Below, in pieces: positions 1 to 64,000 of a stretch of 64,000 bases of DNA. Below the pieces are notes generated by a model. It saw only the letters and a list, made by a program, of their open reading frames with translations. It was not told where the DNA came from and did not search any database. How positions within the stretch are numbered: position 1 is the first letter of the stretch; every line of letters begins with the position of its first letter. A program made the position numbers and the translations under genes. Source of the stretch: Aliiroseovarius sp. S1123 (lineage in GTDB: Bacteria > Pseudomonadota > Alphaproteobacteria > Rhodobacterales > Rhodobacteraceae); the NCBI RefSeq assembly GCF_023015885.1, contig NZ_JALKBE010000004.1, forward strand, positions 186,001 to 250,000, given 5' to 3'.

Positions 1-1
1 G

Positions 2-100
2 CTGAACGAGGCCTTGGCCATGGCGACCTATATGGGCGGCGGCCCGTCGCTGGCGTACAGCGCCAAGGCGCGTGAAGCCTATGAGCAGTTCAGCGCCTGA
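2..100 (+). CDS. Carboxymuconolactone decarboxylase / AhpD-like protein, C-terminal end
   Basis: Only the last 32 codons are in the window; the gene starts to the left. The reading frame ends at TGA 98-100. The visible tail contains the segment ALAMATYMGGGPSLAYSAKA followed by a short helix rich in Glu, Ala and Tyr. This resembles the C-terminal helix of small carboxymuconolactone decarboxylase-family proteins (AhpD-like). The Cys-x-x-Cys or catalytic region that would separate peroxidase from decarboxylase members lies outside the window, so the substrate cannot be told. It converges on the flavoprotein gene ending at 104, leaving almost no room for a terminator. Confidence 0.6.
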   Translation: MNEALAMATYMGGGPSLAYSAKAREAYEQFSA

Positions 101-103
101 CAG

Positions 104-709
104 CTACCACATCGACGATTTCGCACGTTCCGGCCACTCCTTATCATAGCTGGCCCCATCAAACGCGCCGGACGTCATCTCTTTCAGCATGTCGCCGACG
201 CTGGGCAGGTCTGCGCTTTCATCGCCGGCGCTCCAAATCTTCGAGCGCATGATGGCGCGGGCGCATTGAGAATAGATCTCGTGAATCCGGATCACGGCCA
301 CAGTCCGGGGCTGTTTTCCGGTTTTCTCGAACCGGGCGCGCAGGTCGGGATCGGCGGTTAGCTTGGCCTCGCCATTCACGCGAACCACATTGTTCGAACC
401 CGGCACCATGAACATCATGGACACGCGCGGGTCATTGACGATGTTGCGCAAGCTGTCGATCCGTTCGTTGCCACGCCAATCGGGCAAGGCAAGGTGACGT
501 TCGTCCAACTCTAGCACCACGGGGCCATCGTCCCCACGTGGGCTGCCATCGGTGCCTTCCGGGCCCACCGTCGTCAAAATGCAAAAGCGGGATGCCATGA
601 TCCAAGCGCGATAGGTGGGCGTCAGATGATCGGCGACTTTGACCAAAGACGCCTCTCCCGGGGTGCCGTAAAGCGTTTCAAGTTCTTCGGTACTTTCGAT
701 GAAATCCAT
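104..709 (-). CDS. Pyridoxamine 5'-phosphate oxidase-family flavoprotein (PPOX, MSMEG_1061-like)
   Basis: A 201-residue protein with the split-barrel FMN-binding pattern: the segment ILTTVGPEGTDGSPRGDDG, then LPDWRGNERIDSLRNIVNDPRVSMMF and VRVNGEAKLT. Such proteins are usually cytoplasmic FMN- or F420-dependent reductases of unknown substrate. The GNERIDSLRNI segment fits the subgroup often named MSMEG_1061 family. Its ATG (709-707) shares one base with the TAA of the upstream acyltransferase, so it is the last gene of the ftsE-ftsX-plsC operon and is probably translationally coupled. Nothing in the sequence links it to cell division or lipid synthesis except this position. Confidence 0.8.
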   Translation of the reverse strand: MDFIESTEELETLYGTPGEASLVKVADHLTPTYRAWIMASRFCILTTVGPEGTDGSPRGDDGPVVLELDERHLALPDWRGNERIDSLRNIVNDPRVSMMFMVPGSNNVVRVNGEAKLTADPDLRARFEKTGKQPRTVAVIRIHEIYSQCARAIMRSKIWSAGDESADLPSVGDMLKEMTSGAFDGASYDKEWPERAKSSMW

Positions 710-1443
710 TATGTCTCCAGCTTAAATCCGGCCTCTTCCATCAACGCGTCCGAGCCGCTTTCCACCACATCCTCGATCCGCTCCATAAACGCGCCAAGCT
801 TAAGGCCTGGCTCGATCGGGTCGTGGAATTCCAGCACCGCAAGCCCCGGATGGCGCATGATCCCATGGCGTTTCCAGAACACGCCCACATTGGTCGACGC
901 GGGAATGACAGGTTGTCCAGTTTCCTTGTACAGAACGCCCGTGCCAACCTTATAGGGTTTCTTGGCCCCCGCCGCGACGCGCGTCCCTTGCGAGAAGATC
1001 ACAAGCTGCCCGGGCTTCGACTGCCCATCCTTCACGGCCGCAACCATCTGTTTGATCGCAGCCCCCTTCTTACCGCGGTTCACCGGGATCGAGTTGGTAT
1101 AGACCGCGTAGATGTTGATGATCGGCGCCCATTTCAGCTGGCTTTTATAGATGAACTTCAAGCGCGGCAGGACCGAGGCCAGCAGCAGAATGTCAAAGAA
1201 TGACTGATGTTTCGCGGCGATCAGAACCTCGCCGGTTGGCACCTCGCCCCGGATTTCGCTTTTCAGCCCGACCATCCAGGACGCTGTCCAGCGGACCCAG
1301 TTGCAGTAAAAACGGATCACCTTGAACGCATTGTCGCGCTTGATCCAGACAAGGGGGACACCGATAAAGCCGACGATCGGCAGCATGATGTACATCTGAG
1401 TGATGAACAGAAGCGAGCGCAGCCATTGAATTGCGTTCCGCAT
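709..1443 (-). CDS. plsC: 1-acyl-sn-glycerol-3-phosphate acyltransferase (PlsC family)
   Basis: Transfers an acyl group to lysophosphatidic acid to make phosphatidic acid at the inner membrane. The frame is open further upstream, but the start at 1443 (MRNAIQWLRS) is preferred because its ATG shares one base with the ftsX TGA (TGATG). The 244-residue protein has a hydrophobic N-terminal segment, then the catalytic HX4D motif as KHQSFFD and the substrate-binding motif as FSQGTR, where most members have EGTR; later come the block around PVIP. The Gln in place of Glu is common in alphaproteobacterial PlsC paralogues. Roseobacters often have several PlsC homologues, so a role with other lysolipids is possible. 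Confidence 0.85.
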   Translation of the reverse strand: MRNAIQWLRSLLFITQMYIMLPIVGFIGVPLVWIKRDNAFKVIRFYCNWVRWTASWMVGLKSEIRGEVPTGEVLIAAKHQSFFDILLLASVLPRLKFIYKSQLKWAPIINIYAVYTNSIPVNRGKKGAAIKQMVAAVKDGQSKPGQLVIFSQGTRVAAGAKKPYKVGTGVLYKETGQPVIPASTNVGVFWKRHGIMRHPGLAVLEFHDPIEPGLKLGAFMERIEDVVESGSDALMEEAGFKLET

Positions 1444-2345
1444 CAGCGTTTCTCCTGCAAGGTTGTCAGGGCGGCTTGGCGGGTGGCAAGGAACGCCACC
1501 AAAGCCGCGAAGGGTGGGATCAACAGGGGCCAGAGCCACTGCCAGCCTTGAAGGCCAAGCCCGGTCAGGAAGCCACCTTCCGACCCAGCCGAGGGCAGCA
1601 AGAACAGCGCCAGCGCGCCCAGAACGGTGCCAACAGCGGACCCGCCCAGCGCGCGCAGCGTGTAGCGGCGCACAAAGGCATGGGCGATATAGCTGTCCCG
1701 CGCACCGATCAGACGCAGCACGCGGATCACCTGTTCGTTGGCAGATAGCGCAGCCGAGGCCGCCAGCGTGATCACCACCCCTGCCAGCGTCGTGATCAGG
1801 ACAATCGCGACGAAGCCCAATGACCGCAGACGCGTGGCGGCTTTCACCAAAGGTTCGCGCCAGCGGGCGTGATCATCCAGAATGGCACCGGGGGCTTCGC
1901 CCGCCAGTCGGGCACGCAACCCGTCGGCATCAAAGCCCTCGTCATTCTCGATCACTTCGACAAGTCGCGGGATCGGCAGACGGTCAAGCGGCAGATCCGG
2001 GCCGAACCACGGCTCGAGCAACGCGCGCTGTTCTTCTTCCCCAAGGGGTCGCGCCTCTTTCACGCCGGGGGTGGTGGCCAAGATCTCGGTCACGGCCAGC
2101 AGTTGGGCGTCCATCTGGTCCAGCGGGGCCGAAATACGAATGGTGGCGCTTTTGGCCAGCGCATCGCCCCAGCGGTCGGCCAGGCGTCCGGTTGCCAGCG
2201 ACAGGGCCAAGGCGAACACCGCCAAAAACGCCATCGCGGCCGACGCAAAGACCGTCAGACGTGCGGTGAACCCGGTGGGCGGGACCACGCGGTCGGCCTG
2301 CGCATCGCCAGACAGAAATCGGAGCATGTTGGACAAGAGGTTCAT
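1443..2345 (-). CDS. ftsX: Cell division protein FtsX
   Basis: Membrane subunit of the FtsEX complex, which links the divisome to peptidoglycan hydrolases. The start MNLLSNMLRFLSGD at 2345 overlaps the ftsE stop by one base (TGATG); the frame extends further upstream but within ftsE. The 300-residue product has a first membrane segment near residues 30-50, a periplasmic loop, then three membrane segments in the FtsX permease domain (LGFVAIVLITTLAGVVITLA, the helix after ALGGSAVGTVLGA, and the C-terminal helix). The motif NEQVIRVLRLIGARDSYIAHAFVRR is typical of FtsX. Identity is also supported by the adjacent ATPase. Confidence 0.93.
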   Translation of the reverse strand: MNLLSNMLRFLSGDAQADRVVPPTGFTARLTVFASAAMAFLAVFALALSLATGRLADRWGDALAKSATIRISAPLDQMDAQLLAVTEILATTPGVKEARPLGEEEQRALLEPWFGPDLPLDRLPIPRLVEVIENDEGFDADGLRARLAGEAPGAILDDHARWREPLVKAATRLRSLGFVAIVLITTLAGVVITLAASAALSANEQVIRVLRLIGARDSYIAHAFVRRYTLRALGGSAVGTVLGALALFLLPSAGSEGGFLTGLGLQGWQWLWPLLIPPFAALVAFLATRQAALTTLQEKR

Positions 2346-3019
2346 CACAGATTTGCCCCCGCCAATGCGACCTGATGGTTCGAAATCCGCAGCACGCGTG
2401 CCTGCACCTGCGATTTGGCAGACCGGATCAGGTTCATGTCGTGGGTGGCAATCATCACCGTCTTGCCCATGCGGTTCAGTTCGACCAACAACTGAAGCAG
2501 GCGCACGGACATCTCCCAATCCACATTGCCCGTCGGCTCATCCGCCAGAATCACGTCCGGAGACATAATCACCGCCCGCGCAAGCGCCGCCCGTTGACGT
2601 TCACCGCCAGACAGCTCGGGGGGCTTGGCATTGGCCTGCTGCTGCAACCCGACCCAGGCCAGAAGCTCTTGCAGCTCAGACGGATCATGCAGTGCGCGGC
2701 CTGACACCGTCAGCGGCAGCATGATGTTTTCAGCAAGGCTGAGGTGGTCCAGAAACTGGCAATCCTGATGCACAACACCGATCCGGCGGCGCACTTCAGC
2801 CACATCATCACGCTGCATATCGCGTACGTTCTGGCCGAACAAAGCAACACTGCCCTGTTCCGCGACCAGTTCGCCATAGCACAGCTTCATCAACGTGGTT
2901 TTCCCTGCCCCGGATGGGCCGGTCAAAAAATGAAACGATCCCTGCGCCAAGGACAAGGTCACATCGGACAACAACGTCCCGGTGCCATAGCCATAAGCGA
3001 CCTGTTCCAGCTCGATCAA
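2345..3019 (-). CDS. ftsE: Cell division ATP-binding protein FtsE
   Basis: ABC-type ATPase of the FtsEX complex. Walker A is GPSGAGKT at residues 34-41, the signature is LSGGERQR, Walker B with the following segment is VILADEPTGNVD, and the switch histidine is in IATHDMN. Length (224 aa) is normal. The first codon is a TTG at 3019-3017 with GAGGG about eight bases upstream; no ATG lies nearby and the N-terminal sequence MIELEQVAYGYG matches the family start, so TTG initiation is likely real. It is the first gene of the four-gene operon and is divergent from the zinc-ribbon gene at 3177, with a roughly 157-bp shared upstream region. Confidence 0.95.
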   Translation of the reverse strand: MIELEQVAYGYGTGTLLSDVTLSLAQGSFHFLTGPSGAGKTTLMKLCYGELVAEQGSVALFGQNVRDMQRDDVAEVRRRIGVVHQDCQFLDHLSLAENIMLPLTVSGRALHDPSELQELLAWVGLQQQANAKPPELSGGERQRAALARAVIMSPDVILADEPTGNVDWEMSVRLLQLLVELNRMGKTVMIATHDMNLIRSAKSQVQARVLRISNHQVALAGANL

Positions 3020-3176
3020 TGTGATGCCCTCGTGCTTGCTTGGCGCTAGTTGTGCCCCAGCTAGCGGATTGTTTCAATGTGCGACACACGAGTGTTTGAT
3101 TTCCGCAAGCTTTTTGCTCATATTACTCTTGATTGAGACGGGAAATATCCTGTCGATCTTAGGGGATAGGTATAAA

Positions 3177-4166
3177 ATGCGTTTGGTTTGCCCCAATTGC
3201 GGCGCTCAGTACGAAGTTGATGATCGCGTGATGCCCGGCGAAGGGCGCGATGTTCAGTGTTCGAATTGTGGTCACGCGTGGTTCTTCACTCCGCCACGAC
3301 CCGCAACCGCCCAATCCGAGGTCAAACCCGAGCCGAAGATCGAAATCCCAGCCCCACTGGCGCCCAGTATCGAAGCGGCATTCAAGTCTGATCCGGCACC
3401 CGCTCCAACTCCCAAGCCCGCCCCGGAAGATACGCCAAACGCTGACCCCGAGGACAGCAAAGACGTTGCCAACGCGGATCCTGTCGATGTTCCGGATGTG
3501 GCGACTGACGATGTCGAAGATACGCCGATCGAAACTGAGGCCGAGGTCGAAGCTGACGACGGTGATGATGTTGTCGTGGACACTCCAATCCCCGCCGCCG
3601 CTGTGCCCCGCAAAGAGGTCAGCGAAGAGGTCAAACAGATCCTTCAGGAAGAAGCCGAGCGAGAACTGCGTGCCCGCGAGGTCGAAAGCCAGCGCCTTGA
3701 GACACAGCCGGACCTTGGCTTGGACGCGGCCCAACGTGACAACGATGCCGAGCTTGCCGCCCGCCTTCAGCAAATGGAAGCGGATGCGGCCGACGCGGAA
3801 GAGGGTATCGAAGAAAAAGACCTTCGTAGCCGCGACATGCTTCCGGATATCGAAGAGATCAACTCGACCCTCGACGCGCCCGAAGCTTCGGATGACACGC
3901 GGATCGATCTTGGCCCGATGGCCGGGGACACCGCGTCCGGTGGCAAAGGGTTCCGTCGCGGCTTTAGCCTGAGCATCTTGCTGGCAGTGATTCTGGTCAG
4001 CCTCTACGTACTCGCCCCGCAAATCAGCGAACGCTTCCCGCAGGCGCAAGGCGTGCTTGACCAGTATACCGCATTCGGCGACAGCACCCGGCTGTGGCTG
4101 GAAGGCGCCATGCAATCCGCGATCGAGAAAATGCGCGGTTTGATGGACACCTCGTCCGAAGGGTAA
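3177..4166 (+). CDS. MJ0042-type zinc-ribbon membrane protein
   Basis: A 329-residue protein with three parts. The first 40 residues form a zinc ribbon (CPNCGAQYEVDDRVMP, then CSNCGHAWF: two CxxC pairs). Residues about 45-250 are low-complexity, acidic and Pro/Ala-rich, with a Glu-rich coiled-coil-prone stretch. One membrane helix (LSILLAVILVSLYVLA) follows near residue 265, and a short tail of about 45 residues remains. The start at 3177 has AGGGGA just upstream and removes a spurious hydrophobic extension. Such proteins are common beside ftsE in Rhodobacterales; the function is unknown. The topology suggests a cytoplasmic zinc head tethered to the inner membrane. Confidence 0.8.
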   Translation: MRLVCPNCGAQYEVDDRVMPGEGRDVQCSNCGHAWFFTPPRPATAQSEVKPEPKIEIPAPLAPSIEAAFKSDPAPAPTPKPAPEDTPNADPEDSKDVANADPVDVPDVATDDVEDTPIETEAEVEADDGDDVVVDTPIPAAAVPRKEVSEEVKQILQEEAERELRAREVESQRLETQPDLGLDAAQRDNDAELAARLQQMEADAADAEEGIEEKDLRSRDMLPDIEEINSTLDAPEASDDTRIDLGPMAGDTASGGKGFRRGFSLSILLAVILVSLYVLAPQISERFPQAQGVLDQYTAFGDSTRLWLEGAMQSAIEKMRGLMDTSSEG

Positions 4167-4208
4167 GCCAACATTCCTAGAATGTGATGATCGCAGGTTC
4201 GACGCGTT

Positions 4209-5225
4209 TCAGCGCCCCGGAAACCTGCGCCCAATTACCGGTGCAAACAGGACGACAATGACGATCCGAAGGATGTGGTGCGTGACGACATAGGCCAGAT
4301 CCGACCCTGCGATGATCGCAATCACCACCATCTCGGCCTGACCGCCGGGCAGGAAGGCCAACAAGGCGTCAAGCGAGGGTGCTAGGTCCAACCGGGTGAT
4401 GACAATGAAGAACCCAAACGAGATCACCCCAAGCAGGACGGAATACAGGATCCCCGCCACGACATTCACGCGGATTTCCCGGCTGGTGATGCCAACGTAT
4501 TTCACGCCCACGGCGATACCAATGAAGAACTGCGCGGCTTGAATGATCTCGGCCGGGGGGCGGGTTTCAATCACGCCCGCCAAGGACAAAGCGGTGGTCA
4601 CGATCATTGGCCCAAGGATCGAGGCGCCAAACAGGCCAATGCGTTCGAAAAACTTCCAGCCGAACAAACCCGCCGCTACCATGATCCCTATCTGCACGGG
4701 CGAGACTGACGACATGGGCTGCCCCGGTGGGGCGCTCAGATCCAGCCCCCAGACGAACTGCATCAAAACAGGCGCGCAGCTGACCAGAACGACGACACGG
4801 GTTGCATGGATCAGGGACAGCGCGCGTGGATCGCCGCCGGCTTCCTCGCCGAAGATCAGCATGTCCTGAAGCCCGCCGGGCATGGCGCTGTACCAGGACG
4901 TGACGGGGTCCAAGCCAAAGACATGGCGCAGCAACGGGTATCCCACCACGGCAATGGTCGCGATGAACACCGGCACGAAGGCCAGGGAACTTGCGATCTC
5001 GGGCATGCGGCCCAGCAGCTCGGGCGTGATCGAGCTGCCGACAGCGACCCCAAGAAACGTCCGCATAAACATGCCGAACTGCCCAGCGCCCTTCAGGCGT
5101 ACGCCACCCAGCGCGGCAATCAGGCAGGCGAACATCGGTCCAAGCAGAAACGGCAAAGGCAGCCCAAGGATATAGAACCCCAGACTGCCTGCACCTGCGA
5201 TCAGAAAGGTCAAAGCACGCGACAT
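4209..5225 (-). CDS. AbrB-family (ammonia monooxygenase-like) membrane protein
   Basis: A 338-residue integral membrane protein with about ten hydrophobic segments arranged as two similar halves. Each half has a Gly/Pro-rich turn: LPLPFLLGPMFACLIAALGG near the N terminus and FGASILGPMIVTTALSLAGV in the second half. The internal duplication and these GPM motifs match the Pfam AbrB family (putative ammonia monooxygenase / AbrB duplication), which is unrelated to the Bacillus regulator AbrB. The substrate is not established for the family. It lies 33 bp downstream of tctA on the same strand, so it may be co-transcribed with the tricarboxylate transporter. Confidence 0.85.
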   Translation of the reverse strand: MSRALTFLIAGAGSLGFYILGLPLPFLLGPMFACLIAALGGVRLKGAGQFGMFMRTFLGVAVGSSITPELLGRMPEIASSLAFVPVFIATIAVVGYPLLRHVFGLDPVTSWYSAMPGGLQDMLIFGEEAGGDPRALSLIHATRVVVLVSCAPVLMQFVWGLDLSAPPGQPMSSVSPVQIGIMVAAGLFGWKFFERIGLFGASILGPMIVTTALSLAGVIETRPPAEIIQAAQFFIGIAVGVKYVGITSREIRVNVVAGILYSVLLGVISFGFFIVITRLDLAPSLDALLAFLPGGQAEMVVIAIIAGSDLAYVVTHHILRIVIVVLFAPVIGRRFPGR

Positions 5226-5258
5226 GCTGTTAGCCTTCCGCCTTAGTTGACATACACA

Positions 5259-6773
5259 TCAATCACCTTCTGCCACGCCTTCCTGACGCGCTTTCGCACG
5301 GCGCGCGCGATAGCTTGGGATGACCACCAGCAGAACCGCGATCACCAACAGACCAAGGGTCATCGGCCGGTCGACGATGAACCCGATCCCATCATAGAGC
5401 TGCATCGAGCGCGAGAAGTTGTCCTCCAGCATCCCGCCCAGAATGAAGCCAATCAGCAGTGGGGCCAGCGGATAGTCCGCGAACTTCAGGACCGTCGCAC
5501 AAATGCCCATGCCAACAAGGATCAAAAGCTCGGTCGCGTTGTTCTGCCCGATGTAGCTGCCCATCAGCGTGAAGAACAGGATGAACGGGATCAGATAGGT
5601 CCGCGGGATGGTCAGAACCTTGGCGATATAGGGGATCAGCGGCAGGTTCAGGATCAACAGAACAAGGTTGCCGATATACATCGAGATGATGACCGCCCAG
5701 AAGATCTGCGGCTCGTCGATCATCAGGCGCGGGCCCGGCGTAACGTTCAGCGCGATCAGTGCGCCAAGCAGGATCGCCGTGGTGCCCGAACCGGGAATGC
5801 CCAGTGTCAGAAGCGGCACGAACGACCCTGTACAGGCGGCGTTATTGGCAGTTTCGGGTGCGGCAAGCCCTTTGATGGATCCTTTGCCGAACTCTTCCTG
5901 TTCTTCCTTGGTGGCGATGTTGCGTTCCACTGCGTAGCCAAGGAACGACGCGATGGTAGCCCCTGCCCCCGGCAATACGCCGATGAAGAAGCCCTGGATC
6001 GACTGGCGGCCAATGACCGGCGCAATCTTGCGCCCCTCTTCTCGGGTGATGCGCAGGTTTTCGATCTTGCCGCTGGCACCTTGGGCTGACCGCTTGGGGT
6101 TCAGGACCAGAAACAGCGCCTCGGGCAAGGCGAACATCGCCATGGCCAGCGTGATGAAGCTGAAGCCTGACTGCAGGTCCATCAGCCCCATGGTGAAGCG
6201 CGGCATGTTGAACAGGGCGCCCTCGCCCACCGTGGCCATGACAAGCCCCAGCAAGGTCATCAGGATGGCTTTGCCCACGTTTCCGGTCCCCGCGAAGGCC
6301 GCGATGGCAGACAGGCCGACAACCATCAGCGCGAAATACTCGGCCGAGTGGAACAAGAGCGCGACGGTCGACAGCATGGGTGCGAAGATCATCAGAAGCA
6401 GTGCACCAATGCTGCCCCCCGCGAACGAGGCGATGGCCGCAATGGTCAGCGCCTTACCCGCCTGCCCTTTTCGGGCCATCGGGTAGCCATCGAAACTTGA
6501 CGCCACGGTACCCGCCACGCCCGGCGCGTTCAGCAGGATAGACGAGGTCGAGCCGCCGAAAATGGCACCGTAATACACACCAGCCAACAGAATGATGGCT
6601 GCCGACGGGTCCCCGATCGTAATGGCGACGGGGATCATGATGGCGATGATCGACATCGGGCCCAGACCCGGCAGCATGCCGATAAAGGTGCCGATCAGAC
6701 AGCCGGCGATCACCATCAAAAGGTTTTGGATTGAGAATGCGGCGCTCAGGCCGATCAGAAGTCCTTCGATCAT
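5259..6773 (-). CDS. tctA: Tripartite tricarboxylate transporter, large membrane subunit TctA
   Basis: The main transport subunit of a TTT-type (tripartite tricarboxylate) carrier in the inner membrane. At 504 aa with about 12 membrane helices it has the normal length. Family motifs are visible: the first GTFIGMLPGLGPMS, the GAIFGGSTSSILLNAPG block near residue 90, and the related second-half block FFIGVLPGAGATIASFLGY. The second half also contains LGIPGSGTTAILLGAL. It follows tctB by 11 bp and presumably uses ion-motive force to import the carboxylate bound by TctC. The exact substrate cannot be read from the sequence; citrate and other carboxylates are known for the family. Confidence 0.95.
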   Translation of the reverse strand: MIEGLLIGLSAAFSIQNLLMVIAGCLIGTFIGMLPGLGPMSIIAIMIPVAITIGDPSAAIILLAGVYYGAIFGGSTSSILLNAPGVAGTVASSFDGYPMARKGQAGKALTIAAIASFAGGSIGALLLMIFAPMLSTVALLFHSAEYFALMVVGLSAIAAFAGTGNVGKAILMTLLGLVMATVGEGALFNMPRFTMGLMDLQSGFSFITLAMAMFALPEALFLVLNPKRSAQGASGKIENLRITREEGRKIAPVIGRQSIQGFFIGVLPGAGATIASFLGYAVERNIATKEEQEEFGKGSIKGLAAPETANNAACTGSFVPLLTLGIPGSGTTAILLGALIALNVTPGPRLMIDEPQIFWAVIISMYIGNLVLLILNLPLIPYIAKVLTIPRTYLIPFILFFTLMGSYIGQNNATELLILVGMGICATVLKFADYPLAPLLIGFILGGMLEDNFSRSMQLYDGIGFIVDRPMTLGLLVIAVLLVVIPSYRARRAKARQEGVAEGD

Positions 6774-6784
6774 GTCTCAGCTCC

Positions 6785-7267
6785 TTAGAAAAAGAATGGC
6801 CAGGGGCGCAGGAAGATGCCCAGCACTTCGTCCACCAGATACCAGACAACAAAGCTGGCGATGGCCGCGACCGGCAACAGGATGTGGAACTTGCGTTCAC
6901 CCAAGGTGAAAGACCCGCAGCTTAGGAAGGCGAAGGTGGCGAACAAGAATCCCGCGGGGCGCAGAAGCAGCGCATAGGCCACCATCAGTCCCAAGAGCGA
7001 CAGCGCTTGGCCCAGATAATAATCCCCAAGACGTCGATAATCGATGTCCGGCTCTTGGTCACTTTCAGGGGACTTTTCAAACCCCAGCAGAATGAACAGC
7101 GACGTGGCGATCGTCAGGACAGCCAGAACCTTGGGAAAGGTGCTTGGCCAGATCGGGTTACGCTGCATGAACGGCGGTAAAGACGCGTCCATGGTGAAAA
7201 ATGCGGCATATCCATAGGCCAGCGCGGCGCACAGAATGATGAATGAGACCCAGCGATCCAAAGCCAT
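6785..7267 (-). CDS. tctB: Tripartite tricarboxylate transporter, small membrane subunit TctB
   Basis: A 160-residue protein with four predicted membrane segments, the usual size and topology for TctB (DUF1468 domain). The first helix is SFIILCAALAYGYAAFF; after a hydrophilic loop containing SPESDQEPDIDYRRLGDYY come three more helices. It lies directly before tctA in the same orientation and is separated from tctC by a 263-bp spacer full of inverted repeats. That spacing allows more solute-binding protein than membrane subunit to be made. Confidence 0.9.
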   Translation of the reverse strand: MALDRWVSFIILCAALAYGYAAFFTMDASLPPFMQRNPIWPSTFPKVLAVLTIATSLFILLGFEKSPESDQEPDIDYRRLGDYYLGQALSLLGLMVAYALLLRPAGFLFATFAFLSCGSFTLGERKFHILLPVAAIASFVVWYLVDEVLGIFLRPWPFFF

Positions 7268-7296
7268 CAGGATCCTCCTTGTTCCGGTGTTGGGAC

Positions 7297-7328
7297 GGGG
7301 CGTTGCCCCTCTTGAGCCTGCGGCTCAA
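7297..7328 (-). terminator. Two short stem-loops upstream of tctB
   Basis: Two adjacent hairpins: GGGGC-gtt-GCCCC (7297-7309) and TTGAGCC-tgc-GGCTCAA (7312-7328). Neither is followed by a clear T-run on either strand, so they are not canonical terminators. In the tctC-tctB spacer they may attenuate transcription or protect the 3' end of a tctC-only message. Confidence 0.5.
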
Positions 7329-7332
7329 TTCA

Positions 7333-7497
7333 CCCCAAGGTATTTTGGGCAAGAGGAAAGAGGTTGTTAACCATTCTTCCGCTAGGCTCCATCTACGGTA
7401 CAGGCTGAGGAGCCGATGACCGTGCAAGGGGAAGGTGTTTCCTTCCATTGGGGAGGGCCTGCGCTCTCCCCTTCCTCTTGCCCGAAATACCTCGGGG
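7333..7497. repeat. Inverted pair of an intergenic Rhodobacteraceae-type repeat
   Basis: Two copies of a roughly 27-bp element lie in opposite orientation: 7333-7360 (direct) and 7471-7497 (reverse complement). The shared core reads CCCC(a/g)AGGTATTT(t/c)GGGCA and continues AGAGGAA; the copies differ at only a few positions. From general knowledge, elements with the GAGGTATTT...GGGCAA core are frequent in roseobacter intergenic regions. The 110-nt gap between the arms means a transcript through the spacer could fold into a long stem. Confidence 0.75.
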
Positions 7498-7500
7498 AGC

Positions 7501-7520
7501 GCGAGGGGCTGGCCCCTCGC
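7501..7520 (-). terminator. GC-rich stem-loop just after tctC
   Basis: Perfect hairpin GCGAGGGGC-tg-GCCCCTCGC, 10 bp beyond the tctC stop. There is no downstream T-run on the minus strand, so it is better seen as an mRNA-stabilising or partial-termination structure of the kind often found after solute-binding-protein genes. Confidence 0.55.
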
Positions 7521-7530
7521 ACCCGATGTT

Positions 7531-8508
7531 TTAAAGGAAGCCCAGCTTCTTCATCAGGTCACCGATGACCTTTTCCTGACCTTCCAGAAAGGTTCTGAAG
7601 TCGTCGCCCGAATTGTGGATGTTGACCCAGCCATTGCGCGCGCGCACGGCTTCCCATTCCGGGGTGGCGTACATCTTGGTGATGGCCTCTTGGTACATGG
7701 CCAGCTTGTCGGCCGGCAGACCGGGGGCTGCGAAGAACCCGCGCCAGTTAACGAAAGATGTGTCGATCCCCTGCTCTTTCATGGTCGGCGCATCATAGGC
7801 TGCGACACGGTCATCTGCGGTTACGCCCAGGATCTTAACTTCGCCTGCATCTGCCAATGCCACAGCTTCCGAGAACCCGGTCGACAGGGCTGCGATTTCG
7901 CCTGACAGCAGGGCTGCCATTGCTTTACCGCCTGCGTCGTACGGGATGTACTTCACAGCCAGCGCGTCTTTGCCCGCGGCCTCCATCACCATTGCGGCGA
8001 CCAGATGGTCCATACCACCCGGAACCGAACCGCCGCCAATTGCGGTGCCCGATGCATCTGCGTCAAACGCGGCCAGCAGATCACCCATCGAATTCAGCGG
8101 GCTGTCTTTGCCCACCACGATGGCGGCATAGTCACCGATTGTGCCCGAGACCAGCGTCAGGTCACGGAAGTTATGCGGGAACACGCCGGTCAGCGAGCGG
8201 ATCACGATCGGGGTCGAGTTGACCATCAGCGTGCCGTGCTGGCTGTCCGCGTTTTCGATCAGATAACCGATGGCCTTACCACCGCCGCCACCCGACATGT
8301 TTTCGTAGGATGCGGTGCCAACCAGACCAGCGCCGGTCAAGGCTTCGCCGGTTCCACGCGCGGTGCCGTCCCAGCCGCCACCTGCGCCACCCGGGATCAG
8401 GAAGTGAATGCTGTCAACGACCTTGTGGTCGTCAGCAAAAACCGGGGCAGCAAGGCTCAGTGATGCAGCAGCAGCGATAAAGGCGCGACGGCCCAATTTG
8501 AATTTCAT
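7531..8508 (-). CDS. tctC: Tripartite tricarboxylate transporter solute-binding protein TctC
   Basis: Periplasmic receptor of the TTT carrier. The N terminus (MKFKLGRRAFIAAAASLSLAAPVFA-DD) is a clear signal peptide with cleavage after an AxA motif near residue 25. The mature part shows TctC-family features: IHFLIPGGAGGGWDGTARG near the start, the loop TSYENMSGGGGGKAIGYL, and the segment VKYIPYDAGGKAMAALLSGEI. The length of 325 aa is normal. It is the first gene of the minus-strand transport unit and is divergent from tctD. Ligand specificity cannot be read off. Confidence 0.95.
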   Translation of the reverse strand: MKFKLGRRAFIAAAASLSLAAPVFADDHKVVDSIHFLIPGGAGGGWDGTARGTGEALTGAGLVGTASYENMSGGGGGKAIGYLIENADSQHGTLMVNSTPIVIRSLTGVFPHNFRDLTLVSGTIGDYAAIVVGKDSPLNSMGDLLAAFDADASGTAIGGGSVPGGMDHLVAAMVMEAAGKDALAVKYIPYDAGGKAMAALLSGEIAALSTGFSEAVALADAGEVKILGVTADDRVAAYDAPTMKEQGIDTSFVNWRGFFAAPGLPADKLAMYQEAITKMYATPEWEAVRARNGWVNIHNSGDDFRTFLEGQEKVIGDLMKKLGFL

Positions 8509-8572
8509 GTTTATGTCCTCCCATTTGACATTGGCGACACTTGCCGCTCATGTCGGAAGAGGGTGACAATCT

Positions 8573-8593
8573 AAGCTGACACAAAGCTGACAC
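8573..8593. promoter_or_regulatory. Direct repeat with 11-bp period, candidate TctD site
   Basis: The decamer AAGCTGACAC occurs at 8573-8582 and again at 8584-8593, so the repeats are phased by 11 bp, about one helical turn. A further TGACA lies at 8564. Tandem direct repeats of this spacing are typical for OmpR/PhoB-family response regulators. The site is in the divergent tctC-tctD spacer, 34 bp before the tctD start, so it could serve both directions. Assignment to TctD is inference. Confidence 0.5.
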
Positions 8594-8626
8594 GACTAAA
8601 AAACGAGCAAAAAGAGAAAAACTTAC

Positions 8627-9292
8627 ATGCGATTCCTGCTGATCGAGGACAACGAACAACTAGCCGAAGCTGTCGTGGACAGGTTGATGCTGGATGGGCA
8701 TGTCGTCGATCACGCACCCGATATTCAGACCGGGCATGACTTCACGGCGACAACTTCTTATGATTTGATTTTGCTGGATATTATGCTTCCCGACGGTGAC
8801 GGGAGAACCTTTCTGGCGCGGCATCGAAAACAGGAAGAAAGCACGCCGGTCATCGTTCTGACGGCGCGCTCGGAAGTGGCGGATCGCGTCGGACTTCTGG
8901 ATCTTGGCGCGGATGACTACATGGTCAAACCGATCGACTTTTCCGAGCTGGAAGCACGGTGCCGCGCGGTGATGCGCCGTCGTGGAGGCGCCGCGCAGAA
9001 CCTTCTGACCCTCGGAAATCTCCGCTTCGATTCGCTGTCAGGGACGCTGAAACTCCCCGATCAGGACATCCAGCTACGCACCCGCGAGCTGCGCCTTTTC
9101 GAGGTTTTGGCGAACGCGCCCGGACAAGTATTTTCGAAATCAACGCTGGTGGACCGACTGTTTTCCTATGACGAAGACGTCACCGAGAACGCGATCGAAG
9201 TCTATATCGGGCGGCTGCGTCGCCACCTTGAGGCCTCGACCGTGAAGATCACAACCATCCGCGGACTTGGCTATAAGCTCGAGGTCGCATGA
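8627..9292 (+). CDS. tctD: OmpR-family response regulator TctD
   Basis: A 221-residue two-domain regulator. The receiver domain has the acidic pair ED at residues 8-9, the phospho-acceptor Asp at about residue 51 (LILLDIMLPDGDG), the Thr in VLTARS and the conserved Lys in MVKPID. The C-terminal winged helix-turn-helix contains LRTRELRLFEVLANAPGQVF and IEVYIGRLRRHLE, the OmpR/PhoB pattern. It overlaps the kinase gene by four bases (ATGA). Position opposite tctC strongly suggests that it controls tctCBA, as TctD does in enterobacteria. Confidence 0.92.
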   Translation: MRFLLIEDNEQLAEAVVDRLMLDGHVVDHAPDIQTGHDFTATTSYDLILLDIMLPDGDGRTFLARHRKQEESTPVIVLTARSEVADRVGLLDLGADDYMVKPIDFSELEARCRAVMRRRGGAAQNLLTLGNLRFDSLSGTLKLPDQDIQLRTRELRLFEVLANAPGQVFSKSTLVDRLFSYDEDVTENAIEVYIGRLRRHLEASTVKITTIRGLGYKLEVA

Positions 9293-10665
9293 GCACACCC
9301 GTCGCACATGGCTCGATCCGCCGCAGGCTGTTGCTGTCACTTTTGGCAAGTGCAGCCGTTCTGGCGATTGTTGTCTACTTCGTCGTGCAATCCGTGGCGC
9401 GGCAGGTGGCGCAGGAAAGCCAGGACAACGTGCTGACCGCGTCCGCCCTGTCCATTCTAGACAGCGCGCGTTTAAGCGGAGGCGAGATCAGCATCGACCT
9501 GCCCTACTCTGCCTTGTCGATGCTGGACAGTATCTCGGACGAACGCGTGTTCTATGCGATCCGACTTGAGAACGAGTTTCTAAGCGGCTACGCCGACTTG
9601 CCGGAAGCGAAAGAAAATGGCGCTGTATCGCCAGCATATCTGTCGGCCATGTTCCTTGGTGAAGAAGTCCGTGTTGCCACGGTCAGACGCCGGATGTCGA
9701 CGGATACGGGTCGAAGTTTTCTTAAAGTAACGGTGGCACAGACACTTTCCGGTCAGAAACAGACGCTTGCACGGATCTCGCGGACATCGATGGGGATCGG
9801 GGCGGGGTTCTTCCTTGTCTGGGTGTTGTTGGCGGCGCTCATCTCGCGCAGCACGATCCGCCCGCTGGATCGACTGACAAGCTCGGTTTCCCGCAGGGGC
9901 CCCAAAGACCTGCGCCCGGTGGCGGCCCCCGTCCCGTCCGAGATGGTGCCGCTGGTTGCCTCGTTGAACTCTTTCATGCGCCGTTTGCAGCAATCCCTGA
10001 TGCGATCCGAGGATTTCATCGCAGAAGCCGCGCATAGGGTCCGCACGCCGCTGGCCGTCGTACGAACCAAGGCAGAGGTTGCACAGCGCAAATCTGATGA
10101 TCCCGAGACCCGCAAAGCATTAAGGGAAATGATCCGCGCCATCGACGACAGCTCGCGCACGGCGGGGCAGCTTCTGGATCACGCGATGGTGACCTTCCGA
10201 CTGGATCATCTGGCACGGGAAGAGATTAGCCTGCATCGCCTTGTGCACGACACTGTCGAACGCATGCGCCCGACTTCGGAACTGAAGGATGTCACGCTTG
10301 AGGCGACCGAGGTCGAGACGGCGGTCATCAAGGGCGACCCCATTTTGGTGCAGAATGCGCTGCACAATCTTTTGGACAATGCGGTGAAGTATTCGCCATC
10401 CGGCGCCGAGATCCTCGTGGCGCTGACCACCACCGATGACGGCGCAACAATCAGCGTCAACGACACCGGCCCCGGCTTTCAGACAGATGAGTTGGACGAA
10501 CTTCCGAAGCGCTTTGCGCGCGGGGCGAACACGCAAGACATCGTCGGCTCTGGCTTGGGGCTAACCATCGCGAAAGAGGTGGTCGAGGCCCACGGCGGCA
10601 CCTTACACATCACGAACAACCCAGGAGGCGGCGCATGCGTCAGTTTGCTCTTTCCATCGTCCTGA
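9289..10665 (+). CDS. tctE: Sensor histidine kinase TctE
   Basis: A 458-residue membrane kinase. A first membrane helix lies at about residues 14-35, a periplasmic sensor domain of about 130 residues follows, and a second helix is near residues 167-186. After a HAMP-like linker (STIRPLDRLTSSVSRRGP) comes the H-box AEAAHRVRTPLA with His about residue 249, then the N box NALHNLLDNAVKYS and the G boxes NDTGPGF and GSGLGLTIAKEV. It partners with the adjacent TctD. The C terminus overlaps the next gene by 31 bases, suggesting obligate co-expression with the solute-binding protein. Confidence 0.92.
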   Translation: MSTPVAHGSIRRRLLLSLLASAAVLAIVVYFVVQSVARQVAQESQDNVLTASALSILDSARLSGGEISIDLPYSALSMLDSISDERVFYAIRLENEFLSGYADLPEAKENGAVSPAYLSAMFLGEEVRVATVRRRMSTDTGRSFLKVTVAQTLSGQKQTLARISRTSMGIGAGFFLVWVLLAALISRSTIRPLDRLTSSVSRRGPKDLRPVAAPVPSEMVPLVASLNSFMRRLQQSLMRSEDFIAEAAHRVRTPLAVVRTKAEVAQRKSDDPETRKALREMIRAIDDSSRTAGQLLDHAMVTFRLDHLAREEISLHRLVHDTVERMRPTSELKDVTLEATEVETAVIKGDPILVQNALHNLLDNAVKYSPSGAEILVALTTTDDGATISVNDTGPGFQTDELDELPKRFARGANTQDIVGSGLGLTIAKEVVEAHGGTLHITNNPGGGACVSLLFPSS

Positions 10666-11651
10666 TCTTCGCTGCTGGATGGGCCAGCGCCTTCGAGGCT
10701 GAAGAGGTCGCGCGGTTTGGACCGTCGGACAGCGACAGTGAATTGCGGATCATCTCGACCGCCGATATCGCCTTCTTTGAGCCGATGATCTCGTCCTTCC
10801 TTGCCTCGGTGCCCGGCACCGCCATCGAGTACACGGTGGTCAGCTCGTCTGAGCTGCAAAAGGCGATTGTCGATGAAGGCGAGGCGTTTGACGTCGCCGT
10901 GTCCAGCGCAATGGACCTGCAAACCAAGCTGGCCAATGACGGCTGGGCCCAGCGTTTCACGCCCGGGTCCACCAGCGCTCTTCCAGACTGGGCGGTGTGG
11001 AATGACATGTTGTTCGCGTTCACGCAGGAACCCGCGGCGATCGTCGTGTCCAAGTCCGGTTTCGGTGACCTTCCCCTGCCTGAAAGCAGAAACGACCTGA
11101 TCAACCTGTTGCGCCAGCACCCTGACCTTTTCCGCGGCCGGGTCGGCACCTATGACGTGCGCCAGTCTGGCCTAGGCTATCTGTTCGCGACCCAAGACAC
11201 GCGGGCCTCCGAGATCTATTGGCGCCTGACCGAGGTCATGGGCGGGCTGGATGCGCAGCTTTACTGTTGCTCGTCCGACATGATCGACGCGGTCAAATCC
11301 GGTGATCTGCTGATCGCCTACAACGTTCTTGGAAGTTATGCGATCAACCGCGAGGATCGGGACGAGTTCGCCATCATCCTGCCGGCAGATTTCACCACGG
11401 TCATGTTGCGCACCGCGTTGATCCCCAGCAATGCGCCGTCATCCGAACTTGCGGCCCTGTTTCTGGATCACCTGATGACACGATCACATGGGCAAGATGC
11501 GCAGCTTCTAACCAACCCAGCGCTTGATCTCAGCCAGAATGAAGCCGCCTTGAACCGCATACGGATCGGACCGGGTCTTCTTGTCTTCTTGGATCAACTC
11601 AAGAAGCGTGCGTTTCTTTCAGAATGGGAAAGCGCAATATTGCAGAAGTAG
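10635..11651 (+). CDS. Periplasmic solute-binding protein of the TctDE operon
   Basis: A 338-residue secreted protein: signal peptide MRQFALSIVLIFAAGWASA, then a type II periplasmic-binding fold similar to iron/AfuA-type ABC receptors (LRIISTADIAFFEPMISSFL near the start; YDVRQSGLGYLFATQD in the middle; LLIAYNVLGSYAINR later). There is no ABC permease or ATPase nearby. Because it overlaps tctE by 31 bp, it is more likely a sensory accessory that presents ligand to the kinase than a transport component; this is inference. A CC pair (YCCSS) in the mature part could form a disulfide. Confidence 0.75.
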   Translation: MRQFALSIVLIFAAGWASAFEAEEVARFGPSDSDSELRIISTADIAFFEPMISSFLASVPGTAIEYTVVSSSELQKAIVDEGEAFDVAVSSAMDLQTKLANDGWAQRFTPGSTSALPDWAVWNDMLFAFTQEPAAIVVSKSGFGDLPLPESRNDLINLLRQHPDLFRGRVGTYDVRQSGLGYLFATQDTRASEIYWRLTEVMGGLDAQLYCCSSDMIDAVKSGDLLIAYNVLGSYAINREDRDEFAIILPADFTTVMLRTALIPSNAPSSELAALFLDHLMTRSHGQDAQLLTNPALDLSQNEAALNRIRIGPGLLVFLDQLKKRAFLSEWESAILQK

Positions 11652-11821
11652 GCCGAACCGAACTTTCCCAGCCGGTGACAAGAATCTGCCTATCAGGAAC
11701 GACTCAATCATTGCGATAGACCACAGAGACATTACCAGCTAGTCAGCAAAAAGATCAGGTAGATGCAGTTCCACAGGACTGATAACTCTGCAATCGTTTC
11801 GGACGTGAAGTGGCGCTAAAT

Positions 11822-12754
11822 ATGAAGCTAATCCTACATATCGGGCAGGAAAAAACCGGCACTACAGCCCTGCAGCATGGGCTTTATTTGAACGAAGCTG
11901 TTCTGAATCAGCATGGCTTTTGCCTTAGTCATACGATTGACAGTACCAATAATCGTGGACTTGTTGCCTGCTTCCAAAAGAACCCTGACAACTATTTTAT
12001 CCTCAACAACCTCACATCGCCCGAAGCAATTGAAGCGTTTAGGAACAGAACCCTCGCGGGCTTTCAGGCAGAGGTTAAGGAACTCTCTAAACACTATCAC
12101 ACGCTGATTGTGACCTCTGAGCACTTTCAAAGCCGTCTGGTCCAGCCCAACAGCATTGCCCAGCTGTCAGAGTACCTGAATGGTATTTTTGATGATATTG
12201 ACGTGATCTGCTATTTCCGTCGGCAGGACAGCAAAGTGTCCAGCGCCTATAGCACGCATATAAGCGTCGGCGGCACGGGCAGCTTTTCGAAACATCTGGA
12301 GAACGCAAAGCGCCGGAGAAACGGCAATTTCAATTACGTCTATTTTGCCAACAAGTGGACCGCACATTTCGCGTCCTCGCGCTTCATGCCGCGGTTTTTT
12401 TCCCGCAACGCATTGGAGGGGGGGGACATCATGGTAGATTTTTTCAGCGCCTTGGGATCGCCGCAAGTTGCGGACGATCTAGAGACCCCCGCAGGAGAGC
12501 GGAACGTCTCACTTTCGCGTCGGGGATTGTGGCTGCTGCGACGAACAAACCGCCTGTTTCCACGCTTTCGCAACGGGCGAGAAAGCAAAATTCACCGACT
12601 GATCACTGGCGTGATCAAGGCATCGCGATGGGCACAGTTTGGTCCAAAGCTGGATGTCACGCAGCTAGATCCAGAGTTTATGTCTCATTTCGAGAAGAAG
12701 AACCGGCGGTTCTTAAAAGAATACATGCCGCATATCCGTCCCGAAGATTTCTAA
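11822..12754 (+). CDS. Sulfotransferase-like protein (P-loop, PAPS-type)
   Basis: About 310 residues. The protein begins almost immediately with a P-loop of the sulfotransferase type, LHIGQEKTGTTALQHGLYL, the expected 5'-phosphosulfate-binding loop. A later segment VICYFRRQDSKVSSAYSTHI resembles the 3'-phosphate-binding strand-helix with Arg and Ser. I chose ATG 11822 over the GTG at 11810 because it sits directly before the first strand; neither has a strong ribosome-binding site. The overall sequence is divergent from well-known families, so the acceptor is unknown. It is convergent with the next gene and the ends overlap by four bases. Position in the GT8/sulfotransferase island suggests action on a surface polysaccharide. 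Confidence 0.65.
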   Translation: MKLILHIGQEKTGTTALQHGLYLNEAVLNQHGFCLSHTIDSTNNRGLVACFQKNPDNYFILNNLTSPEAIEAFRNRTLAGFQAEVKELSKHYHTLIVTSEHFQSRLVQPNSIAQLSEYLNGIFDDIDVICYFRRQDSKVSSAYSTHISVGGTGSFSKHLENAKRRRNGNFNYVYFANKWTAHFASSRFMPRFFSRNALEGGDIMVDFFSALGSPQVADDLETPAGERNVSLSRRGLWLLRRTNRLFPRFRNGRESKIHRLITGVIKASRWAQFGPKLDVTQLDPEFMSHFEKKNRRFLKEYMPHIRPEDF

Positions 12755-13833
12755 CGCTGGAACTTACGACGTAGACTTGAAAGGCCGCGCTTGAAACCCC
12801 GCATTTGGGGGGGTTCAGTGCAGATCCGCCTGATATCTTCTTTCATGGCCCGTGGAAGGTCGACATCTTCTGTTGGGGGAACGGGCTTGTTTTCAAACAG
12901 GGCAGCGCATGGCGTGTACATAAAGGGCAGCAACTGCTCTTTCTCCGCCTCGGCCACATGGCTGATTTTAGCTCTCAGGGCATCGTCGATGTGTAGATAC
13001 CTGTTGCGGTCCTCGAGTTTTTGGATGCTGTGCTTTGCGCTATAGGCCACGATCCTGCGCTGGTGTTCTTTAAATTCCGACTGACGCAAGTAATGCCGGG
13101 CTTCTCGAAAACACATCTGCAACTGGTTGCCCTTCCGAGCATTAACGTTTTTTCTCGGCGGATTTGCAAACTCGCCTTCCAGTCCCAGATACCTGGCCAT
13201 GAAATCTAGATATGGTTCGTTCAGGTCATTCTTCTCAATCGAAACAAGCCTGATTTCATTCTCTGGGCAATGTGCTTTTATTGCGTTGACATAGCTCATA
13301 AAGGAATAGACGGGAAAACCGTATGCATCCTCTGCGGCATCCAAGATGCCCTGCGGCGTCAGGTTCCCGGCCAGCGCAAGTTCATGGGGCTCGATCCCGA
13401 ACAAGGTCGCTTTGTAAAACTGCGCGATCACAGAGTCCGCGAAGTCATACACATTGCGCAGACTAATCAGGATATGAACATTCTCTGCGCCATGAATCCG
13501 GTTCAGATACGTGACAAGCGGGTTTTTCCGCCTAGCAAGTTGCGAGTGAATATCCTCCGAGGAAAACACGATATCCCGGTCCCCGGCCTCGGTCAGAACA
13601 GATTGATATGCGCTGACAAAATCGCTCTCGGTCAGCGTCCTTGCGGCATGTTGCAACGGCTTATGACGGCGATATCCTGCAGGTGTTCGCATTGCCTGCG
13701 GGTAGCACAATCCGGCATCCATGCATTGAGCATAGTTGTCTGCCAACGTAGATTGCAGTGCAGACGTTGCCGTTTTTGGAAGGCCAACATGGAGTGTTAC
13801 GCGCCTATTTTGCAAAGGTTTAAGCACTTTCAT
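12751..13833 (-). CDS. Sulfotransferase-like protein (P-loop)
   Basis: A 360-residue protein with the N-terminal motif TLHVGLPKTATSALQSTLADN, the same P-loop class as its neighbours, and an internal segment NVHILISLRNVYDFADSVIAQFY that matches the second co-substrate motif (Arg, later Ser). The C-terminal 60 residues are basic and may contact polyanionic glycan. It is the only gene of this island on the minus strand and overlaps its convergent neighbour by four bases. Similar proteins in roseobacters are annotated as sulfotransferase family or hypothetical. The acceptor is unknown. Confidence 0.65.
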   Translation of the reverse strand: MKVLKPLQNRRVTLHVGLPKTATSALQSTLADNYAQCMDAGLCYPQAMRTPAGYRRHKPLQHAARTLTESDFVSAYQSVLTEAGDRDIVFSSEDIHSQLARRKNPLVTYLNRIHGAENVHILISLRNVYDFADSVIAQFYKATLFGIEPHELALAGNLTPQGILDAAEDAYGFPVYSFMSYVNAIKAHCPENEIRLVSIEKNDLNEPYLDFMARYLGLEGEFANPPRKNVNARKGNQLQMCFREARHYLRQSEFKEHQRRIVAYSAKHSIQKLEDRNRYLHIDDALRAKISHVAEAEKEQLLPFMYTPCAALFENKPVPPTEDVDLPRAMKEDIRRICTEPPQMRGFKRGLSSLRRKFQR

Positions 13834-13910
13834 GTCGATTTCCCCGTTATTCTGTCAGGAGGATTGTAAAACGTACACTCGCCTAATAAGAGCGTGAGAA
13901 AGCCCCCCGA

Positions 13911-15824
13911 ATGCAAAGCCCGAATACGATGTCTGTAAGATTTTACACTGCGTACCACAAGCCCTCACATATCGTTTCAAACGCTGCGGTTCAGCCCATT
14001 CATGTGGGCGCAGCGCTTTCCGGACACGAACTGGGCATGCTGCGGGATGACAGCGGAGATCATATCTCGGCCAAGAACCCGTTTTTCTGCGAGCTGACAG
14101 CGCAATACTGGGCGTGGAAGAATGACGCGGACTCCACTCATATCGGGCTGCAGCATTATCGGCGTTTTCTGCATATGTCTTATGAAGAGGGCATGTCGCA
14201 CAAAGACGCGCACGGGGTACCCTTGCCCGGTTTCTTCTACGGATTTGACACTGAAATCGGACAAAGCGCTGAAAACCTGCAGCGCCTGTGTGCGCAGTAC
14301 GACGTCATTGTTCCCGATCGTTTCGACGTGCGCGAGATCGGTTTTCGGACCGTGCGCGAGCAGTACGGGAAAGCCGAGCACCATTTTGAAGATGACCTTG
14401 ATATTGTCGGCGAGATCATCGCACAACATCATCCGGATTATGTGCAGGCATTTGCCGATGCGCTGTCTGACAAGGTTTTCTATCAGACCAACACGTACCT
14501 TTTGCGCCGCGATATTTTCCACGCCTACAGCGAATGGATGTTTGACATCCTGTTTCGCGCCGAGGCGCGCATAGACGCCGCCGCCCGCACCCAGCAGGAA
14601 GCGCGCGTGTTTGGATACCTGTCCGAGCGCCTGTTCAACGCCTTCATTCGCAAGTACCGCCAAGACCATCCTGACACGACGATCTTGGAGGTGCCATTAG
14701 CGCTTATCCAAGACACCAAGCCGCTGGAACCGGTGCCGGAGTTCTTCGAATTTCCCGATGTGGCTGAGACGATGCACATCGCAGTGGCAACTGACGTGAA
14801 CTTTGCGATGTATTGCCATGCGCTGGTCGCCTCGATCATTCATACGCGAAAAGAAGACTACGGCATTAGCATCATGCTGATGGAAGGCGGGCTGTCCGAC
14901 GACGATATTGCGCAGTTCCGCCAGTACGAACAGGACTATCCGAATGTGCGGATTCAGGTCTTGTCGATGGCCTATGCGTTCTCGAACACCTACCTTCGCC
15001 CGCCCTTCTCGAAAGAAACGTTTTATCGGCTGATCTTGCCGGACCTGCTACCCAACCATGATAAGATCATCTATCTGGACGCCGACATGGTCGCTGTAGA
15101 TGACATGATCGACCTGTGGAGGTTTGACGTCTCAGACGCCCCAGTTGCCGCCGCTACGGATTATATCAACGTTGCGTTTCAGAAGAATGGGACGCGCAGC
15201 GATGGCGTGACAGGCGCGCTTCCTGCCAAGGAATATGCTGCAAAAATTCTGGGGATGGAGGGGATCGAAGATCGCTATTTCCAGGCCGGGACACTGGTGA
15301 TGAATCTGGACATCCTGCGCAGCCGCGACATGTCGCGTATCCTGGTCGATGATCTGAAGCACAACAAATACTGGTTCCTGGATCAGGACGTGTTGAACAA
15401 GTATCTGGCGCGGGATGCCAAAATTCTGCCGCAGGAATGGAATGTCTATTATCTGGGCTGGGATCTGAAACGGGTGCTGGACGCGGATATTCTGGCGCAG
15501 CTGGACCAAGCAAAGCGGGACGCCAAGATCGCGCATTACGCAGGCATTGCCAAACCGTGGCAGAACAACCTGCATCCCCTCAGCGCTGCATTCTGGGAAC
15601 ACGCGCGCCGCACGCCCTATTACGATACCCTGATGGCCCTGAAAACCGGCAGGCCGCTCTTGCCCGCGTTCCCCATTCCTCGGGCGCGCGATGGCACATC
15701 CGGCGTCAACAGACCCGTCAACAAACGCGGGGTCGTCGGACGCATCAATCGCCGCATGCGCGCCGCGGCACGCATCTATCTGCCACCGCGGATGAAGTGG
15801 GCGATCAAGCGGGTGCTAGGCTAG
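13911..15824 (+). CDS. DUF4422-GT8 glycosyltransferase fusion
   Basis: A 637-residue two-domain protein. Residues about 8-240 match DUF4422 (FYTAYHKPSHIV at the start, then TAQYWAWKNDADSTHIGLQHYRR, a typical block), a domain found in polysaccharide glycosyltransferases. Residues about 285-540 form a family 8 glycosyltransferase: AVATDVNFAMYCHALVASI, the metal-binding DxD in IYLDADMVAVDD (near residue 388), YFQAGTLVMNLDILR, and a C-terminal HYAGIAKPW. GT8 enzymes of the LgtC type transfer galactose or glucose with retention. A basic tail of about 45 residues ends the protein. It probably acts in the cytoplasm on a lipid-linked glycan with the flanking sulfotransferases. Confidence 0.85.
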   Translation: MQSPNTMSVRFYTAYHKPSHIVSNAAVQPIHVGAALSGHELGMLRDDSGDHISAKNPFFCELTAQYWAWKNDADSTHIGLQHYRRFLHMSYEEGMSHKDAHGVPLPGFFYGFDTEIGQSAENLQRLCAQYDVIVPDRFDVREIGFRTVREQYGKAEHHFEDDLDIVGEIIAQHHPDYVQAFADALSDKVFYQTNTYLLRRDIFHAYSEWMFDILFRAEARIDAAARTQQEARVFGYLSERLFNAFIRKYRQDHPDTTILEVPLALIQDTKPLEPVPEFFEFPDVAETMHIAVATDVNFAMYCHALVASIIHTRKEDYGISIMLMEGGLSDDDIAQFRQYEQDYPNVRIQVLSMAYAFSNTYLRPPFSKETFYRLILPDLLPNHDKIIYLDADMVAVDDMIDLWRFDVSDAPVAAATDYINVAFQKNGTRSDGVTGALPAKEYAAKILGMEGIEDRYFQAGTLVMNLDILRSRDMSRILVDDLKHNKYWFLDQDVLNKYLARDAKILPQEWNVYYLGWDLKRVLDADILAQLDQAKRDAKIAHYAGIAKPWQNNLHPLSAAFWEHARRTPYYDTLMALKTGRPLLPAFPIPRARDGTSGVNRPVNKRGVVGRINRRMRAAARIYLPPRMKWAIKRVLG

Positions 15825-15827
15825 AGA

Positions 15828-16658
15828 ATGTCGATGCTTTTGCCCCTGCACCAATGCTTCAGACGGTTGTTGTATATTCGGGACCAAGGACTTCCCCCGG
15901 CCGAGCAAGCGGCACTGGCCCATATCCATATCCATAAAACCGCCGGGATGTATTTCCAGCAGCCGTTGCTCTATGCGCTACGCCCAGCCGTTCTTCTGGA
16001 CTGGCAGTCCCCGATGCAACATCTGGAAAAGTTGCTGCAGGAAGAGCCCAAAGAAAACTACTGGCTTTATGCAGGGCATGTGGATTTTCGCGCGATCAAA
16101 CGCGCCCTACCGGACAGGCAGCTGTGGTGCATCGCCGTGATCCGCGAGCCTCTGGATCGCGTCATCTCGGAATACAATTACTTCCGCTCGGCCAAGCATC
16201 CACCAAACGCAGAGTTCTTTTCAGACTTCCCAACCATCGAACGGTATCTGGAGTTCTACTGTGACGCGCGCAGAAACCAGCAATCCCATGCTCTGGCTGG
16301 CACGCGCAGAAACCCGCGCACCCTGTGGCGCGTATTGAACGAGAACTATCTGGGCATCGCGCCACTTCACGAGACCGAGCATTTTCGTGGCTGGCTGACA
16401 GAGGCTATTCAGCACACGCCCGATTGCCACCCGCTTGACGACTATTATCATCAGACCCCGCCAGTCGTGAACGAACTGACCACAATCCTGCACGGCGAGG
16501 CGGTCAAGAAATCAGACATCTCGACAACGTGGAAAATTCGCTTCTACAGTGCGAACGCGCTGGATTGGGCGCTGTTCACATATGTCTCCAAGCAGTTCGA
16601 ACGCACGAAAGAACTGGTCCGCGAGGGCAAGGCACCCCTATTTGCCGAGCCTTGGTAG
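15828..16658 (+). CDS. Sulfotransferase family protein (Sulfotransfer_2-like)
   Basis: A 276-residue protein starting three bases after the glycosyltransferase stop. The P-loop is HIHIHKTAGMYFQ near residue 33, corresponding to the IPKTAGT motif of Golgi-type carbohydrate 2-O-sulfotransferases. The second motif is VIREPLDRVISEYNYFRS, with Arg and Ser expected to bind the 3'-phosphate of PAPS. It is clearly paralogous to the next gene (same motif order, same HPPN/HPNH segment after the second motif, same RRNQQ/VRNQQ segment), so the pair arose by tandem duplication. Likely substrate: a sugar hydroxyl of the polymer made with the GT8 enzyme. Confidence 0.8.
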   Translation: MSMLLPLHQCFRRLLYIRDQGLPPAEQAALAHIHIHKTAGMYFQQPLLYALRPAVLLDWQSPMQHLEKLLQEEPKENYWLYAGHVDFRAIKRALPDRQLWCIAVIREPLDRVISEYNYFRSAKHPPNAEFFSDFPTIERYLEFYCDARRNQQSHALAGTRRNPRTLWRVLNENYLGIAPLHETEHFRGWLTEAIQHTPDCHPLDDYYHQTPPVVNELTTILHGEAVKKSDISTTWKIRFYSANALDWALFTYVSKQFERTKELVREGKAPLFAEPW

Positions 16659-16672
16659 GGATTTAGCCTTTC

Positions 16673-17584
16673 TTGTGTTTCGCTGATTGGCCTGATAGCC
16701 AGAATAAAAAGCATGTGGAAATCGTGGTTTTGGACAAGTTACCTAGCATTGAACGCTGCATGAATCGCCTTGATGGGGCCGAGCCGATCGACCCATCCTG
16801 CCTGATCGCCCACATCCACATCCCCAAAACCGCTGGAATGGCTGTACAAACTGTTCTGAAAGAGCACTTCGAGCCGCATACCCACCTGCAATGGAACAAG
16901 GCAGCCGAGAATTGGAAAGAGCTGACAGACGGCAAAGAGTATTCCGGCAGCTTGATCACAGGGCACCTCCAATTCCCACAACTATTCTACCCAGGTTTTT
17001 CCTCTGAACGTCCTATCTATTGCGTTTCGGTTATCCGCGACCCATTGCAGCGCGTCATATCGCTGTACAACTACAACCGCAGCCTCCGGCACCCAAATCA
17101 CGAAAGATTCTCAGCGCGATTTCCCAGCATTGATGATTTCATAAAAGCAAAGTCCGGCAAGGATAACGTTCGCAATCAACAGGCGGTTTGGCTGTGCGGC
17201 AGCCGTACAAACCCCGATGTTCTGTGCGAGGTATTGAACGCGCACTATATCGGTCTGACAACCCAAGGGTACCTCGCCGACTACCTGACCAAAGTCTTGA
17301 AACTGTGCGGGAAGACCGCCGGCGAAGTGACCGTTCCCACCGTGAACACACTGCAAAAAATCAAGTCCGGCGGTGCCGTTGGACGCGATGACATTGATCC
17401 AGTCGTTTTGGAAAAGTTCTTTCAGGATAACTGGCTGGATGACCTGCTGTACAAAACGGTGTCAAAGCATCTTGAACGCAACGCTACCCCTGACACAGAG
17501 ATGACCGCTCAGGGCGTGCGCCAAGTACGGAAGAGCACCTTGGCGCGGGTTAAACAGACGGTAAAACGATTGCTCCGCAACTAA
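16673..17584 (+). CDS. Sulfotransferase family protein (Sulfotransfer_2-like), paralogue
   Basis: About 303 residues if the TTG at 16673 is used; the first ATG is at 16760 (MNRLDGAEP), and a GTG lies between, so the start is uncertain. The P-loop is AHIHIPKTAGMAVQTVL and the second motif is VIRDPLQRVISLYNYNRS. The IPKTAG sequence is closer to the carbohydrate sulfotransferase consensus than the HKTAG of its upstream paralogue. The C terminus is basic (VRQVRKSTLARVKQTVKRLL). It is the last gene before a strong bidirectional hairpin. Confidence 0.8.
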   Translation: MCFADWPDSQNKKHVEIVVLDKLPSIERCMNRLDGAEPIDPSCLIAHIHIPKTAGMAVQTVLKEHFEPHTHLQWNKAAENWKELTDGKEYSGSLITGHLQFPQLFYPGFSSERPIYCVSVIRDPLQRVISLYNYNRSLRHPNHERFSARFPSIDDFIKAKSGKDNVRNQQAVWLCGSRTNPDVLCEVLNAHYIGLTTQGYLADYLTKVLKLCGKTAGEVTVPTVNTLQKIKSGGAVGRDDIDPVVLEKFFQDNWLDDLLYKTVSKHLERNATPDTEMTAQGVRQVRKSTLARVKQTVKRLLRN

Positions 17585-17606
17585 AGCCGCGCGCTCTGAC
17601 AGCGAA

Positions 17607-17643
17607 AATATCGCCCCGCATTCCGTTCATGCGGGGCGATATT
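17607..17643. terminator. Bidirectional stem-loop terminator
   Basis: A perfect 15-bp stem, AATATCGCCCCGCAT paired with ATGCGGGGCGATATT around the loop TCCGTTC. It lies between the ends of two convergent genes (sulfotransferase ending 17584 and flotillin ending 17646). Runs are short on both sides (AATATT ends), but stem stability and position support a shared terminator. Confidence 0.85.
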
Positions 17644-17645
17644 GA

Positions 17646-19328
17646 TTAGTTTACCTGCACATCGGGTTCTTCCGTGGGCGCGGCTTTCGGTGCCGGAACC
17701 TGTGCGGGCTCGACCTCGAGCTCCATCGCGCCGTTTGCAACCCCGGCGATGCCGTTTTCCATGCTGATCCCCAGCTCTTTGCCAAGGGCCTGCATGGCAG
17801 GCATTTGCAGGGCCATTCCCAGCACCGAATCCAGCGCCTGATTCACTGGCGTGCCAGCCCCTTCGCTGCCGCCCGTGCCACCCGGCTGGCCCATACCGGT
17901 CACTTGGTGAATTTTGATCGAGTCAATCTTCTCGGCGGGTTTCACCATTTCGGCGATGATCGCCGGCATTGCTTCCAGCTGGGCGATGCGGATCTTCATG
18001 GCGATGATCTCGGCGCTCAGTTCGTTTTCCGAGTTCGCGATGGCCTTCTGACCTTCCGCTGTCGCCAGCATGTCAGCACGTTTCGCTTCGGCCCGGACGG
18101 TCAGCGCGTTGGCGTCTGCCTGTGCCTCTTCCAGCTTTGCGGCAGCTCGGTCGCTCGCTGCTTCTTTCTCGGCATGGGCCGACAGACGGATGGCCGTTGC
18201 CTGACGCTCGGCTTCCTTTTCGGCCTCGATCAGCGCGATGCGCTTCACACGCTCGGCTTCTGCCACGGCACGAGCGGTCTCGATCGCTTCGGCCGCTTTC
18301 TTGGCTTCTGCGCGGGCGTTGTCGGCAGACGCTTTGGCGCGGCTTTCCTCTTCCGACTTTTTCGCAACGATGATGGCACGTTCCTGATCGGCTACTTCCA
18401 GCTCGCGCTCTTTGGCGATCTCGGCCTCGCGGATGGCGCGTTCACGCTCGATCTCAGCAGCACGCACAGCCCGTTCGCGCTCAATGCGCGCCTCATCTTT
18501 TGCGCGATCAGACGCTTCCTGATTGCGGGCAATCTGGGCTTCCTGCTGTGCCTGAAGGGTCTGGATCTCTTCGATTTGCGCGATCTCGGCCTGCTTCTGC
18601 TCGCGTTCGATCTGATACTTGCGCTTTTCAGCTTCCATTTCAGACTGCGCGACCGACACGTCAGCTTCCGCCGCAATTTCAGCACGCAGCTTGCGCGAGG
18701 TCGCAATCACTGCCGCCAGTTTCTGCATACCCACCGCGTTGAACGCGTTGTTTTCATCCAGCGCCTCGAACGGGGTTTGATCCAGCGCGGTCAGCGAGAC
18801 GGCCTCAAGCTCCAGACCGTTTTTCAGAAGGTCCTCGGAAATCGCGTTCTGCACTTCCTGCACAAAGCTTGCGCGGTTTTCGTGCAGTTCATCCATCGTC
18901 ATCTGAGCGGCAACGGCGCGCAGGCCGTCAACCAGCTTGCCTTCGATCATCTCGCGAAGCTGTTCGACATGGAAGGTGCGGTCGCCCAAGGTCTGAGCCG
19001 CGCGCGAGATGCCGTCTTCGGTCGCATTGACCGAGACATAGAATTCGACACCAACGTCAACACGCATACGATCCTTGGTGATCAGAGATTGCTCGGCCAC
19101 GCGCGAGACCTCAAGCCGCAAGGTCTTCATGTTGACCTTCGAAATCTCATGCAGGAAGGGCACAACAATCGTCCCGCCATCCATGATGACTCTTTTGCCG
19201 CCCGAACCGGTTTTCACCAGGCTGGTTTCGCGGGTGGCGCGTTTGTAAAGCCGGGCCATGATCAGGCCGATAAAGACCAGAAGACCAACGATGACGCCAG
19301 CAATGATTGCGATGGATGAAAGATCCAT
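17646..19328 (-). CDS. Flotillin-like SPFH membrane protein (YqiK type)
   Basis: A 560-residue flotillin homologue. One N-terminal membrane helix (SIAIIAGVIVGLLVFIGLIMARLY) is followed by an SPFH domain (residues about 45-210, with GKRVIMDGGTIVVPFLHEISKVNM at its start) and a very long Ala/Glu/Arg-rich coiled coil (about 210-440). The C-terminal region contains a conserved helical segment and ends in a Pro/Ala-rich tail. Flotillins form membrane-associated oligomeric scaffolds that organise membrane fluidity. The next gene upstream encodes the matching NfeD/YqiJ-like partner, which is the standard pairing. Confidence 0.92.
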   Translation of the reverse strand: MDLSSIAIIAGVIVGLLVFIGLIMARLYKRATRETSLVKTGSGGKRVIMDGGTIVVPFLHEISKVNMKTLRLEVSRVAEQSLITKDRMRVDVGVEFYVSVNATEDGISRAAQTLGDRTFHVEQLREMIEGKLVDGLRAVAAQMTMDELHENRASFVQEVQNAISEDLLKNGLELEAVSLTALDQTPFEALDENNAFNAVGMQKLAAVIATSRKLRAEIAAEADVSVAQSEMEAEKRKYQIEREQKQAEIAQIEEIQTLQAQQEAQIARNQEASDRAKDEARIERERAVRAAEIERERAIREAEIAKERELEVADQERAIIVAKKSEEESRAKASADNARAEAKKAAEAIETARAVAEAERVKRIALIEAEKEAERQATAIRLSAHAEKEAASDRAAAKLEEAQADANALTVRAEAKRADMLATAEGQKAIANSENELSAEIIAMKIRIAQLEAMPAIIAEMVKPAEKIDSIKIHQVTGMGQPGGTGGSEGAGTPVNQALDSVLGMALQMPAMQALGKELGISMENGIAGVANGAMELEVEPAQVPAPKAAPTEEPDVQVN

Positions 19329-19377
19329 AAAGCTACTCCTTATAATGTGAATGGGTGCGTGAGGTGTGAAACGCGGA

Positions 19378-20073
19378 TCAGATCACGAAGAACTTGTCGC
19401 CGCGCTTGCGGATCAGGGTGACCTCGCTTCCTTGCGGGAAGACTTCATCATCCCGCAGGGGTTCCACACGCAGATAGTGGATGTTGCCGTGCCGATCCTT
19501 GATCTTGATCTCGGCTGGTTTTCCACGTGATGCCGTGCCTTGGGTGATGGTTCCGTTGTATCCCCCAAGATGTCGCGCCTTCAGAGCGGTCGTTTCGGTC
19601 TTCGGCATCAAAAGCGCAACCCAATTGGCAATGATCCGCGTTACCGCAAGGGCTGGGATGACTACAGCTGCAGACGCAAGAAGTGCGTGCAACTGCAGGC
19701 CAATTATGCTTGTCAGCATGGATTGCAGGATCAGCCCAAACAGGCCGAACATGGTCAGAAAAGAAACAAGCCAGATCAGGAACGGCACATCGCGCGCGCC
19801 GATCCATGTAAACACCCCACCCGAGGTTGCCGCCTCTGCGGCCTCGGCACCCTCTGGACCATCAACCACGTCGACATCGATGTCGATATCCGCATCAATC
19901 TCGGTCGACAGATCAAAGTCGAAATCTGCATCCACATCGGGCGCATCCGTTCCGACCCCAAGAATAGACCCGCCCAGCACTGCGCTGAGAAGCTCGAGCA
20001 AAAACAGACCGGTCACGACCGCAAGCGCGATCGCGAAAGGGAATGTGTTCGGGGAGGTAAGCAGTTCGTACAT
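19378..20073 (-). CDS. YqiJ/NfeD-like inner-membrane protein, flotillin partner
   Basis: A 231-residue protein starting at MYELLTSPNTF (AAAGGAAAC ribosome-binding site just upstream; the frame opens 21 bases earlier). Helix one is at residues about 10-35, an acidic Asp-rich linker with repeated DIDID runs covers about 40-75, and two or three further membrane helices follow. The C-terminal 70 residues form the OB-fold (LGGYNGTITQGTASRGKPAEIKI, then the VEPLRDDEVFPQGSEV region). This architecture is the DUF1449/NfeD-like partner of YqiK flotillins. Gene order and spacing (49 bp) suggest one transcript from a promoter near 20,090. Confidence 0.85.
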   Translation of the reverse strand: MYELLTSPNTFPFAIALAVVTGLFLLELLSAVLGGSILGVGTDAPDVDADFDFDLSTEIDADIDIDVDVVDGPEGAEAAEAATSGGVFTWIGARDVPFLIWLVSFLTMFGLFGLILQSMLTSIIGLQLHALLASAAVVIPALAVTRIIANWVALLMPKTETTALKARHLGGYNGTITQGTASRGKPAEIKIKDRHGNIHYLRVEPLRDDEVFPQGSEVTLIRKRGDKFFVI

Positions 20074-20144
20074 AAGTTTCCTTTCACGGAACATATAACT
20101 ACTATGGATAGATATTTTAAGTATTTATGTGCAAAAAAGTACAT

Positions 20145-20177
20145 TTGCCAATAGTATTGTTTACTGATATACTGATA
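20145..20177 (+). promoter_or_regulatory. Sigma70-type promoter with tandem 8-bp repeat over the -10 box
   Basis: TTGCCA (20145-20150), a 17-bp spacer, then TATACT (20168-20173): five of six matches to the -10 consensus with ideal spacing. The -10 lies inside two adjacent copies of TACTGATA (20162-20169, 20170-20177), a good position for an operator. The start codon of the HTH gene follows 35 bp further on. Confidence 0.7.
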
Positions 20178-20208
20178 AATCAACTGATCTCTAAGCCCAC
20201 AGGCCCAA

Positions 20209-20658
20209 ATGCCGGACTTTATTGAACAAAGACGTCTCGCGCGCATGATCGACCGCGCTGCCAAGCAGTTCGACGGGATAGACCCCCCGGAACGTGGCTG
20301 GATTGCGTCTGTTCGGCGGGCACTAGGGATGTCTGCGGACTATGTTGCAAAGCGTAAAGGGGTCAGCCGGAACGCGGTGTATCAAGCTGAGCGGAGCGAG
20401 AAAGATGGCGCGGTATCCTTGCGGCAGATGGAACAGTTGGCCACGGCAATGGGTGGCAAATTTGTCTATGCGATCATTCCCGACGGACGGATCGAGGACA
20501 TGAAATACAAACAGGCCGTGGCGAAGGCGAAGAAACTTCTGACCGACGAGCCAGAAGCCGCATCATGGTCCAAGGAAGATCGCGAGGACTGGGTAGACGA
20601 CAAGGCGGCCGAGCTTGTGCATGACATGCCCGCCAATTTTTGGGAGGATGCTGTTTAA
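20209..20658 (+). CDS. Mobile mystery protein A (XRE-type HTH regulator), without partner B
   Basis: A 149-residue protein. The arrangement RRLARMIDRAAKQF, then PPERGWIASVRRALGMSADYVAKRKGVSRNAVYQAERSE and LRQMEQLATAMGGKFVYAIIPDG, is the pattern of the mobile mystery protein A family (TIGR02612), an HTH family that is known to be encoded just upstream of a Fic-domain protein, mobile mystery protein B. The C terminus has the extra helical segment of this family. Here no Fic reading frame follows: the next 560 bp are non-coding. It may be an orphan antitoxin or regulator left after loss of the toxin gene. Its promoter contains tandem repeats that could be its own operator. Confidence 0.82.
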   Translation: MPDFIEQRRLARMIDRAAKQFDGIDPPERGWIASVRRALGMSADYVAKRKGVSRNAVYQAERSEKDGAVSLRQMEQLATAMGGKFVYAIIPDGRIEDMKYKQAVAKAKKLLTDEPEAASWSKEDREDWVDDKAAELVHDMPANFWEDAV

Positions 20659-21222
20659 GCGTTGATGGGGTCACATATGATCCATGCAAAATCGACTTAA
20701 AACGCCTTTGTCCGCCGTTAGGCTTTGAAACCCATGAACTGAATTCGGCCAAACACTTTCCACTCCGCAATTGCCGGATAGCCTTTCCCCTCAGATACAA
20801 GAACGACGAAGACAATGGCGCTCTATAAACACTGACAACCGCGCCTTCGTTGCACGACTCATCCCCATTTAGGAGTGCGCGAGCTGCTACATTTATCTGA
20901 ACTACGCCGGGAAGGAGTTCACGGAACTTGCACCCACAATACAAAAAGCACCCCGTGGGGTGCCGCGTGCATACTCTTTAAGAGTGTTTTGGTAGCGAGA
21001 TCCAGCAACCGCCATTGTCGAACAGAACTGCGATGTCAGATGTGGGTGAAACCGTACGGAAATCTTCAACTCAGCATAATGAGATGCTTAGATAAGTACT
21101 GTGTCGAAAACCCCTAAAGGCGGGGGCAGATATCACTGGACGTAAACAAAGGTAATGGACAGGTGTTTGGTAAGAGTTCGTGATCCAGGCCCGCATTACC
21201 TTAGAACATTGGCAGGTTAGAT
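20659..21222. other. Gene-free stretch
   Basis: No reading frame here has a convincing start, composition or recognisable motif, and I see no trace of the Fic motif HPFxxGNGR expected for mobile mystery protein B. GC is visibly lower than in flanking genes. The stretch contains one minus-strand terminator (20941-20963) and a near-palindrome ACTCTTTAAGAGT at 20973-20985. It could be the scar of a deletion. Confidence 0.6.
20941..20963 (-). terminator. Rho-independent terminator, minus strand
   Basis: On the minus strand GCACCCC-ac-GGGGTGC (20963-20948) is followed directly by TTTTTGT. It would end transcripts coming from the DUF1611-racemase-Cys4 operon, whose last gene stops at 21223, 260 bp upstream. 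Confidence 0.75.
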
Positions 21223-21417
21223 TTAGCGCCGACTAGACGTTCCTGGGGCAAATGCTACTCCGTTGCGCCAAGCTGTCGTCGACTTGCACGGATCGCAAAT
21301 GCGGTTCCCGAAGCTCTCGCTTTCAAAATACGCGTTACAGCGCAAGCACCGGCGCTTTTTGGGGACATCGTTCGCGGCTTGAATGGTCGGGTCTTCGCCT
21401 AGGTGTTTCCTTTTCAT
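21223..21417 (-). CDS. Cys4 zinc-ribbon mini-protein
   Basis: A 64-residue protein: MKRKHLGEDPTIQAANDVPK, then KRRCLRCNAYFESESFGNRICDPCKSTTAWRNG and a short tail. Two CxxC pairs spaced by 16 residues indicate a zinc ribbon. Small proteins with the pattern CLRC...F(E/D)S...GxRIC..CK...W are widespread in alphaproteobacteria; I know no function. Its ATG overlaps the stop of the racemase gene by four bases (ATGA), which supports it as a real, co-translated gene. A regulatory, RNA-binding or protein-adaptor role is possible. Confidence 0.75.
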   Translation of the reverse strand: MKRKHLGEDPTIQAANDVPKKRRCLRCNAYFESESFGNRICDPCKSTTAWRNGVAFAPGTSSRR

Positions 21418-22559
21418 TCGAAGCCTCCATCAATCGCGATCAGGGATGTGGCAGGTCGAATGCGGCGCTTCGGACCGCGTGACGATGCATCATACGCGCT
21501 GTGCATGACTTTCGAAACGTCGCGTGCGGCCATAGCGCGCATCAGTGCGCTGTAATTCGGCTGTGTGTTCACTTCATTGCCGGGTCGCAACCCGCAATCA
21601 TTGGTTTCCACGACCGTGTGATCGCTTGTCGCCCCTGCCAGCACGATCCCTTCTGGGAACTTTAGTCCGGCAATGTCGGTGTCCTGATACCCGATGGCGA
21701 GGTTTACCCGGATACTTTCGATGTGATCGGGGACCAATCGCAGAGATATGGTTTTCGGAGAGACCCGAGGTCTGCTGCAGTAGGAAGTTTTATCCTTTGC
21801 TTCAATCACTTCAGCAGTGAGCGAAAACGCATCCGTGTGCAGTCCGGGGATTGGGTTCCCCGTTGTTGGATGAATCCCCAAAAGGATCGCCTCACCCAGT
21901 CTGAGTTCATTGATGCGCCCCCTTTTGAACGATCTCAGAGCCCATGGTAAGCTCACTGAGCTTCCACCAGAAACAGTTTCCATGTACGGCCCATACGCGC
22001 TTTCGACGTCATCAGCGAGGGCCGAAAAGGCTGCCATCGTAAGATGGTCGGGCTCTTCTCGACCGAGGCAGGCAAAGTTGGTTGCAATTCCTTTCAAGGC
22101 AATACCCGGCAAATCGATAATCCGGGCCACGAGTGCGTCCAGATCATCGGGCAGAATTCCATCCCTCAGGTCCCCCATCTCGATCAGCAGAATGACGCAG
22201 TGATCCATTCTTTTCTCATGTGCGGCCGCACCCAAGGCCGCGATCGTTTCAAATTCCGAGTTGTAACTTGCGCTGCAGGTATCTGTTACCTCGCGAACTT
22301 GGCTGAGCATCGGCGGCCGTATCATCACGATGGGGGCCGTGATGCCCGCCCGCCGCATTCTTTCGACATTGCAGATCCGCGCATCGGCCAAGCCGCGCGC
22401 ACCTCCAGCAAGCATGGCCTTGGCAATCTCTGGGTGCCCGCACACCGCTTTGGTTACGCCAATCACATTGATCCCAAGCGGGTGTAGCCGCTGGACCAGT
22501 ATACGCGTGTTGTGGCGTATTTTGTTAAGCTCAACGTCGATGCGGGGCGCGAAGGTCAT
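21414..22559 (-). CDS. Fold-III PLP-dependent amino-acid racemase (alanine/ornithine racemase family)
   Basis: A 381-residue cytoplasmic enzyme. The N-terminal strand ends in the PLP lysine motif NVIGVTKAVCGHP, with Lys near residue 39. Family features follow: GLADARICNVERMRR, VILLIEMGDLRDGILPDD, ISGGSS-type phosphate-binding glycines (VSGGSSVSLPW) and RINELRLGEAILLG. This is the pattern of ornithine racemase (Orr) and YhfX-like proteins rather than of Alr. It starts with an ATGA overlap on the upstream DUF1611 gene and ends in an ATGA overlap with the Cys4 mini-protein, so the three are tightly coupled. The substrate is not readable; the partner suggests an acidic or N-acetylated amino acid. 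Confidence 0.82.
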   Translation of the reverse strand: MTFAPRIDVELNKIRHNTRILVQRLHPLGINVIGVTKAVCGHPEIAKAMLAGGARGLADARICNVERMRRAGITAPIVMIRPPMLSQVREVTDTCSASYNSEFETIAALGAAAHEKRMDHCVILLIEMGDLRDGILPDDLDALVARIIDLPGIALKGIATNFACLGREEPDHLTMAAFSALADDVESAYGPYMETVSGGSSVSLPWALRSFKRGRINELRLGEAILLGIHPTTGNPIPGLHTDAFSLTAEVIEAKDKTSYCSRPRVSPKTISLRLVPDHIESIRVNLAIGYQDTDIAGLKFPEGIVLAGATSDHTVVETNDCGLRPGNEVNTQPNYSALMRAMAARDVSKVMHSAYDASSRGPKRRIRPATSLIAIDGGFE

Positions 22560-23755
22560 AACCGTTTCGAACTACGGCTGGGCTGCAACACTGGAAAAGC
22601 ATCGCGAACCATCGAAACCAAATCATAGACGGGACGGGCAAGCGCATCGGTGACGGGAAGATCCAGTTGGTCGGAATACCTCGCTATCGCAGCATCAATC
22701 TCTTCGTCGGCCATGCCTTCATGGTTCAGCGTCACCCCGATCACCTTGGTGTCCGAGAAAGCTTCGATCAGGGCAATTTCCGACGACGGAGTCGGCATTG
22801 CCATATCGGGAAAATCGCAGCGATGCGCACGCTTCGGTGCATGCTGAAGAATGACCGCGTCAGGTTGGCTGCCGCGCAGGATGAAGGCGGACGTGCAGAA
22901 TGCTGGATGGCTAAGTGCGCCCTGCCCCTCGATCAGGATGACGTCTGGGGTTTCCGTATCAGCGGCTTCGACGATTGCACGTTCCAGTTCGCCGCAGCAA
23001 AATTGTGGTGGGATTGCATCCATTGCGATCCCATGGCGGGCGCCCTGCATCAATCCTGTCTGGCCCGTTCCAACCAGCACAGTTTTGACGCCTTTAGCGT
23101 TCAAAGCTCCGGCCAGAACGGTAGCCGTTGTGCGCTTGCCGATTGCACAATCGGTCCCCATGACGGCGATGCAGATGGCGTTGACACGCGACACCGAACC
23201 ATCAAACAGGCGCATATCCTTGGCAGGGCGCGGTTTGCGGATGTCACGGATAGAAACGTCACCTACTTTGGCAGCCTCTGTGATCTCCGGATCGTCGCTT
23301 AGGAATTCGTGCAGGCCACTGACAATATTCATGCCATAGGCAATGGCACCCAAGATGACTTCGCGATCCTTGGCAGACAGTTTGCCCGTCGACGGAGCCA
23401 TGCCGTATATCAGCGTGTCCGGAACCTCTATGCCGCTACAAACTGCCGTTTCCAGATCACAAAATAGCGGGATGTGATTGGCGGTTCCATCCAGAACAAG
23501 ACCGCTATCCTGTCCGGCCTTGTCACTGTCGATGACCGAATGAATGCGATAGGCCTGAGAATGCCGGACGAGTCCATTGGCAGTCTTACCGTCGATTTTT
23601 GCGAAGTTGCCTTCACAATACACAATTGCCGACGGCGCACGCACGACAGGCGTATCGATCACGTTAGACAAGCTTGCCGACCTATCCGCAGGCGGCCCTT
23701 GGGCAACACGGATGTTTTTAAGAGGTGTTCTCGAGTTGAGATTTGTAGAGTTCAT
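22556..23755 (-). CDS. DUF1611 P-loop protein, DgcN-like (D-glutamate N-acetyltransferase type)
   Basis: A 399-residue protein. The start MNSTNLNSRTPLKN at 23755 is chosen because AGGAAGAG lies just upstream; the frame extends 57 bases further. An N-terminal Rossmann-like domain contains IVYCEGNFAKIDGKTANGLVRH. The C-terminal domain has a P-loop-like segment AVMGTDCAIGKRTTATVLAG, then GTGQTGLMQGARHGIAMDAIPPQF and the acidic VILIEGQGALSHPAF. These are hallmarks of DUF1611. A member of this family, DgcN, has been reported as a D-glutamate N-acetyltransferase that works with DgcA, an enolase-superfamily racemase. Here the partner is a PLP racemase instead, so the pathway may differ. Confidence 0.8.
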   Translation of the reverse strand: MNSTNLNSRTPLKNIRVAQGPPADRSASLSNVIDTPVVRAPSAIVYCEGNFAKIDGKTANGLVRHSQAYRIHSVIDSDKAGQDSGLVLDGTANHIPLFCDLETAVCSGIEVPDTLIYGMAPSTGKLSAKDREVILGAIAYGMNIVSGLHEFLSDDPEITEAAKVGDVSIRDIRKPRPAKDMRLFDGSVSRVNAICIAVMGTDCAIGKRTTATVLAGALNAKGVKTVLVGTGQTGLMQGARHGIAMDAIPPQFCCGELERAIVEAADTETPDVILIEGQGALSHPAFCTSAFILRGSQPDAVILQHAPKRAHRCDFPDMAMPTPSSEIALIEAFSDTKVIGVTLNHEGMADEEIDAAIARYSDQLDLPVTDALARPVYDLVSMVRDAFPVLQPSRSSKRL

Positions 23756-23793
23756 GTTCTCTTCCTTTTTGAGCAGCCACGCAGCACCTAAGA

Positions 23794-24654
23794 CTAGCGC
23801 CTCAGGACGCAACGCCCTTCTTTGAGCCGAAAATTTCGATCGCAGGTCCAGCGATTGCCCGCGTTATCCAGATGCGCGTTTTCGGGCAGAATTATCAGGT
23901 CGCAGCCGCCAGAGACTTTCGCGTATCCGCGCGCGCACACCCACCCAGAATTGGACGATGAACCGTCGAAATAGGCGTTCGGAGTGACGATGACGGGGTC
24001 ACATTTACCTTCGTTTTCATAGAAACCGCGCTCGCAAACCCAAGGCTGCCCATAGCGTCGTGGGTTCAGATAGCCATTCTTCGGAACGTTGATCGCAACG
24101 CATTTGCCTTCGCTGGCCGCGTACCCACGTTCGCAATGCCATTCGGTTCCATAAATAGAGCGTTCGAGATAAGCATTTGGGGGAATAGCGACCTTGCGAC
24201 AGGTCTCGCCCACCTTTTCGAACCCGCGCAGACAGCGCCAGCGTTCGCCAAGGGAATCGAGGTATCCACCCTCGGGGATGACAACTTCTACGCAGTTTGT
24301 TTCGTTGGTTTCCTTGAAACCATGATGGCATTCCCAGCCCTTGCCATAGGCGTGATTGATACCATAGGCGTTTTTGGGAACGACTACGGCGACACATTGA
24401 TCGCCGTCAGGTCTGAAGGACGTATCGCATTCCCATCCGTCGCCGTACCTCTTGGCGTGGGCGTTTTCAGGTATGGATATGGCCGTGGATTGTGCGGAAG
24501 CCTGGGTCGCGAACATCAACAGAACCAAACCCAGAACAAATCTAGCAAGTCGTGGGGCGTTCGTTTGACCGGGCTTCCACGAATGCCTGGCCGGGCAATC
24601 ACCAGCCACAGCCACGCCGGGAAAGGGGGCTGCCTTACGAAGCATCAAGGTCAA
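23794..24654 (-). CDS. Secreted protein of seven Cys-pair tandem repeats
   Basis: A 286-residue protein of unknown function. After an N-terminal stretch of about 35 residues there is a signal-peptide-like segment RFVLGLVLLMFATQASAQS; the mature part consists almost entirely of seven repeats of about 31-35 residues. Each reads roughly (V/I)x(I/V)PxNAY-x5-YGxxW-x-C-x-(R/G)GF-x4-E/G-x-C. Each repeat has two cysteines about 13 residues apart, so seven disulfides are possible in an oxidising periplasm. The unit slightly recalls EGF-like modules but lacks the third disulfide. It overlaps the upstream gene by 20 bp. No function can be assigned; a binding or structural role outside the cytoplasm is plausible. 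Confidence 0.75.
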   Translation of the reverse strand: MTLMLRKAAPFPGVAVAGDCPARHSWKPGQTNAPRLARFVLGLVLLMFATQASAQSTAISIPENAHAKRYGDGWECDTSFRPDGDQCVAVVVPKNAYGINHAYGKGWECHHGFKETNETNCVEVVIPEGGYLDSLGERWRCLRGFEKVGETCRKVAIPPNAYLERSIYGTEWHCERGYAASEGKCVAINVPKNGYLNPRRYGQPWVCERGFYENEGKCDPVIVTPNAYFDGSSSNSGWVCARGYAKVSGGCDLIILPENAHLDNAGNRWTCDRNFRLKEGRCVLRR

Positions 24655-24988
24655 GTCTTTCGATGCAGGCGTCCGCCAGTTTCCGGTCGGGTGTATCGGA
24701 CCCAGGTATAGTCGCCCAGCCAGTGGCCATCATCGCGTTGCGACGTGTGAACCCTTGCGCGGCTTGAAGTCCAGTCAGTTTGGCCAGCCGTTGCGGATCG
24801 GATGCGGCCCTTTCCAGGCAGACCGGCACCATCGAGCGGGTGATCTCGTCGTTGGCGAAGGCTCTGGCCGCTTCATCTGCGGTCCCAGTGCTTATCCATC
24901 CGCCCCAGCCGAAGCCGATGATCGGAATCGTGATCGCACCGACCACGAAGCCATAAATTCCTGATTTAAGCCATTTAAAGTTATTCAT
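24635..24988 (-). CDS. Small membrane-anchored protein, function unknown
   Basis: A 117-residue protein with one N-terminal hydrophobic helix rich in glycine (SGIYGFVVGAITIPIIGFGWGGW) and a hydrophilic helical part with two cysteines (VCLERAA and DACIERL). The sequence type (ATGWATIPG near the C terminus) recurs in hypothetical proteins of alphaproteobacteria; I know of no described function. Its ATG overlaps the preceding stop (ATGA), and its 3' end overlaps the repeat-protein gene by 20 bp. The tail is probably periplasmic. Confidence 0.7.
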   Translation of the reverse strand: MNNFKWLKSGIYGFVVGAITIPIIGFGWGGWISTGTADEAARAFANDEITRSMVPVCLERAASDPQRLAKLTGLQAAQGFTRRNAMMATGWATIPGSDTPDRKLADACIERLDLDAS

Positions 24989-25287
24989 AATTCATCCTCC
25001 GGCGGAGAAAGCGCCGCCACGCTGTCATGAATTCGTTCTGAAAGGGCGCGATCCTCGACAAGGGCCCGATCAAGGTCCTCTTGGCGTATTGGAAAGAACT
25101 TCGTGAGACCCGGGCTTTCCTTCACAAGGAAGGTCGCGGTTCTTCGATATGCTTCAAAGCTTAGGCTCTGGATAAGTTCATCTTCAGCGATGACCGGATA
25201 TTGTCCTGCAGGCAATGCGCCGGGACAACCGGCCAGTTCGAAAGGATGAGCAAACGCCACCACAGTGGTCGTCGTGCGCGAGTTCAT
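24985..25287 (-). CDS. Hypothetical 100-residue protein
   Basis: The start MNSRTTTTVVAFAHPFEL at 25287 is chosen because GGGAAAGG lies just upstream; a TTG five codons earlier is less likely. Sequence features include a short strand-like N terminus, GALPAGQYPVIAEDELIQ and a helical C terminus ending PPEDEL. The pattern 'AF-HPF-L-G---LPAG-Y-V--DEE-I' recurs in small alphaproteobacterial proteins, and here it is coupled to the next gene by an ATGA overlap. No catalytic motif is seen. Confidence 0.65.
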   Translation of the reverse strand: MNSRTTTTVVAFAHPFELAGCPGALPAGQYPVIAEDELIQSLSFEAYRRTATFLVKESPGLTKFFPIRQEDLDRALVEDRALSERIHDSVAALSPPEDEL

Positions 25288-25302
25288 CGGCACCTTTCCC
25301 AA

Positions 25303-25821
25303 AAATCACGGCGATTTTGCCGGGACGTCTGAATTTTCTTGATGGAACACGGCGATTTCAAGTGCAGGTCGCTTGCCCGCTCGATCAGAAATCGCTTTCA
25401 TGTATTGTTAATATATGGGGAGGCTTTGAGATAATTCAACCAGCCGTGGCTGTAATCAGGGGGAGGGAGTGGCAACTCGTTAAAGTCCTGTGTTCAGCTT
25501 TCAGAGAAACAGCGGTCTCATTTTGCGCGCCCGCGACACGGAACCGGACAGTCAAACGCATCTCGAATCGCAATCATTAGTGTAACGAGCAGCGAACAAC
25601 TCTTCCCGCCTCTGCACACAAACACCAGGCCCGTTTTTTGGAGCTGAGAGCCGCCACAAGCAGCAGAATCTGTGAAAAACGGGCTTACGCATGTACGGCG
25701 AGCAATAGGTATCGAGTAGAGTTTGTGCCTTCTCAGGTGTTCAACTCGAAATGCCTTAGCTGACACACCCCGCTTTCCTGTCACTTGCGTCCACAGCGCT
25801 TCCACAAACAGATGCCCAAAC
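25303..25821. other. Gene-free stretch left of the prophage
   Basis: No reading frame here looks protein-like; a 101-codon minus-strand frame (25518-25823) has the erratic Cys/Arg-rich composition of a chance frame. A 10-bp inverted repeat GCCCGTTTTT / AAAAACGGGC lies at 25629-25638 and 25675-25684. An AT-rich patch (TTGTTAATATATGGGGAGG near 25406) could hold a promoter. Nothing else is recognisable. Confidence 0.55.
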
Positions 25822-25844
25822 AAAAAGGCCGCCCAAGGGCGACC
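25822..25844 (-). terminator. Terminator of the tRNA(fMet) gene
   Basis: On the minus strand GGTCGCCC-tt-GGGCGGCC (25844-25827) is followed by TTTTTG. It lies 29 bp beyond the CCA end of the tRNA fragment, so it is the original tRNA terminator and marks the sequence to the left as chromosome. Confidence 0.8.
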
Positions 25845-25872
25845 TTTAAGTATCTGATTACTAATCAGCTTT

Positions 25873-25919
25873 TGGTTGCGGGAGTAGGATTTGAACCTAC
25901 GACCTTCAGGTTATGAGCC
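25873..25919 (-). tRNA. 3' fragment of initiator tRNA(fMet) (CAT): prophage attachment site
   Basis: Read on the minus strand the fragment runs from GGCTCATAACCTGAAGGTCG through the T arm GGTTCAAATCC to the acceptor end TCCCGCAACCA. The anticodon CAT is at 25915-25913 and CCA is encoded. The CTCATAA loop and AACCTGAAGGTCG match initiator tRNA(fMet), with the G-C pairs next to the anticodon loop. The 5' half (acceptor 5' strand, D arm) is absent; instead unrelated phage-like sequence starts at about 25920. This is what remains when an element integrates into a tRNA 3' end: the restored full tRNA should lie at the right end of the element, beyond the window. Confidence 0.85.
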
Positions 25920-26228
25920 GTAACCCCTTGTTTTTAAACAATCTTTATTTTTCAATTATTTACCGGCAACCCTTTGATATCTCGCAACTTTGGCTCTTGA
26001 TCTTGATTGCGCTTCAGTGCGTTGAAACGGCGTCAGCAGGCTCCGGCATGTGATCAGTTGGTTGACGTATTGTTGACGTGGATTACGCCGATCATAATCG
26101 CAATAATCGCTTCCGAACAACCCAAAACCCGCAGAGAGCTTTCCAAAGTGCACGGCTAAACAAGGCCTGCCAGCCGTAAGTAAGTTCGCTGGCCAAAGGG
26201 CACTCTTTCATCGCGGTGGCGCGCCTTG

Positions 26229-26275
26229 CGGAATAATCCCATCCATTCTTTCGCCGGTTTATTCCTGAATTCCGG
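26229..26275. promoter_or_regulatory. Composite operator upstream of the integrase (copy 1)
   Basis: GCGGAATAATCCC at 26229-26241 followed by a 22-bp imperfect palindrome at 26254-26275 (ends CCGGTTTATTCC and GAATTCCGG). The same two-part module occurs at 28716-28763 with one mismatch in the palindrome and nearly the same spacing. Here it lies 72 bp before the integrase start. The remaining 25920-26228 stretch holds no gene; it has two TTGTTGACGT/TTGGTTGACGT-like repeats near 26055-26075, perhaps arm-type sites. Confidence 0.65.
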
Positions 26276-26347
26276 CACGCTGGGCGTGGTTGAACTTGAT
26301 AGAGGCGCGAATCTACGCCTGATAGCAACTTCAACAAGGGAGTTCAA

Positions 26348-27607
26348 ATGCCTACAAAATTGAAAATAAACGAGAAATTAGTTCGTGGCGCAACGCCAAA
26401 AGTGGGGCGCGACTACCAGATATTCGACAGTGACATCGCGGGCTTCGCGATCAGGATCTACCGCTCTGGCAGTCGCGCGTTCACGATGGACTACCGCATC
26501 AAAGGGCGGCAGCGCCGATATAGGATTGGGCCGTGGCCAGAATGGACAGTTGCGGCGGCTCGTGAACGCGCCAAAGAGCTGCGCCGCCAGATTGATGCAG
26601 ATATAGACCCCCACTGTGCACGGGATCAGCAGCGCACGGCACCCACGGTGAGCGACATGGTCGATCGCTACATCGAAGAGCACTTGCCACGCTTGGCGCC
26701 ACGCTCACAGGCGGACCAGATTTCGATGATGCGCAAAATGGTTGAACCGGCCTGGGGAACGCGGCTGGTCACAGAGATTTCCAAGCGCGATGTCGCGCTT
26801 CTACTCGACGAGGTGGCCAAGGGCCGGGCTCGGCCGCACAAGAAAAAACCAAATAATCGGGCGCGCAAGCTGCAGGGTGCGAAGCCCACACCGATCCGCG
26901 CCAATCGCCTGGGGCAAGCCCTGCGCAAGATGTTCAACCTCGCAATCGAATGGGAATGGCGAAGGGATAATCCGGCACAAAAATTCCATCAGCGCACAGA
27001 GAACAGCCGAGAGCGCTTTTTGGGCTTTGAGGAGATAGAACGCCTTGCGGCAGCCCTAGATATTGCCGAGGATCAGCGGGGCGCTGCGATCATTCGCATG
27101 TGCATGTTAACAGGCGCACGCGTCGGCGAGGTGCGCACGGCGCGGTTCGAGGATTTTAACCTCGAGTTTGGTAGCTGGTCGAAGCCCGCAGCGACCACCA
27201 AGCAGCGCAAAATTCATCGTATCCCGATTTCTAACGACGCCGCCAAGTTGGTTCGGCAACAGCGCCTGATAGTGCCCAAGGGCTGCCCATGGCTATTCCC
27301 CGGCGACACACCGGGCCAGCCGGTGCAGGAAATCCGCCGTTTCTGGATCAGGATGCAGAGGGAGGCGCAAATCGAAGGCGTCCGCATCCATGACCTGCGC
27401 CACACCTTTGCCTCGCTCCTCGTGAGCGGCGGGGCGTCGCTTGAAATGATTGGTCGACTTCTGGGGCACACCCAGATGACCACCACCCAGCGCTATGCAC
27501 ACCTGATGGACACGCCGCTGAGAGAGGGCGTCAATGCAGTGGCAAGTATCTTTAGCGCGCGCCCAAAACTTGTGCATTCAACAGAAAAGACGTCGAGGAC
27601 TGCGTGA
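26348..27607 (+). CDS. int: Tyrosine-type site-specific integrase
   Basis: A 419-residue recombinase that would insert and excise the prophage at the tRNA(fMet) site. An N-terminal arm-binding domain of the DUF4102 type is present (KLVRGATPKVGRDYQIFDSDIAGFAIRIYRSG, then FTMDYRIKGRQRRYRIGPWPEWTVAAARERAKELR). The central SAM-like domain follows, and the catalytic domain has Arg in LTGARVGEVRTARF, the HxxR box HDLRHTFASLLVSGG, LLGHTQMTTTQRYAHL with the Tyr nucleophile. All catalytic residues are intact. Position next to the attachment site is typical. Confidence 0.96.
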   Translation: MPTKLKINEKLVRGATPKVGRDYQIFDSDIAGFAIRIYRSGSRAFTMDYRIKGRQRRYRIGPWPEWTVAAARERAKELRRQIDADIDPHCARDQQRTAPTVSDMVDRYIEEHLPRLAPRSQADQISMMRKMVEPAWGTRLVTEISKRDVALLLDEVAKGRARPHKKKPNNRARKLQGAKPTPIRANRLGQALRKMFNLAIEWEWRRDNPAQKFHQRTENSRERFLGFEEIERLAAALDIAEDQRGAAIIRMCMLTGARVGEVRTARFEDFNLEFGSWSKPAATTKQRKIHRIPISNDAAKLVRQQRLIVPKGCPWLFPGDTPGQPVQEIRRFWIRMQREAQIEGVRIHDLRHTFASLLVSGGASLEMIGRLLGHTQMTTTQRYAHLMDTPLREGVNAVASIFSARPKLVHSTEKTSRTA

Positions 27608-27629
27608 TGGCAGCCCTCGATTTCATTTT

Positions 27630-28256
27630 TTAGAGTCGATCCTGCAGCCGCCACCAGATCTGTGCATAGCGCTTCCGCACCGTGCTTACCTCTGGCACCA
27701 TGCCATCCGCGCTGTTCTCGGTGAACCAATCGAGGATCAGCTTCAAAAAGTCATCCTGCTTGTCTGGCAACCCGTTTTCGGAAATATCGATCATTACATC
27801 CACCAGCATGGTTTCCCATTCGTATGCCGCAGGACGCCCCTGGCCAGAATTCCCACCAGTTTTTTTCCGTCCAGATCGCGTGCCGATGCCAAGCAAGTCA
27901 TTGACCTGCTCAAAATCACTGACTTCTCCAGCGTCCAGCATCAGATCACGCAGCCGGACCTCGATTCCGCCTGCGGGGTCCGTAACATACACCGGGTCCA
28001 ACGCGCCGGTCGGCAAGATGCGGATAACCGCACATGACAAGTGTATTGGGTGATCCGGGTGAAACAGGCGCGCAACGTCCTCAGCCCGCACGCGGACAAT
28101 CCCACTCGCGCGCTCAATCCCGCATTGCACGGGCGCGATCGGGACCATGAGGTTCAGCCGCCCTGCGAGCGCCCAGCCCGTAATCTCGGGTAGGCTGCGC
28201 CCCCAGCGAATTGGCAACTCGGTCAAATAGAAAAATGCCCTCGAAATCTTTGGCAT
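27630..28256 (-). CDS. Phage hypothetical protein (208 aa)
   Basis: Start MPKISRAFFYLTELPIRWGR at 28256 has AAAGGAAA just upstream; the frame is open 41 codons further but without a site. The first part (GRSLPEITGWALAGRLNLMVPI) is suggestive of a DNA-binding or antirepressor-like N terminus seen in phage proteins; the C-terminal 80 residues include a Lys/Arg-rich stretch RSGRKKTGGNSGQGRPAAYEWE and a helical end (FLKLILDWFTENS, RKRYAQIWWRLQDRL). No known domain is certain. It is the only early gene opposite to the lytic operon, which is the position a lysogeny regulator could hold. Confidence 0.6.
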   Translation of the reverse strand: MPKISRAFFYLTELPIRWGRSLPEITGWALAGRLNLMVPIAPVQCGIERASGIVRVRAEDVARLFHPDHPIHLSCAVIRILPTGALDPVYVTDPAGGIEVRLRDLMLDAGEVSDFEQVNDLLGIGTRSGRKKTGGNSGQGRPAAYEWETMLVDVMIDISENGLPDKQDDFLKLILDWFTENSADGMVPEVSTVRKRYAQIWWRLQDRL

Positions 28257-28585
28257 GTCAGTTTCCTTTTTCTCCGCAGCGCCGGTGCGCTCGGCAATTC
28301 CGGCCACTGCGGTATCAGCGTGCCGGATCGCAGAATGCGGCTCCGGCCCGATGCCGGAAGCAGTCGAGCACAGCGGCACGGCCCTGCGGCCAGTGACCCT
28401 TTGGGAAGTGCGTGAAGTCCCGAATGGTATTTTCCGGATCGGACCTCAACCATCTGTTCTCGCGCGAGAAAATCACGGCTGACGTTCGCCCTGTCGCTGG
28501 CGGTCACTCAAAAGCGGCAACATCCAAACCAATGTGCAGAACGGGCCGAGCGCAATACTCGGCGGTGAACAGCAAGGATACACGC

Positions 28586-28666
28586 CTCAGGCAACATGAG
28601 GCCCGGGCGGACCTATCGGATCAAACGGTATCCGGGGATTGATTCTGCCTACTCAGGCAACATGAG
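28586..28666. repeat. 15-bp direct repeats in the phage control region
   Basis: CTCAGGCAACATGAG is present twice, identical over all 15 bases, with start points 66 bp apart. The ends CTCA and TGAG are inverted, so each copy may bind a dimer. A common regulator binding both copies with looping is possible. Confidence 0.65.
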
Positions 28667-28713
28667 CGGTCACTGCAGCACCCGGAAAGCTGTGTAAGTC
28701 ATTGACTTTCAAC

Positions 28714-28763
28714 AACCGGAATAAATCCCGGCGTAGTTATTCCGGTTTATTCCTAAATTCCGG
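28714..28763. promoter_or_regulatory. Composite operator upstream of the early operon (copy 2)
   Basis: AACCGGAATAA (28714-28724) and its exact reverse complement TTATTCCGGTT (28738-28748) form an 11-bp inverted repeat with a 13-bp spacer. The right arm runs into the 22-bp palindrome 28742-28763 that matches copy 1 (26254-26275) except one base. It ends 64 bp before the excisionase-like start. Same module, same distance as in front of the integrase: likely one regulator controls both. Confidence 0.7.
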
Positions 28764-28827
28764 TGGGGCGCGTCTGCTTTCTTCGCGGCGTCCGGGGGCT
28801 GTCCTCGGATGTTGCAAGGAGATGCAC

Positions 28828-29103
28828 ATGTCTGACCTCGAATTGGACAGCACAATGGGCGGTGTTGGCACCCGGCCCATGCTGTCGGAATGGATGACCC
28901 GCGCGGAACTCGCCGCTGAACTGGACCTGACCTCAGAAACACTTTGCCGCTGGACCGCCCGGCGGATTGGTCCTGCGCCGACCCAGGTCGGGCGCAAGGT
29001 GCTCTACCGACGCGAGACCGTGCGCGCCTGGCTTCTGGCGCAGGAACAGGATCGCAATGCCTCCTCCCGGTGCCCAGGACAGAAATCTCGGGGGCGGCGA
29101 TGA
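28828..29103 (+). CDS. Excisionase-like helix-turn-helix protein
   Basis: A 91-residue protein with the segment WMTRAELAAELDLTSETLCRWTARRIGPAPTQVGRKVLYRRETVRAWL, the winged helix-turn-helix of the MerR/AlpA/excisionase type. The start at 28828 is chosen because AAGGAG lies eight bases upstream; an in-frame ATG six bases earlier is too close to that site. It is the first gene of the rightward early operon, downstream of the composite operator, and overlaps the next gene by ATGA. It may be the Xis partner of the integrase or an early regulator. Confidence 0.75.
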   Translation: MSDLELDSTMGGVGTRPMLSEWMTRAELAAELDLTSETLCRWTARRIGPAPTQVGRKVLYRRETVRAWLLAQEQDRNASSRCPGQKSRGRR

Positions 29104-29369
29104 GCGCGCTCCACCCCTTCCGCAAGCGCAGCCAGCGCGATGAAGCACGCCAGGATTGGATCGACGAGCGCCTGCGCGAAGCACGCACCGTCATGTCCGA
29201 TGTTGCCCATCATTCCGATCACCTGCTGCGCATGGCGTGCAAGGTTTTGATCAAGCACGGCGAGACGCCAGAGGAATGCGAGGATGCGCGCATTTTACTG
29301 GTGATCCTCGAAGCTAAAGCACCTGGTCGTGACAATTGTCGGTCTAGCGACGGGGAGGACCGCCAATGA
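29100..29369 (+). CDS. Phage hypothetical protein (89 aa)
   Basis: Starts with MSALHPFRKRSQRDEARQDW in an ATGA overlap and is itself overlapped by the nuclease gene. It is almost all helical and charged, with DHLLRMACKVLIKHGETPEECEDARILLVILEAKA. No domain is recognised. Tight coupling on both sides shows that it is a real member of the early operon. Confidence 0.65.
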   Translation: MSALHPFRKRSQRDEARQDWIDERLREARTVMSDVAHHSDHLLRMACKVLIKHGETPEECEDARILLVILEAKAPGRDNCRSSDGEDRQ

Positions 29370-29761
29370 AGCGGCGCGGAACACCCGAGGCAGATCTGCA
29401 GCGCGCTGTTGTGGTCGCGCTGCGCTTCGCCCTGCCAAAGGGGGCAATCATTCATCACTGCGTCAACGAGGTCGTAGAGGCAGGTCCGCGTGGGGCGAAG
29501 CGCCAAGCAATCCTTGTTGGAATGGGGGTGCATGCAGGATTTGCAGATTTGATCGTGCTTTGCGAGGGCCGCGTGCTGTTTTTGGAGCTGAAATCCCTCA
29601 AAGGGCGGCTGAGCCCCGCGCAGGAGGAATTCCGGGATGCTGTTCTGGCTCAGGGCTTCGGCTGGGGCTTGATCCGCTCGCTCGATGATGCGCTGGGCGC
29701 GCTGTCTGATCATGGGTTCACTTCGCGCATCGCTGTCCCAGTTGGGAGGGCGGTACCATGA
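29366..29761 (+). CDS. VRR-NUC domain nuclease
   Basis: A 131-residue protein of the VRR-NUC family (PD-(D/E)XK fold). The motif order is PEADLQRAVVVAL near the N terminus, then GVHAGFADLIVLCEGRVLFLELKS, giving the Asp and the ExK pair, and a late Gln in SPAQEEF. Stand-alone VRR-NUC proteins are common in phages and are thought to cut branched or replication-intermediate DNA. It lies between excisionase-like and replication genes and overlaps both neighbours by four bases. Confidence 0.85.
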   Translation: MKRRGTPEADLQRAVVVALRFALPKGAIIHHCVNEVVEAGPRGAKRQAILVGMGVHAGFADLIVLCEGRVLFLELKSLKGRLSPAQEEFRDAVLAQGFGWGLIRSLDDALGALSDHGFTSRIAVPVGRAVP

Positions 29762-30723
29762 GCCACAAAGCAACCAACTGGGCCATCCAGCAGCGCGGGC
29801 TCAAGCCTGCAACAAAGATCGTGCTGTGGTTCCTGTGCGACCGGCACAACCCGGATTTCGGCTGTTTCCCGACGCAGGCCCGGCTTGCCGAGGATGCCGA
29901 AATGTCAGTCTCGGCGCTGAACGCGCACCTGGCCAAACTGGAAGAGTTGCGTTTGATCCACCGCGTGCGCAGTCATGATCCACGCACCCACAAGCGTCAG
30001 GCGACACGCTACATCTTGGGATTTGAAGAGGGCTTTCCACAAGAGCCAACTCCGGAAACCGTAGATGGAAAGGACGGAACAGAGGAAGAACAACATGCCC
30101 ACCCAATTCCTGATTCCGGACATGGAGCCATCTCCGGATTTTCGGCAAAGCCATCTCCTGATTTTGCCCAAAGCCATCTCCGGAATCCGGAGACTAACCT
30201 TGTAAGAGAACCTTTAAGGAAACCAGTAAAGGAGGAGGAGGACGCGCAGGCGCGAGAGCCAGGTTTTGAGATGTTCTTTGCCGAACTGCTCGGGGCGCTG
30301 GGCTTTGCGGCAGCTGCCAGCCTTCCAGCCTGGTGGCAGGGTGAGCCCGCGCGGTTGCACGTTCGCCGCTGGAGCCAAAACCTCGGGCTTTCCGAAGAGC
30401 GGATCATCGAGGTCGCAACTGAGACCCGGCAGGATCATCCTGCCCCACCAGATGGGCCCAAGGCGCTGGATCGGTTCATGGAGCGTGCAGCCCAGCGCGA
30501 CGCCCAGTCGGCGGCAACTGGCCGGACGCAGAAAGCCAAGCGCAGCCGCAAGATCCAAGGAAAGGCACCGCCCAACCCGGATGAGCTGGCGGCGTTTTAT
30601 GCGGCCAAGGTCAACTCCGACGAATATTTACCCGCCAGCATGATCAGCAATGCCATGTGCGAAGCAATGCTGGCCCGCAGGCTGGTGACCACCGAGCGGC
30701 TGCGCGCCCGAGGCCTGCTATGA
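29758..30723 (+). CDS. Phage replication initiator-like protein (O-type, wHTH)
   Basis: A 321-residue protein. The first 90 residues form a winged helix-turn-helix typical of replication O-like proteins (ATKIVLWFLCDRHNPDFGCFPTQARLAEDAEMSVSALNAHLAKLEELRLIHRVRS). A low-complexity middle region (about 105-165) encodes direct DNA repeats whose 23-bp period is not a multiple of three. A helical C-terminal part (FEMFFAELLGALGFAAAA to KALDRFMERAAQRDAQSA) follows, then a Lys/Arg-rich stretch. As in lambda gene O, the origin may lie within the gene. The next gene overlaps by ATGA. No helicase or loader homologue was recognised nearby. Confidence 0.75.
   Translation: MSHKATNWAIQQRGLKPATKIVLWFLCDRHNPDFGCFPTQARLAEDAEMSVSALNAHLAKLEELRLIHRVRSHDPRTHKRQATRYILGFEEGFPQEPTPETVDGKDGTEEEQHAHPIPDSGHGAISGFSAKPSPDFAQSHLRNPETNLVREPLRKPVKEEEDAQAREPGFEMFFAELLGALGFAAAASLPAWWQGEPARLHVRRWSQNLGLSEERIIEVATETRQDHPAPPDGPKALDRFMERAAQRDAQSAATGRTQKAKRSRKIQGKAPPNPDELAAFYAAKVNSDEYLPASMISNAMCEAMLARRLVTTERLRARGLL
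30126..30235. other. Candidate phage replication origin: 23-bp iterons plus AT-rich stretch
   Basis: AGCCATCTCC(g/t)GATTTT begins at 30126 and 30149, and a diverged copy AGCCATCTCCGGAATCC begins at 30172: exact 23-bp period. A fourth, weak match (CAATTCCTGATT) lies just before at 30104. Because 23 is not a multiple of three, the repeats are read in different frames and are not a protein repeat. They are followed by an AT-rich run at about 30190-30235 (for example CTTGTAAGAGAACCTTTAAG), like an unwinding element. Confidence 0.65.
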
Positions 30724-31421
30724 GCCGATTTGATCACAGGCTCCATGGGCAGACAAGCGGTCGATCTCCCGGAACAGGAAAGCAATCGCCCTCCAGGCAG
30801 GGCCGCCCCAAGCGCGTGATGAGCGCACAGCAAGCACTGGAATGGGCCTTCCGCGTGGAGCACGCGCAGCTAGAACTTCCGGAACCACCGGACCCCGAGC
30901 GTGGGCAAGGGTTTGGCTTTGGTCTCGAATACGTGCTGATGCAACGCGCAGCACTGGGCTGCAAAGTGGATGGCGGCCAGTACAAGATGGGCAGCTACAT
31001 CCACGAGGATGCTGAGGTGATCGCCGCCACAGTGGCGGGCATGCCCGACAGCCTTGGCGGCAAGCGCATGGCCATTCGCGTGGCAGAGCTCGCACGCGCT
31101 GGGCTGACCCCGGACTGGATGCCAGGCGCTGTGCCGCGTTGCGTTCCGGTCGACATCAAACGTAACCGGCATGGTGATCGCGCTGTTAGCGTAGTTGTCG
31201 GCACCGAGCGCGTTCTAATCAAAGGGAAGTGGCGGACTATCGACGTTCGGGCCTGTCCGGTGACATGGCGGCCGTATCCGGAACAGATTGCGTCCGCTCG
31301 GCGCGGCTATGAGGATTGGTGGGCAGCGCTGGATTGGGTGCGCGATGGGCTCTTGGCAGGTGGGATGTTGCGGGAGGTTGAGGTAGCGGAAGTTATGCCG
31401 AAGGTGCGGCCATGGCACTGA
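30720..31421 (+). CDS. Phage hypothetical protein (233 aa)
   Basis: Starts at MSRFDHRLHGQTS with an ATGA overlap onto the initiator gene. The first 35 residues are basic and probably unstructured (GRSPGTGKQSPSRQGRPKRV). The remaining part is a mixed fold with QQALEWAFRVEHAQLE, ADVIAATVAGMPDSLGGKRMAIRVAEL-like helical blocks and a late segment ALDWVRDGLLAG. Position after an O-type initiator is where a helicase loader or antiterminator gene often lies, but I see no motif for either. Confidence 0.6.
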   Translation: MSRFDHRLHGQTSGRSPGTGKQSPSRQGRPKRVMSAQQALEWAFRVEHAQLELPEPPDPERGQGFGFGLEYVLMQRAALGCKVDGGQYKMGSYIHEDAEVIAATVAGMPDSLGGKRMAIRVAELARAGLTPDWMPGAVPRCVPVDIKRNRHGDRAVSVVVGTERVLIKGKWRTIDVRACPVTWRPYPEQIASARRGYEDWWAALDWVRDGLLAGGMLREVEVAEVMPKVRPWH

Positions 31422-31437
31422 GCCAAGCATCTCACCC

Positions 31438-31491
31438 TTGACAGGTTCCCGTATTGGTAACATAAGGGCTTGAGTTCCCAAGGAGGGAACT
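31438..31491 (+). promoter_or_regulatory. higBA promoter and operator
   Basis: TTGACA (31438-31443), 17-bp spacer, CATAAG (31461-31466), then a perfect inverted repeat AGTTCCC-aagga-GGGAACT (31473-31491). The repeat overlaps the likely transcription start, a usual place for autoregulation by HigA. A further GGTTCCC half-site lies in the spacer at 31444. Confidence 0.7.
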
Positions 31492-31503
31492 ATACGAGGT
31501 AAT

Positions 31504-31803
31504 ATGCGGATTCTGTCAAGACGAACACTGGTCGAGTATTGGACTAAGCACGCTTCAGCAAAAGCTCCCCTTCTGTTTTGGTATGCAGAAATTGAGCGAG
31601 CGCAATGGGAACGGCCGCAGGATGTGAAGGACATGTTTGGCGCGTCGGTAGACTTCGTAGGAGACAGTAGGATCGTATTTGACATCGGCGGCAATAAGTT
31701 CCGTTTGGTCGCACGCGTTGTTTATGGCCCGTACTACCGCGTGATGATCAAGTTCGTGGGAACCCACGCTGAATATGACAAGATTGACGTAACCAAGGTC
31801 TAA
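31504..31803 (+). CDS. higB: HigB-family mRNA interferase toxin
   Basis: A 99-residue protein of the HigB toxin family (RelE-like fold). Typical features are RTLVEYWTKHASAKAPLLFWYAEIERAQWERPQDVKDMFGASVDFVGDSRIVFDIGGNKFRLVARV and FVGTHAEYDKIDV. HigB toxins cut mRNA on the ribosome; the conserved basic and His residues (NKFRLVARV, GTHAEYDKI) are in place. The matching antitoxin follows 19 bp downstream, giving the toxin-first order characteristic of higBA. Confidence 0.9.
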   Translation: MRILSRRTLVEYWTKHASAKAPLLFWYAEIERAQWERPQDVKDMFGASVDFVGDSRIVFDIGGNKFRLVARVVYGPYYRVMIKFVGTHAEYDKIDVTKV

Positions 31804-31822
31804 GTAAATCAGGAAAGAACAA

Positions 31823-32212
31823 ATGGAACTCCGTGTCATTCGAACAGATGAAGATCTGGATTGGGCGCTTGCAGACATCGAGCAATACTTCGATGCACCG
31901 CCCGCACCCGGGACAGCAGAGGCAGATCGCTTCGATATTCTGACGGACCTCATCGAAGCCTATGAAAACCGCGAATACCCAATCGAAGCGCTGGATCCTA
32001 TCGAGACCTTGAAAGTGTTCATGGACATCAAGAAGAAGAAGCAGAGCGATCTGGCAGAGCTGGTTGGCGGCAAACCCCGGGCGTCTGAAATCATGAACCG
32101 CAAGCGCCCGCTGACACTGCGAATGATCCAAAAGATCAACAGCAGCTGGAAAATCCCGGCAGCGTCTTTGATCGTGCCCTATCACCTCGAAGCCAACAGC
32201 GAGGGGGCCTGA
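31823..32212 (+). CDS. higA: HigA-family antitoxin (HTH)
   Basis: A 129-residue antitoxin. The N-terminal part is acidic (MELRVIRTDEDLDWALADIEQYFDAPPAPGTAEADRFDIL) and the C-terminal half is an XRE-type helix-turn-helix (LKVFMDIKKKKQSDLAELVGGKPRASEIMNRKRPLTLRMIQKINSSWKIPA). This longer HigA form is regularly found with HigB. It should neutralise HigB and repress the promoter at 31438 through the inverted repeat. The pair may stabilise the prophage or act in phage exclusion. Confidence 0.9.
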   Translation: MELRVIRTDEDLDWALADIEQYFDAPPAPGTAEADRFDILTDLIEAYENREYPIEALDPIETLKVFMDIKKKKQSDLAELVGGKPRASEIMNRKRPLTLRMIQKINSSWKIPAASLIVPYHLEANSEGA

Positions 32213-32566
32213 CCCCCCTCCCATGGTTCCTCCCTGGCGCTATTCGTATACGGGGGGGCTTAGCGCGCCATTTCGCTAGCGCGTGGCTTTTTCACCGGGG
32301 AAGCCACTTGGAAGCCACCTTGGCCAGCAGCGGAATTAAAATGATTAGATTACAGATGTTTGGGAGTATAAAGCTGGCTCTCAAGCTGGATTCTTGAGTG
32401 GTTTAGTCAAGAATCCAGCTTGGCCAAAATCCAACCAGTTTGGCCAGCTTGGGAAGCCACCCCAGCGGCAGCACGTTTTGGGCTTTGCAGAACCCGCTGA
32501 TTCAAAACAAAAATCAGATTGACTTTTCTAGCCCCCTTGACGTACCCCTTGATCATAGAAAAGTTG
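32213..32566. other. Gene-free stretch with repeats after higBA
   Basis: No protein-like frame. GAAGCCAC occurs at about 32299, 32310 and 32452, and TTGGCCA at least three times, around a perfect 16-bp inverted repeat (32382-32422). The local GC is lower than in the genes on both sides. Possible roles are a second origin, a partition site or a structured RNA; nothing decides between them here. Confidence 0.5.
32382..32422. repeat. Perfect 16-bp inverted repeat with 9-base loop
   Basis: CAAGCTGGATTCTTGA (32382-32397) and its exact reverse complement TCAAGAATCCAGCTTG (32407-32422) around GTGGTTTAG. No T-run follows, so it is not a standard terminator. It is flanked by the GAAGCCAC and TTGGCCA repeats. 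Confidence 0.75.
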
Positions 32567-32598
32567 CGCCCGGAGGATATACCTCGCGGGCGTTTTTT
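32567..32598 (+). terminator. Rho-independent terminator before the methyltransferase
   Basis: CGCCCG-GAGG, loop ATATA, CCTC-GCGGGCG with one bulged base, then TTTTTTG (32593-32599). It lies between higBA and the ParB-methyltransferase, and shows that the open frame upstream of 32690 is not coding. Transcription of the downstream genes needs its own promoter or antitermination. Confidence 0.8.
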
Positions 32599-32689
32599 GT
32601 TTTTCCCACATCGCGGATCCGATTGTGTCGCTGGCTATGTTGCCCGCGCGCATCGGCATGTCCGCTCAGCCTCAAACGAGAACCGCCCT

Positions 32690-33952
32690 ATGGACCTTGT
32701 CTTCGCGCCAAGCGAGATCGAGACGTGGCCGATTGATCGGCTGCGGCCCTACGCCCACAACGCCAAAATCCACGGCGACGATCAGGTGGCCAAGATCGCC
32801 GCAAGCATGGCGAAGTTCGGCTGGACCGTACCCTGCATGGTGGCTGACGATGGTGAGTTGATTGCGGGCCACGGCCGGATACTAGCTGCCACGATGCTGG
32901 GGCTGACCGATGTGCCGGTAATACGGCTAGGCCATCTCGATGAGGCTGAGCGCCGCGCCTACCGTATCGCCGACAACAAGCTGACCGAGATGGGCGAATG
33001 GGACGAGGCGATGCTGCGCGACGAGATCGCAGGGCTGCTGGCTGAGGATTTCGACTTGTCACTGCTGGGGATCAGCGATGACGAACTGGATGCGTTATTG
33101 CAGGACCCCGATGCGCTGGGCAGCGATGGTCCCGTCGAGGGCGAGGATGATGTTCCAGAGCTGCCGGTCACACCGGTGTCGGTTCCGGGCGATGTCTGGC
33201 AGCTGGGTGCGCACCGATTGATTTGCGGCGACAGTACCAGCGCAGATGTCGTCGGACGGCTGCTTGGGAATGTGAAGCCACTGCTGATGGTCACCGACCC
33301 ACCCTATGGTGTCGAATATGATCCAAGCTGGCGCAACCAGGCAGGCACCGCGAAGACCAAGCGCACCGGCAAGGTGCTGAACGACGACCGCGCTGACTGG
33401 CGCGAGGCTTGGTCGCTGTTCCCAGGTGACGTTGCTTATGTCTGGCATGGCGCGCTGCATGCTGCGACCGTGGCAGAAAGCCTCACGGTGACAGGATTCA
33501 ATATCCGCTCGCAGATTATCTGGGCCAAGGACCGGCTGGTGCTGAGCCGCGGCGATTATCACTGGCAGCATGAGCCCTGCTGGTATGCTGTGCGCGCAAA
33601 AGGCAAGGGCCACTGGGCCGGTGATCGCAAGCAGACCACACTGTGGCAGATCGCCAATAAGGATCAGGATGCGGACACTGTGCACGGAACACAGAAACCG
33701 GTGGAATGCATGCGTCGCCCTATCCTGAACAACTCAAGCCCCGGTCAGGCCGTGTTTGAACCCTTCATTGGGTCCGGCACTACGCTGATCGCGGCCGAGA
33801 CGACGGGCCGGGTGTGTTACGGGGTCGAGTTAAACCCGGCATATGTCGATGTGGCCATCGAGCGCTGGCAGGCCTTTACCGGCAAAGAGGCTGTTTTGGC
33901 AGAAAGTGGAGAGACCTTCAGGGCACTCAAGTCGCAACGGCTGACCGCGTGA
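32690..33952 (+). CDS. ParB/Srx domain-DNA methyltransferase fusion
   Basis: A 420-residue protein. The N-terminal ParB-like domain (IDRLRPYAHNAKIHGDDQVAKIAASMAKFGWTVPCMVADDGELIAGHGRILAA, then VIRLGHLDEAERRAYRIADNKL) covers about residues 10-110. The C-terminal part is an N6-adenine or N4-cytosine methyltransferase of the beta class: catalytic DPPY in MVTDPPYGVEYDP near residue 203, and the SAM-binding FIGSGTTLIAAE near residue 365, with KPVECM before it. Such fusions are widespread in prophages and probably protect phage DNA or mark it. The start at 32690 has only a weak ribosome-binding site but precedes the domain directly. Confidence 0.9.
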   Translation: MDLVFAPSEIETWPIDRLRPYAHNAKIHGDDQVAKIAASMAKFGWTVPCMVADDGELIAGHGRILAATMLGLTDVPVIRLGHLDEAERRAYRIADNKLTEMGEWDEAMLRDEIAGLLAEDFDLSLLGISDDELDALLQDPDALGSDGPVEGEDDVPELPVTPVSVPGDVWQLGAHRLICGDSTSADVVGRLLGNVKPLLMVTDPPYGVEYDPSWRNQAGTAKTKRTGKVLNDDRADWREAWSLFPGDVAYVWHGALHAATVAESLTVTGFNIRSQIIWAKDRLVLSRGDYHWQHEPCWYAVRAKGKGHWAGDRKQTTLWQIANKDQDADTVHGTQKPVECMRRPILNNSSPGQAVFEPFIGSGTTLIAAETTGRVCYGVELNPAYVDVAIERWQAFTGKEAVLAESGETFRALKSQRLTA

Positions 33953-34158
33953 TGCAGTCCCGCCGTATGTCATTGATCGAGGCCATCACCAATGTCGCGC
34001 TTGGGTATGTGTTGGCTGTGTTCACGCAGATCATCGTGTTCCCGTGGTTCGGCTTGCACACGAACCTTGGTGACAACCTGGCGCTGGGCACGGTTTTCGT
34101 GGGGATATCCCTGCTGCGCAGCTACGCGCTGCGTAGGTTGTTCGCTCGCTTGAGGTAA
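33952..34158 (+). CDS. Small membrane protein, DUF7220-like
   Basis: A 68-residue protein with two membrane segments (ITNVALGYVLAVFTQIIVFPWFGL and LALGTVFVGISLLRSYAL) and Arg-rich ends. The start MQSRRMSLIEA shares one base with the methyltransferase stop (TGATG). Proteins of this exact type (short, QSRR...EA..NVA.GY..A...Q..VFP.FG) are frequent beside phage methyltransferase genes. The function is unknown. Confidence 0.75.
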   Translation: MQSRRMSLIEAITNVALGYVLAVFTQIIVFPWFGLHTNLGDNLALGTVFVGISLLRSYALRRLFARLR

Positions 34159-34167
34159 TGGCTGGGG

Positions 34168-34749
34168 TCAGGCCACATCAATTTTATACACGGTGCCCCG
34201 TTGATCAACCTTCTCGGAGATGATCGCCAGTCCAAGCTTCTTTTTCAACCCGCCCGAGATCATGCCTCTGGCGGAATGTGCAGCCCAGCCGGTCACCTCA
34301 ACGATTTCGCTGATGGATGCGCCCTGTGGCCGCTGAATGAGCGCGATGATCTCCGCCTGCTTGGTGCCAGCGCGGATGGCAACAGACTTGGTTGTGGCAG
34401 AATGAGTTTGTGCAGCAGACGCGTCTTTCGGCTTCGGGGCCAGCTCTAGCTTCGCCTTGCGCAGATTGGTCGTCGTGGTCGCCACCACCGGCTCGATGCC
34501 GATCGCGGCAAGCCCGGCCTCTGTCGCAACCAGCGTGGTGCCATGGCCATCGCCTGTTTCGCGCCAAAACGGCTCGCCGCGCCGAAGGTTGGCCTCGACC
34601 TCTTCGAGCCAGCCGCGTGCGATCATCGCGGCCACCGCCTTTTGTGCGGCCGCCCCATGCAACCCCTTGGGCAGCGGCATGGCCAGATTGTCAGGGCGCG
34701 CGGCCGCGCGGCTGAGGATGATGGTCTGGGTATCGGTGAGTTTGGGCAT
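34168..34749 (-). CDS. DUF3489 domain protein
   Basis: A 193-residue protein with two winged-helix-like parts. The start MPKLTDTQTIILSRAAARPD at 34749 has AGGAGG just upstream. The C-terminal block KQAEIIALIQRPQGASISEIVEVTGWAAHSARGMISGGLKKKLGLAI matches DUF3489. This domain is common in phages and mobile elements of alphaproteobacteria, often near antirestriction or replication genes. It is probably DNA-binding. It is the last gene of the minus-strand cassette and is convergent with the DUF7220-like gene, ten bases apart. Confidence 0.8.
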   Translation of the reverse strand: MPKLTDTQTIILSRAAARPDNLAMPLPKGLHGAAAQKAVAAMIARGWLEEVEANLRRGEPFWRETGDGHGTTLVATEAGLAAIGIEPVVATTTTNLRKAKLELAPKPKDASAAQTHSATTKSVAIRAGTKQAEIIALIQRPQGASISEIVEVTGWAAHSARGMISGGLKKKLGLAIISEKVDQRGTVYKIDVA

Positions 34750-34793
34750 CTGGGCCTCCTGTCGTGATGGGGATGTCGGGGTTTGGGTCTGGG

Positions 34794-35246
34794 TCAGTCG
34801 GTCTCGACCATCGCGGCGGCGACTGCGAAGTGCTGCACCCAACCCGTCAGGTAGGGCAGCCCAGCGGGGATCCCGTCGCAGCGCTCGGTTTTGCGGCTGA
34901 TACGCCAGTCCTGCCAGCGGCGGATCGCGGATGCGATCGCAGTCTCGGTGTCGATGTTGCAGCCCGTCATGTTGCCGACCACATCATCGGCGAAGTGGCG
35001 GCCCATGCGGCTGTCGAGGAAATCGCGGATGCCGATCATCTCGTCCTCGCTGTCAGTGCCGATGGCAGCAGCGATCAGGCGCGAGGCAAGCGTCCAGACT
35101 TCCGCGCTGCGGCGGTCGCGATGCGGGCAAACAGTCAGGGTCCGGAAGAACCCGTAGTCCTCGTTGCGGCTGGGCAGAATGGGGTGCGTGGTCATGGTGG
35201 TTGCTCCGTGGCCTTCGGACAGGCAGTTCAGGGAGGGATTGGTCAT
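34794..35246 (-). CDS. Phage hypothetical protein (150 aa)
   Basis: Start at 35246 is favoured by the ATGA overlap with the upstream gene; a second ATG at 35195 (MTTHPILPSRNEDYGFFRTL) begins the well-folded part and could be the true start. The sequence has EVWTLASRLIAAAIGTDSEDEMIGIRDFLDSRMGRHFADDVVG and DWRISRKTERCDGIPAGLPYLTGWVQHF. Related hypothetical proteins sit in similar cassettes of alphaproteobacterial prophages and plasmids; no function is known to me. Confidence 0.65.
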   Translation of the reverse strand: MTNPSLNCLSEGHGATTMTTHPILPSRNEDYGFFRTLTVCPHRDRRSAEVWTLASRLIAAAIGTDSEDEMIGIRDFLDSRMGRHFADDVVGNMTGCNIDTETAIASAIRRWQDWRISRKTERCDGIPAGLPYLTGWVQHFAVAAAMVETD

Positions 35247-35548
35247 TGGGCTGCTCCCTCGGGGGCGGGGGCTTCGGGGTCGAGTTCAATCCATCCCCCG
35301 TCCCGCCAGACGTAGAGGTGGCAGAGCTGGCAGGTCGGGCGCGGCAGGATCGGCGGCTCGCGGGGCTGATCAAAACAGTCCAGCGCGTCCGCGCGGACCT
35401 GCCGGATTTCCTTGGCCGCGAGGATGTCCTCGGGCGTCCACGGCGCCAGCGCGGGAAGCATGTGCAAGGGGTAGCCATCAAAGTGGCAATAAATGTGGGC
35501 CCATTGATCCGGTCCGATCTGGATAGCGATTTGCGCGCGCGTACTCAT
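35243..35548 (-). CDS. Phage hypothetical protein (101 aa)
   Basis: Begins MSTRAQIAIQIGPDQWAHIYCHFDGYPLHMLPAL, a segment shared by many small mobile-element proteins ('STRA-I-----G----IYCHWDGYP---G--L'). It has a zinc-site candidate CQLCHLYVW in the C-terminal half and an acidic tail. Stop and start of the following gene overlap by ATGA. Function is unknown. Confidence 0.65.
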   Translation of the reverse strand: MSTRAQIAIQIGPDQWAHIYCHFDGYPLHMLPALAPWTPEDILAAKEIRQVRADALDCFDQPREPPILPRPTCQLCHLYVWRDGGWIELDPEAPAPEGAAQ

Positions 35549-35580
35549 GGCTGTCTCCTGATTGCGGTGTCTGCGCGGGC

Positions 35581-35793
35581 TCAGATGAGCCCGTGCTGTT
35601 GCAGGAGGGGGACGACATCGGCCAATTCGATCGTCAGGCAGTCGATCCCGATCCGGCCCGCCATCTCGAAGACCTCAGCGTTCAAACTGATGTCGTTGAA
35701 ATGGCCCTGCAGCGCGGGCACGGTCATGACCTGGATGAAGCGGCTGCGGTCGATAAAGATGCGTGTCGTGTCGGAAGTGGTGGCGATGGCCAT
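35581..35793 (-). CDS. Phage hypothetical protein (70 aa)
   Basis: A short protein MAIATTSDTTRIFIDRSRFI... with the helical end CLTIELADVVPLLQQHGLI. Strong strand-then-helix composition and position in the cassette between two better-recognised genes support it as real; AGGACACGC lies upstream of the ATG. No domain is known to me. Confidence 0.55.
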   Translation of the reverse strand: MAIATTSDTTRIFIDRSRFIQVMTVPALQGHFNDISLNAEVFEMAGRIGIDCLTIELADVVPLLQQHGLI

Positions 35794-35826
35794 TTGCGTG
35801 TCCTTTCAGGAGTGGGGTGTGGGGGT

Positions 35827-36009
35827 TTAAGCGGCGCGGCGTCCGGCCTCGAAAGCCTCCTCAAGCGCCGTGCGGATGGACCAGATGGCGACATCGTGGA
35901 AGTCGAGGCGATCGCGGTTGCGGGTTTCCAGCGTCTCGATGCTGTGGAAATGCTTCGCTGCGATTTCCAGCAGCAGGGCTTCGCTGGGGGCTTTGGTCTT
36001 CGTGGTCAT
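35827..36009 (-). CDS. DUF6900-like small protein
   Basis: A 60-residue protein starting MTTKTKAPSEALLLEIAAKHF; GGAG lies eight bases upstream of this ATG, which is preferred to one nine codons earlier. The block LLLEIAAKHFHSIETLETRNRDRLDFHDVAIWSIRTALEEAFEAG matches DUF6900, a short domain found in mobile elements. It is the first gene of the minus-strand cassette and is divergent from the terminase operon; an AT-rich region (36062-36122) between them should hold both promoters. Confidence 0.7.
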   Translation of the reverse strand: MTTKTKAPSEALLLEIAAKHFHSIETLETRNRDRLDFHDVAIWSIRTALEEAFEAGRRAA

Positions 36010-36137
36010 GGCGTTGTCTCCGGGGCTGGGTTGCATCGTTTTTCTGCACCCAGAGTCGCTCTATGTGGGAGTGTAATCAACTGAATAAGATATTTATTCT
36101 CATTTAGTTTCAATATGTTGGGGATATTCACAGCGCC

Positions 36138-36707
36138 ATGGAAGGACTGTCTGAACGCGCCTATGCCGCCCATTCCGGCCTCTCGCGCGGGGCCGTGCAA
36201 AAGGCGCGCAAGAACGGGCGGTTGGTGCTGTTGCCGGACGGGTCGATCAACGCTGCAGCCTCTGATGCGCGCCGCGGAGTGATGACCGATCCAGATCAGC
36301 AAATGCGCTCGCGGGGTAAGATGGGTGCTGGGGGTGATGGCAGTGGGATCACGGGAGGCAGCGTCTCCGGCCCCGGCGACAGCACGTCGTATCTGAAGGC
36401 ACGCACGGCACTGACGGTTTACCAGGCCCAAGAGCGCCAGCTGTCGATACAAAAGAAGAAGGGAGTGTTGGTCGACCGCGCACGGGCAGAAACGCTGGTG
36501 TTTCGTCTGGCGCGCCAGGAGCGCGACACATGGGTCACCTGGCCCACCCGCGTGGCCGCCCTGATGGCCGCGCAATTATCCGCAGAGATGGAGAAGGTAT
36601 CGGGCACTCCCGTGGCGATCGAAACTGCGATCCTGCAAAGGGTGCTGGAAACCCATGTCCGAGAGCAGCTCGACGCCTTGGCAGACCTCAGGGTCTCGCT
36701 TGAATGA
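36138..36707 (+). CDS. Terminase small subunit-like protein
   Basis: A 189-residue protein. The N terminus is a helix-turn-helix (ERAYAAHSGLSRGAVQKARKNGRLVLLPDGSINAAA), as in lambda gpNu1, which binds the packaging site. A Gly/Ser-rich linker follows, then a coiled-coil-like region SYLKARTALTVYQAQERQLSIQKKKGVLVDRA and a helical C terminus (RLARQERDTWVTWPTRVAALMAAQL) that would bind the large subunit. It overlaps the large terminase gene by about 50 bp. It is the first gene of the late operon; a cos or pac site may lie just upstream or within it. Confidence 0.85.
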   Translation: MEGLSERAYAAHSGLSRGAVQKARKNGRLVLLPDGSINAAASDARRGVMTDPDQQMRSRGKMGAGGDGSGITGGSVSGPGDSTSYLKARTALTVYQAQERQLSIQKKKGVLVDRARAETLVFRLARQERDTWVTWPTRVAALMAAQLSAEMEKVSGTPVAIETAILQRVLETHVREQLDALADLRVSLE

Positions 36708-38694
36708 TGAGGGGGCAACATCAGACCTGACCGAGGGGCTCGACCTTGGCTTCGAGGGTGCCGAGGACATCCTGCGGACCTGGCGGCGCGGGATGCGGCC
36801 CGATCCGGATCTGACGGTGTCGCAATGGGCCGATAAACACCGCAAGCTGTCGTCGCGGGCTGCCGCTGAGCCGGGTCAATACCGGACAGCGCGGACGCCC
36901 TATCTGCGCGCGATCATGGATGCGCTGTCGCCCGGCCACCCCGCGCAGCGAATCAGCTTTATGAAAGCCGCGCAGGTCGGTGCGACGGAGGCGGGCAATA
37001 ACTGGATCGGCTTTGTTATCCACCACGCGCCCGGGCCGATGCTGGCGGTGCTGCCAACGGTAGAGATGGCGAAGCGCACGTCGCGCGGGCGGATTGATCC
37101 GCTGATTGAAGAAAGCCCGGCGCTAAAGGAGCGCGTCAGTCCAGCCCGCTCGCGCGATGCGGGCAATTCGATGCTGTCCAAGGAATTCCCCGGCGGCATT
37201 CTGGTGCTGACCGGGGCGAATTCGGCGACGGGCCTGCGATCGATGCCCGCGCGCTATGTCTTCCTCGATGAGGTCGATGCCTATCCGGCCTCGGCCGACG
37301 AGGAAGGCGATCCTGTCAGTCTGGCAGAGGCCCGCACCACGACCTTCGCGCACAGGCGCAAGGTGTTCATGGTCTCGACGCCGACGATCCGGGGGTTGAG
37401 CCGGATTGAACGCGAGTTTGAGGCGAGTGATCAGCGGCGGTATTTTGTCCCGTGCCCGCATTGCGGCCAAATGCAATGGCTGCAGTTTGAACGGCTGCGC
37501 TGGGACAAGGGGCAGCCTGACTCCGCAGCCTACCACTGCGCAGGGTGTGAGAAACCCATCGCAGAGCACCATAAGACGGAGATGCTGGCGCTGGGCGAAT
37601 GGCGAGCAACCGCTGTCAGTTCCGATCCGAACGCGATCGGCTTCCACCTCTCAGCACTGTATTCGCCGATTGGCTGGAAAAGCTGGGAACAGGTCGCGCG
37701 GGAGTGGCTGGCAGCGCAAGGCTCTGACGAGATGCTGCGCGCCGCGCGCAACACGCTGCTGGGCGAAACATGGATTGAGAGCGGGGAGGCCCCGGAATGG
37801 CAGCGGCTGGCGGATCGCCGCGTGTCTTTCCCAGCACAGATCCCGGCAGGTGGACTGTTCCTGACGGCGGGGGCAGATGTGCAGAAGGACCGGATCGAAG
37901 TCGATGTATGGGCTTGGGGGCGCGGTCTGGAAAGTTGGCTCGTCGATCACATCGTGATCCCGGGCGGGCCGGATGATCCGGCCTGCTGGGACCAGCTGAC
38001 GGCGCTCCTTGGCCAGACATGGGTGCATGAACACGGCGCTGTCATGCCCCTGGCGAAGTTGGCCATCGACACAGGGTATGAGACGGCAGCCGTTTACGCT
38101 TGGTCTCGCAAGCAAGGGATCGCGCAGGTCGCACCCGTGAAGGGGCTCGAGGGGTTCAATCGGGCCACGCCCGTCTCGGGGCCAACCTTTGTTGATGCGA
38201 CCGTGAACGGACGAAAGCTCAAGCGTGGCGCGCGGCTTTGGACAGTGGCCACCGCCACGTTCAAGGCGGAGACCTATCGGTATCTGCGTCTGGAGCGGCC
38301 CAATGATGAAGAACGCGCGCTGGGCATAGCAAATCCAGCGGGCACGATCCACCTGCCGGACTGGGCAGACAGCGAATGGCTAAAGCAGCTGGTGGCAGAG
38401 CAACTGGTCACGATCCGCAACAAGCGGGGCTACGCGCGTCAGGAATGGCAAAAGATGCGCGAACGCAACGAGGCGCTGGATACCCGTGTCTATGCCCGCG
38501 CCGCGGCCTGGATTCTCGGCGCCGACCGCTTTGATGAGCGGATGTGGCGACAGCTGGAAAAACAGGCCGGGGTGGAGACCATCCCAGCTGCCACCAAAGC
38601 CGACACTGACACACTGTCCGAGCCTCAAGCCGGAAGGATTGCCGCCCCGCGCAAGCGCGGTTGGCGGGTAAGCACGCCAAAATACATGGAATGA
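36655..38694 (+). CDS. Terminase large subunit (GpA family)
   Basis: A 679-residue packaging ATPase-nuclease of the lambda gpA family. The Walker A-like segment is KAAQVGATEAGNNW (near residues 105-118), Walker B is YVFLDEVDAYPA near residue 205, and a zinc site CPHCGQMQWLQF...YHCAGCEKPIAEHHK lies in the middle, as in gpA. The nuclease region includes AIDTGYETAAVY and LERPNDEERALGIANPAG. ATG 36655 lies within the small-subunit gene; a TTG at 36700 is an alternative start. Full length and intact motifs suggest a working packaging motor. Confidence 0.93.
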   Translation: MSESSSTPWQTSGSRLNDEGATSDLTEGLDLGFEGAEDILRTWRRGMRPDPDLTVSQWADKHRKLSSRAAAEPGQYRTARTPYLRAIMDALSPGHPAQRISFMKAAQVGATEAGNNWIGFVIHHAPGPMLAVLPTVEMAKRTSRGRIDPLIEESPALKERVSPARSRDAGNSMLSKEFPGGILVLTGANSATGLRSMPARYVFLDEVDAYPASADEEGDPVSLAEARTTTFAHRRKVFMVSTPTIRGLSRIEREFEASDQRRYFVPCPHCGQMQWLQFERLRWDKGQPDSAAYHCAGCEKPIAEHHKTEMLALGEWRATAVSSDPNAIGFHLSALYSPIGWKSWEQVAREWLAAQGSDEMLRAARNTLLGETWIESGEAPEWQRLADRRVSFPAQIPAGGLFLTAGADVQKDRIEVDVWAWGRGLESWLVDHIVIPGGPDDPACWDQLTALLGQTWVHEHGAVMPLAKLAIDTGYETAAVYAWSRKQGIAQVAPVKGLEGFNRATPVSGPTFVDATVNGRKLKRGARLWTVATATFKAETYRYLRLERPNDEERALGIANPAGTIHLPDWADSEWLKQLVAEQLVTIRNKRGYARQEWQKMRERNEALDTRVYARAAAWILGADRFDERMWRQLEKQAGVETIPAATKADTDTLSEPQAGRIAAPRKRGWRVSTPKYME

Positions 38695-38697
38695 CCT

Positions 38698-38907
38698 ATG
38701 ACCCTCGATGATCTCAAATCACGCCACAGCGCGTTGCTGGCGGCCCGGTATAGCGGCACGCGCTCTGTGAGCTACGATGGCAAGACCCTGACCTATGGCA
38801 CCGATGCTGAATTAGCGGCCGCCGTCTTCGACATCGAACGGCGCATCGCAAAGGCCGAGCGGGGCACTGGGCGCATCTCTCGCCCCCATGCCGTAAAGGA
38901 CCTGTGA
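38698..38907 (+). CDS. Head-tail joining protein gpW
   Basis: A 69-residue protein starting MTLDDLKSRHSALLAARYSG with the pattern of lambda gpW-like phage head-tail joining proteins: two helices (the first as above, the second AELAAAVFDIERRIAKAERG) around a beta hairpin (SVSYDGKTLTYG). The gene order terminase-gpW-portal is that of lambda. It shares bases with the portal start. Confidence 0.85.
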   Translation: MTLDDLKSRHSALLAARYSGTRSVSYDGKTLTYGTDAELAAAVFDIERRIAKAERGTGRISRPHAVKDL

Positions 38908-40415
38908 TGAACTGGAGGCAGCGCCTCGGGGCTTTTGTCGGTGGCTTTGATGCAGGCCAGCATCATCGCCGTCTGCGCGGGTTCCAGGCGACGCGCGCCC
39001 ATGTGAATGCGCTGATTGCGGCATCTGGACCTGATATCACTGCGCGCGCCCGCTGGTTGGTGCGCAACAATGGCTATGCGGCCAATGCGGTTGAGAGCTG
39101 GGCTGCAAATACCGTAGGCGACGGGATCAAACCAATCTCGCAAATTGCAGATGCGGCGCACAAGGAAGAACTGCAACGCCTTTGGCTGGCCTGGACCGAT
39201 GAAGCAGACAGCGAAGGCCTGACCGATTTCTATGGGCTGCAACGGCGCGCGGCGCGCGAAGTGTTTCTGGCCGGTGAGGTCTTCTTTCGGATCAGGCCAC
39301 GGCGCAGCAGCGACGGATTATCTGTTCCCTTGCAGCTACAGATGTTGCCCGCCGAAATGTTGCCGCTGCACCAAACGGGTATGGCTGCTAATGGGAATGC
39401 CATCCGTCAGGGTATCGAGTTTGACCTGGTCGGACGCCGTGTGGCCTATCACTTCCTCCGGCGGCACCCCGGCGACAGCACCGATCCAGGAATGGCGGGC
39501 GAAATGGTGCGCGTACCCGCCTCAGAGGTCATCCATGTCATCGACCCCGTTGAAGCGGGTCAATTACGTGGGGTCTCAAAGCTTGCACCTGCCATCGTGA
39601 AGCTGTTTTTGCTCGATCAATACGACGATGCCGAGCTCGACCGCAAAAAGGTCGCCGCGATGTACGCGATGTTCGTCACGTCGCCCGCACCAGAAAACCC
39701 CCTGCTGCCGTCCGAGGATGACGACACGCTGGGCGGCTTCGAGATCAGCCCCGGCCAGGTTGTGCGACTGGATCCGGGCGAGGATGTGACCGTGGGCCAA
39801 CCTGCAGATTCAGGCGCGACCTATGAGCCGTTCCAATACCGTACGCTGCTTCAGGTCGCCTCGGCGCTGGGCATTCCTTATCCATATCTAACAAACGACA
39901 TGGTGAAAGGTAACTTCTCGAACTCGCGCCTTGCACTTATCGAATTTCGGCGTCGCGTTTCGGCCTGGCAGCATTCGGTGATGGTCTTTCAACTGTGCCG
40001 TCCTGTCTATGCGCGCTGGATGGACGCGGCCGTGCTGTCGGACGCATTGGTTCTGCCCGCCTATGAGGTCGACCGATCGCGGTTGCTTGCAGCAAACTGG
40101 CTGCCAACCAAATGGGATTGGGTCGATCCACTCAAAGACGCCAATGCTGAAATCGCCCAGATCGAAGCGGGTCTCAAATCCCGCACACAAGCCATCGCAG
40201 AGCGTGGCTATGACGCAGAACAGGTCGACCGTGAGATCGCGGCGGAGCGCGAACGCGAACGATTGCTGGGGCTGGATTTCCGCAGGCCTGGATCTCCCGC
40301 GCAAGGCGTGCAGGCGGTGCCGAGCTCAGATGAAGATGACGGCGAAGACACCGACCCGTTAGATGAAACCGATGACGCGGAAGACCCTTCGCGCAAGCCT
40401 GAGGACCAGCCCTGA
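38907..40415 (+). CDS. Phage portal protein (lambda family)
   Basis: About 502 residues forming the dodecameric DNA channel of the head. Lambda gpB family features are visible: ARARWLVRNNGYAANAVESWAANTVGDGIKP near the N terminus, EGLTDFYGLQRRAAREVFLAGEVFFR, QGIEFDLVGRRVAYHFLRRHPGD, VIHVIDPVEAGQLRGVSKLAPAI and PYPYLTNDMVKGNFSNSRLALIEFRR. The ATG at 38907 shares a base with the gpW stop (TGATG); a GTG one codon earlier is also possible. The C terminus is acidic and probably disordered. Confidence 0.93.
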   Translation: MNWRQRLGAFVGGFDAGQHHRRLRGFQATRAHVNALIAASGPDITARARWLVRNNGYAANAVESWAANTVGDGIKPISQIADAAHKEELQRLWLAWTDEADSEGLTDFYGLQRRAAREVFLAGEVFFRIRPRRSSDGLSVPLQLQMLPAEMLPLHQTGMAANGNAIRQGIEFDLVGRRVAYHFLRRHPGDSTDPGMAGEMVRVPASEVIHVIDPVEAGQLRGVSKLAPAIVKLFLLDQYDDAELDRKKVAAMYAMFVTSPAPENPLLPSEDDDTLGGFEISPGQVVRLDPGEDVTVGQPADSGATYEPFQYRTLLQVASALGIPYPYLTNDMVKGNFSNSRLALIEFRRRVSAWQHSVMVFQLCRPVYARWMDAAVLSDALVLPAYEVDRSRLLAANWLPTKWDWVDPLKDANAEIAQIEAGLKSRTQAIAERGYDAEQVDREIAAERERERLLGLDFRRPGSPAQGVQAVPSSDEDDGEDTDPLDETDDAEDPSRKPEDQP

Positions 40416-41860
40416 TGCTCCATGCCCGCATTGCCACGCGTGCCTTCAACACGCCTCTGCTGGTTGAGCCCTCCAAAGCCATGGCGTTTCTGTCGGGGTT
40501 CGGGCCGCGCATTCTCGGGCGACAGGTCGAGATGGTGGAGCCGGATGGCGCGAACGAGGGCGCAGTGCTCCAACGCGCCCGCGCCAGCATCATCGCCGGA
40601 AACCTCGCTGTGCGCCTGCATCAAAATGGCGACGCGCCCTATCCGGTCGTGGACGGCATCGCCGTGATCGAGATATCCGGTGTGTTGATCCACCGCGGCG
40701 GCTGGATCGGCCAGTCATCTGGCCAGACCAGTTATGAAGGGATCGCAGCGCAGATCGACGCGGCGGCGGGGGACCCGTCCATCCGTGGCGTTGCATTGGA
40801 AATTGACAGTTTTGGCGGCGAAGTTGCGGGGGTATTCGACCTCGCAGATCGCATTCGTGCAATTCGGGCGAGCAAGCCGGTCTGGGCCTTCGTGGCTGAG
40901 CACGCCTTCTCGGCAGGATACGCGCTGGCCAGCCAGGCTGATCGTATTCTGCTGCCCCGCACCGGGGCCGTTGGCAGCATCGGTGTCGTCGTGATGCATG
41001 CCGACCTCAGTGGCGAGCTTGATCAAGATGGTGTGCGCGTGACCTTGATCCATTCTGGTCACCATAAAGTGGATGGTAATCCATATCAGCCCCTGCCGGA
41101 TGCCGTTCGTGATGACATCCAGCGGGAAATCGATGTGCTGCGGTTCCTCTTTACGCAGACCGTCGCGGCGGGACGTCCGGAACGGTTGAGCCAGGAGGCC
41201 GCCCTCGCGACCGAAGCCGCAACCTATCGGGGGGCAGACGCTGTCACCGCGGGTCTCGCCGATGAGGTCATCGATCTGCCGCGCGGTTTTGCTGCGTTCC
41301 GACAGCGCGTGGCAAACACGCCGACACTCGCACCCGCGCGCGCATCGCGCGCGACAGCACTCCAGTTCCGCAAACCAAACCAACCGAAAAAGGAGGCACA
41401 GATGGCCACCCAAACTGACACCACAGCAAGCACTGCAGAGAATGATGCTGAAGAAACCCCCGATGAGGCAACAATTCCGCAGGATGGTCATTCCACTGCC
41501 GGTGATGATCAACCTGCCGCCCCGGCCACGCCCCCTGCGGCACCCGCACCGCCGGTCTCGGACGCAGCGAAGCCGGGCAATCTGGCAGAGTTGTCGGCAA
41601 AACTGCGCAACGAGGCCGCAGATATTGCCGAGATCGCAGCACAAGCTGGACGGCTTGGCATCGCGATTGATGCAGCAAAGGCTCTGCGCGAGGGCACCGC
41701 CCCCGAAGCCTTGCGCCGCCTGGTTCTGGAACGTGCCAGCGCCGCCGCAGATGCCCGCGATATCGTCGCAGCGCCGCCATCGCCGGTCACCCCCAAAAGC
41801 GCCGAAAGCCCGATCGTGGCCGCCGCCAAACGCGCGGCCTCTGCAGGTGCAAAGGGCTGA
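40415..41860 (+). CDS. S49-family head maturation protease with scaffold domain
   Basis: A 481-residue protein like lambda gpC. The N-terminal 300 residues are a SppA/ClpP-type serine protease: substrate-binding LEIDSFGGEVAGVFD, nucleophile Ser near residue 166 in AEHAFSAGYALASQADRI, AVGSIGVVVMH, and general-base Lys near residue 218 in GHHKVDGNPYQPL. Residues from about 330 are acidic, Pro/Ala-rich and then coiled-coil, the part expected to act as scaffold. An in-frame internal start for that part lies at 41402. The gene starts one base inside the portal stop. Confidence 0.92.
   Translation: MLHARIATRAFNTPLLVEPSKAMAFLSGFGPRILGRQVEMVEPDGANEGAVLQRARASIIAGNLAVRLHQNGDAPYPVVDGIAVIEISGVLIHRGGWIGQSSGQTSYEGIAAQIDAAAGDPSIRGVALEIDSFGGEVAGVFDLADRIRAIRASKPVWAFVAEHAFSAGYALASQADRILLPRTGAVGSIGVVVMHADLSGELDQDGVRVTLIHSGHHKVDGNPYQPLPDAVRDDIQREIDVLRFLFTQTVAAGRPERLSQEAALATEAATYRGADAVTAGLADEVIDLPRGFAAFRQRVANTPTLAPARASRATALQFRKPNQPKKEAQMATQTDTTASTAENDAEETPDEATIPQDGHSTAGDDQPAAPATPPAAPAPPVSDAAKPGNLAELSAKLRNEAADIAEIAAQAGRLGIAIDAAKALREGTAPEALRRLVLERASAAADARDIVAAPPSPVTPKSAESPIVAAAKRAASAGAKG
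41402..41860 (+). CDS. Nested capsid scaffold protein (Nu3-like), internal start
   Basis: In the same frame as the protease, AGGAGG (41391-41396) followed five bases later by ATG 41402 would start a 152-residue protein, MATQTDTTASTAENDAEETP, with a Pro/Ala linker and a helical C terminus (SAKLRNEAADIAEIAAQAGRLGIAIDAAKAL). In lambda, Nu3 scaffold is made in just this way from within gene C. The near-perfect ribosome-binding site in the middle of a gene is strong evidence for use. Confidence 0.75.
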   Translation: MATQTDTTASTAENDAEETPDEATIPQDGHSTAGDDQPAAPATPPAAPAPPVSDAAKPGNLAELSAKLRNEAADIAEIAAQAGRLGIAIDAAKALREGTAPEALRRLVLERASAAADARDIVAAPPSPVTPKSAESPIVAAAKRAASAGAKG

Positions 41861-41956
41861 AACCCCTCGCATCCCTGAAACCCTGCCACCTGATCCCCCG
41901 CCGCTCCTCCCCGGCCGGGGATTTCTTTTGCCCAAGAACCGACAAGGATCCCCGAC

Positions 41957-42337
41957 ATGACTGTGCTCCGACAGCCCACCACCATGGGCGATATGCTCAA
42001 ATATGAGCTGAACCCCAACTTCACGCGCGAAACCATCACCCTGCTGGCGGGCGCCGTCTATCCCGTCGGCGCCGTGCTCGGAAAGATCACCGCCAGCGGC
42101 AAATACAAGCTTGCTACCTCAGGCGCTACGGATGGCGCACAGACAGCAGCAGCCGTCCTGCTCTACGCTGTCGAAGCCGCGGAAGCAGATGCCACTGCCA
42201 TCATTCTCGCCCGCGGCCCGGCCATCGTGTCGAAAGCAGCGCTCGTCTTTGATGCCACCGTCGATGACGCGGCCAAGACCGCCACAAAGCACGGTCAGCT
42301 GACTGCGCTGGGCATTATTCCGCGCGACACCGCCTGA
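41957..42337 (+). CDS. Head decoration protein (lambda gpD family)
   Basis: A 126-residue protein, close to the 110 residues of lambda gpD. Features: KYELNPNFTRETITLLAGAVYPVGAVLGKITASGKYK, a strand-rich part starting from the N-terminal arm, and AAAVLLYAVEAAEADATAIILARGPAIVSKAALVF. gpD trimers stabilise the expanded capsid. The position between protease/scaffold and major capsid protein is as in lambda. Confidence 0.9.
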   Translation: MTVLRQPTTMGDMLKYELNPNFTRETITLLAGAVYPVGAVLGKITASGKYKLATSGATDGAQTAAAVLLYAVEAAEADATAIILARGPAIVSKAALVFDATVDDAAKTATKHGQLTALGIIPRDTA

Positions 42338-42428
42338 TTGATGGCTCGCAGCATCCCGCCTGCGCCGACACATTAGCGTCGATCACCGCCAAACCACGTT
42401 TCAGCCCTCATTCCTTCGGAGTTTTCCC

Positions 42429-43451
42429 ATGACCCTCACCCGCAATCCCTTCGACGCGGGCGGCTATTCGCTCGCCGATATGACGCAGGCCATCAACATC
42501 CTGCCCAACCTCTACACTCGCCTGGGTCAGATCGGCCTGTTTCGCTTTGAAGGCGTATCGCAGCGCTCCATCGTGATCGAACAGCGTGAAGGGGTGCTGA
42601 GCCTGCTGCCCTCGGTGCCACTGGGTGCCCCCGCCACCGTCGGCAATCGCGAGCAGCGTTCCATGCGCAGTTTTGCGCTGCCTTGGATCCCCCATGATGA
42701 CGTGATCCTGCCCGCAGATATCCAAGGCATGCCTGCGTTGGGCCTCTCGGATGCTGCTGATCCGCTGGTCGAGGTGATGAACCGCAAGCTCACGCTGATG
42801 CGCCGCAAACATGCCCAGACCCGAGAATACATGGAGATAAATGCCCTGCGCGGTATCGTCAAGGACGGCGCAGGCACCACGCTTTACGACTATTTCACCG
42901 AGTTTGGCCTCGAGAAGATCTCGATCGACTTTGTGTTTGGGACTGCTGGCACAAACGTGCAGGGCAAGGTGCGCAGCGTGCTGCGCGCTATGGAGGACAA
43001 TCTGCTCGGCGAGACCATGACCACCGCCCATGCGCTGGTCAGCTCGGAATTCTTCGACAAGCTGATCAGCCACCCCAAGACAGAGGAAGCCTACAAGTTC
43101 TTCTCGGCCACCGGTGGACAGCCCCTGCGCGAAGACATGCGCCGGGCCTTTCCTTTTGCGGGCATTCTGTTCGAGGAATACAATGGGTCTGTCACGCTCT
43201 CGAACGGCACCTCAGAGCGGTTGATCCCCGCCGGTGAAGGGATCGCCTTTCCGCTGGGCACCTTCGATACCTTTACCACTTACGGCGGACCGGCCAACCT
43301 GCTCGAGACCGCAAATACCATCGGCCTGCCACTTTATGCGCGTCAGATGATCGACGCCAAGGGCCGCTGGATCGATCTGATGACTGAAACATCGATCCTG
43401 CCGGTGAACAAGCGCCCCCGCATGGCGATCCGCCTGCACAGTGGCAATTGA
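42429..43451 (+). CDS. Major capsid protein (lambda gpE family)
   Basis: A 340-residue protein, the same length as lambda gpE (341). Family features include FDAGGYSLADMTQAINILPNLYTRLGQIGLFRFEGVSQRSIVIEQREGVLSLLPS at the N terminus, PWIPHDDVILPADIQG, RKHAQTREYMEINALRGIVKDGAG, and RQMIDAKGRWIDLMTETSILPVNKRP near the C terminus. Ribosome-binding sequence CTTCGGAG lies just upstream. It forms the HK97-fold shell. Confidence 0.93.
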   Translation: MTLTRNPFDAGGYSLADMTQAINILPNLYTRLGQIGLFRFEGVSQRSIVIEQREGVLSLLPSVPLGAPATVGNREQRSMRSFALPWIPHDDVILPADIQGMPALGLSDAADPLVEVMNRKLTLMRRKHAQTREYMEINALRGIVKDGAGTTLYDYFTEFGLEKISIDFVFGTAGTNVQGKVRSVLRAMEDNLLGETMTTAHALVSSEFFDKLISHPKTEEAYKFFSATGGQPLREDMRRAFPFAGILFEEYNGSVTLSNGTSERLIPAGEGIAFPLGTFDTFTTYGGPANLLETANTIGLPLYARQMIDAKGRWIDLMTETSILPVNKRPRMAIRLHSGN

Positions 43452-43454
43452 TGG

Positions 43455-43775
43455 GTGGCCAGCTTGTCGGTGTTTACCGCAGTGATCGACACGCTCTTCG
43501 CGGACAACAACATCGCCCGCGATGCGATCTACATCGCGGAGGATGGTCCGACCCAACTCGTCCGAGTGGTTACGCGCCGCGCGGATGACATCACCAGCTT
43601 TGGCGACGCGCGCATCTGGTCGGAGACAACCCGCATCGACCTGCGCGTGGCAGAGGTGGCGACCCCGCGTCCTGGCGATCGCCTTGAGATCGACGGCGAC
43701 GCCTTCCTTATTCAGGGCGAGCCCACGCGCGATCGCGAGCGGCTGGTCTGGACCATAGATTTGAGACCCGCATGA
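43455..43775 (+). CDS. Head-tail attachment protein (gpFII-like)
   Basis: A 106-residue protein, strand-rich, starting with a GTG three bases after the capsid stop. Sequence runs SVFTAVIDTLFADNNIARDAIYIAEDGP, VRVVTRRADDITSFGDARIWSETTRIDLRVAEV and RPGDRLEIDGDAFLIQGEPTRDRERLVWTIDLRP, which fits the small beta-barrel head-completion proteins (lambda gpFII or HK97 gp7-like). It overlaps the next gene by four bases. Confidence 0.75.
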   Translation: MASLSVFTAVIDTLFADNNIARDAIYIAEDGPTQLVRVVTRRADDITSFGDARIWSETTRIDLRVAEVATPRPGDRLEIDGDAFLIQGEPTRDRERLVWTIDLRPA

Positions 43776-44401
43776 AACTCAATGTAACCATCACCCCAAA
43801 CCTCGCCGCACTCATGGCCGCAGAAATCAAGGCTGGGGAACAGGCAGTGACAGCGGCGATGCGTACAGCCGGGACGCAGCTCAAATCCGACTGGCGGGGC
43901 CAGATCACACAAGCGGGGCTTGGGCGACGGCTGGGCAATTCGATCCGCAGTCAGACCTATCCAAAAGTCGGGGAGAGCATCGATGCCGCAGCGCTAGTAT
44001 GGTCGAAAGCGCCTGTGATCATCGGTGCCCATGACACTGGCCCGTTGATCCGGTCCAATGACGGGTTCTGGCTGGCGATCCCGACAGAGGCTGCAGGCAA
44101 AGGCGCGAGGGGCAGACGTTTGACGCCCGGTGAATGGGAACGGCGACGCGGGCTCAGGCTCCGATTTATCTATCGCAGGCGGGGACCGAGCCTTTTGGTG
44201 GCAGAAGGGCGGCTGAATGCACGCGGGGTTGGTGTTGCATCTCGTTCAAAGACGGGGCGCGGGCTGACCACCGTGCCAATCTTTCTACTGGTCCGCCAAG
44301 TCAAGCTGCGCAAACGGCTGGATCTGGCCCGGGATGCAAAAGCCGCGCAAGAGCGCATACCCGCGGCGATCGTGGCAAATTGGGTGGAGGGCAGATTTTG
44401 A
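43772..44401 (+). CDS. DUF6441 minor tail protein (gpZ position)
   Basis: A 209-residue protein. The N terminus MKLNVTITPNLAALMAAEIKAGEQAVTAAMRTAGTQLKSDWRGQITQAGLGRRLGNSIR, then WLAIPTEAAGKG and RRRGPSLLVAEGRLN, match DUF6441, a phage family found at the position of lambda gpZ or HK97 gp10 (tail completion). It is encoded directly before the insertion of the opposite-strand toxin-antitoxin pair. Confidence 0.8.
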   Translation: MKLNVTITPNLAALMAAEIKAGEQAVTAAMRTAGTQLKSDWRGQITQAGLGRRLGNSIRSQTYPKVGESIDAAALVWSKAPVIIGAHDTGPLIRSNDGFWLAIPTEAAGKGARGRRLTPGEWERRRGLRLRFIYRRRGPSLLVAEGRLNARGVGVASRSKTGRGLTTVPIFLLVRQVKLRKRLDLARDAKAAQERIPAAIVANWVEGRF

Positions 44402-44415
44402 TGTAGTATTGCGCT

Positions 44416-44961
44416 TCAGCCAAGAGTTGCTCGTACATCCGCCATCGGAATAAAGACGCGGTGCGGGTTGTCGGGATCTTCAAGGGGTTGGAAACCGAGT
44501 TCAGCATAGAATTTCCAGCGGCGCTCGAAATGGTCGTCCTGGAGTACGTCGAGTGTGATGGCTGCGGCACCCATCTGGTCAGTAATCTCGAGGCAGCGCT
44601 TCATTGCATCGATCACAAGTGCTGTTCCAAGGCCTATACCTTGTGAATTTTCGTGCACGGCTACGGCACGGATGTAGATAACCGGAATGTCGGGTATACC
44701 AGCGCGCTGCCACTTTTGCGGGCCAAGATTGGCCCGAACGGCCATCGCACCGAGTGTATAGAAGCCGAGCACGGCGGGATCGTCGCCAGCTGTTGCGATA
44801 TATGCTGTGACCATTCCAGCCTTGATCTGATCCGAAAGCGAGGATTTCAGAAAGTTATCGATGGGCGCAAATCCGCAAGAAAAGGCGCTGCGGTCATGCA
44901 GCGCCTTGTCAAACTTGGCGATTGTGAGGGCGGGCGTGTCCGCCGCGGTCTCAGTCGGCAT
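44416..44961 (-). CDS. GNAT-family acetyltransferase toxin (TacT-like)
   Basis: A 181-residue acetyltransferase. The acetyl-CoA loop is AVHENSQGIGLGTALV, with the Tyr of the active site in KFYAELGFQPL. The N-terminal part (FDKALHDRSAFSCGFAPIDNFLKSSLSDQIKAG) is the characteristic region of GNAT toxins that acetylate aminoacyl-tRNA. The preceding gene encodes a DUF1778 antitoxin and overlaps by 11 bp, the usual arrangement (TacAT/AtaRT). The pair runs against the late operon, so it forms an independent unit. Confidence 0.88.
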   Translation of the reverse strand: MPTETAADTPALTIAKFDKALHDRSAFSCGFAPIDNFLKSSLSDQIKAGMVTAYIATAGDDPAVLGFYTLGAMAVRANLGPQKWQRAGIPDIPVIYIRAVAVHENSQGIGLGTALVIDAMKRCLEITDQMGAAAITLDVLQDDHFERRWKFYAELGFQPLEDPDNPHRVFIPMADVRATLG

Positions 44962-45259
44962 CCTTCAGGAGGCCCTTCGACGCTTCCGCAGCACGTGCCA
45001 GACCGGGCACAACCTTTCCCGGTGCCTTTACAGCGGCCCTGAAAGCTTCAAACGCGGCAATGGGCAGAACGGAGAGAGATATTCGCTGTTCCACTTCCTG
45101 CGCACGCAGAAGGGCCGCCTGACGAATAAAGTCAGCTTCCTGGAGACCCGTGGCAGCAGCTGCAGCCTTTATGCGCTCTTCATCAGCACGATGCATGCGC
45201 ACCTCTTTGCGCGCTTCCATCTTGCCTGGCGTAGGTGTGGCGGTTTCGATCGCAAACAT
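44951..45259 (-). CDS. DUF1778 antitoxin
   Basis: A 102-residue protein starting MFAIETATPTPGKMEARKEV; AAGGAGACTGACT lies upstream of this ATG, and longer starts would run into the operator. The ribbon-helix-helix part KEVRMHRADEERIKAAAAATGLQEADFIRQAALLRAQEVEQR is typical for DUF1778 (TacA-like). The C-terminal part (AFEAFRAAVKAPGKVVPGLARAAEASKG) would cover the toxin active site. It likely represses its own promoter. Confidence 0.85.
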   Translation of the reverse strand: MFAIETATPTPGKMEARKEVRMHRADEERIKAAAAATGLQEADFIRQAALLRAQEVEQRISLSVLPIAAFEAFRAAVKAPGKVVPGLARAAEASKGLLKDAD

Positions 45260-45283
45260 AGTCAGTCTCCTTCGCTGACACGC

Positions 45284-45302
45284 GTACGGTATAACGCCGT
45301 AC
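45284..45302 (-). promoter_or_regulatory. Inverted repeat upstream of the DUF1778-GNAT pair
   Basis: GTACGG-tataacg-CCGTAC, 25 bp before the antitoxin start. On the minus strand it overlaps a TTATAC -10-like sequence and is preceded by TTGACA at a non-ideal distance. A candidate operator for the ribbon-helix-helix antitoxin. Confidence 0.5.
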
Positions 45303-45408
45303 ATGTCAATGATTACCATGGGGATGATCAGCGTCGGCCACATCGGAAGTATCAGGTTAACCACGATGATGATCCCCTCGACCATCCAACCAACGATGGA
45401 ATACTACA

Positions 45409-45831
45409 ATGCCACCATCCCGAGAACCCATCCTCACCGCCTTAGCGGACATGTTGCGCACCGTGCCCCATGTGCCAGTGTTGCGTGGCGAGGTCCTGCC
45501 GGAGCGCATCTCCCCCGCGGGTCTGATGATCCTGCGTGACGGTGATCCCGGCGATCCTGCGGTGACGCTGTCGCCGCTCGCCTACCATTACCAGCATCGC
45601 GCCGAGCTTGAAGTCATCGTGCAGGGCGCGGATCGCGACTCTGCCTTTGCAGCCCTTTGCGCCCAGATCGGCGCTGTCATTCGTGCAGACCGCACGCTCG
45701 GCGGGCGTTGCGATTGGGTTGAGGCGGAAGCGCCGCAGCCCGTGGATCTGCCGGTTGAGGGGGCGGCCAGCCTGAAGGCGGCGGTGATCCCGGTGGTGCT
45801 GCATTATTCCACATCAGACCCGCTGGGATGA
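45409..45831 (+). CDS. Phage minor tail protein (gpU position)
   Basis: A 140-residue protein MPPSREPILTALADMLRTVP..., with a hydrophobic-strand pattern (AYHYQHRAELEVIVQGADRDSAFAALCAQIGAVIRAD; LKAAVIPVVLHYSTS). Homologues in such phages are often mislabelled acyl-CoA transferase. By position (between tail completion and tail tube) and size it corresponds to tail terminator gpU. Confidence 0.7.
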   Translation: MPPSREPILTALADMLRTVPHVPVLRGEVLPERISPAGLMILRDGDPGDPAVTLSPLAYHYQHRAELEVIVQGADRDSAFAALCAQIGAVIRADRTLGGRCDWVEAEAPQPVDLPVEGAASLKAAVIPVVLHYSTSDPLG

Positions 45832-45897
45832 ACAATTGGCCTGACTCACCGGCCTAAACAACAAGACTAACCCACCCCACAGCCTGAGGAGAACACA

Positions 45898-46839
45898 ATG
45901 GCACGCGCACAAGGAGCGCGGGCGCAGATGGCGCTCGCCTACGAATCCGTCTACGGCACGCCGCCCGCGAGCGGTTATTTCAAGATGCCCTTTGCCAGCG
46001 CGACGCTTGGCGCGGAACAACCACTGCTCGAGTCCGAGCTGCTCGGCTACGGCCGGGATCCGCTGGCGCCAATCAAGGACGCGCTGACCAGCGATGGCGA
46101 CGTGGTGGTTCCGATTGATGCGCGCGCGTTCGGCTATTGGCTAAAAGCCACATTCGGCGATCCAATCACGACCGGCGCCGAGGCTCCCTATACCCACGAG
46201 TTCCGCTCGGGCAGCTGGACCCTTCCAAGCCTCGCCATCGAAATCGGCATGCCAGAAGTGCCGCGCTTCGCGATGTACGCTGGCTGCGTGGTGGACCAGC
46301 TGTCCTGGCAGATGCAGCGCTCCGGTCTGCTGACTGCCTCCGTCAGCCTCATTGCTCAGGGCGAGACCCCGGCGACCACCACCAGCGCAGGCACACCGAC
46401 CGAGATCGCGCTGCAGCGGTTTGGCCACTTCAACGGGGCGATCAAGCGCGACGGGGTAGAGCTGGGCAATGTGGTCTCGACCCAGATCACCTATGGCAAC
46501 AATCTCGACCGCATCGAGACGATCCGCGCCGACGGCAAGATCGACGGGGCCGATCCCTCCATGGCAATGCTCTCGGGCAGCATGGAGGTCCGCTTTGCCG
46601 ACACCACGCTGATGGACCAGGCGATCAACGGCACGACCTGCGCGCTTGAGTTCGCCTACAGCCTGCCCACCGGCGAGAGCCTGACCTTCACCATGCACTC
46701 CGTCTATCTCCCGCGTCCGCGGGTCGAGATCGGCGGGCCGCAAGGCGTGCAGGCCACGTTTGATTGGCAGGCCGCCAAGGACGCAGTCACCGGGCGCATG
46801 TGCACGGTCACGCTCATCAACGGTGTGGAGGCCTATTGA
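45898..46839 (+). CDS. Major tail tube protein
   Basis: A 313-residue protein with the pattern of siphophage tail tube proteins: an N-terminal segment MARAQGARAQMALAYESVYGTPPASGYFKMPF, then central strand-rich parts (IEIGMPEVPRFAMYAGCVVDQLSWQMQRSGLLTASVSLIAQGE) and LIAQGETPAT-type tube-fold endings, plus FTMHSVYLPRPRVEIGGPQGVQATFDWQAAKD near the C terminus. The following tail chaperone gene confirms the position. Confidence 0.87.
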   Translation: MARAQGARAQMALAYESVYGTPPASGYFKMPFASATLGAEQPLLESELLGYGRDPLAPIKDALTSDGDVVVPIDARAFGYWLKATFGDPITTGAEAPYTHEFRSGSWTLPSLAIEIGMPEVPRFAMYAGCVVDQLSWQMQRSGLLTASVSLIAQGETPATTTSAGTPTEIALQRFGHFNGAIKRDGVELGNVVSTQITYGNNLDRIETIRADGKIDGADPSMAMLSGSMEVRFADTTLMDQAINGTTCALEFAYSLPTGESLTFTMHSVYLPRPRVEIGGPQGVQATFDWQAAKDAVTGRMCTVTLINGVEAY

Positions 46840-46841
46840 TC

Positions 46842-47297
46842 ATGCTGAAGCTTGACCTCTCGACCGACCCGCGCTGGCTCGATCTCGCCCCCGGCGTCCG
46901 CGTGCGCCTGCTCCCGCTTACCACCGCGCTGATGGTGACCACCCGCAACGATCCCAGCATCGAAGCGCTCCCCGAGGACGCCAGCAACGAGGACCGCGCG
47001 CTGGTCTTTGCCAAGGCGCTAGGGCGGCGCGCCGTGGTGGAATGGGAGGGCGTGGGCGACATGGACGGCAACGTTCTGGACCTCACCCCCGAAGGTGTCG
47101 ACGCCTTGCTCGACATCTATCCGATCTTCGAGGCCTTCCAGGCAGGCTACGTCGCCAAAGCACTGGTGTTGGATCAGGAAAAAAACGTCTCCGCGCCCTT
47201 GCCGACTGGCACTTCAGCGGGGGCGATCGCTACTGCGAGGCTTGCGAAGCCCTCGAGGCCTGCAAAGTCCCGTGCCCGGACTGCCCGCAAAAAATGA
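46842..47297 (+). CDS. Tail assembly chaperone (gpG-like)
   Basis: A 151-residue protein starting MLKLDLSTDPRWLDLAPGVRVRLLP two bases after the tail tube stop. It has a beta-rich N-terminal domain and a helical middle (DALLDIYPIFEAFQAGYVAKALVLD), then a basic, Ala-rich, low-complexity tail. In lambda, gpG is the short product and gpGT the frameshift product. Here a slippery heptamer A-AAA-AAC sits in the zero frame at 47180-47186, upstream of the Ala-rich tail. The product as annotated here ends at 47297. Confidence 0.85.
   Translation: MLKLDLSTDPRWLDLAPGVRVRLLPLTTALMVTTRNDPSIEALPEDASNEDRALVFAKALGRRAVVEWEGVGDMDGNVLDLTPEGVDALLDIYPIFEAFQAGYVAKALVLDQEKNVSAPLPTGTSAGAIATARLAKPSRPAKSRARTARKK
47180..47186 (+). 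promoter_or_regulatory. -1 programmed frameshift heptamer A-AAA-AAC
   Basis: Seven A residues (47179-47185) followed by C. In the zero frame of the chaperone the codons are GAA AAA AAC, so the heptamer has the X-XXY-YYZ form. A -1 slip leads into an open frame to 47527 that encodes KKRLRALADWHFSGGDRYCE, giving a fusion of about 228 residues (46842-47527). Downstream pairing (GC-rich GCGCCCTTGCCG / CAGCGGGGGC) could supply the stimulatory structure; this is inference. Confidence 0.8.
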
Positions 47298-47527
47298 ACC
47301 AGCCCCAGACCTTCGAGGGTGCGCAGGTCTGGGATCTGGTCGGACGGCTGGGCGGCCAGCTGCGCGCCTCGCAGCAGACAATTCTCGGCTGGGACATGGG
47401 CGCCGCGCTGGCCATGGCGCAGGCGCTGGGCGTGAACGGCCTCGTAGCGATGGAGCTGCTGCCCGAGATCGAAGCCATCATGGTCAAACGCGTGAATGAA
47501 CAAATTGGAGGGCTGGATGGCCGATAA
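47294..47527 (+). CDS. T-like frameshift extension / second tail chaperone frame
   Basis: In the -1 frame relative to the upstream gene. If initiated alone from ATG 47294 (ATGA overlap), it gives 77 residues, MNQPQTFEGAQVWDLVGRLGG... ending GGLDGR. If reached by slipping at 47186, it begins with KKRLRALADWHFSGGDRYCE and a four-cysteine stretch CEACEALEACKVPCPDCP before this ATG. The -1 frame between 47187 and 47294 uses 28 of 36 codons ending in G or C, against 24 of 36 in the zero frame, so the -1 frame is likely coding there. Both modes may be used. The product would act with gpG in tape-measure assembly. Confidence 0.75.
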   Translation: MNQPQTFEGAQVWDLVGRLGGQLRASQQTILGWDMGAALAMAQALGVNGLVAMELLPEIEAIMVKRVNEQIGGLDGR

Positions 47528-49910
47528 ACGCGTCTTTGTGCGTCTCGCCGCCGTGGGCGGCCGCCAGGTCAAGGCCGAGTTGCAGGGCATCGGCGATGCC
47601 GGGGCCCGTGGCCTCGGCCGTCTGTCGCGCGAGGTCGATGTGGCCAATGCACGCCTTGCTGCCTTCACGCGCCGGGCCACGATCGCAGCCGCGGCGGCAG
47701 GTGCCGCTGTGGTGGCGGCAGGTGCTGCAATGATCCGCTCGGGGCTGCAAACCATCGACGAGACCGCCAAATTGGCGCAATCGCTGGATACAACCGTCGA
47801 AAGCCTGCAGGTGCTGGAGCGGGCCGCTGACCTCTCGGGCGTCTCCATGGGCAATGTCGAGCAGGCAACGGTGCAGCTGACACGGCGGCTTAGCCAGGCT
47901 GCCGCAGGTGCGGGCCCTGCCGTCGATGCGCTGGACCGCCTTGGGCTGTCGGTCAGCGAGTTGCAAAATCTGCCGCTCGATCAGCGCATCGCTTTGATCC
48001 AGGACCGGCTGGCGGAGTTCGTGCCCGAGGCAGAGCGTGCAGCTGTCGCCTCGCAGCTCTTTGGCGATCGCGCGGCCCTCGTGTTCACGCGCATTGATAC
48101 CGCGACGCTGCGCCAGGCCACCGCTGATGTGAATGATTTTGGCATTGTTGTCTCCGAGCAGGACGCGGACCAGATTGAGCGCACCAACGACGCGATCTCG
48201 CGCCTCGGCCTAATCTGGCGCGGCGTCTCAAACCAGCTGGCGGTCGCTGCCGCGCCCGCGCTTGAGGCGGTGGCAGATGCGCTGGCGGCTATGGCGCGCA
48301 CCACCGGGCCTCTTGGAAGTGCCATTCAGGGTCTGTTTGAGAACATCGGACGGCTGACCACATTCGCCGTGGCCTTCGCAGGCGTGATGGCGGGCCGCTG
48401 GGTGGCTGGGCTTGTGGCCGCGACCTTCTCGGTCAGCGGTCTGGTGACCAGCCTGGTCTTCTTGCGGGCCGCACTGATCCGCACCGGCATCGGGGCACTG
48501 ATCGTTGGCGCGGGCGAGCTGGTCTACCAGTTCACGCGGCTTGTGGCCGGTGCGGGCGGCTTTGGCAATGCGCTGGACCTGCTCAAGGACGTGGCGGTCG
48601 AGGTCTGGGACCGGGTATCGCTTAGCGCAGATGCGGCTTGGGCACGCGTGGAAGCCGGATGGGCCACAGCGCAGGCTGGTATTTATGACGGTCTGCAAGA
48701 TGCAACAGCGGCGGTGGTCGGTTGGGCAAACAGCACCGTCAACACCTTCGAGGGCACGTTCCTTGCCGTGCAGGCCATCTGGGGCGCGCTGCCGGATGTG
48801 TTCGACCGGGTTGGGGCCCTTGCGATCAATGGCCTTGTCGAGGTCATGCAGACCGGCATTGCAGGCATCACCGAGGCGATCAACGGCGTGCTGACCCTTG
48901 GAGGCCTACGTCCTGAATGGGCCATCGCAGCACCTGATCTCTCGGAATGGAAGTCTGCGGTCCCCGAAGCCGTCAATTTGGGAGAGCGTGCGCGGGAGGC
49001 CTACGACAGCGCCTTCTCGGACAATCCCTTCCAGGTGCCTGAACTCTTTGGCGGCATGGCAGATGATGCGCGCGATCGGGCAGCAGGCTATTCCGAGGCG
49101 GCAGGCATGCTGTCAGACGCAGCTTCGCGCCCCATGACCGCCTGGCAGGCACTGAAGGATGCCATTTCTGGCGCGGGCGATGAAGGCGGCGCAGCGCTGG
49201 AAAGTGGCGCCAATTCAGCGGACCGGTTCAACGATGCGCTGGAGGAGACCGAGGGACAGGCCGGGCGCGCAGGTGGTGCGGCAAAGCAGGCGGGCGCCGA
49301 CGCAGCGGAGGGTGCAGGGGCAGCCGCCACTGGCTGGCAGGCCGTGGTGAATGCGGTCAGCGAATACGCGAACAAAGCCCGCGATGTAGGTGCAGACATC
49401 GGCAACGTGCTGGTGAGCGCGTTTCAAAGTGCGGAAGATGCGATTAGGAACTTCGTAAAGACCGGCAAGCTGGACTTCAAAGGCCTGGTTACATCGATGA
49501 TCGCGGACCTCGCGAAGCTCGGCGCGCGCAAGTTCATCCTAGGCCCCATCGCCAATGCCCTCTCCGGCGCGCTGGGCAACCTCGGCGGCATGTTTGCCGG
49601 TGTCTTCCACCAGGGCGGTATTGTCGGTGGTCCTGCGCCCTTGCGCATGGTGCCTGCCATGGCATTCGCCAACGCGCCCCGGATGCACGAGGGTGGCTGG
49701 GCTGGGCTCAAATCAGACGAGGTCCCGGCGATCCTGCAGCGTGGCGAACGCGTTCTGTCCCGCCGAGAAACGCGGGACTTCGGCGGCAACAATGGTGGCA
49801 GCGTGACAGTCAACATCCAGACCCGCGACGCGGAGAGCTTTCGGCAGAGCCGTACGCAGGTCGCCGCCGATATCGCTCGCGCGGTCTCCATGGGCCGGAG
49901 GGGCATGTAA
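47517..49910 (+). CDS. Tail tape measure protein
   Basis: A 798-residue protein whose length sets tail length. The start MADKRVFVRLAAVGG at 47517 has GGAGGG just upstream and overlaps the chaperone frame by 11 bases. The N-terminal part is coiled (VKAELQGIGDAGARGLGRLSREVDVANARLAAFTRRAT) and contains a hydrophobic stretch AAAAAGAAVVAAGAAMI; SLDTTVESLQVLERAADLSGVSMGNVEQ and membrane-like helices near residues 275-330 follow. The C-terminal end (GGIVGGPAPLRMVPAMAFANAPRMHEGGWAGLKSDEVPAILQRGERVLSRRE) is the conserved tape measure/lambda-H type tail. At this length a tail of roughly 120 nm would be expected by the usual rule; that is inference. Confidence 0.92.
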   Translation: MADKRVFVRLAAVGGRQVKAELQGIGDAGARGLGRLSREVDVANARLAAFTRRATIAAAAAGAAVVAAGAAMIRSGLQTIDETAKLAQSLDTTVESLQVLERAADLSGVSMGNVEQATVQLTRRLSQAAAGAGPAVDALDRLGLSVSELQNLPLDQRIALIQDRLAEFVPEAERAAVASQLFGDRAALVFTRIDTATLRQATADVNDFGIVVSEQDADQIERTNDAISRLGLIWRGVSNQLAVAAAPALEAVADALAAMARTTGPLGSAIQGLFENIGRLTTFAVAFAGVMAGRWVAGLVAATFSVSGLVTSLVFLRAALIRTGIGALIVGAGELVYQFTRLVAGAGGFGNALDLLKDVAVEVWDRVSLSADAAWARVEAGWATAQAGIYDGLQDATAAVVGWANSTVNTFEGTFLAVQAIWGALPDVFDRVGALAINGLVEVMQTGIAGITEAINGVLTLGGLRPEWAIAAPDLSEWKSAVPEAVNLGERAREAYDSAFSDNPFQVPELFGGMADDARDRAAGYSEAAGMLSDAASRPMTAWQALKDAISGAGDEGGAALESGANSADRFNDALEETEGQAGRAGGAAKQAGADAAEGAGAAATGWQAVVNAVSEYANKARDVGADIGNVLVSAFQSAEDAIRNFVKTGKLDFKGLVTSMIADLAKLGARKFILGPIANALSGALGNLGGMFAGVFHQGGIVGGPAPLRMVPAMAFANAPRMHEGGWAGLKSDEVPAILQRGERVLSRRETRDFGGNNGGSVTVNIQTRDAESFRQSRTQVAADIARAVSMGRRGM

Positions 49911-50539
49911 TGGCGTTTCACGAGGTGCGATTCCCCGACAACATCAGCCGCGGCGCGCGCGGCGGGCCACAGCGCCGCACGCAAATTGTCGAGCTTGCTT
50001 CTGGTCACGAGGAGCGGAACGCTTCCTGGTCTGCATCCCGACGCCGCTACGACGTCTCCTACGGGATCCGGCGCGCGGATGATCTGCACGCGGTGGTCGC
50101 CTTCTTTGAGGCCCGCCTCGGGCGGCTCTACGGCTTCCGGTTCAAGGATTGGGCAGATTACAAATCCTGCGCGCCCTCAAAGGGCGTTTCTGAGATGGAT
50201 CAGCTGATCGGCAACGGCGATGGCGAGACCACAGCGTTCGCGCTGACCAAAGCCTATGGCACTGCGCCCCACATCTACCAGCGCCGGATCGAAAAGCCAG
50301 TGGCGGACTCTGTGCGCGTTGCCTTGGGCGGTGCCGAGCAGTTCAACGGCTGGTCGAGCGACCCCACCACCGGAATCGTTACGTTTGAGGTCGCCCCCGA
50401 TCCGGGCGTCGTCCTCACTGCCGGGTTCGCCTTCGACGTCCCCGTCCGCTTCGACAGCGATCTGATGGACGTCACCCTCGATATCGAGCGCCTCGGCTCG
50501 ATCACCTCAATCCCGCTTGTGGAACTCCGCCTCAGCTAA
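49910..50539 (+). CDS. DUF2460 distal tail protein (GTA gp12 homologue)
   Basis: A 209-residue protein beginning MAFHEVRFPDNISRGARGGPQRRTQIVELASGHEERNASWSASRRRYDVSYGIRRADDL and containing RLYGFRFKDWADYKS, the hallmark of DUF2460. It is homologous to ORFg12 of the Rhodobacter capsulatus gene transfer agent, the distal tail protein. Its ATG shares one base with the tape measure stop (TAATG). In GTAs the gp13 homologue follows directly; here 6.4 kb of other genes come first. Confidence 0.92.
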   Translation: MAFHEVRFPDNISRGARGGPQRRTQIVELASGHEERNASWSASRRRYDVSYGIRRADDLHAVVAFFEARLGRLYGFRFKDWADYKSCAPSKGVSEMDQLIGNGDGETTAFALTKAYGTAPHIYQRRIEKPVADSVRVALGGAEQFNGWSSDPTTGIVTFEVAPDPGVVLTAGFAFDVPVRFDSDLMDVTLDIERLGSITSIPLVELRLS

Positions 50540-50550
50540 GGACCCCGCCC

Positions 50551-52521
50551 ATGCAAACCTATACGCCCCTTGAGCATCGCCCGGGCGACACGCCCCAGCT
50601 GTACGACATTGACGGCGGCCTCGTCACGCAGAACGCAAACGGCAAAGTCGTCCGCCTCAATTCCAGCCAGCAGGTCACAGCCGTCGCGCCAGTGCCGATC
50701 GAGGCCGAGGAACGCTATGCATTCCGCGCGGTGTTTCGGCGTGCCACCAACAGCCCCGATCCGTCCGACGACGCTATTGCCTGCGGCATCGACTGGCTGG
50801 CGGCGGACAAGACCGTGCTGTCCAGCACGACCGTGAACACCATCCTGAACTTCAGCGTCGCCAATGGGCGCCGCGAGGTCCGCACCTCGGTCGTGGCGGA
50901 AGCCGATGGCCCCTCCAGCGTCGTGGCCCCAATCGGCGCACGCTACGCCATTCCCTGGGTGCGCACGTTCGGGATCAACCACGCCACCGACGTCGAGGTC
51001 TGCAGCCTCGAGCGGCTGCCCTTTGTCTCGCTGCCCGTCGCGCGCACATTCTATGTCACCATGGACGGCAAGGACCTCAACGAGGGCTCCTCGCTGACCG
51101 CACCCTTGGCCAGCATTGCCGAGGGCCTCGCGCGCGCTGCAGCCCTCGCGTTGCCCGCCATCGTGATCGTCCAGCCTGGCGAATACATCGTGCCGCCAGA
51201 TACGGTGATCCCCGCCAATTGCACCCTTTACGGCTACGACCTGCGCGTCACCAAGCTGAGCCTGCCGCCCGGCCAAGAGGTGAACAACATGTTCCAGATG
51301 TCCAACGGCATCAAAGCCCGCGGCTTCACCTTCGCAAATCTGCGCCATGAGCCCTACACCCTGGCGGGCGGGCCACCGCAAAAGGGCTGGGCCTTCGTCT
51401 TCAAGCCCGGCGAGCTGCTCACGCGATCGCCCTATATCGCCGATTGCTCGCAGCTGCATGGCTTCACCCAAGACCAGATGGCCCTGCCCATCGACAAAGC
51501 CGCAGGCAATCCCCTGATGCCGCGCGGCGGGGGCAACCTGCTGGCCGACGGCTCGGTGCTGGCGCCTTCCTCCCCGCTGCGCTCGGTCGTGGTCGACAGC
51601 TTTACCGCGATCAACCCCAATGGCGTGGGCTATGCCGTCACCCGCAACGCCTTTGTCCAGCTGGTCTCGGTCTTCACCAACTGGGCCCGCGTCGGCCTTT
51701 GGGCCCATGACGGCGGCCAGATCACCGTCGCCAACTCCAACAACACTTTTGGCGATTACGCGCTGGCGGCGACCGGGTTTCGCAACACGGTCCAGATCGA
51801 AGGGCTGGCCGATACCGGCGTGCTGGCCACGCACACCGCTGCCGCCAACACTCTAACCGCTCAGACCGAGGCCATCATCACCGCCCTGATGGGCACGCGC
51901 TATCCAACCCTTGCAGGCTTCAATGGCCTCTCTGACCGCGACAAGGCCTTCACCGAGCGGGACACCCGCACCCTGCTGCGCAGTCTCATCAATGATCTCC
52001 GCTCAGGCCAGGACCGCGGCGCGCAGTCCTTTGCCAAAGGGCTCTTTGACTGGAACGCCAATTACGCCTTTTCCGTCGCCCTCGTGCCGCTGTTTCTGGC
52101 TACTTGGGAGCAGGTCCGCCTCGAGCTGGTCGACAGAATCACCAACAACGCGGCACAGGCGATGATCACCGCCATGATCGGATTAATTTCGGATGTCATC
52201 ATGCGCCCGCAGGATTACCGTGTGGGCTTTGCCTCCGTGATCGAGGCTACCGGCCAGCAGTTCAGCTACGCAGGCTCCGGCGTCAATTACAACGCGCTGC
52301 CCTTCAGCCAGCGTGGCACCGGCCGCGCCCCCGATCCCGCCAGCACCCTGCTCAAGACCGGCGGTGGCCGGATCTATGCCACCTTCTCCACCGAGGTCGG
52401 CGACACCTATCTCGGCGAAGACCTGCGGGTGGATTTCGAGCGCAACACCATCGAAGGCCAGGCCTTCTCGCGCGGTGTCCAGAACATCGCGCTTCCCCTC
52501 ATCATCGGTCTCGGAGCCTGA
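50551..52521 (+). CDS. Tail fibre/appendage protein, beta-helix type
   Basis: A 656-residue structural protein. The N-terminal 150 residues look like a virion-anchoring jelly-roll (QTYTPLEHRPGDTPQLYDIDGGLV). Residues about 165-430 fit a right-handed beta-helix: FYVTMDGKDLNEGSSLTAPLASIAEGLARA is the usual DG..DN.G...AP..SI..A entry motif seen in pectate-lyase-like and phage structural proteins, then short repeated strands (IADCSQLHGFT, VVVDSFTAINPNGVGYAVTRNAFVQLVSVFTNWARVGLWAHDGGQITVANSNNTFGDYAL). A helical C-terminal part follows. Likely a receptor-binding or glycan-binding appendage; enzymatic activity is not evident. Confidence 0.75.
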   Translation: MQTYTPLEHRPGDTPQLYDIDGGLVTQNANGKVVRLNSSQQVTAVAPVPIEAEERYAFRAVFRRATNSPDPSDDAIACGIDWLAADKTVLSSTTVNTILNFSVANGRREVRTSVVAEADGPSSVVAPIGARYAIPWVRTFGINHATDVEVCSLERLPFVSLPVARTFYVTMDGKDLNEGSSLTAPLASIAEGLARAAALALPAIVIVQPGEYIVPPDTVIPANCTLYGYDLRVTKLSLPPGQEVNNMFQMSNGIKARGFTFANLRHEPYTLAGGPPQKGWAFVFKPGELLTRSPYIADCSQLHGFTQDQMALPIDKAAGNPLMPRGGGNLLADGSVLAPSSPLRSVVVDSFTAINPNGVGYAVTRNAFVQLVSVFTNWARVGLWAHDGGQITVANSNNTFGDYALAATGFRNTVQIEGLADTGVLATHTAAANTLTAQTEAIITALMGTRYPTLAGFNGLSDRDKAFTERDTRTLLRSLINDLRSGQDRGAQSFAKGLFDWNANYAFSVALVPLFLATWEQVRLELVDRITNNAAQAMITAMIGLISDVIMRPQDYRVGFASVIEATGQQFSYAGSGVNYNALPFSQRGTGRAPDPASTLLKTGGGRIYATFSTEVGDTYLGEDLRVDFERNTIEGQAFSRGVQNIALPLIIGLGA

Positions 52522-52525
52522 ACCT

Positions 52526-52939
52526 ATGGTCACCATCACCACACCGCGTCCACCCCTCAATCTGTTCGAGGTCGTCCGTGCAGAAATCGGCGTCGAGTGG
52601 ACGACCATCTATGACGTGCCCGACTACCTGATCCCCGCCGAGGGTCCAAACCCTGCGCGCAGCATCGGCACCGCCGCCATCATGACTGGCGTGCTGATCA
52701 CCCCCACCGCTGAGGCCGCCGTGCGCGTCTCGATCCGGATCCTCGCGCTCAATAACACATCCTGGCTTTTGCTGGACCGCGCCTTCGCCCCCGCAGGTGA
52801 TGTTCTCTCCATCGGGCTCGATCGCCAGGTGCTGCGCGCGGGCGAGCGTTTCCAGATGAAGGTTGAGGCCAGCGAGACCGCCATCGCGCATTTCTCCTTC
52901 ATCCTCAACCAACGCGAAGATTTCACGGTGATCGCATGA
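52526..52939 (+). CDS. Phage structural protein (137 aa)
   Basis: Starts MVTITTPRPPLNLFEVVRAEIGVEWTTIYDVPDYLIPAEG five bases after the fibre stop. Strand-rich, with VSIRILALNNTSWLLLDRAFAPAGDVLSIGLDRQVLRAGERFQMKVEASETAIAHFSF, the pattern of a small virion collar or fibre-attachment protein. Translationally coupled (ATGA) to the repeat fibre that follows, so it may be its chaperone or base. Confidence 0.65.
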   Translation: MVTITTPRPPLNLFEVVRAEIGVEWTTIYDVPDYLIPAEGPNPARSIGTAAIMTGVLITPTAEAAVRVSIRILALNNTSWLLLDRAFAPAGDVLSIGLDRQVLRAGERFQMKVEASETAIAHFSFILNQREDFTVIA

Positions 52940-55806
52940 GCATCCTGCGCTATGCCACAGGCCGCGGCCGCTTTGTCGGCCAGTCCCTCATCTACCCCGT
53001 CCCGATCCCGCTGGATGCTGCGCAGTACTTCGGGGCGGCGGTGGTGGGCGAGAACGGCCAGTTCTATTATTCCAACGGGCTCGAATGGATCGTACCCATC
53101 GAGGATAACGAGATCCTGCGTCCCTCGGCCCTCGTGCCCTTCAGCGTCGATGAGCGCACCCAGCTGCGCCTGACCACGTTTCGCTCGCCTGCGGGCCTTG
53201 AGCAGATCGGCACCATCTTCGAGATTTCCACCAATGGCGCGGATTTCGAGGGATCGCTGACGCGGATCGTTCCGGGTTTTGGCAATGCCTATCAGATCGA
53301 GTTTCCCGAGGACGGCTTTGGCCCCGGTGACCGCGTGCTCTGGCGCGCGGCCTATACCGGCACCGGCGGGGCGCAATCGAACTTCTCGGTTCCCTATGCG
53401 CAGACCTTTCCGGACCTGATCTCGCGCCCCAGCCCAATAACCCGCGAGAATGCCATCACCGGCACCGTGCGTGTGACGGATTTCGAGAGCGCCGCGATCT
53501 TCGGCTATGGCTATGCCGAGACCCAGACCGAGTTCTATGCTGCAGACGCCACGCCGGGTATCGACGCACCCCTGATCACCGTGACCCAGACCGGCGGAGC
53601 GATCACCACTGTGCCGATCCCGGCTTTGGAACCTGCCCAAAACTATCTCTGGCGCGCGCGTTATGGCGGGCGGCTCAATGCGGCCGCACCCGTGATCTAC
53701 TCGGCCTGGTCGAGCCCGCGCAGCTTTTTTCTGGGCGCGGCCTCACTGATCCTGACCTATGATCTGGAGCTCGCCACTGCGCGCACAATCTACATTCCCC
53801 TCGGCGGCGGCACCGTGAACAACCCGCTCGATGTCACCATCGATTGGGGCGATGGCACCAGCGAGCGCTACACCACGGCCGGGATCAAACCGCATCTCTA
53901 CGCCGAAGGCGCAGGCCCACGCGTCACCGTCACCATCACCGGGCGTCTGGATTGGTATGGCACCACCCAGCCAATCGATCAGGCCGGATTGGTGCGCGTC
54001 GAGAATATCGGCTTTGCCATGGGGCTCACGTCTTTGCGCGGCGCGTTTCGCCAGACCACCACGGCGCTGGACTACATTACCCCCAACATCCCCGAGACCG
54101 TCACCAGCTTTGAGGAGCTGTTACAAGAAAGCCTCTGTGCGGCCGACCTGCGCGACATGGACACGCGCAACATCACCACACTGCGTCGCATCTTTTTTCG
54201 CTCCGACGGCACCGGCCCCAATTGCGCAAACTGGGACGTCGGCCGCGTCGAGGACGTGTTTCAGGCTTTCGCCGACAGCCAGATGAACAGCTCGTTCTCC
54301 CTTGGCAATTGGGAAAGCCTCACCTCGATGGAAGAGATGTTTGTCCAGACCATCGGTGATTACTACGGCGGTCGTGACGGCCGCGTGCGCTTCAACCAGC
54401 CCATCGGCTATTGGGACGTCAGCCGCATCACTAACATGCGGCTGATGTTCGGCTGCACCATGCGCGCCAATGCGGGCAAGATCGGGGCCGACTTCAACCA
54501 GCCGATCAACGGCTGGGACGTGCGCGCGGTTCAGAGTTTTGAGGGGTTCATGGGGCATCTCGGCAATCCGGGGATCAGCCTGAACACCCATGCTTTCAAT
54601 CAGCCCTTGAGCCAGTGGAACACCTCTGCCGCAACCAACATGACCCGCATGTTCGCGCTCGCCCGCAGTTTCAACCAGGACATATCCGGCTGGAATACCG
54701 CCAATGTCACCACCATGGCCGGGATGTTCCGCGGTGTGGCGGGGGTGCACGGGTTCAACCGCAGCCTCAATGCCTGGGACGTCTCAAACGTTATCGACAT
54801 GAGTGAGATGTTCTCCTTTAGCGATTACAATCAGCCGCTGGGAGCCTGGAACGTCGCAAACGTCACCACCATGCGCGCGATGTTTCTCAGCGGGCTGTTC
54901 AACCAGCCGATTGGGGCGTGGGTCGTTTCAAGCGTCACCGACATGGCCTTCATGTTCGCCTCCGCCAGCACCAACCAGCAACGCGCCTTCTTCGATCAGG
55001 ACATCGGGGCGTGGGATGTGTCATCTGTCACCGACATGGAGGCAATGTTTGGCGCGGTCGGCGCTGGCAGTGACCAGCGGGCGGACTTCAACAACGGCGG
55101 CAGCCCGTCCATCTCCGGTTGGGATGTCTCCAATGTAGCCACCATGCGCGCCATGTTCCGCTCGGGCGACAGTGGCAGCCGCAATCCCTATCATCGGTTC
55201 AATCAGCCCATTGGCGCCTGGAATGTCGCCAATGTCACCAGCATGCGCGACATGTTCCGTGGCTACCGCCAGAGCTTCGATCAGGACATCTCGCAATGGC
55301 CACTTCGGCCTGCAGGCGTCGATCTGGCGGATTTCATGGCAGTTGATGTCGATCGCGCGTTTTCCGAAGCCAACTATTCGCGCCTGCTCACGGGGTGGGC
55401 CAATCGCGTTGATGCCGTCAGCGGGCCGTTTCTCGTGCCCTTCGGCACGGCCGACCGGGTCTACAACACCACCGTCTACCAACCCGCCTCGCGCTTTACG
55501 AATGCGGACGATGCGCGTGTGTTTCTGGTCGCACCCCGCAGCGTCTCGGTCGCGGGCGCGTCCACCGTGGACGCGGACGGCACATACACCTTCGACGCCG
55601 CAACCGGCCTCTATGCCAAGGCGACCGGCTGGTACTTCCTCAAACTGGGCTCAACCTGGACCCTCTATGACGCGACTGATGCCCCCCAGGCCAGCGGGGA
55701 CGCCAATCTGCCATGGGAGGTGACAGCCTGGACCGGCGTTTTGAGCACCGCAACGCTGCGCAACGCGGGCGCGGCCTGGACCATCACGGGAGATATCGCA
55801 GCATGA
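52936..55806 (+). CDS. Tail fibre with BspA-type (DUF285) repeats
   Basis: A 956-residue protein. The first 270 residues contain two fibronectin-like domains (LEQIGTIFEISTNGADFEGSLTRIVPG; WRARYGGRLNAAAPVIYSAWSS). After a linker domain with LDVTIDWGDGTSERYTTAGIKPHLYAEGAGPRVTVTITGRLDW, a long array of BspA-like DUF285 repeats runs from about 350 to 810: F(N/D)QxIxxWxVSxVTxMxxMF, for example FNQPIGYWDVSRITNMRLMF and FNQDISGWNTANVTTMAGMF. A compact C-terminal domain ends the protein. DUF285 proteins usually bind surfaces. It is probably the main receptor-binding fibre. Confidence 0.85.
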   Translation: MSILRYATGRGRFVGQSLIYPVPIPLDAAQYFGAAVVGENGQFYYSNGLEWIVPIEDNEILRPSALVPFSVDERTQLRLTTFRSPAGLEQIGTIFEISTNGADFEGSLTRIVPGFGNAYQIEFPEDGFGPGDRVLWRAAYTGTGGAQSNFSVPYAQTFPDLISRPSPITRENAITGTVRVTDFESAAIFGYGYAETQTEFYAADATPGIDAPLITVTQTGGAITTVPIPALEPAQNYLWRARYGGRLNAAAPVIYSAWSSPRSFFLGAASLILTYDLELATARTIYIPLGGGTVNNPLDVTIDWGDGTSERYTTAGIKPHLYAEGAGPRVTVTITGRLDWYGTTQPIDQAGLVRVENIGFAMGLTSLRGAFRQTTTALDYITPNIPETVTSFEELLQESLCAADLRDMDTRNITTLRRIFFRSDGTGPNCANWDVGRVEDVFQAFADSQMNSSFSLGNWESLTSMEEMFVQTIGDYYGGRDGRVRFNQPIGYWDVSRITNMRLMFGCTMRANAGKIGADFNQPINGWDVRAVQSFEGFMGHLGNPGISLNTHAFNQPLSQWNTSAATNMTRMFALARSFNQDISGWNTANVTTMAGMFRGVAGVHGFNRSLNAWDVSNVIDMSEMFSFSDYNQPLGAWNVANVTTMRAMFLSGLFNQPIGAWVVSSVTDMAFMFASASTNQQRAFFDQDIGAWDVSSVTDMEAMFGAVGAGSDQRADFNNGGSPSISGWDVSNVATMRAMFRSGDSGSRNPYHRFNQPIGAWNVANVTSMRDMFRGYRQSFDQDISQWPLRPAGVDLADFMAVDVDRAFSEANYSRLLTGWANRVDAVSGPFLVPFGTADRVYNTTVYQPASRFTNADDARVFLVAPRSVSVAGASTVDADGTYTFDAATGLYAKATGWYFLKLGSTWTLYDATDAPQASGDANLPWEVTAWTGVLSTATLRNAGAAWTITGDIAA

Positions 55807-56378
55807 CCAACAGTTTCACGGCAACCGAGCAGACCTTCTGGATCGCGCATTCCGAAGGCGCGCTTGAACACGGCATCCTTGATCCGGGCACACGGATCGA
55901 TACTGGGCAGGCATATCTTGAGACCTACACCTCCGCACGGGCCTGGACCCTCCGGATTGCAGCACTCCGCAAGGATTATGTCAGCGCGGTCGCCGCATGG
56001 CGCGAGACTCTGCGCCTGCGCGATCCGTTTGCAATGCTGGCCGATCATCGCTGGCGACATGAGACCGCGGGTCTTGATCTGCCGGGCGGGCAGCGCATCC
56101 AGACCACACGCGAAAGCCAGGCGCAAATCACCGCAATGGTCAATTCGCTGCAGATGGGCCTCATTTCCGAACCCGTCACCTACAAGCTCGACAGCGGATG
56201 GGCAGAGTTGACTGCGGCTGAAGTGACAGCGGTGGCGCAGGCGGTGGGCGGCCATGTCAAAGCCTGCTTCAGGGCCGAGCGCGGAGTGGCGGCGCAGCTT
56301 GAGGCCATGGTCGACTCCGAGAGCGCCGATGTGGCCGGGCTATTCGAGGCAGCATACCTTTTGGAGGTGACGCAATGA
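55803..56378 (+). CDS. Tail-fibre-associated protein (DUF4376-like)
   Basis: A 191-residue protein starting with an ATGA overlap. The C-terminal half, RIQTTRESQAQITAMVNSLQMG and WAELTAAEVTAVAQAVGGHVKACFRAERGVAAQLEAM, matches the DUF4376 pattern (helical, found in fibre assembly proteins of phages). It probably helps fold or attach the preceding fibre. It is coupled by ATGA to the heme-oxygenase-like gene. Confidence 0.65.
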   Translation: MTNSFTATEQTFWIAHSEGALEHGILDPGTRIDTGQAYLETYTSARAWTLRIAALRKDYVSAVAAWRETLRLRDPFAMLADHRWRHETAGLDLPGGQRIQTTRESQAQITAMVNSLQMGLISEPVTYKLDSGWAELTAAEVTAVAQAVGGHVKACFRAERGVAAQLEAMVDSESADVAGLFEAAYLLEVTQ

Positions 56379-56908
56379 CCCTGTTTGAAGCCACGCGTGA
56401 TCAGCATCACGCTTGCGAGCAACATCCGCTGGGGCGTCGCATGGCGGCAGGCAATATCACCCGCGCCGAGTGGGCGGCCTGGCTGAATGCGTTTCGAACG
56501 CTGCACCAAGTGGTTGATCTGGCGCTGCCTGCGGATATGCAACGCGATACGCTGTTGGCTGCGGACCTGTCCGTCCTGCCGTCGGTGCCTCCAAGTCGGG
56601 CGGCGCTGCGGTTTGCGCTTGATCTTTGTGGGGTGGACACGACCGGCGCGGCTTATGTGCTGCACGGCGCGCACCGCTCAGGCGGGCGGGTTCTTGCCCC
56701 GACGCTGGTCAAGCGCGGTCTGCCCTGTGCGCACATTACCTACCGAGATCCCGAGGCTGTGCAGGCCTGGGTCAAGCAGACCCGCGGCCGAGATGATCTC
56801 GCTTCGCAGGCAAGAGCAACCTTCGCATGCTTGCTGGCCGTGATGGACGAGATCATCGCGCGTGAAGATTTAGCAGCGCCAGTCGCAGAGGTGGAGAGCC
56901 AACAATGA
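56375..56908 (+). CDS. Heme-oxygenase-like protein
   Basis: A 177-residue helical protein. The N terminus TLFEATRDQHHACEQHPLGRRMAAGNITRAEWAAWLNAFRTLHQVVD has the position and spacing of the first two helices of heme oxygenases, with His 11/12 at the place of the proximal heme ligand. LLAADLSVLP matches the L..DL..LG segment, and AAYVLHGAHRSGGRVLAPTL matches the YV.EGS.LGG distal helix. A final helix is RATFACLLAVMDEIIAR. It lies in the tail operon, overlapping both neighbours by ATGA. Whether it binds heme is unknown; it could also be a structural protein using this fold. Confidence 0.65.
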   Translation: MTLFEATRDQHHACEQHPLGRRMAAGNITRAEWAAWLNAFRTLHQVVDLALPADMQRDTLLAADLSVLPSVPPSRAALRFALDLCGVDTTGAAYVLHGAHRSGGRVLAPTLVKRGLPCAHITYRDPEAVQAWVKQTRGRDDLASQARATFACLLAVMDEIIAREDLAAPVAEVESQQ

Positions 56909-57789
56909 AGAGCCTCTCACCCGACCTGCAAGCCCATCTCGATAGCGGCACCACAACGCTGGCCTGGTGCTGGCGGCTGACCCGTGCCGATGGCGTGAGC
57001 TTTGGGTTTACCGATCATGACCGGGTGCTCGCGTTTGACAGCACCGCGTTCGAGCCTGAGAGCGGATTAACCGCCTCGGAGATCCGCACCGGGTCTGATC
57101 TGTCGGTGGATGCGCAGGACGCCGAAGGCGCGCTGACCTCTGATCGCATCAGCGAGGCTGATATTCTGGCCGGGCTCTGGGACGCGGCTGAAGTTGATGT
57201 CTGGCGCGTGAACTGGGCCGACCCCGACCAGCGGGTGCTCATGCGGCGTGGGGCCATTGGCGAGATCCGGCGGGGCCAGACCGCCTTCATCGCCGAGATC
57301 CGCAGCCTTGCTCATATTCTGGGCCAGACCGTTGGGCGGATGTTCCAGAGCAGCTGCGATGCCGATCTTGGCGATGGGCGCTGCCGGATCGATCTCAATG
57401 ACCCGGCCTTCACGGGCACCGGGGCGGTTCTCGAACCTCTGCGCGATCGGGTGTTTCGGGCCGCAGGGCTCGGCGCGTTTGATCCCGGCTGGTTTGCCTT
57501 CGGCACGGTTGAGTGGGACAGCGGTGAGAATGTAGGACGCCGGATCGAGGTCCTGTCACATGAGGTCACGGACGGCATTGCTACCCTGACCCTGCTTGAA
57601 GCCCTCGTCTGGCCGATCGCAACCGGCGACACCTTCACGGCCCGCGCGGGCTGCGACAAGCGGATCGAGACCTGTGCAGCAAAGTTTGCCAACAGCGCCA
57701 ATTTCCGAGGCTTTCCGCATATCCCGGGGCAGGACACGATCCTGCGCTACGCCACGCGCGATGGCGGGCATGAGGGAGGGGTGTTGTGA
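56905..57789 (+). CDS. DUF2163 tail tip protein (GTA gp13 homologue)
   Basis: A 294-residue protein: MKSLSPDLQAHLDSGTTTLAWCWRLTRADGVSFGFTDHDRVLAFDSTAFEPESGLTASEIR, then IAEIRSLAHILGQTVGRMFQSSCDADLGDGRCRIDLNDPAF and a C-terminal domain with AGCDKRIETCAAKFANSANFRGFPHIPGQD. This is the DUF2163 pattern of ORFg13 in the gene transfer agent. Conserved cysteines (SSCDADLGDGRC; GCDKRIETC) match those that bind an iron-sulfur cluster in related tail hub proteins. Confidence 0.92.
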   Translation: MKSLSPDLQAHLDSGTTTLAWCWRLTRADGVSFGFTDHDRVLAFDSTAFEPESGLTASEIRTGSDLSVDAQDAEGALTSDRISEADILAGLWDAAEVDVWRVNWADPDQRVLMRRGAIGEIRRGQTAFIAEIRSLAHILGQTVGRMFQSSCDADLGDGRCRIDLNDPAFTGTGAVLEPLRDRVFRAAGLGAFDPGWFAFGTVEWDSGENVGRRIEVLSHEVTDGIATLTLLEALVWPIATGDTFTARAGCDKRIETCAAKFANSANFRGFPHIPGQDTILRYATRDGGHEGGVL

Positions 57790-58280
57790 TGAACGTCGCT
57801 TCCAGCGGAAACGACGGGCGGCAGTGCATCGCATCGGGATGCACGAGAGCACCAGCTGATCCCGACCACGTCATCACCGCAGCGCGTGCCTGGCTCGGGA
57901 CACCGTACCACGATCAGGCAAGCCTGCGTGGCGTCGGCTGCGACTGCCTCGGGCTGGCACGCGGCGTCTGGCGTGATGTGGTTGGGCCGGAGGTGTTTGA
58001 GGTCCCGCCCTACAGTCGCGACTGGGGCGAGACCGGTCCACGCGAAGTGCTCGCTGAGGGTGCGCGAAGCATGATGATCGAGGTTGAACCTGCTGATATG
58101 GTGCCCGGTGCGCTCGTGCTGTTTCGCATGGCACCGCGCGCGATCGCCAAACATGTCGGGATCGTGACCAGTCCTGGCACTTTCCTGCACGCTTATGAAC
58201 GGCTCGGTGTCATCGAGGAACCGCTCACCTCGTCCTGGCGTCGGCGCATCGCCTTCGCCTTCCTGTTTCCGCAACGCTGA
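57789..58280 (+). CDS. NlpC/P60 tail-associated peptidase (GTA gp14 homologue)
   Basis: A 163-residue cysteine peptidase. After an N-terminal stretch of about 40 residues the core HVITAARAWLGTPYHDQASLRGVGCDCLGLARGVWRDV carries the catalytic Cys in GVGCDCLGL, and the catalytic His is in AIAKHVGIVTSPGTFLHAYERLGV. It probably locally digests peptidoglycan when DNA is injected. ATG 57789 shares a base with the DUF2163 stop (TGATG); a GTG one codon earlier is possible. Confidence 0.92.
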   Translation: MNVASSGNDGRQCIASGCTRAPADPDHVITAARAWLGTPYHDQASLRGVGCDCLGLARGVWRDVVGPEVFEVPPYSRDWGETGPREVLAEGARSMMIEVEPADMVPGALVLFRMAPRAIAKHVGIVTSPGTFLHAYERLGVIEEPLTSSWRRRIAFAFLFPQR

Positions 58281-58289
58281 GGTGTCTGC

Positions 58290-61200
58290 ATGGCCACGCT
58301 TGTTCTCGGGGCCGTCGGCACCGCCATCGGCGGCAGCATTGGCGGGTCTATTCTTGGCGTCAGCGCCGCCACCATCGGTGGCTTTGTCGGCTCCACCATC
58401 GGCTCAGCCGTTGACAGCTGGATCGTGTCCTCCCTGGCACCAAGTCAGCGCATCGAAGGTCCACGGCTCGACAGCTTGCGCATCACTTCCTCAACCGAAG
58501 GGGCTGTCCTCCCGCGCGTTTACGGTCGCATGCGCATGGGCGGCAACGTGATCTGGGCCACGGATTTCCGCGAAGAGACCAACACAACCACGCAAGGTGG
58601 CGGCAAAGGCGGCGGCGGTGGTAAGGTCACGACCACCGAGTATCTGTATTTTGCGAGCTTTGCTGTGGCCCTTTGCGAGGGGCCAATCACCGGGATCGGG
58701 CGCATCTGGGCTGATGGCAAGTTGCTCGATACCGCAGGCATCACCTGGCGCTGGTATCCGGGCGACGAGGTGCAGACAGCCGATCCGTTCATCGCGGCGA
58801 AGATGGGTGCGGCCAGCACGCCCGCTTATCGCGGCACCGCCTATGTCGTTCTTGAGGATCTGGCGCTTGCCAATTACGGCAACCGCTTGCCGCAGCTGAC
58901 CTTCGAGGTCTATCGGCCGCTGGCTGACACCGACACCGCCGAGGGGCTCACGCGCGTCATTGCGTTCCTGCCAGGCACCGGCGAGTTCGCCTATGCCACG
59001 ACTGGCATTCGCAAGGGCAGCGACGGGGCGCAGACCCCAGAAAACCTGACCGTGCTCACCGCCACCACCGATATGCTGGTGGCGCTGGATCAGCTGCAGG
59101 CCAGCGTGCCAAACGTGGAAAGTGTGACTTTGCCTGTTGCCTGGTTCGGGGATGACCTGCGCGCGGGGGTCTGTCAGATCAAGCCGGGTGTCGAAGTCGC
59201 GGTGAAGATCACCAGCCCGCAGACCTGGCGCGTCAATGGTGTGGCGCGCGTCACTGCTCATCTGGTGAGCCAAACCAGAGATGGCCGCCCGGCCTATGGC
59301 GGCACACCGGCGGATTTTGCGCTGATTGAGGCGATACGTGAGGCAAAGGCGCGCGGGCTGCGGGTCACGCTCTCGCCCACACTGCTGATGGATGTTCCGC
59401 CTGGGAACACCCGACCCAACCCGTATTCCGACAATGCGGGGGACGTGGGTCAGCCGGACTATCCGTGGCAAGGGCAGATCACCTGTTCTCCGGCAGCGGG
59501 CTATGCCGGGACCGTGGATAAAACTGGCACGGCTGCTGCCCAATTGGCCGGTTTTTTTGGCACTGCGACATCTGCGCAATTCGTGGTTTCTGGGGAGAGC
59601 GTCAGTTGGACTGGCGCCGCCGATGACTGGGGGCTGCGGCGCATGGTACTGCACTACGCCCATCTCGGCGCAGTTGCTGGCGGCGTCGATACCTTCCTGA
59701 TTGGCAGCGTAATGCCGGGGCTGACCACAATCCGCTCGGGCGCATCCACCTATCCGGCCGTGCAGGCGCTGCGCGCTCTGGTGGCCGATGTGCGCGGCAT
59801 TCTTGGGCCGGGCACAAAGATCAGCTACGCCGCTGACTGGCGTGAGTATTTTGGGCATCACCCCGGCGATGGCAGTGGTGATGTGCATTTCCACCTCGAC
59901 CCGCTCTGGGCCGATGCCGAGATCGATTTCATTGGCATCAACAATTACATGGCGCTGTCGGACTGGCGCGACGGGTTTGAGCACACAGATGCGAACGAGG
60001 GTTGGCCTGCAATCTATGATCGGATCTATCTGCAGGCGAACATTGCTGGCGGCGAAGGCTTTGATTGGCTCTATGCCAGCGCGGCTAATCGGGCGGCACA
60101 GGTTCGCGCGCCAATCACTGATCCTGACCATGACAAGCCGTGGGTCTTTCGGCCCAAGGATCTGCGCAGCTGGTGGTCGAATGCGCATTTCGATCGGCTG
60201 GGCGGTGTGGAGAGCGGTTCGCCCACCGCATGGGTGCCGCAATCCAAACCGATCCGGTTCACCGCCCTTGGCTGCCCCGCCATCGATCGTGGGGCCAACC
60301 AGCCCAGCGTTGCAGCGCATCTGAGCCCGTCTGGCTCGGCGCTGCCACATGCCTCGCGGGGCTGGCGCGACGACGCGATCCAGCGCGCCTATCTCGAGGC
60401 CACATACCTCTGGTGGGGCGAGGCTGCGAACAATCCGGAGTCATCCATTTTTGGTGGCCGGATGGTCGACAAATCAGAAACGACTGCCTGGGGTTGGGAC
60501 GCACGGCCCTATCCGTTTTTCCCAGAAATCGCCGCAGGCTGGGCCGATGCGCCCCACTGGCGGCTTGGCCCTTGGCTGACGGGACGGCTCGGAGCGGTGT
60601 CGCTCGCGGCTCTTGTGCGCCATCTCTGTCTGCGCGCCGGGTTGCCAGCGTCCCGCATCGACGTCTCCAGCCTTTGGGGCGCGGTCGAGGGCTATGTCAT
60701 CAGCGCGCTGGAAGCCCCGCGCGCCTCCATTGGCATCCTCGCACGGCATTTCGGGTTCGATGCCGTTGAGACACAAGGCATGATCCGCTTTGTCATGCGT
60801 GGGCGTGGGGCCAGTGCGGTCCTTGATCTGGACACACTCGTTCCCGCCGGTCGTGAAGGCGAGGCCATCGAGAAGACCCGCGGCCAGGAAACCGAACTGC
60901 CCCAAGCCCTCAAATGGCAGGTCGCCCGCGCCGATGAGGATTATGAGGCCGCGCTTGTTGAAGCCCGCCGCATCACTGTCACCGCCAGTCGCATCGCCTC
61001 TGAGCGCTTTCCGGTTGCGGTGCCGCCCGAGGAGGCCGAACGCAGCTGTCGGCGTGCCTTGATGGAAGCCTGGACGGGGCGCGAAAGTGCAATGTTCCGA
61101 CTGCCGCCCTCACGTCTTGCGCTGGATCCAGCGGATGTCGTCACGCTCATCGAGGGCGACCGTCAGGCCGATTTCCGGCTCGTGTCCATCGGTGATGCCG

Positions 61201-62258
61201 ACGCCCGCGCGATAGAGGCGGTGCGCCATGACCGCAACGTCTATGATCTGCCATCCGGTGTGCCGCGCAACGCCGCACCTGGCATTGCCACGATCTTCGG
61301 CACCCCGGTCGCCGTGATCCTTGATCTGCCGCAGCTGCGCGATGAATTGTCCACGCATCAACCGCTTGCTGCGGCGCATGCCGCACCTTGGCCCGGCGAG
61401 ATGGCCGTGTTTCGCAGCCCAACTGACGATGGTTACACGCTGCTGACATCACTTTCGGCGCGCGCCAGGATCGGCACGCTCGTCGCCGACCTGTCATCTG
61501 GCCCCACGTCGCGCTTTGATCTGGGCAACGCGCTGACCGTCGATGTGCTGTCTGGTACGCTGGAAAGCGTCACCGATCTCGCGCTATTTGGCGGCGCCAA
61601 TGCGCTGGCTGTCGAGAGTTCGCCAGGTCTCTGGGAGGTGCTCCAGGCCGGGTCAGCCGAACTGATTGCACCGGGGCGCTATCGCCTGACCCGCCTCCTA
61701 CGCGGTCAGCGCGGCACGGAACTCGCCATGGGCAATCCAACAGCCGCTGGTGCACGCGTTGTGGTGCTGAATGAGGCCCTGTCGCCGCTACCCATCGCCG
61801 AGGCTGATCTGGGCATCCCGTGGAACTGGCGCATCGGACCCGCCAGCAGGCCTTTTACCGATGAGACCTATATTGCGCAGACCTTCACCCCGGAAGGCGC
61901 GGGGTTGCGGCCATTCGCGGTTGGACATGTTTCGCAACCCTCGCTGAGCGGCCGCGTGCCGGGCGACTTGGAGGTCCGCTGGGTCCGGCGATCGCGGGCG
62001 CTGGCTGCCGATAGCTGGGCCGCGGCGGAAGTGCCGCTTGGCGAAGAGACTGAGGCTTATCTGATGGAAGTTTTGGACGGCACCGCGATCAAGCGCCGCC
62101 TGCAGGTCAGCGCGCCGCAAGCGACCTACAGCGCCGCTGACCAGATTGCCGATTGGGGCGGGCTGCTGGGGCCCGGCGACACCCTCACGCTGCGCATTGC
62201 CCAGCTCTCAGCCCTTTATGGGCCGGGCGCAGCAAAGACCGTCACCCTCCAGTTCTGA
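58290..62258 (+). CDS. Tail tip / host-specificity protein (GTA gp15 homologue, TIM-barrel-like)
   Basis: A 1322-residue protein. The N terminus is Gly-rich and hydrophobic (LVLGAVGTAIGGSIGGSILGVSAATIGGFVGSTIGSAVDSWI), followed by PRLDSLRITSSTEGAVLPRVYGRMRMGGNVIWATDF, a hallmark of gp15-like megatron proteins. Residues about 330-620 are a glycoside-hydrolase-like TIM barrel (GTKISYAADWREYFGHHPGDGSGDVHFHLDPLWADAEIDFIGINNYMALSDWRDG). A tail protein domain follows (LCLRAGLPASRIDVSSL). The C terminus contains ALRPFAVGHVSQPSLSG-like fibronectin parts. It forms the tail tip and may contact the host envelope. Confidence 0.93.
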   Translation: MATLVLGAVGTAIGGSIGGSILGVSAATIGGFVGSTIGSAVDSWIVSSLAPSQRIEGPRLDSLRITSSTEGAVLPRVYGRMRMGGNVIWATDFREETNTTTQGGGKGGGGGKVTTTEYLYFASFAVALCEGPITGIGRIWADGKLLDTAGITWRWYPGDEVQTADPFIAAKMGAASTPAYRGTAYVVLEDLALANYGNRLPQLTFEVYRPLADTDTAEGLTRVIAFLPGTGEFAYATTGIRKGSDGAQTPENLTVLTATTDMLVALDQLQASVPNVESVTLPVAWFGDDLRAGVCQIKPGVEVAVKITSPQTWRVNGVARVTAHLVSQTRDGRPAYGGTPADFALIEAIREAKARGLRVTLSPTLLMDVPPGNTRPNPYSDNAGDVGQPDYPWQGQITCSPAAGYAGTVDKTGTAAAQLAGFFGTATSAQFVVSGESVSWTGAADDWGLRRMVLHYAHLGAVAGGVDTFLIGSVMPGLTTIRSGASTYPAVQALRALVADVRGILGPGTKISYAADWREYFGHHPGDGSGDVHFHLDPLWADAEIDFIGINNYMALSDWRDGFEHTDANEGWPAIYDRIYLQANIAGGEGFDWLYASAANRAAQVRAPITDPDHDKPWVFRPKDLRSWWSNAHFDRLGGVESGSPTAWVPQSKPIRFTALGCPAIDRGANQPSVAAHLSPSGSALPHASRGWRDDAIQRAYLEATYLWWGEAANNPESSIFGGRMVDKSETTAWGWDARPYPFFPEIAAGWADAPHWRLGPWLTGRLGAVSLAALVRHLCLRAGLPASRIDVSSLWGAVEGYVISALEAPRASIGILARHFGFDAVETQGMIRFVMRGRGASAVLDLDTLVPAGREGEAIEKTRGQETELPQALKWQVARADEDYEAALVEARRITVTASRIASERFPVAVPPEEAERSCRRALMEAWTGRESAMFRLPPSRLALDPADVVTLIEGDRQADFRLVSIGDADARAIEAVRHDRNVYDLPSGVPRNAAPGIATIFGTPVAVILDLPQLRDELSTHQPLAAAHAAPWPGEMAVFRSPTDDGYTLLTSLSARARIGTLVADLSSGPTSRFDLGNALTVDVLSGTLESVTDLALFGGANALAVESSPGLWEVLQAGSAELIAPGRYRLTRLLRGQRGTELAMGNPTAAGARVVVLNEALSPLPIAEADLGIPWNWRIGPASRPFTDETYIAQTFTPEGAGLRPFAVGHVSQPSLSGRVPGDLEVRWVRRSRALAADSWAAAEVPLGEETEAYLMEVLDGTAIKRRLQVSAPQATYSAADQIADWGGLLGPGDTLTLRIAQLSALYGPGAAKTVTLQF

Positions 62259-62269
62259 AGGAGTTCCCT

Positions 62270-63013
62270 GTGTCAGACACCACCACCCGCCTGCTTCTGC
62301 CCTACATTCTGGCAGCGCAGGCCCAGAAGCACGTCACCCATAACGAGGCCCTGCGACGGCTCGATGGGCTGATCAACCTCACCGTGAAGGACAGGACGCG
62401 GACCGCGCCGCCCGCCACTCCGACCGAGGGTCAGGCGCATCTGGTCGCGGGTGGGGCCAGTGGCCTGTGGGCAGGTTGGTCAGGCGACATCGCGGTCTGG
62501 ACGGACGGTTCGTGGCTCCGTCTCCCCGCACAACCCGGCTGGCGGCTCTGGGTCATTGACGAGGGCGTGATGCTGGTGCGGATCGGGACAAATTGGCTGT
62601 CGCTCGACGTCGCTATGGGGCTGGTGACGCGCGCGGCCAATGTCGTGCTGGCTCAAGGTGCGACAGGCAGCAACACAGGCCTCGGGATTATTGATGCCAC
62701 CGTATCCGGAATGACAGGCTCTGCTGTCACGACATCCCTGATCCTGCCCGCCAACACGCTGATCCTTGGCGTGACAGCGCGGGTTTCCACGACCATCGCA
62801 GGTGCCACGGGCTTTGCGCTTGGTATTGCAGGGGAGCCGGAGCTGTTTGGGGCGGGGTACGGACCGGATACAAGCACAGAAGCTGCGGGCGTGATCGGCC
62901 CGAGGGTGTTCGCGACGGCAACGCCGGTAGTCGTGACGGCCGAGGGCAGTAGTTTCACCGGCGGGGCGCTGCAGCTGGCTTGTCACACCCTTACTTTGGG
63001 GGGCCCGACATGA
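62270..63013 (+). CDS. DUF2793 domain tail protein
   Basis: A 247-residue protein with GTG start at 62270 (AAGGAG seven bases upstream): SDTTTRLLLPYILAAQAQKHVTHNEALRRLDGLINLTVKD is the DUF2793 signature, followed by GDIAVWTDGSWLRLPAQPGWRLWVIDEG. The C-terminal part is a strand-rich, Gly/Thr-rich domain. DUF2793 proteins occur at the end of GTA-type tail clusters and in alphaproteobacterial prophages, and probably form tail spikes or tips. Confidence 0.87.
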   Translation: MSDTTTRLLLPYILAAQAQKHVTHNEALRRLDGLINLTVKDRTRTAPPATPTEGQAHLVAGGASGLWAGWSGDIAVWTDGSWLRLPAQPGWRLWVIDEGVMLVRIGTNWLSLDVAMGLVTRAANVVLAQGATGSNTGLGIIDATVSGMTGSAVTTSLILPANTLILGVTARVSTTIAGATGFALGIAGEPELFGAGYGPDTSTEAAGVIGPRVFATATPVVVTAEGSSFTGGALQLACHTLTLGGPT

Positions 63014-63324
63014 ACGACAATTCCTCGCCCGGCCTGCTTGGCAGCGTGATTATCGCCGTGCGCGATCACGGGCTGACGGCGGCCATCACCGCGCTGATCG
63101 GCGGGTTCCTGGCGCTGCTCGCCGCCATCACCCGTCGCGCCTTCACCAATGACGCACTGCTGCAGCGGCTCGATCGCGAACTCAGTTCAGAGCGCCAACG
63201 TCTCGACGCGCAGCGCGCTGAAGACCGCCACACCGATGCAAAACGGCTCGACCGCATCGAGATCGACATCCGCGCTGTTCGCGACATGATCTTCGAGGCG
63301 TTCCAGCGCGGCCCGCCCGGCTGA
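63010..63324 (+). CDS. Holin-like small membrane protein with coiled coil
   Basis: A 104-residue protein starting MNDNSSPGLLGSVIIAVRDHGLTAAI with an ATGA overlap. One membrane helix (AAITALIGGFLALLAAITRRAF) is followed by a long charged helix LLQRLDRELSSERQRLDAQRAEDRHTDAKRLDRIEIDIRAVRD that can form a coiled coil. Size, topology and position directly before the endolysin suggest a holin or spanin-like accessory, but no known holin family is certain. Confidence 0.6.
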   Translation: MNDNSSPGLLGSVIIAVRDHGLTAAITALIGGFLALLAAITRRAFTNDALLQRLDRELSSERQRLDAQRAEDRHTDAKRLDRIEIDIRAVRDMIFEAFQRGPPG

Positions 63325-63355
63325 TCACACCCGCCCAGGCCCTAACCATCGTCCC

Positions 63356-63382
63356 GCCCGCAGTGCTTGTTGCGGGCTTTTT
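63356..63382 (+). terminator. Rho-independent terminator before the endolysin
   Basis: GCCCGCA-gtgcttgt-TGCGGGC (63356-63377) followed by TTTTT. It ends the tail operon 20 bp before the endolysin start and would make endolysin depend on read-through or its own promoter. Confidence 0.85.
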
Positions 63383-63402
63383 CTATTCCAGAGGAGGCCA
63401 CC

Positions 63403-64000
63403 ATGCCTGATACTGTCCAAACCTACCGTCATTTCCGCGATGTGCCCAAGCGCGACTGGCGCTGGACCAACTTTTCGCCCGCCGAGATTGCCTGCCGCGG
63501 CACCGGCAAGCTGAAGCTGCACCCGGAAGCGCTGGATAAATTGCAGGCGCTGCGCGACCGGCTGGGAAAGCCGCTGATCATCCGCTCAGCCTATCGCAGT
63601 CCAGAGCACAATCGCGCGGTGGGTGGCGCGACACGCTCGAAGCACATGGAGGCGACGGCCTTCGACATCGCGATGGAAAACCACGATCCCGTTGCATTCG
63701 AAGCGGCGGCGCGCGCTGTGGGCTACCTGGGCTTCGGCTTTTATCCGCGCTCGGGTTTCATCCATGTCGATCTCGGGCCCACGCGTCAGTGGGGCGAGCG
63801 GTTTCCGGTACGGGCGGTGCCCTTTGCAGCTGAGGTGCCGACCGCGCGGGAAGTCCTCGCTGAAAGCCGGACGCTCAAGGGCGCAGGCACTGCGGGCGTC
63901 GCGACAATGGGTGCGGCGGGCGTCGAGGTGGTGCAAGAGGTGCTGGCCGAAGCGCAGGGAACTGTCTTGCCGCTGGTGACGCACCTCGACAGCCTGCGCT
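63403..64000 (+). CDS. M15-family peptidase endolysin (partial, 3' end outside)
   Basis: Starts MPDTVQTYRHFRDVPKRDWR with GAGGAGG just upstream; 199 residues are in the window. The core is a D-Ala-D-Ala carboxypeptidase-like zinc peptidase: LGKPLIIRSAYRSPEHNRAVGGATRSKHMEATAFDI, with zinc ligands His 81 and Asp 88, then YPRSGFIHVDLG with His 121. The rest (about 140-199) is an Ala/Val/Glu-rich region that may be a linker to membrane or wall-binding segments. It should cut peptidoglycan cross-links for lysis. Confidence 0.9.
   Translation, partial: MPDTVQTYRHFRDVPKRDWRWTNFSPAEIACRGTGKLKLHPEALDKLQALRDRLGKPLIIRSAYRSPEHNRAVGGATRSKHMEATAFDIAMENHDPVAFEAAARAVGYLGFGFYPRSGFIHVDLGPTRQWGERFPVRAVPFAAEVPTAREVLAESRTLKGAGTAGVATMGAAGVEVVQEVLAEAQGTVLPLVTHLDSLR

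Follow-up and report, generated by a model that had tools for sequence, protein, structure and literature searches.

Gene content and order of the locus

The window (the whole stretch analysed here, 64,000 nucleotides from Aliiroseovarius sp. S1123, contig NZ_JALKBE010000004.1, positions 186,001 to 250,000) carries genes for terminase, portal, protease, major head protein and tape measure between 36 and 50 kb. After the tape measure region come the gene of a DUF2460 protein, which we take to be RcGTA g12, a fibre cassette, the gene of a heme oxygenase (HO) family protein, and then the hub, NlpC/P60 and GTA_TIM genes, which is the RcGTA order (Table 1). The names g11 to g15 follow PMC7296036; this and the other papers are cited by PMC number from excerpts of their text. 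As the window lies in a 3.23-Mb genome of 21 contigs, on a contig of 300,069 bases, the element is called an apparent prophage, and the HO gene appears to sit in its RcGTA-like tail module. No tRNA was found in the window, and promoter- or terminator-like sites around the HO gene were no more frequent than shuffled sequence gives.

Table 1. Tail-module genes of the apparent prophage around the HO gene (window positions)
Feature	Position	Strand	Basis
Distal tail protein, DUF2460, RcGTA g12-like	49910..50539	+	Pfam/PHROG (PHROG name 'glycoside hydrolase'), gene order
Tail-fibre/tailspike-like protein, 656 aa	50551..52521	+	PHROG tail fiber and baseplate families
Small fibre-cassette protein, 137 aa if ATG 52526 is the start	52526..52939	+	ORF 52313-52939
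Large DUF285-repeat protein, 956 aa, fibre-cassette member	52936..55806	+	PHROG matches of unknown function
DUF4376 protein, 191 aa, PHROG 'tail fiber protein', directly upstream of the HO gene	55803..56378	+	Pfam, PHROG (both scans run on the longer ORF from 55713)
Heme oxygenase family protein, 177 aa	56375..56908	+	Profiles, models, alignment, conservation
Baseplate hub protein, RcGTA g13-like, ATGA overlap with the HO gene	56905..57789	+	Pfam, PHROG
NlpC/P60 tail peptidase, RcGTA g14-like	57786..58280	+	Pfam, PHROG
Megatron/host-specificity protein (GTA_TIM, Rcc01698_C), RcGTA g15-like	58290..62258	+	Pfam

The HO-family reading frame has an ATG start, 177 codons and no internal stop. Its ATGA overlaps with both neighbours, the DUF4376 gene upstream and the hub gene downstream, had been described in an earlier note on this DNA and are borne out by the sequence and the printed junctions; the motifs named there are also found in the protein, TRDQHH at residues 7–12, LLAADL at 60–65 and GAHRSGG at 98–104. 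Their recurrence in the relatives described below shows that they exceed chance.

The fibre cassette (50551-56378), situated between the genes like g12 and g13, consists of the genes for the 656-aa fibre-like, the 137-aa, the DUF285-repeat and the DUF4376 proteins; other loci, too, have it together with the HO gene. The 656-aa protein has no Pfam match at E ≤ 1. ORFs placed similarly to that of the 137-aa protein are present in loci L137 and L138. The 956-aa protein contains six stretches of DUF285, a family named from Mycoplasma, and is probably an adhesin. No HxH iron motif was found in the 656-aa, DUF285 or DUF4376 proteins.

Fold, heme-contact residues and likeness to known heme oxygenases

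Recognition of the family needed profiles. Used as a single query, the window protein matched no Pfam, PHROG or NCBIfam model; PF01126 run against it alone gave no match at E ≤ 1 nor at E ≤ 10, and phmmer against PDB returned one lysozyme at E 0.98, dismissed as chance. The profile of 29 members, compared with PDB sequences, gave 17 matches at E ≤ 10, of which 16 were HOs, with HO-1 the best (E 0.0018) and plant HO chains also matched at a very distant sequence relation (E 0.0046). PF01126 was matched by 16 of the same 29 members at E ≤ 10 (best E 6.3e-5). In hhalign the subfamily aligned with eight BphO-type bacterial HOs at E 4.4e-11 (score 72) and with four HmuO-type bacterial HOs at E 7.7e-6 (score 42), these E-values each referring to one comparison and not to a database search. 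For orientation, BphO-type and HmuO-type HOs score 64 against each other, and the controls, for which profiles were reversed or had their columns shuffled (100 times for either comparison, 200 in total), reach at most 20.2. Against HO families the profile comparison is clear, though the window protein alone misses PF01126.

The AlphaFold model of the window protein, built from 29 aligned members, has a mean pLDDT of 93.5 and a pTM of 0.88. It gave 59 PDB matches at E ≤ 0.001; among the 50 matches listed all were HOs, the best at E 1.7e-5 and TM 0.78 by query length. A distant member (L108) was modelled from a 30-row alignment, some members of which are common to the first model's alignment (pLDDT 96.3, pTM 0.91), and its 50 listed PDB matches were again all HOs (best E 2.3e-5). 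In the search of predicted viral structures two matches to the window-protein model passed E 0.001, both of them phage 'heme oxygenases' from BFVD with 20–21% identity. The window-protein model shows the HO fold with a short disordered C-terminus and no attachment domain. Structure prediction, which the earlier note had named as a check, gives the HO fold and not another, and the models of two distant members match HOs among the matches listed.

Alignment with HO-1 is gap-free at each motif and pairs H11 with His25, the proximal heme ligand, E15 with Glu29, H44 with Tyr58, D48 with Glu62, Y94 with Tyr134, A99-H100 with Gly139-Asp140, G103-G104 with Gly143-Gly144 and R137 with Arg183. When this alignment is extended by eye, F150 would be the equivalent of Phe207, which presumably has a role in HO. 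The roles of the other residues in HO are taken from the excerpts of PMC7948506 and PMC5623701. Conservation was followed in 98 distinct cores, the window included (126 rows before duplicate removal). H11, W36, D48, D64, Y94, G103, G104, H120, F150 and M157 are present in all 98, so conserved His and Gly residues do exist among the homologues, as H11, G103 and G104 exemplify; T7, E15, H17, A99, H100 and R137 are present in 97, H12 in 96, H44 in 95 and C14 in 92. The equivalents of the propionate contacts Tyr134 and Arg183 are kept (Y94 in 98/98, R137 in 97/98), while the distal Asp140 of the HO-1/HmuO type is absent, position 100 being His in 97 sequences and Tyr in one, the bacterial-genome member L134. 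Residue 97, at the position of HO-1 Tyr137, is T, H, V, I or L across the 98 sequences.

Part of this motif conservation is built in, as HHACE and GAH served as search patterns in the profile scans. Among the 13 sequences without the proximal pattern, His is found at position 11 in all 13 and Glu at position 15 in 12, the exception being L201, whose N-terminus looks cut or frameshifted, so its His may be chance. Position 100 is His in six and Tyr in one of the seven sequences without the distal patterns, and D48, D64, H120, R137 and F150 lie outside both patterns and carry no search bias. In L201:3005-3499 the usual N-terminal helix is missing in frame. Three members from genomes of the host's family (L133, L134, L135) have Gln for H44 and Ala for C14, and L133 also has Asp in place of H12. 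L220, a genome-derived sequence from another family of the class that lies outside the 98, has Thr at position 100 and no H17; this sequence (L220:1459-1989) is perhaps intermediate between the present subfamily and the BphO-type HOs.

The best profile–profile match is to bacterial HOs with the distal motif YVLEGSxLGG, for which we assume the name BphO. The likeness lies in the YVL-x-G...GG distal helix and the proximal T..xxH..E, whereas the subfamily is phage-borne and has a distal motif that is one residue longer and contains Ala-His, and no PHY-domain phytochrome was found in the host. With the HmuO/HO-1 type (PF01126) the subfamily shares the fold, the gap-free distal spacing and equivalents of His25, Glu29, Tyr134, Gly143-144 and Arg183; it differs in having His for Asp140, Ala for Gly139, His for Tyr58 and Leu for Arg136, and the window protein has 177 aa against 215–233 in the PDB chains. 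The spacing of bacterial HOs that had been ascribed to the protein is therefore that of the HmuO/HO-1 distal motif, and one residue longer than that of the BphO type. Since alignment with the BphO type needs a one-residue gap in the distal helix, the pairing of H100 with Asp140 is one that we infer.

The distal pocket also resembles that of plant HO-1, which according to the excerpt of PMC7948506 has a natural Ala149-His150 at the distal place and an alternative hydrogen-bond network. Shared with plant GmHO-1 are the Ala-His pair, the equivalents of Tyr144 and Arg188 and, as far as that excerpt describes it, the lack of a distal Arg; GmHO-1 itself differs by a shifted ligand His that lacks the Glu bond. 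As the plant enzyme has His there, the distal Asp140 is not required across the whole HO family (PMC7948506). In human HO-1, Asp140His lowers activity (PMC7948506) and Asp140Ala turns the enzyme into a peroxidase (PMC5623701). Judging by the predicted fold, the profile comparison and the kept heme-contact residues together, membership of the HO family is practically certain; the description of the protein as like bacterial heme oxygenases stands in these respects, and the place of the catalytic Asp is taken by His.

Distribution of the relatives and their gene neighbourhoods

The subfamily is common on viral contigs and rare in bacterial genomes. A first scan of IMG/VR found 40 relatives, and two profile scans found 124 and 133, the best 80 of each being kept; all three sets overlap. 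Among GTDB contigs, 47 pattern matches included two relatives, one in Roseovarius sp. TE539 and one in a Rhodobacteraceae MAG. Profile searches of genomes gave matches in at least 4 of 394 genomes of the family, at least 2 of 385 of the class and at least 2 of 398 of the phylum, all lower bounds with at most nine candidates scored per genome and the window's own genome counted each time. The second match from the phylum (L221) looks like an ordinary BphO-like protein. For comparison, 15 of the 240 genomes of the class that were searched have a PF01126 match at E ≤ 0.001. The tblastn search of three members against 50,697 phage records gave no credible match, a ribonucleotide reductase region at E 0.6 being set aside, and tblastn of the window protein against plasmids gave no match. 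The single-sequence genome search reported 51 of 198 genomes at E ≤ 0.1, all but the window's own at E ≥ 0.0023, and these were taken as noise. No paper on this subfamily was found among the top-ranked results of the open-access literature.

Gene neighbourhoods were compared in 66 distinct loci, many of them on short contigs. Relatives of the 656-aa fibre protein or the DUF285 protein occur in up to 51 of the 66. This is an upper figure, as single-linkage clustering may merge proteins through repeats or shared domains, and as members up to 5 kb away are counted; by phmmer with the window proteins, the 656-aa protein is found in 42 and the DUF285 protein in 36 of 88 loci with duplicates kept. 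The 15 loci without either fibre relative include the group of L107, L108 and L110, which have no fibre-cassette relatives in the fetched flanks, as well as contigs whose start is close to the gene; none of the seven scanned neighbours in L108 matches a tail family. The placement within a tail-tip operon suggested by the earlier note holds in the window, but a hub relative was found near the HO gene in just 27 of the 66 distinct loci. DUF4376 was considered as a constant partner of the HO gene and rejected, as PF14301 detects it in only 9 of 42 contigs.

Fibre genes accompany the HO gene in phages of differing make-up. In the podovirus-like L010 and L087 the next large upstream gene encodes a tail fibre (PHROG 819 and others) 358–380 bases away, and downstream of the HO gene L010 has genes for a lipoprotein (weakly spanin-like), an endolysin/peptidase and an internal virion protein. 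L094 has fibre and L-shaped-fibre-assembly genes around the HO gene, and the upstream proteins of L077, L084 and L088 match tail families. Three of the seven scanned upstream proteins, those of L097, L016 and L105, have no PHROG family match, and some neighbours thus cannot be recognised as fibres. In L138, from another genome of the family, the whole gene order equals that of the window; L137 has the fibre cassette and the HO gene with no hub relatives within the 14 kb fetched, and in the 14 kb of L136 no relative of the window's tail genes was found. In L220 a relative of the 656-aa fibre protein directly follows the HO relative. Across the loci, the HO gene and the tail-fibre (receptor-binding) cassette tend to move together, an association seen in most of them.

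Similarity between loci was also correlated with that of the HO gene. Over all loci the coefficients were 0.50 for DUF4376, 0.49 for DUF285, 0.40 for gp15, 0.38 for the 656-aa protein, 0.16 for NlpC and 0.13 for the hub. In thinned sets of 12 and 13 loci, rho was 0.61 and 0.64 for DUF4376, 0.23 to 0.34 for the hub, 0.56 for gp15, 0.42 for NlpC, and 0.45 and 0.35 for DUF285. The HO gene tracks DUF4376 better than the hub, an observation that is suggestive only.

Possible functions of the phage-borne protein

Computation shows an HO fold, nearly invariant heme contacts, a phage setting and fibre neighbours in most loci. Heme binding by the window protein is predicted with good confidence, and we lean, with some reserve, towards a heme-binding, heme-degrading enzyme that is carried with a receptor-binding cassette. 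The gene belongs to a mostly phage-borne HO subfamily and is situated among late virion genes ('late' being read from gene position); in this prophage the receptor-binding cassette occupies the place between the distal-tail and hub genes, with the HO gene along with it. The protein would bind one b-type heme with H11 as the proximal ligand, the propionates being contacted by Y94 and R137, would receive electrons from host ferredoxin or a similar donor, and would open the ring to biliverdin, CO and Fe via the Ala-His distal pair, as in plant HO-1. More speculatively, the benefit could be iron late in infection or the removal of host heme, and a new receptor-binding cassette could bring the HO enzyme along. 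Against the heme-degrading reading count the failure of single-sequence searches to match a family, the absence of Asp140, the Tyr (L134) or Thr (L220) found at position 100, the Gln for H44 in three genome-derived members, the share of motif conservation that the search patterns build in, and the negative searches for a bilin reductase on 42 contigs and for a bilin reductase, PHY domain or TonB-hemin receptor in the host, described below.

Phages are known to carry HOs, as in the hemO-pcyX/pcyA-alaS cassettes (pelagiphage, CB_2) and in cyanophages, and HemO of CB_2 is a phage enzyme of proven activity that makes biliverdin IXalpha (PMC11480375). In the excerpted text of that paper, phage HOs are auxiliary metabolic genes tied to bilin and tetrapyrrole pathways. 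In contrast, the present subfamily adjoins tail fibres, and no bilin reductase was found on 42 viral contigs (of the 82 viral loci then fetched), none of which has a stated completeness of ≥90%, so that these fragments may miss one. On this ground the window gene does not seem to belong to a hemO-bilin cassette of the known kind. By the models used, the host genome has no bilin reductase and no phytochrome PHY domain, TIGR01785 finds no TonB-hemin receptor in it, and no other PF01126 match is seen at E ≤ 10, in a search that misses the prophage gene too.

The near-invariance of the heme-contact positions speaks against the proposal that the fold was taken over for a heme-free tail part. A related explanation, which we hold to be unlikely though worth weighing, keeps the heme and makes the protein part of a fibre or baseplate complex, where it would display heme to a host receptor or sense redox state or O2 at adsorption. 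The recurrence of fibre-gene neighbours in phages that are unlike in the other structural genes nearby, the lack of a bilin reductase on the 42 contigs, the closer tracking of DUF4376 (rho 0.61, 0.64) than of the hub (0.23 to 0.34), and the existing hypothesis of iron in phage tails (PMC11705849, in excerpt) are all consistent with such a role. The correlations with gp15 (0.56) and NlpC (0.42), however, are of about the same size as those with DUF285 (0.45, 0.35), the model has an HO fold with a short disordered C-terminus and offers no attachment domain, the host genome has no match to the TonB-hemin receptor model, the flanks of L107, L108 and L110 lack fibre-cassette relatives, with tail families matched by 0/7 neighbours of L108, and a fully conserved catalytic pocket exceeds what ligand display needs. 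In a wider form of the idea, which we consider doubtful, several kinds of tailed phage would incorporate a heme-loaded HO relative into their receptor-binding apparatus or deliver it along with that apparatus. Its heme chemistry would then come into play during adsorption or entry, either by presenting heme to a surface receptor or by checking redox state or O2 before DNA is released.

The next gene suggests another partner, as the hubs of RcGTA and R4C hold an Fe-S cluster (PMC7296036, PMC10276861) and the window hub keeps Cys151, Cys160, Cys250 and Cys257 at the known Fe-S domain place, with its start overlapping the HO stop codon in ATGA. That the protein serves as an iron source or redox helper for this cluster is nevertheless very unlikely, given that a hub relative is near in only 27/66 loci, that in the podovirus-like L010 the genes downstream are instead those of a lipoprotein, an endolysin/peptidase and an internal virion protein, and that RcGTA and R4C have such hubs while the word heme is absent from the main text of PMC10276861, the R4C paper. 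A heme peroxidase or other heme enzyme that is not an oxygenase is suggested by the departure from HO-1 at both distal positions, where Gly139 is replaced by Ala and Asp140 by His; Asp140Ala makes human HO-1 a peroxidase, and a title cited in the excerpt of PMC5623701 pairs the G139A mutant with oxygenase-versus-peroxidase control. We give this little credence, as Ala-His loses weight as a sign of a peroxidase with the same pair present in plant HO-1, which is described as an HO (PMC7948506). Least of all do we expect an enzyme of the HO fold that uses a non-heme diiron centre or another metal, a most improbable reading to which the many conserved His and Asp residues (H11, D48, D64 and H120 in 98/98, H17 in 97, H44 in 95) could lend themselves: the position of the diiron Glu of MMOH/RNR, which is that of HO-1 Tyr137 (PMC5623701, in excerpt), corresponds to residue 97 and bears T, H, V, I or L, not a carboxylate, the conserved set matches the heme contacts of HO, and the listed fold matches are all HOs.

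The subfamily is set apart from the phage HOs of PMC11480375 by the lack of a bilin partner on the contigs checked, by a plant-like distal His in its heme pocket and by fibre neighbours in differing phages, and it raises the testable question of why a phage would link heme chemistry to a host-recognition cassette. The link to the fibre cassette may also reflect hitch-hiking, the region being variable and home to other morons such as the glycosyltransferase in L010 and the sulfotransferase in L094.
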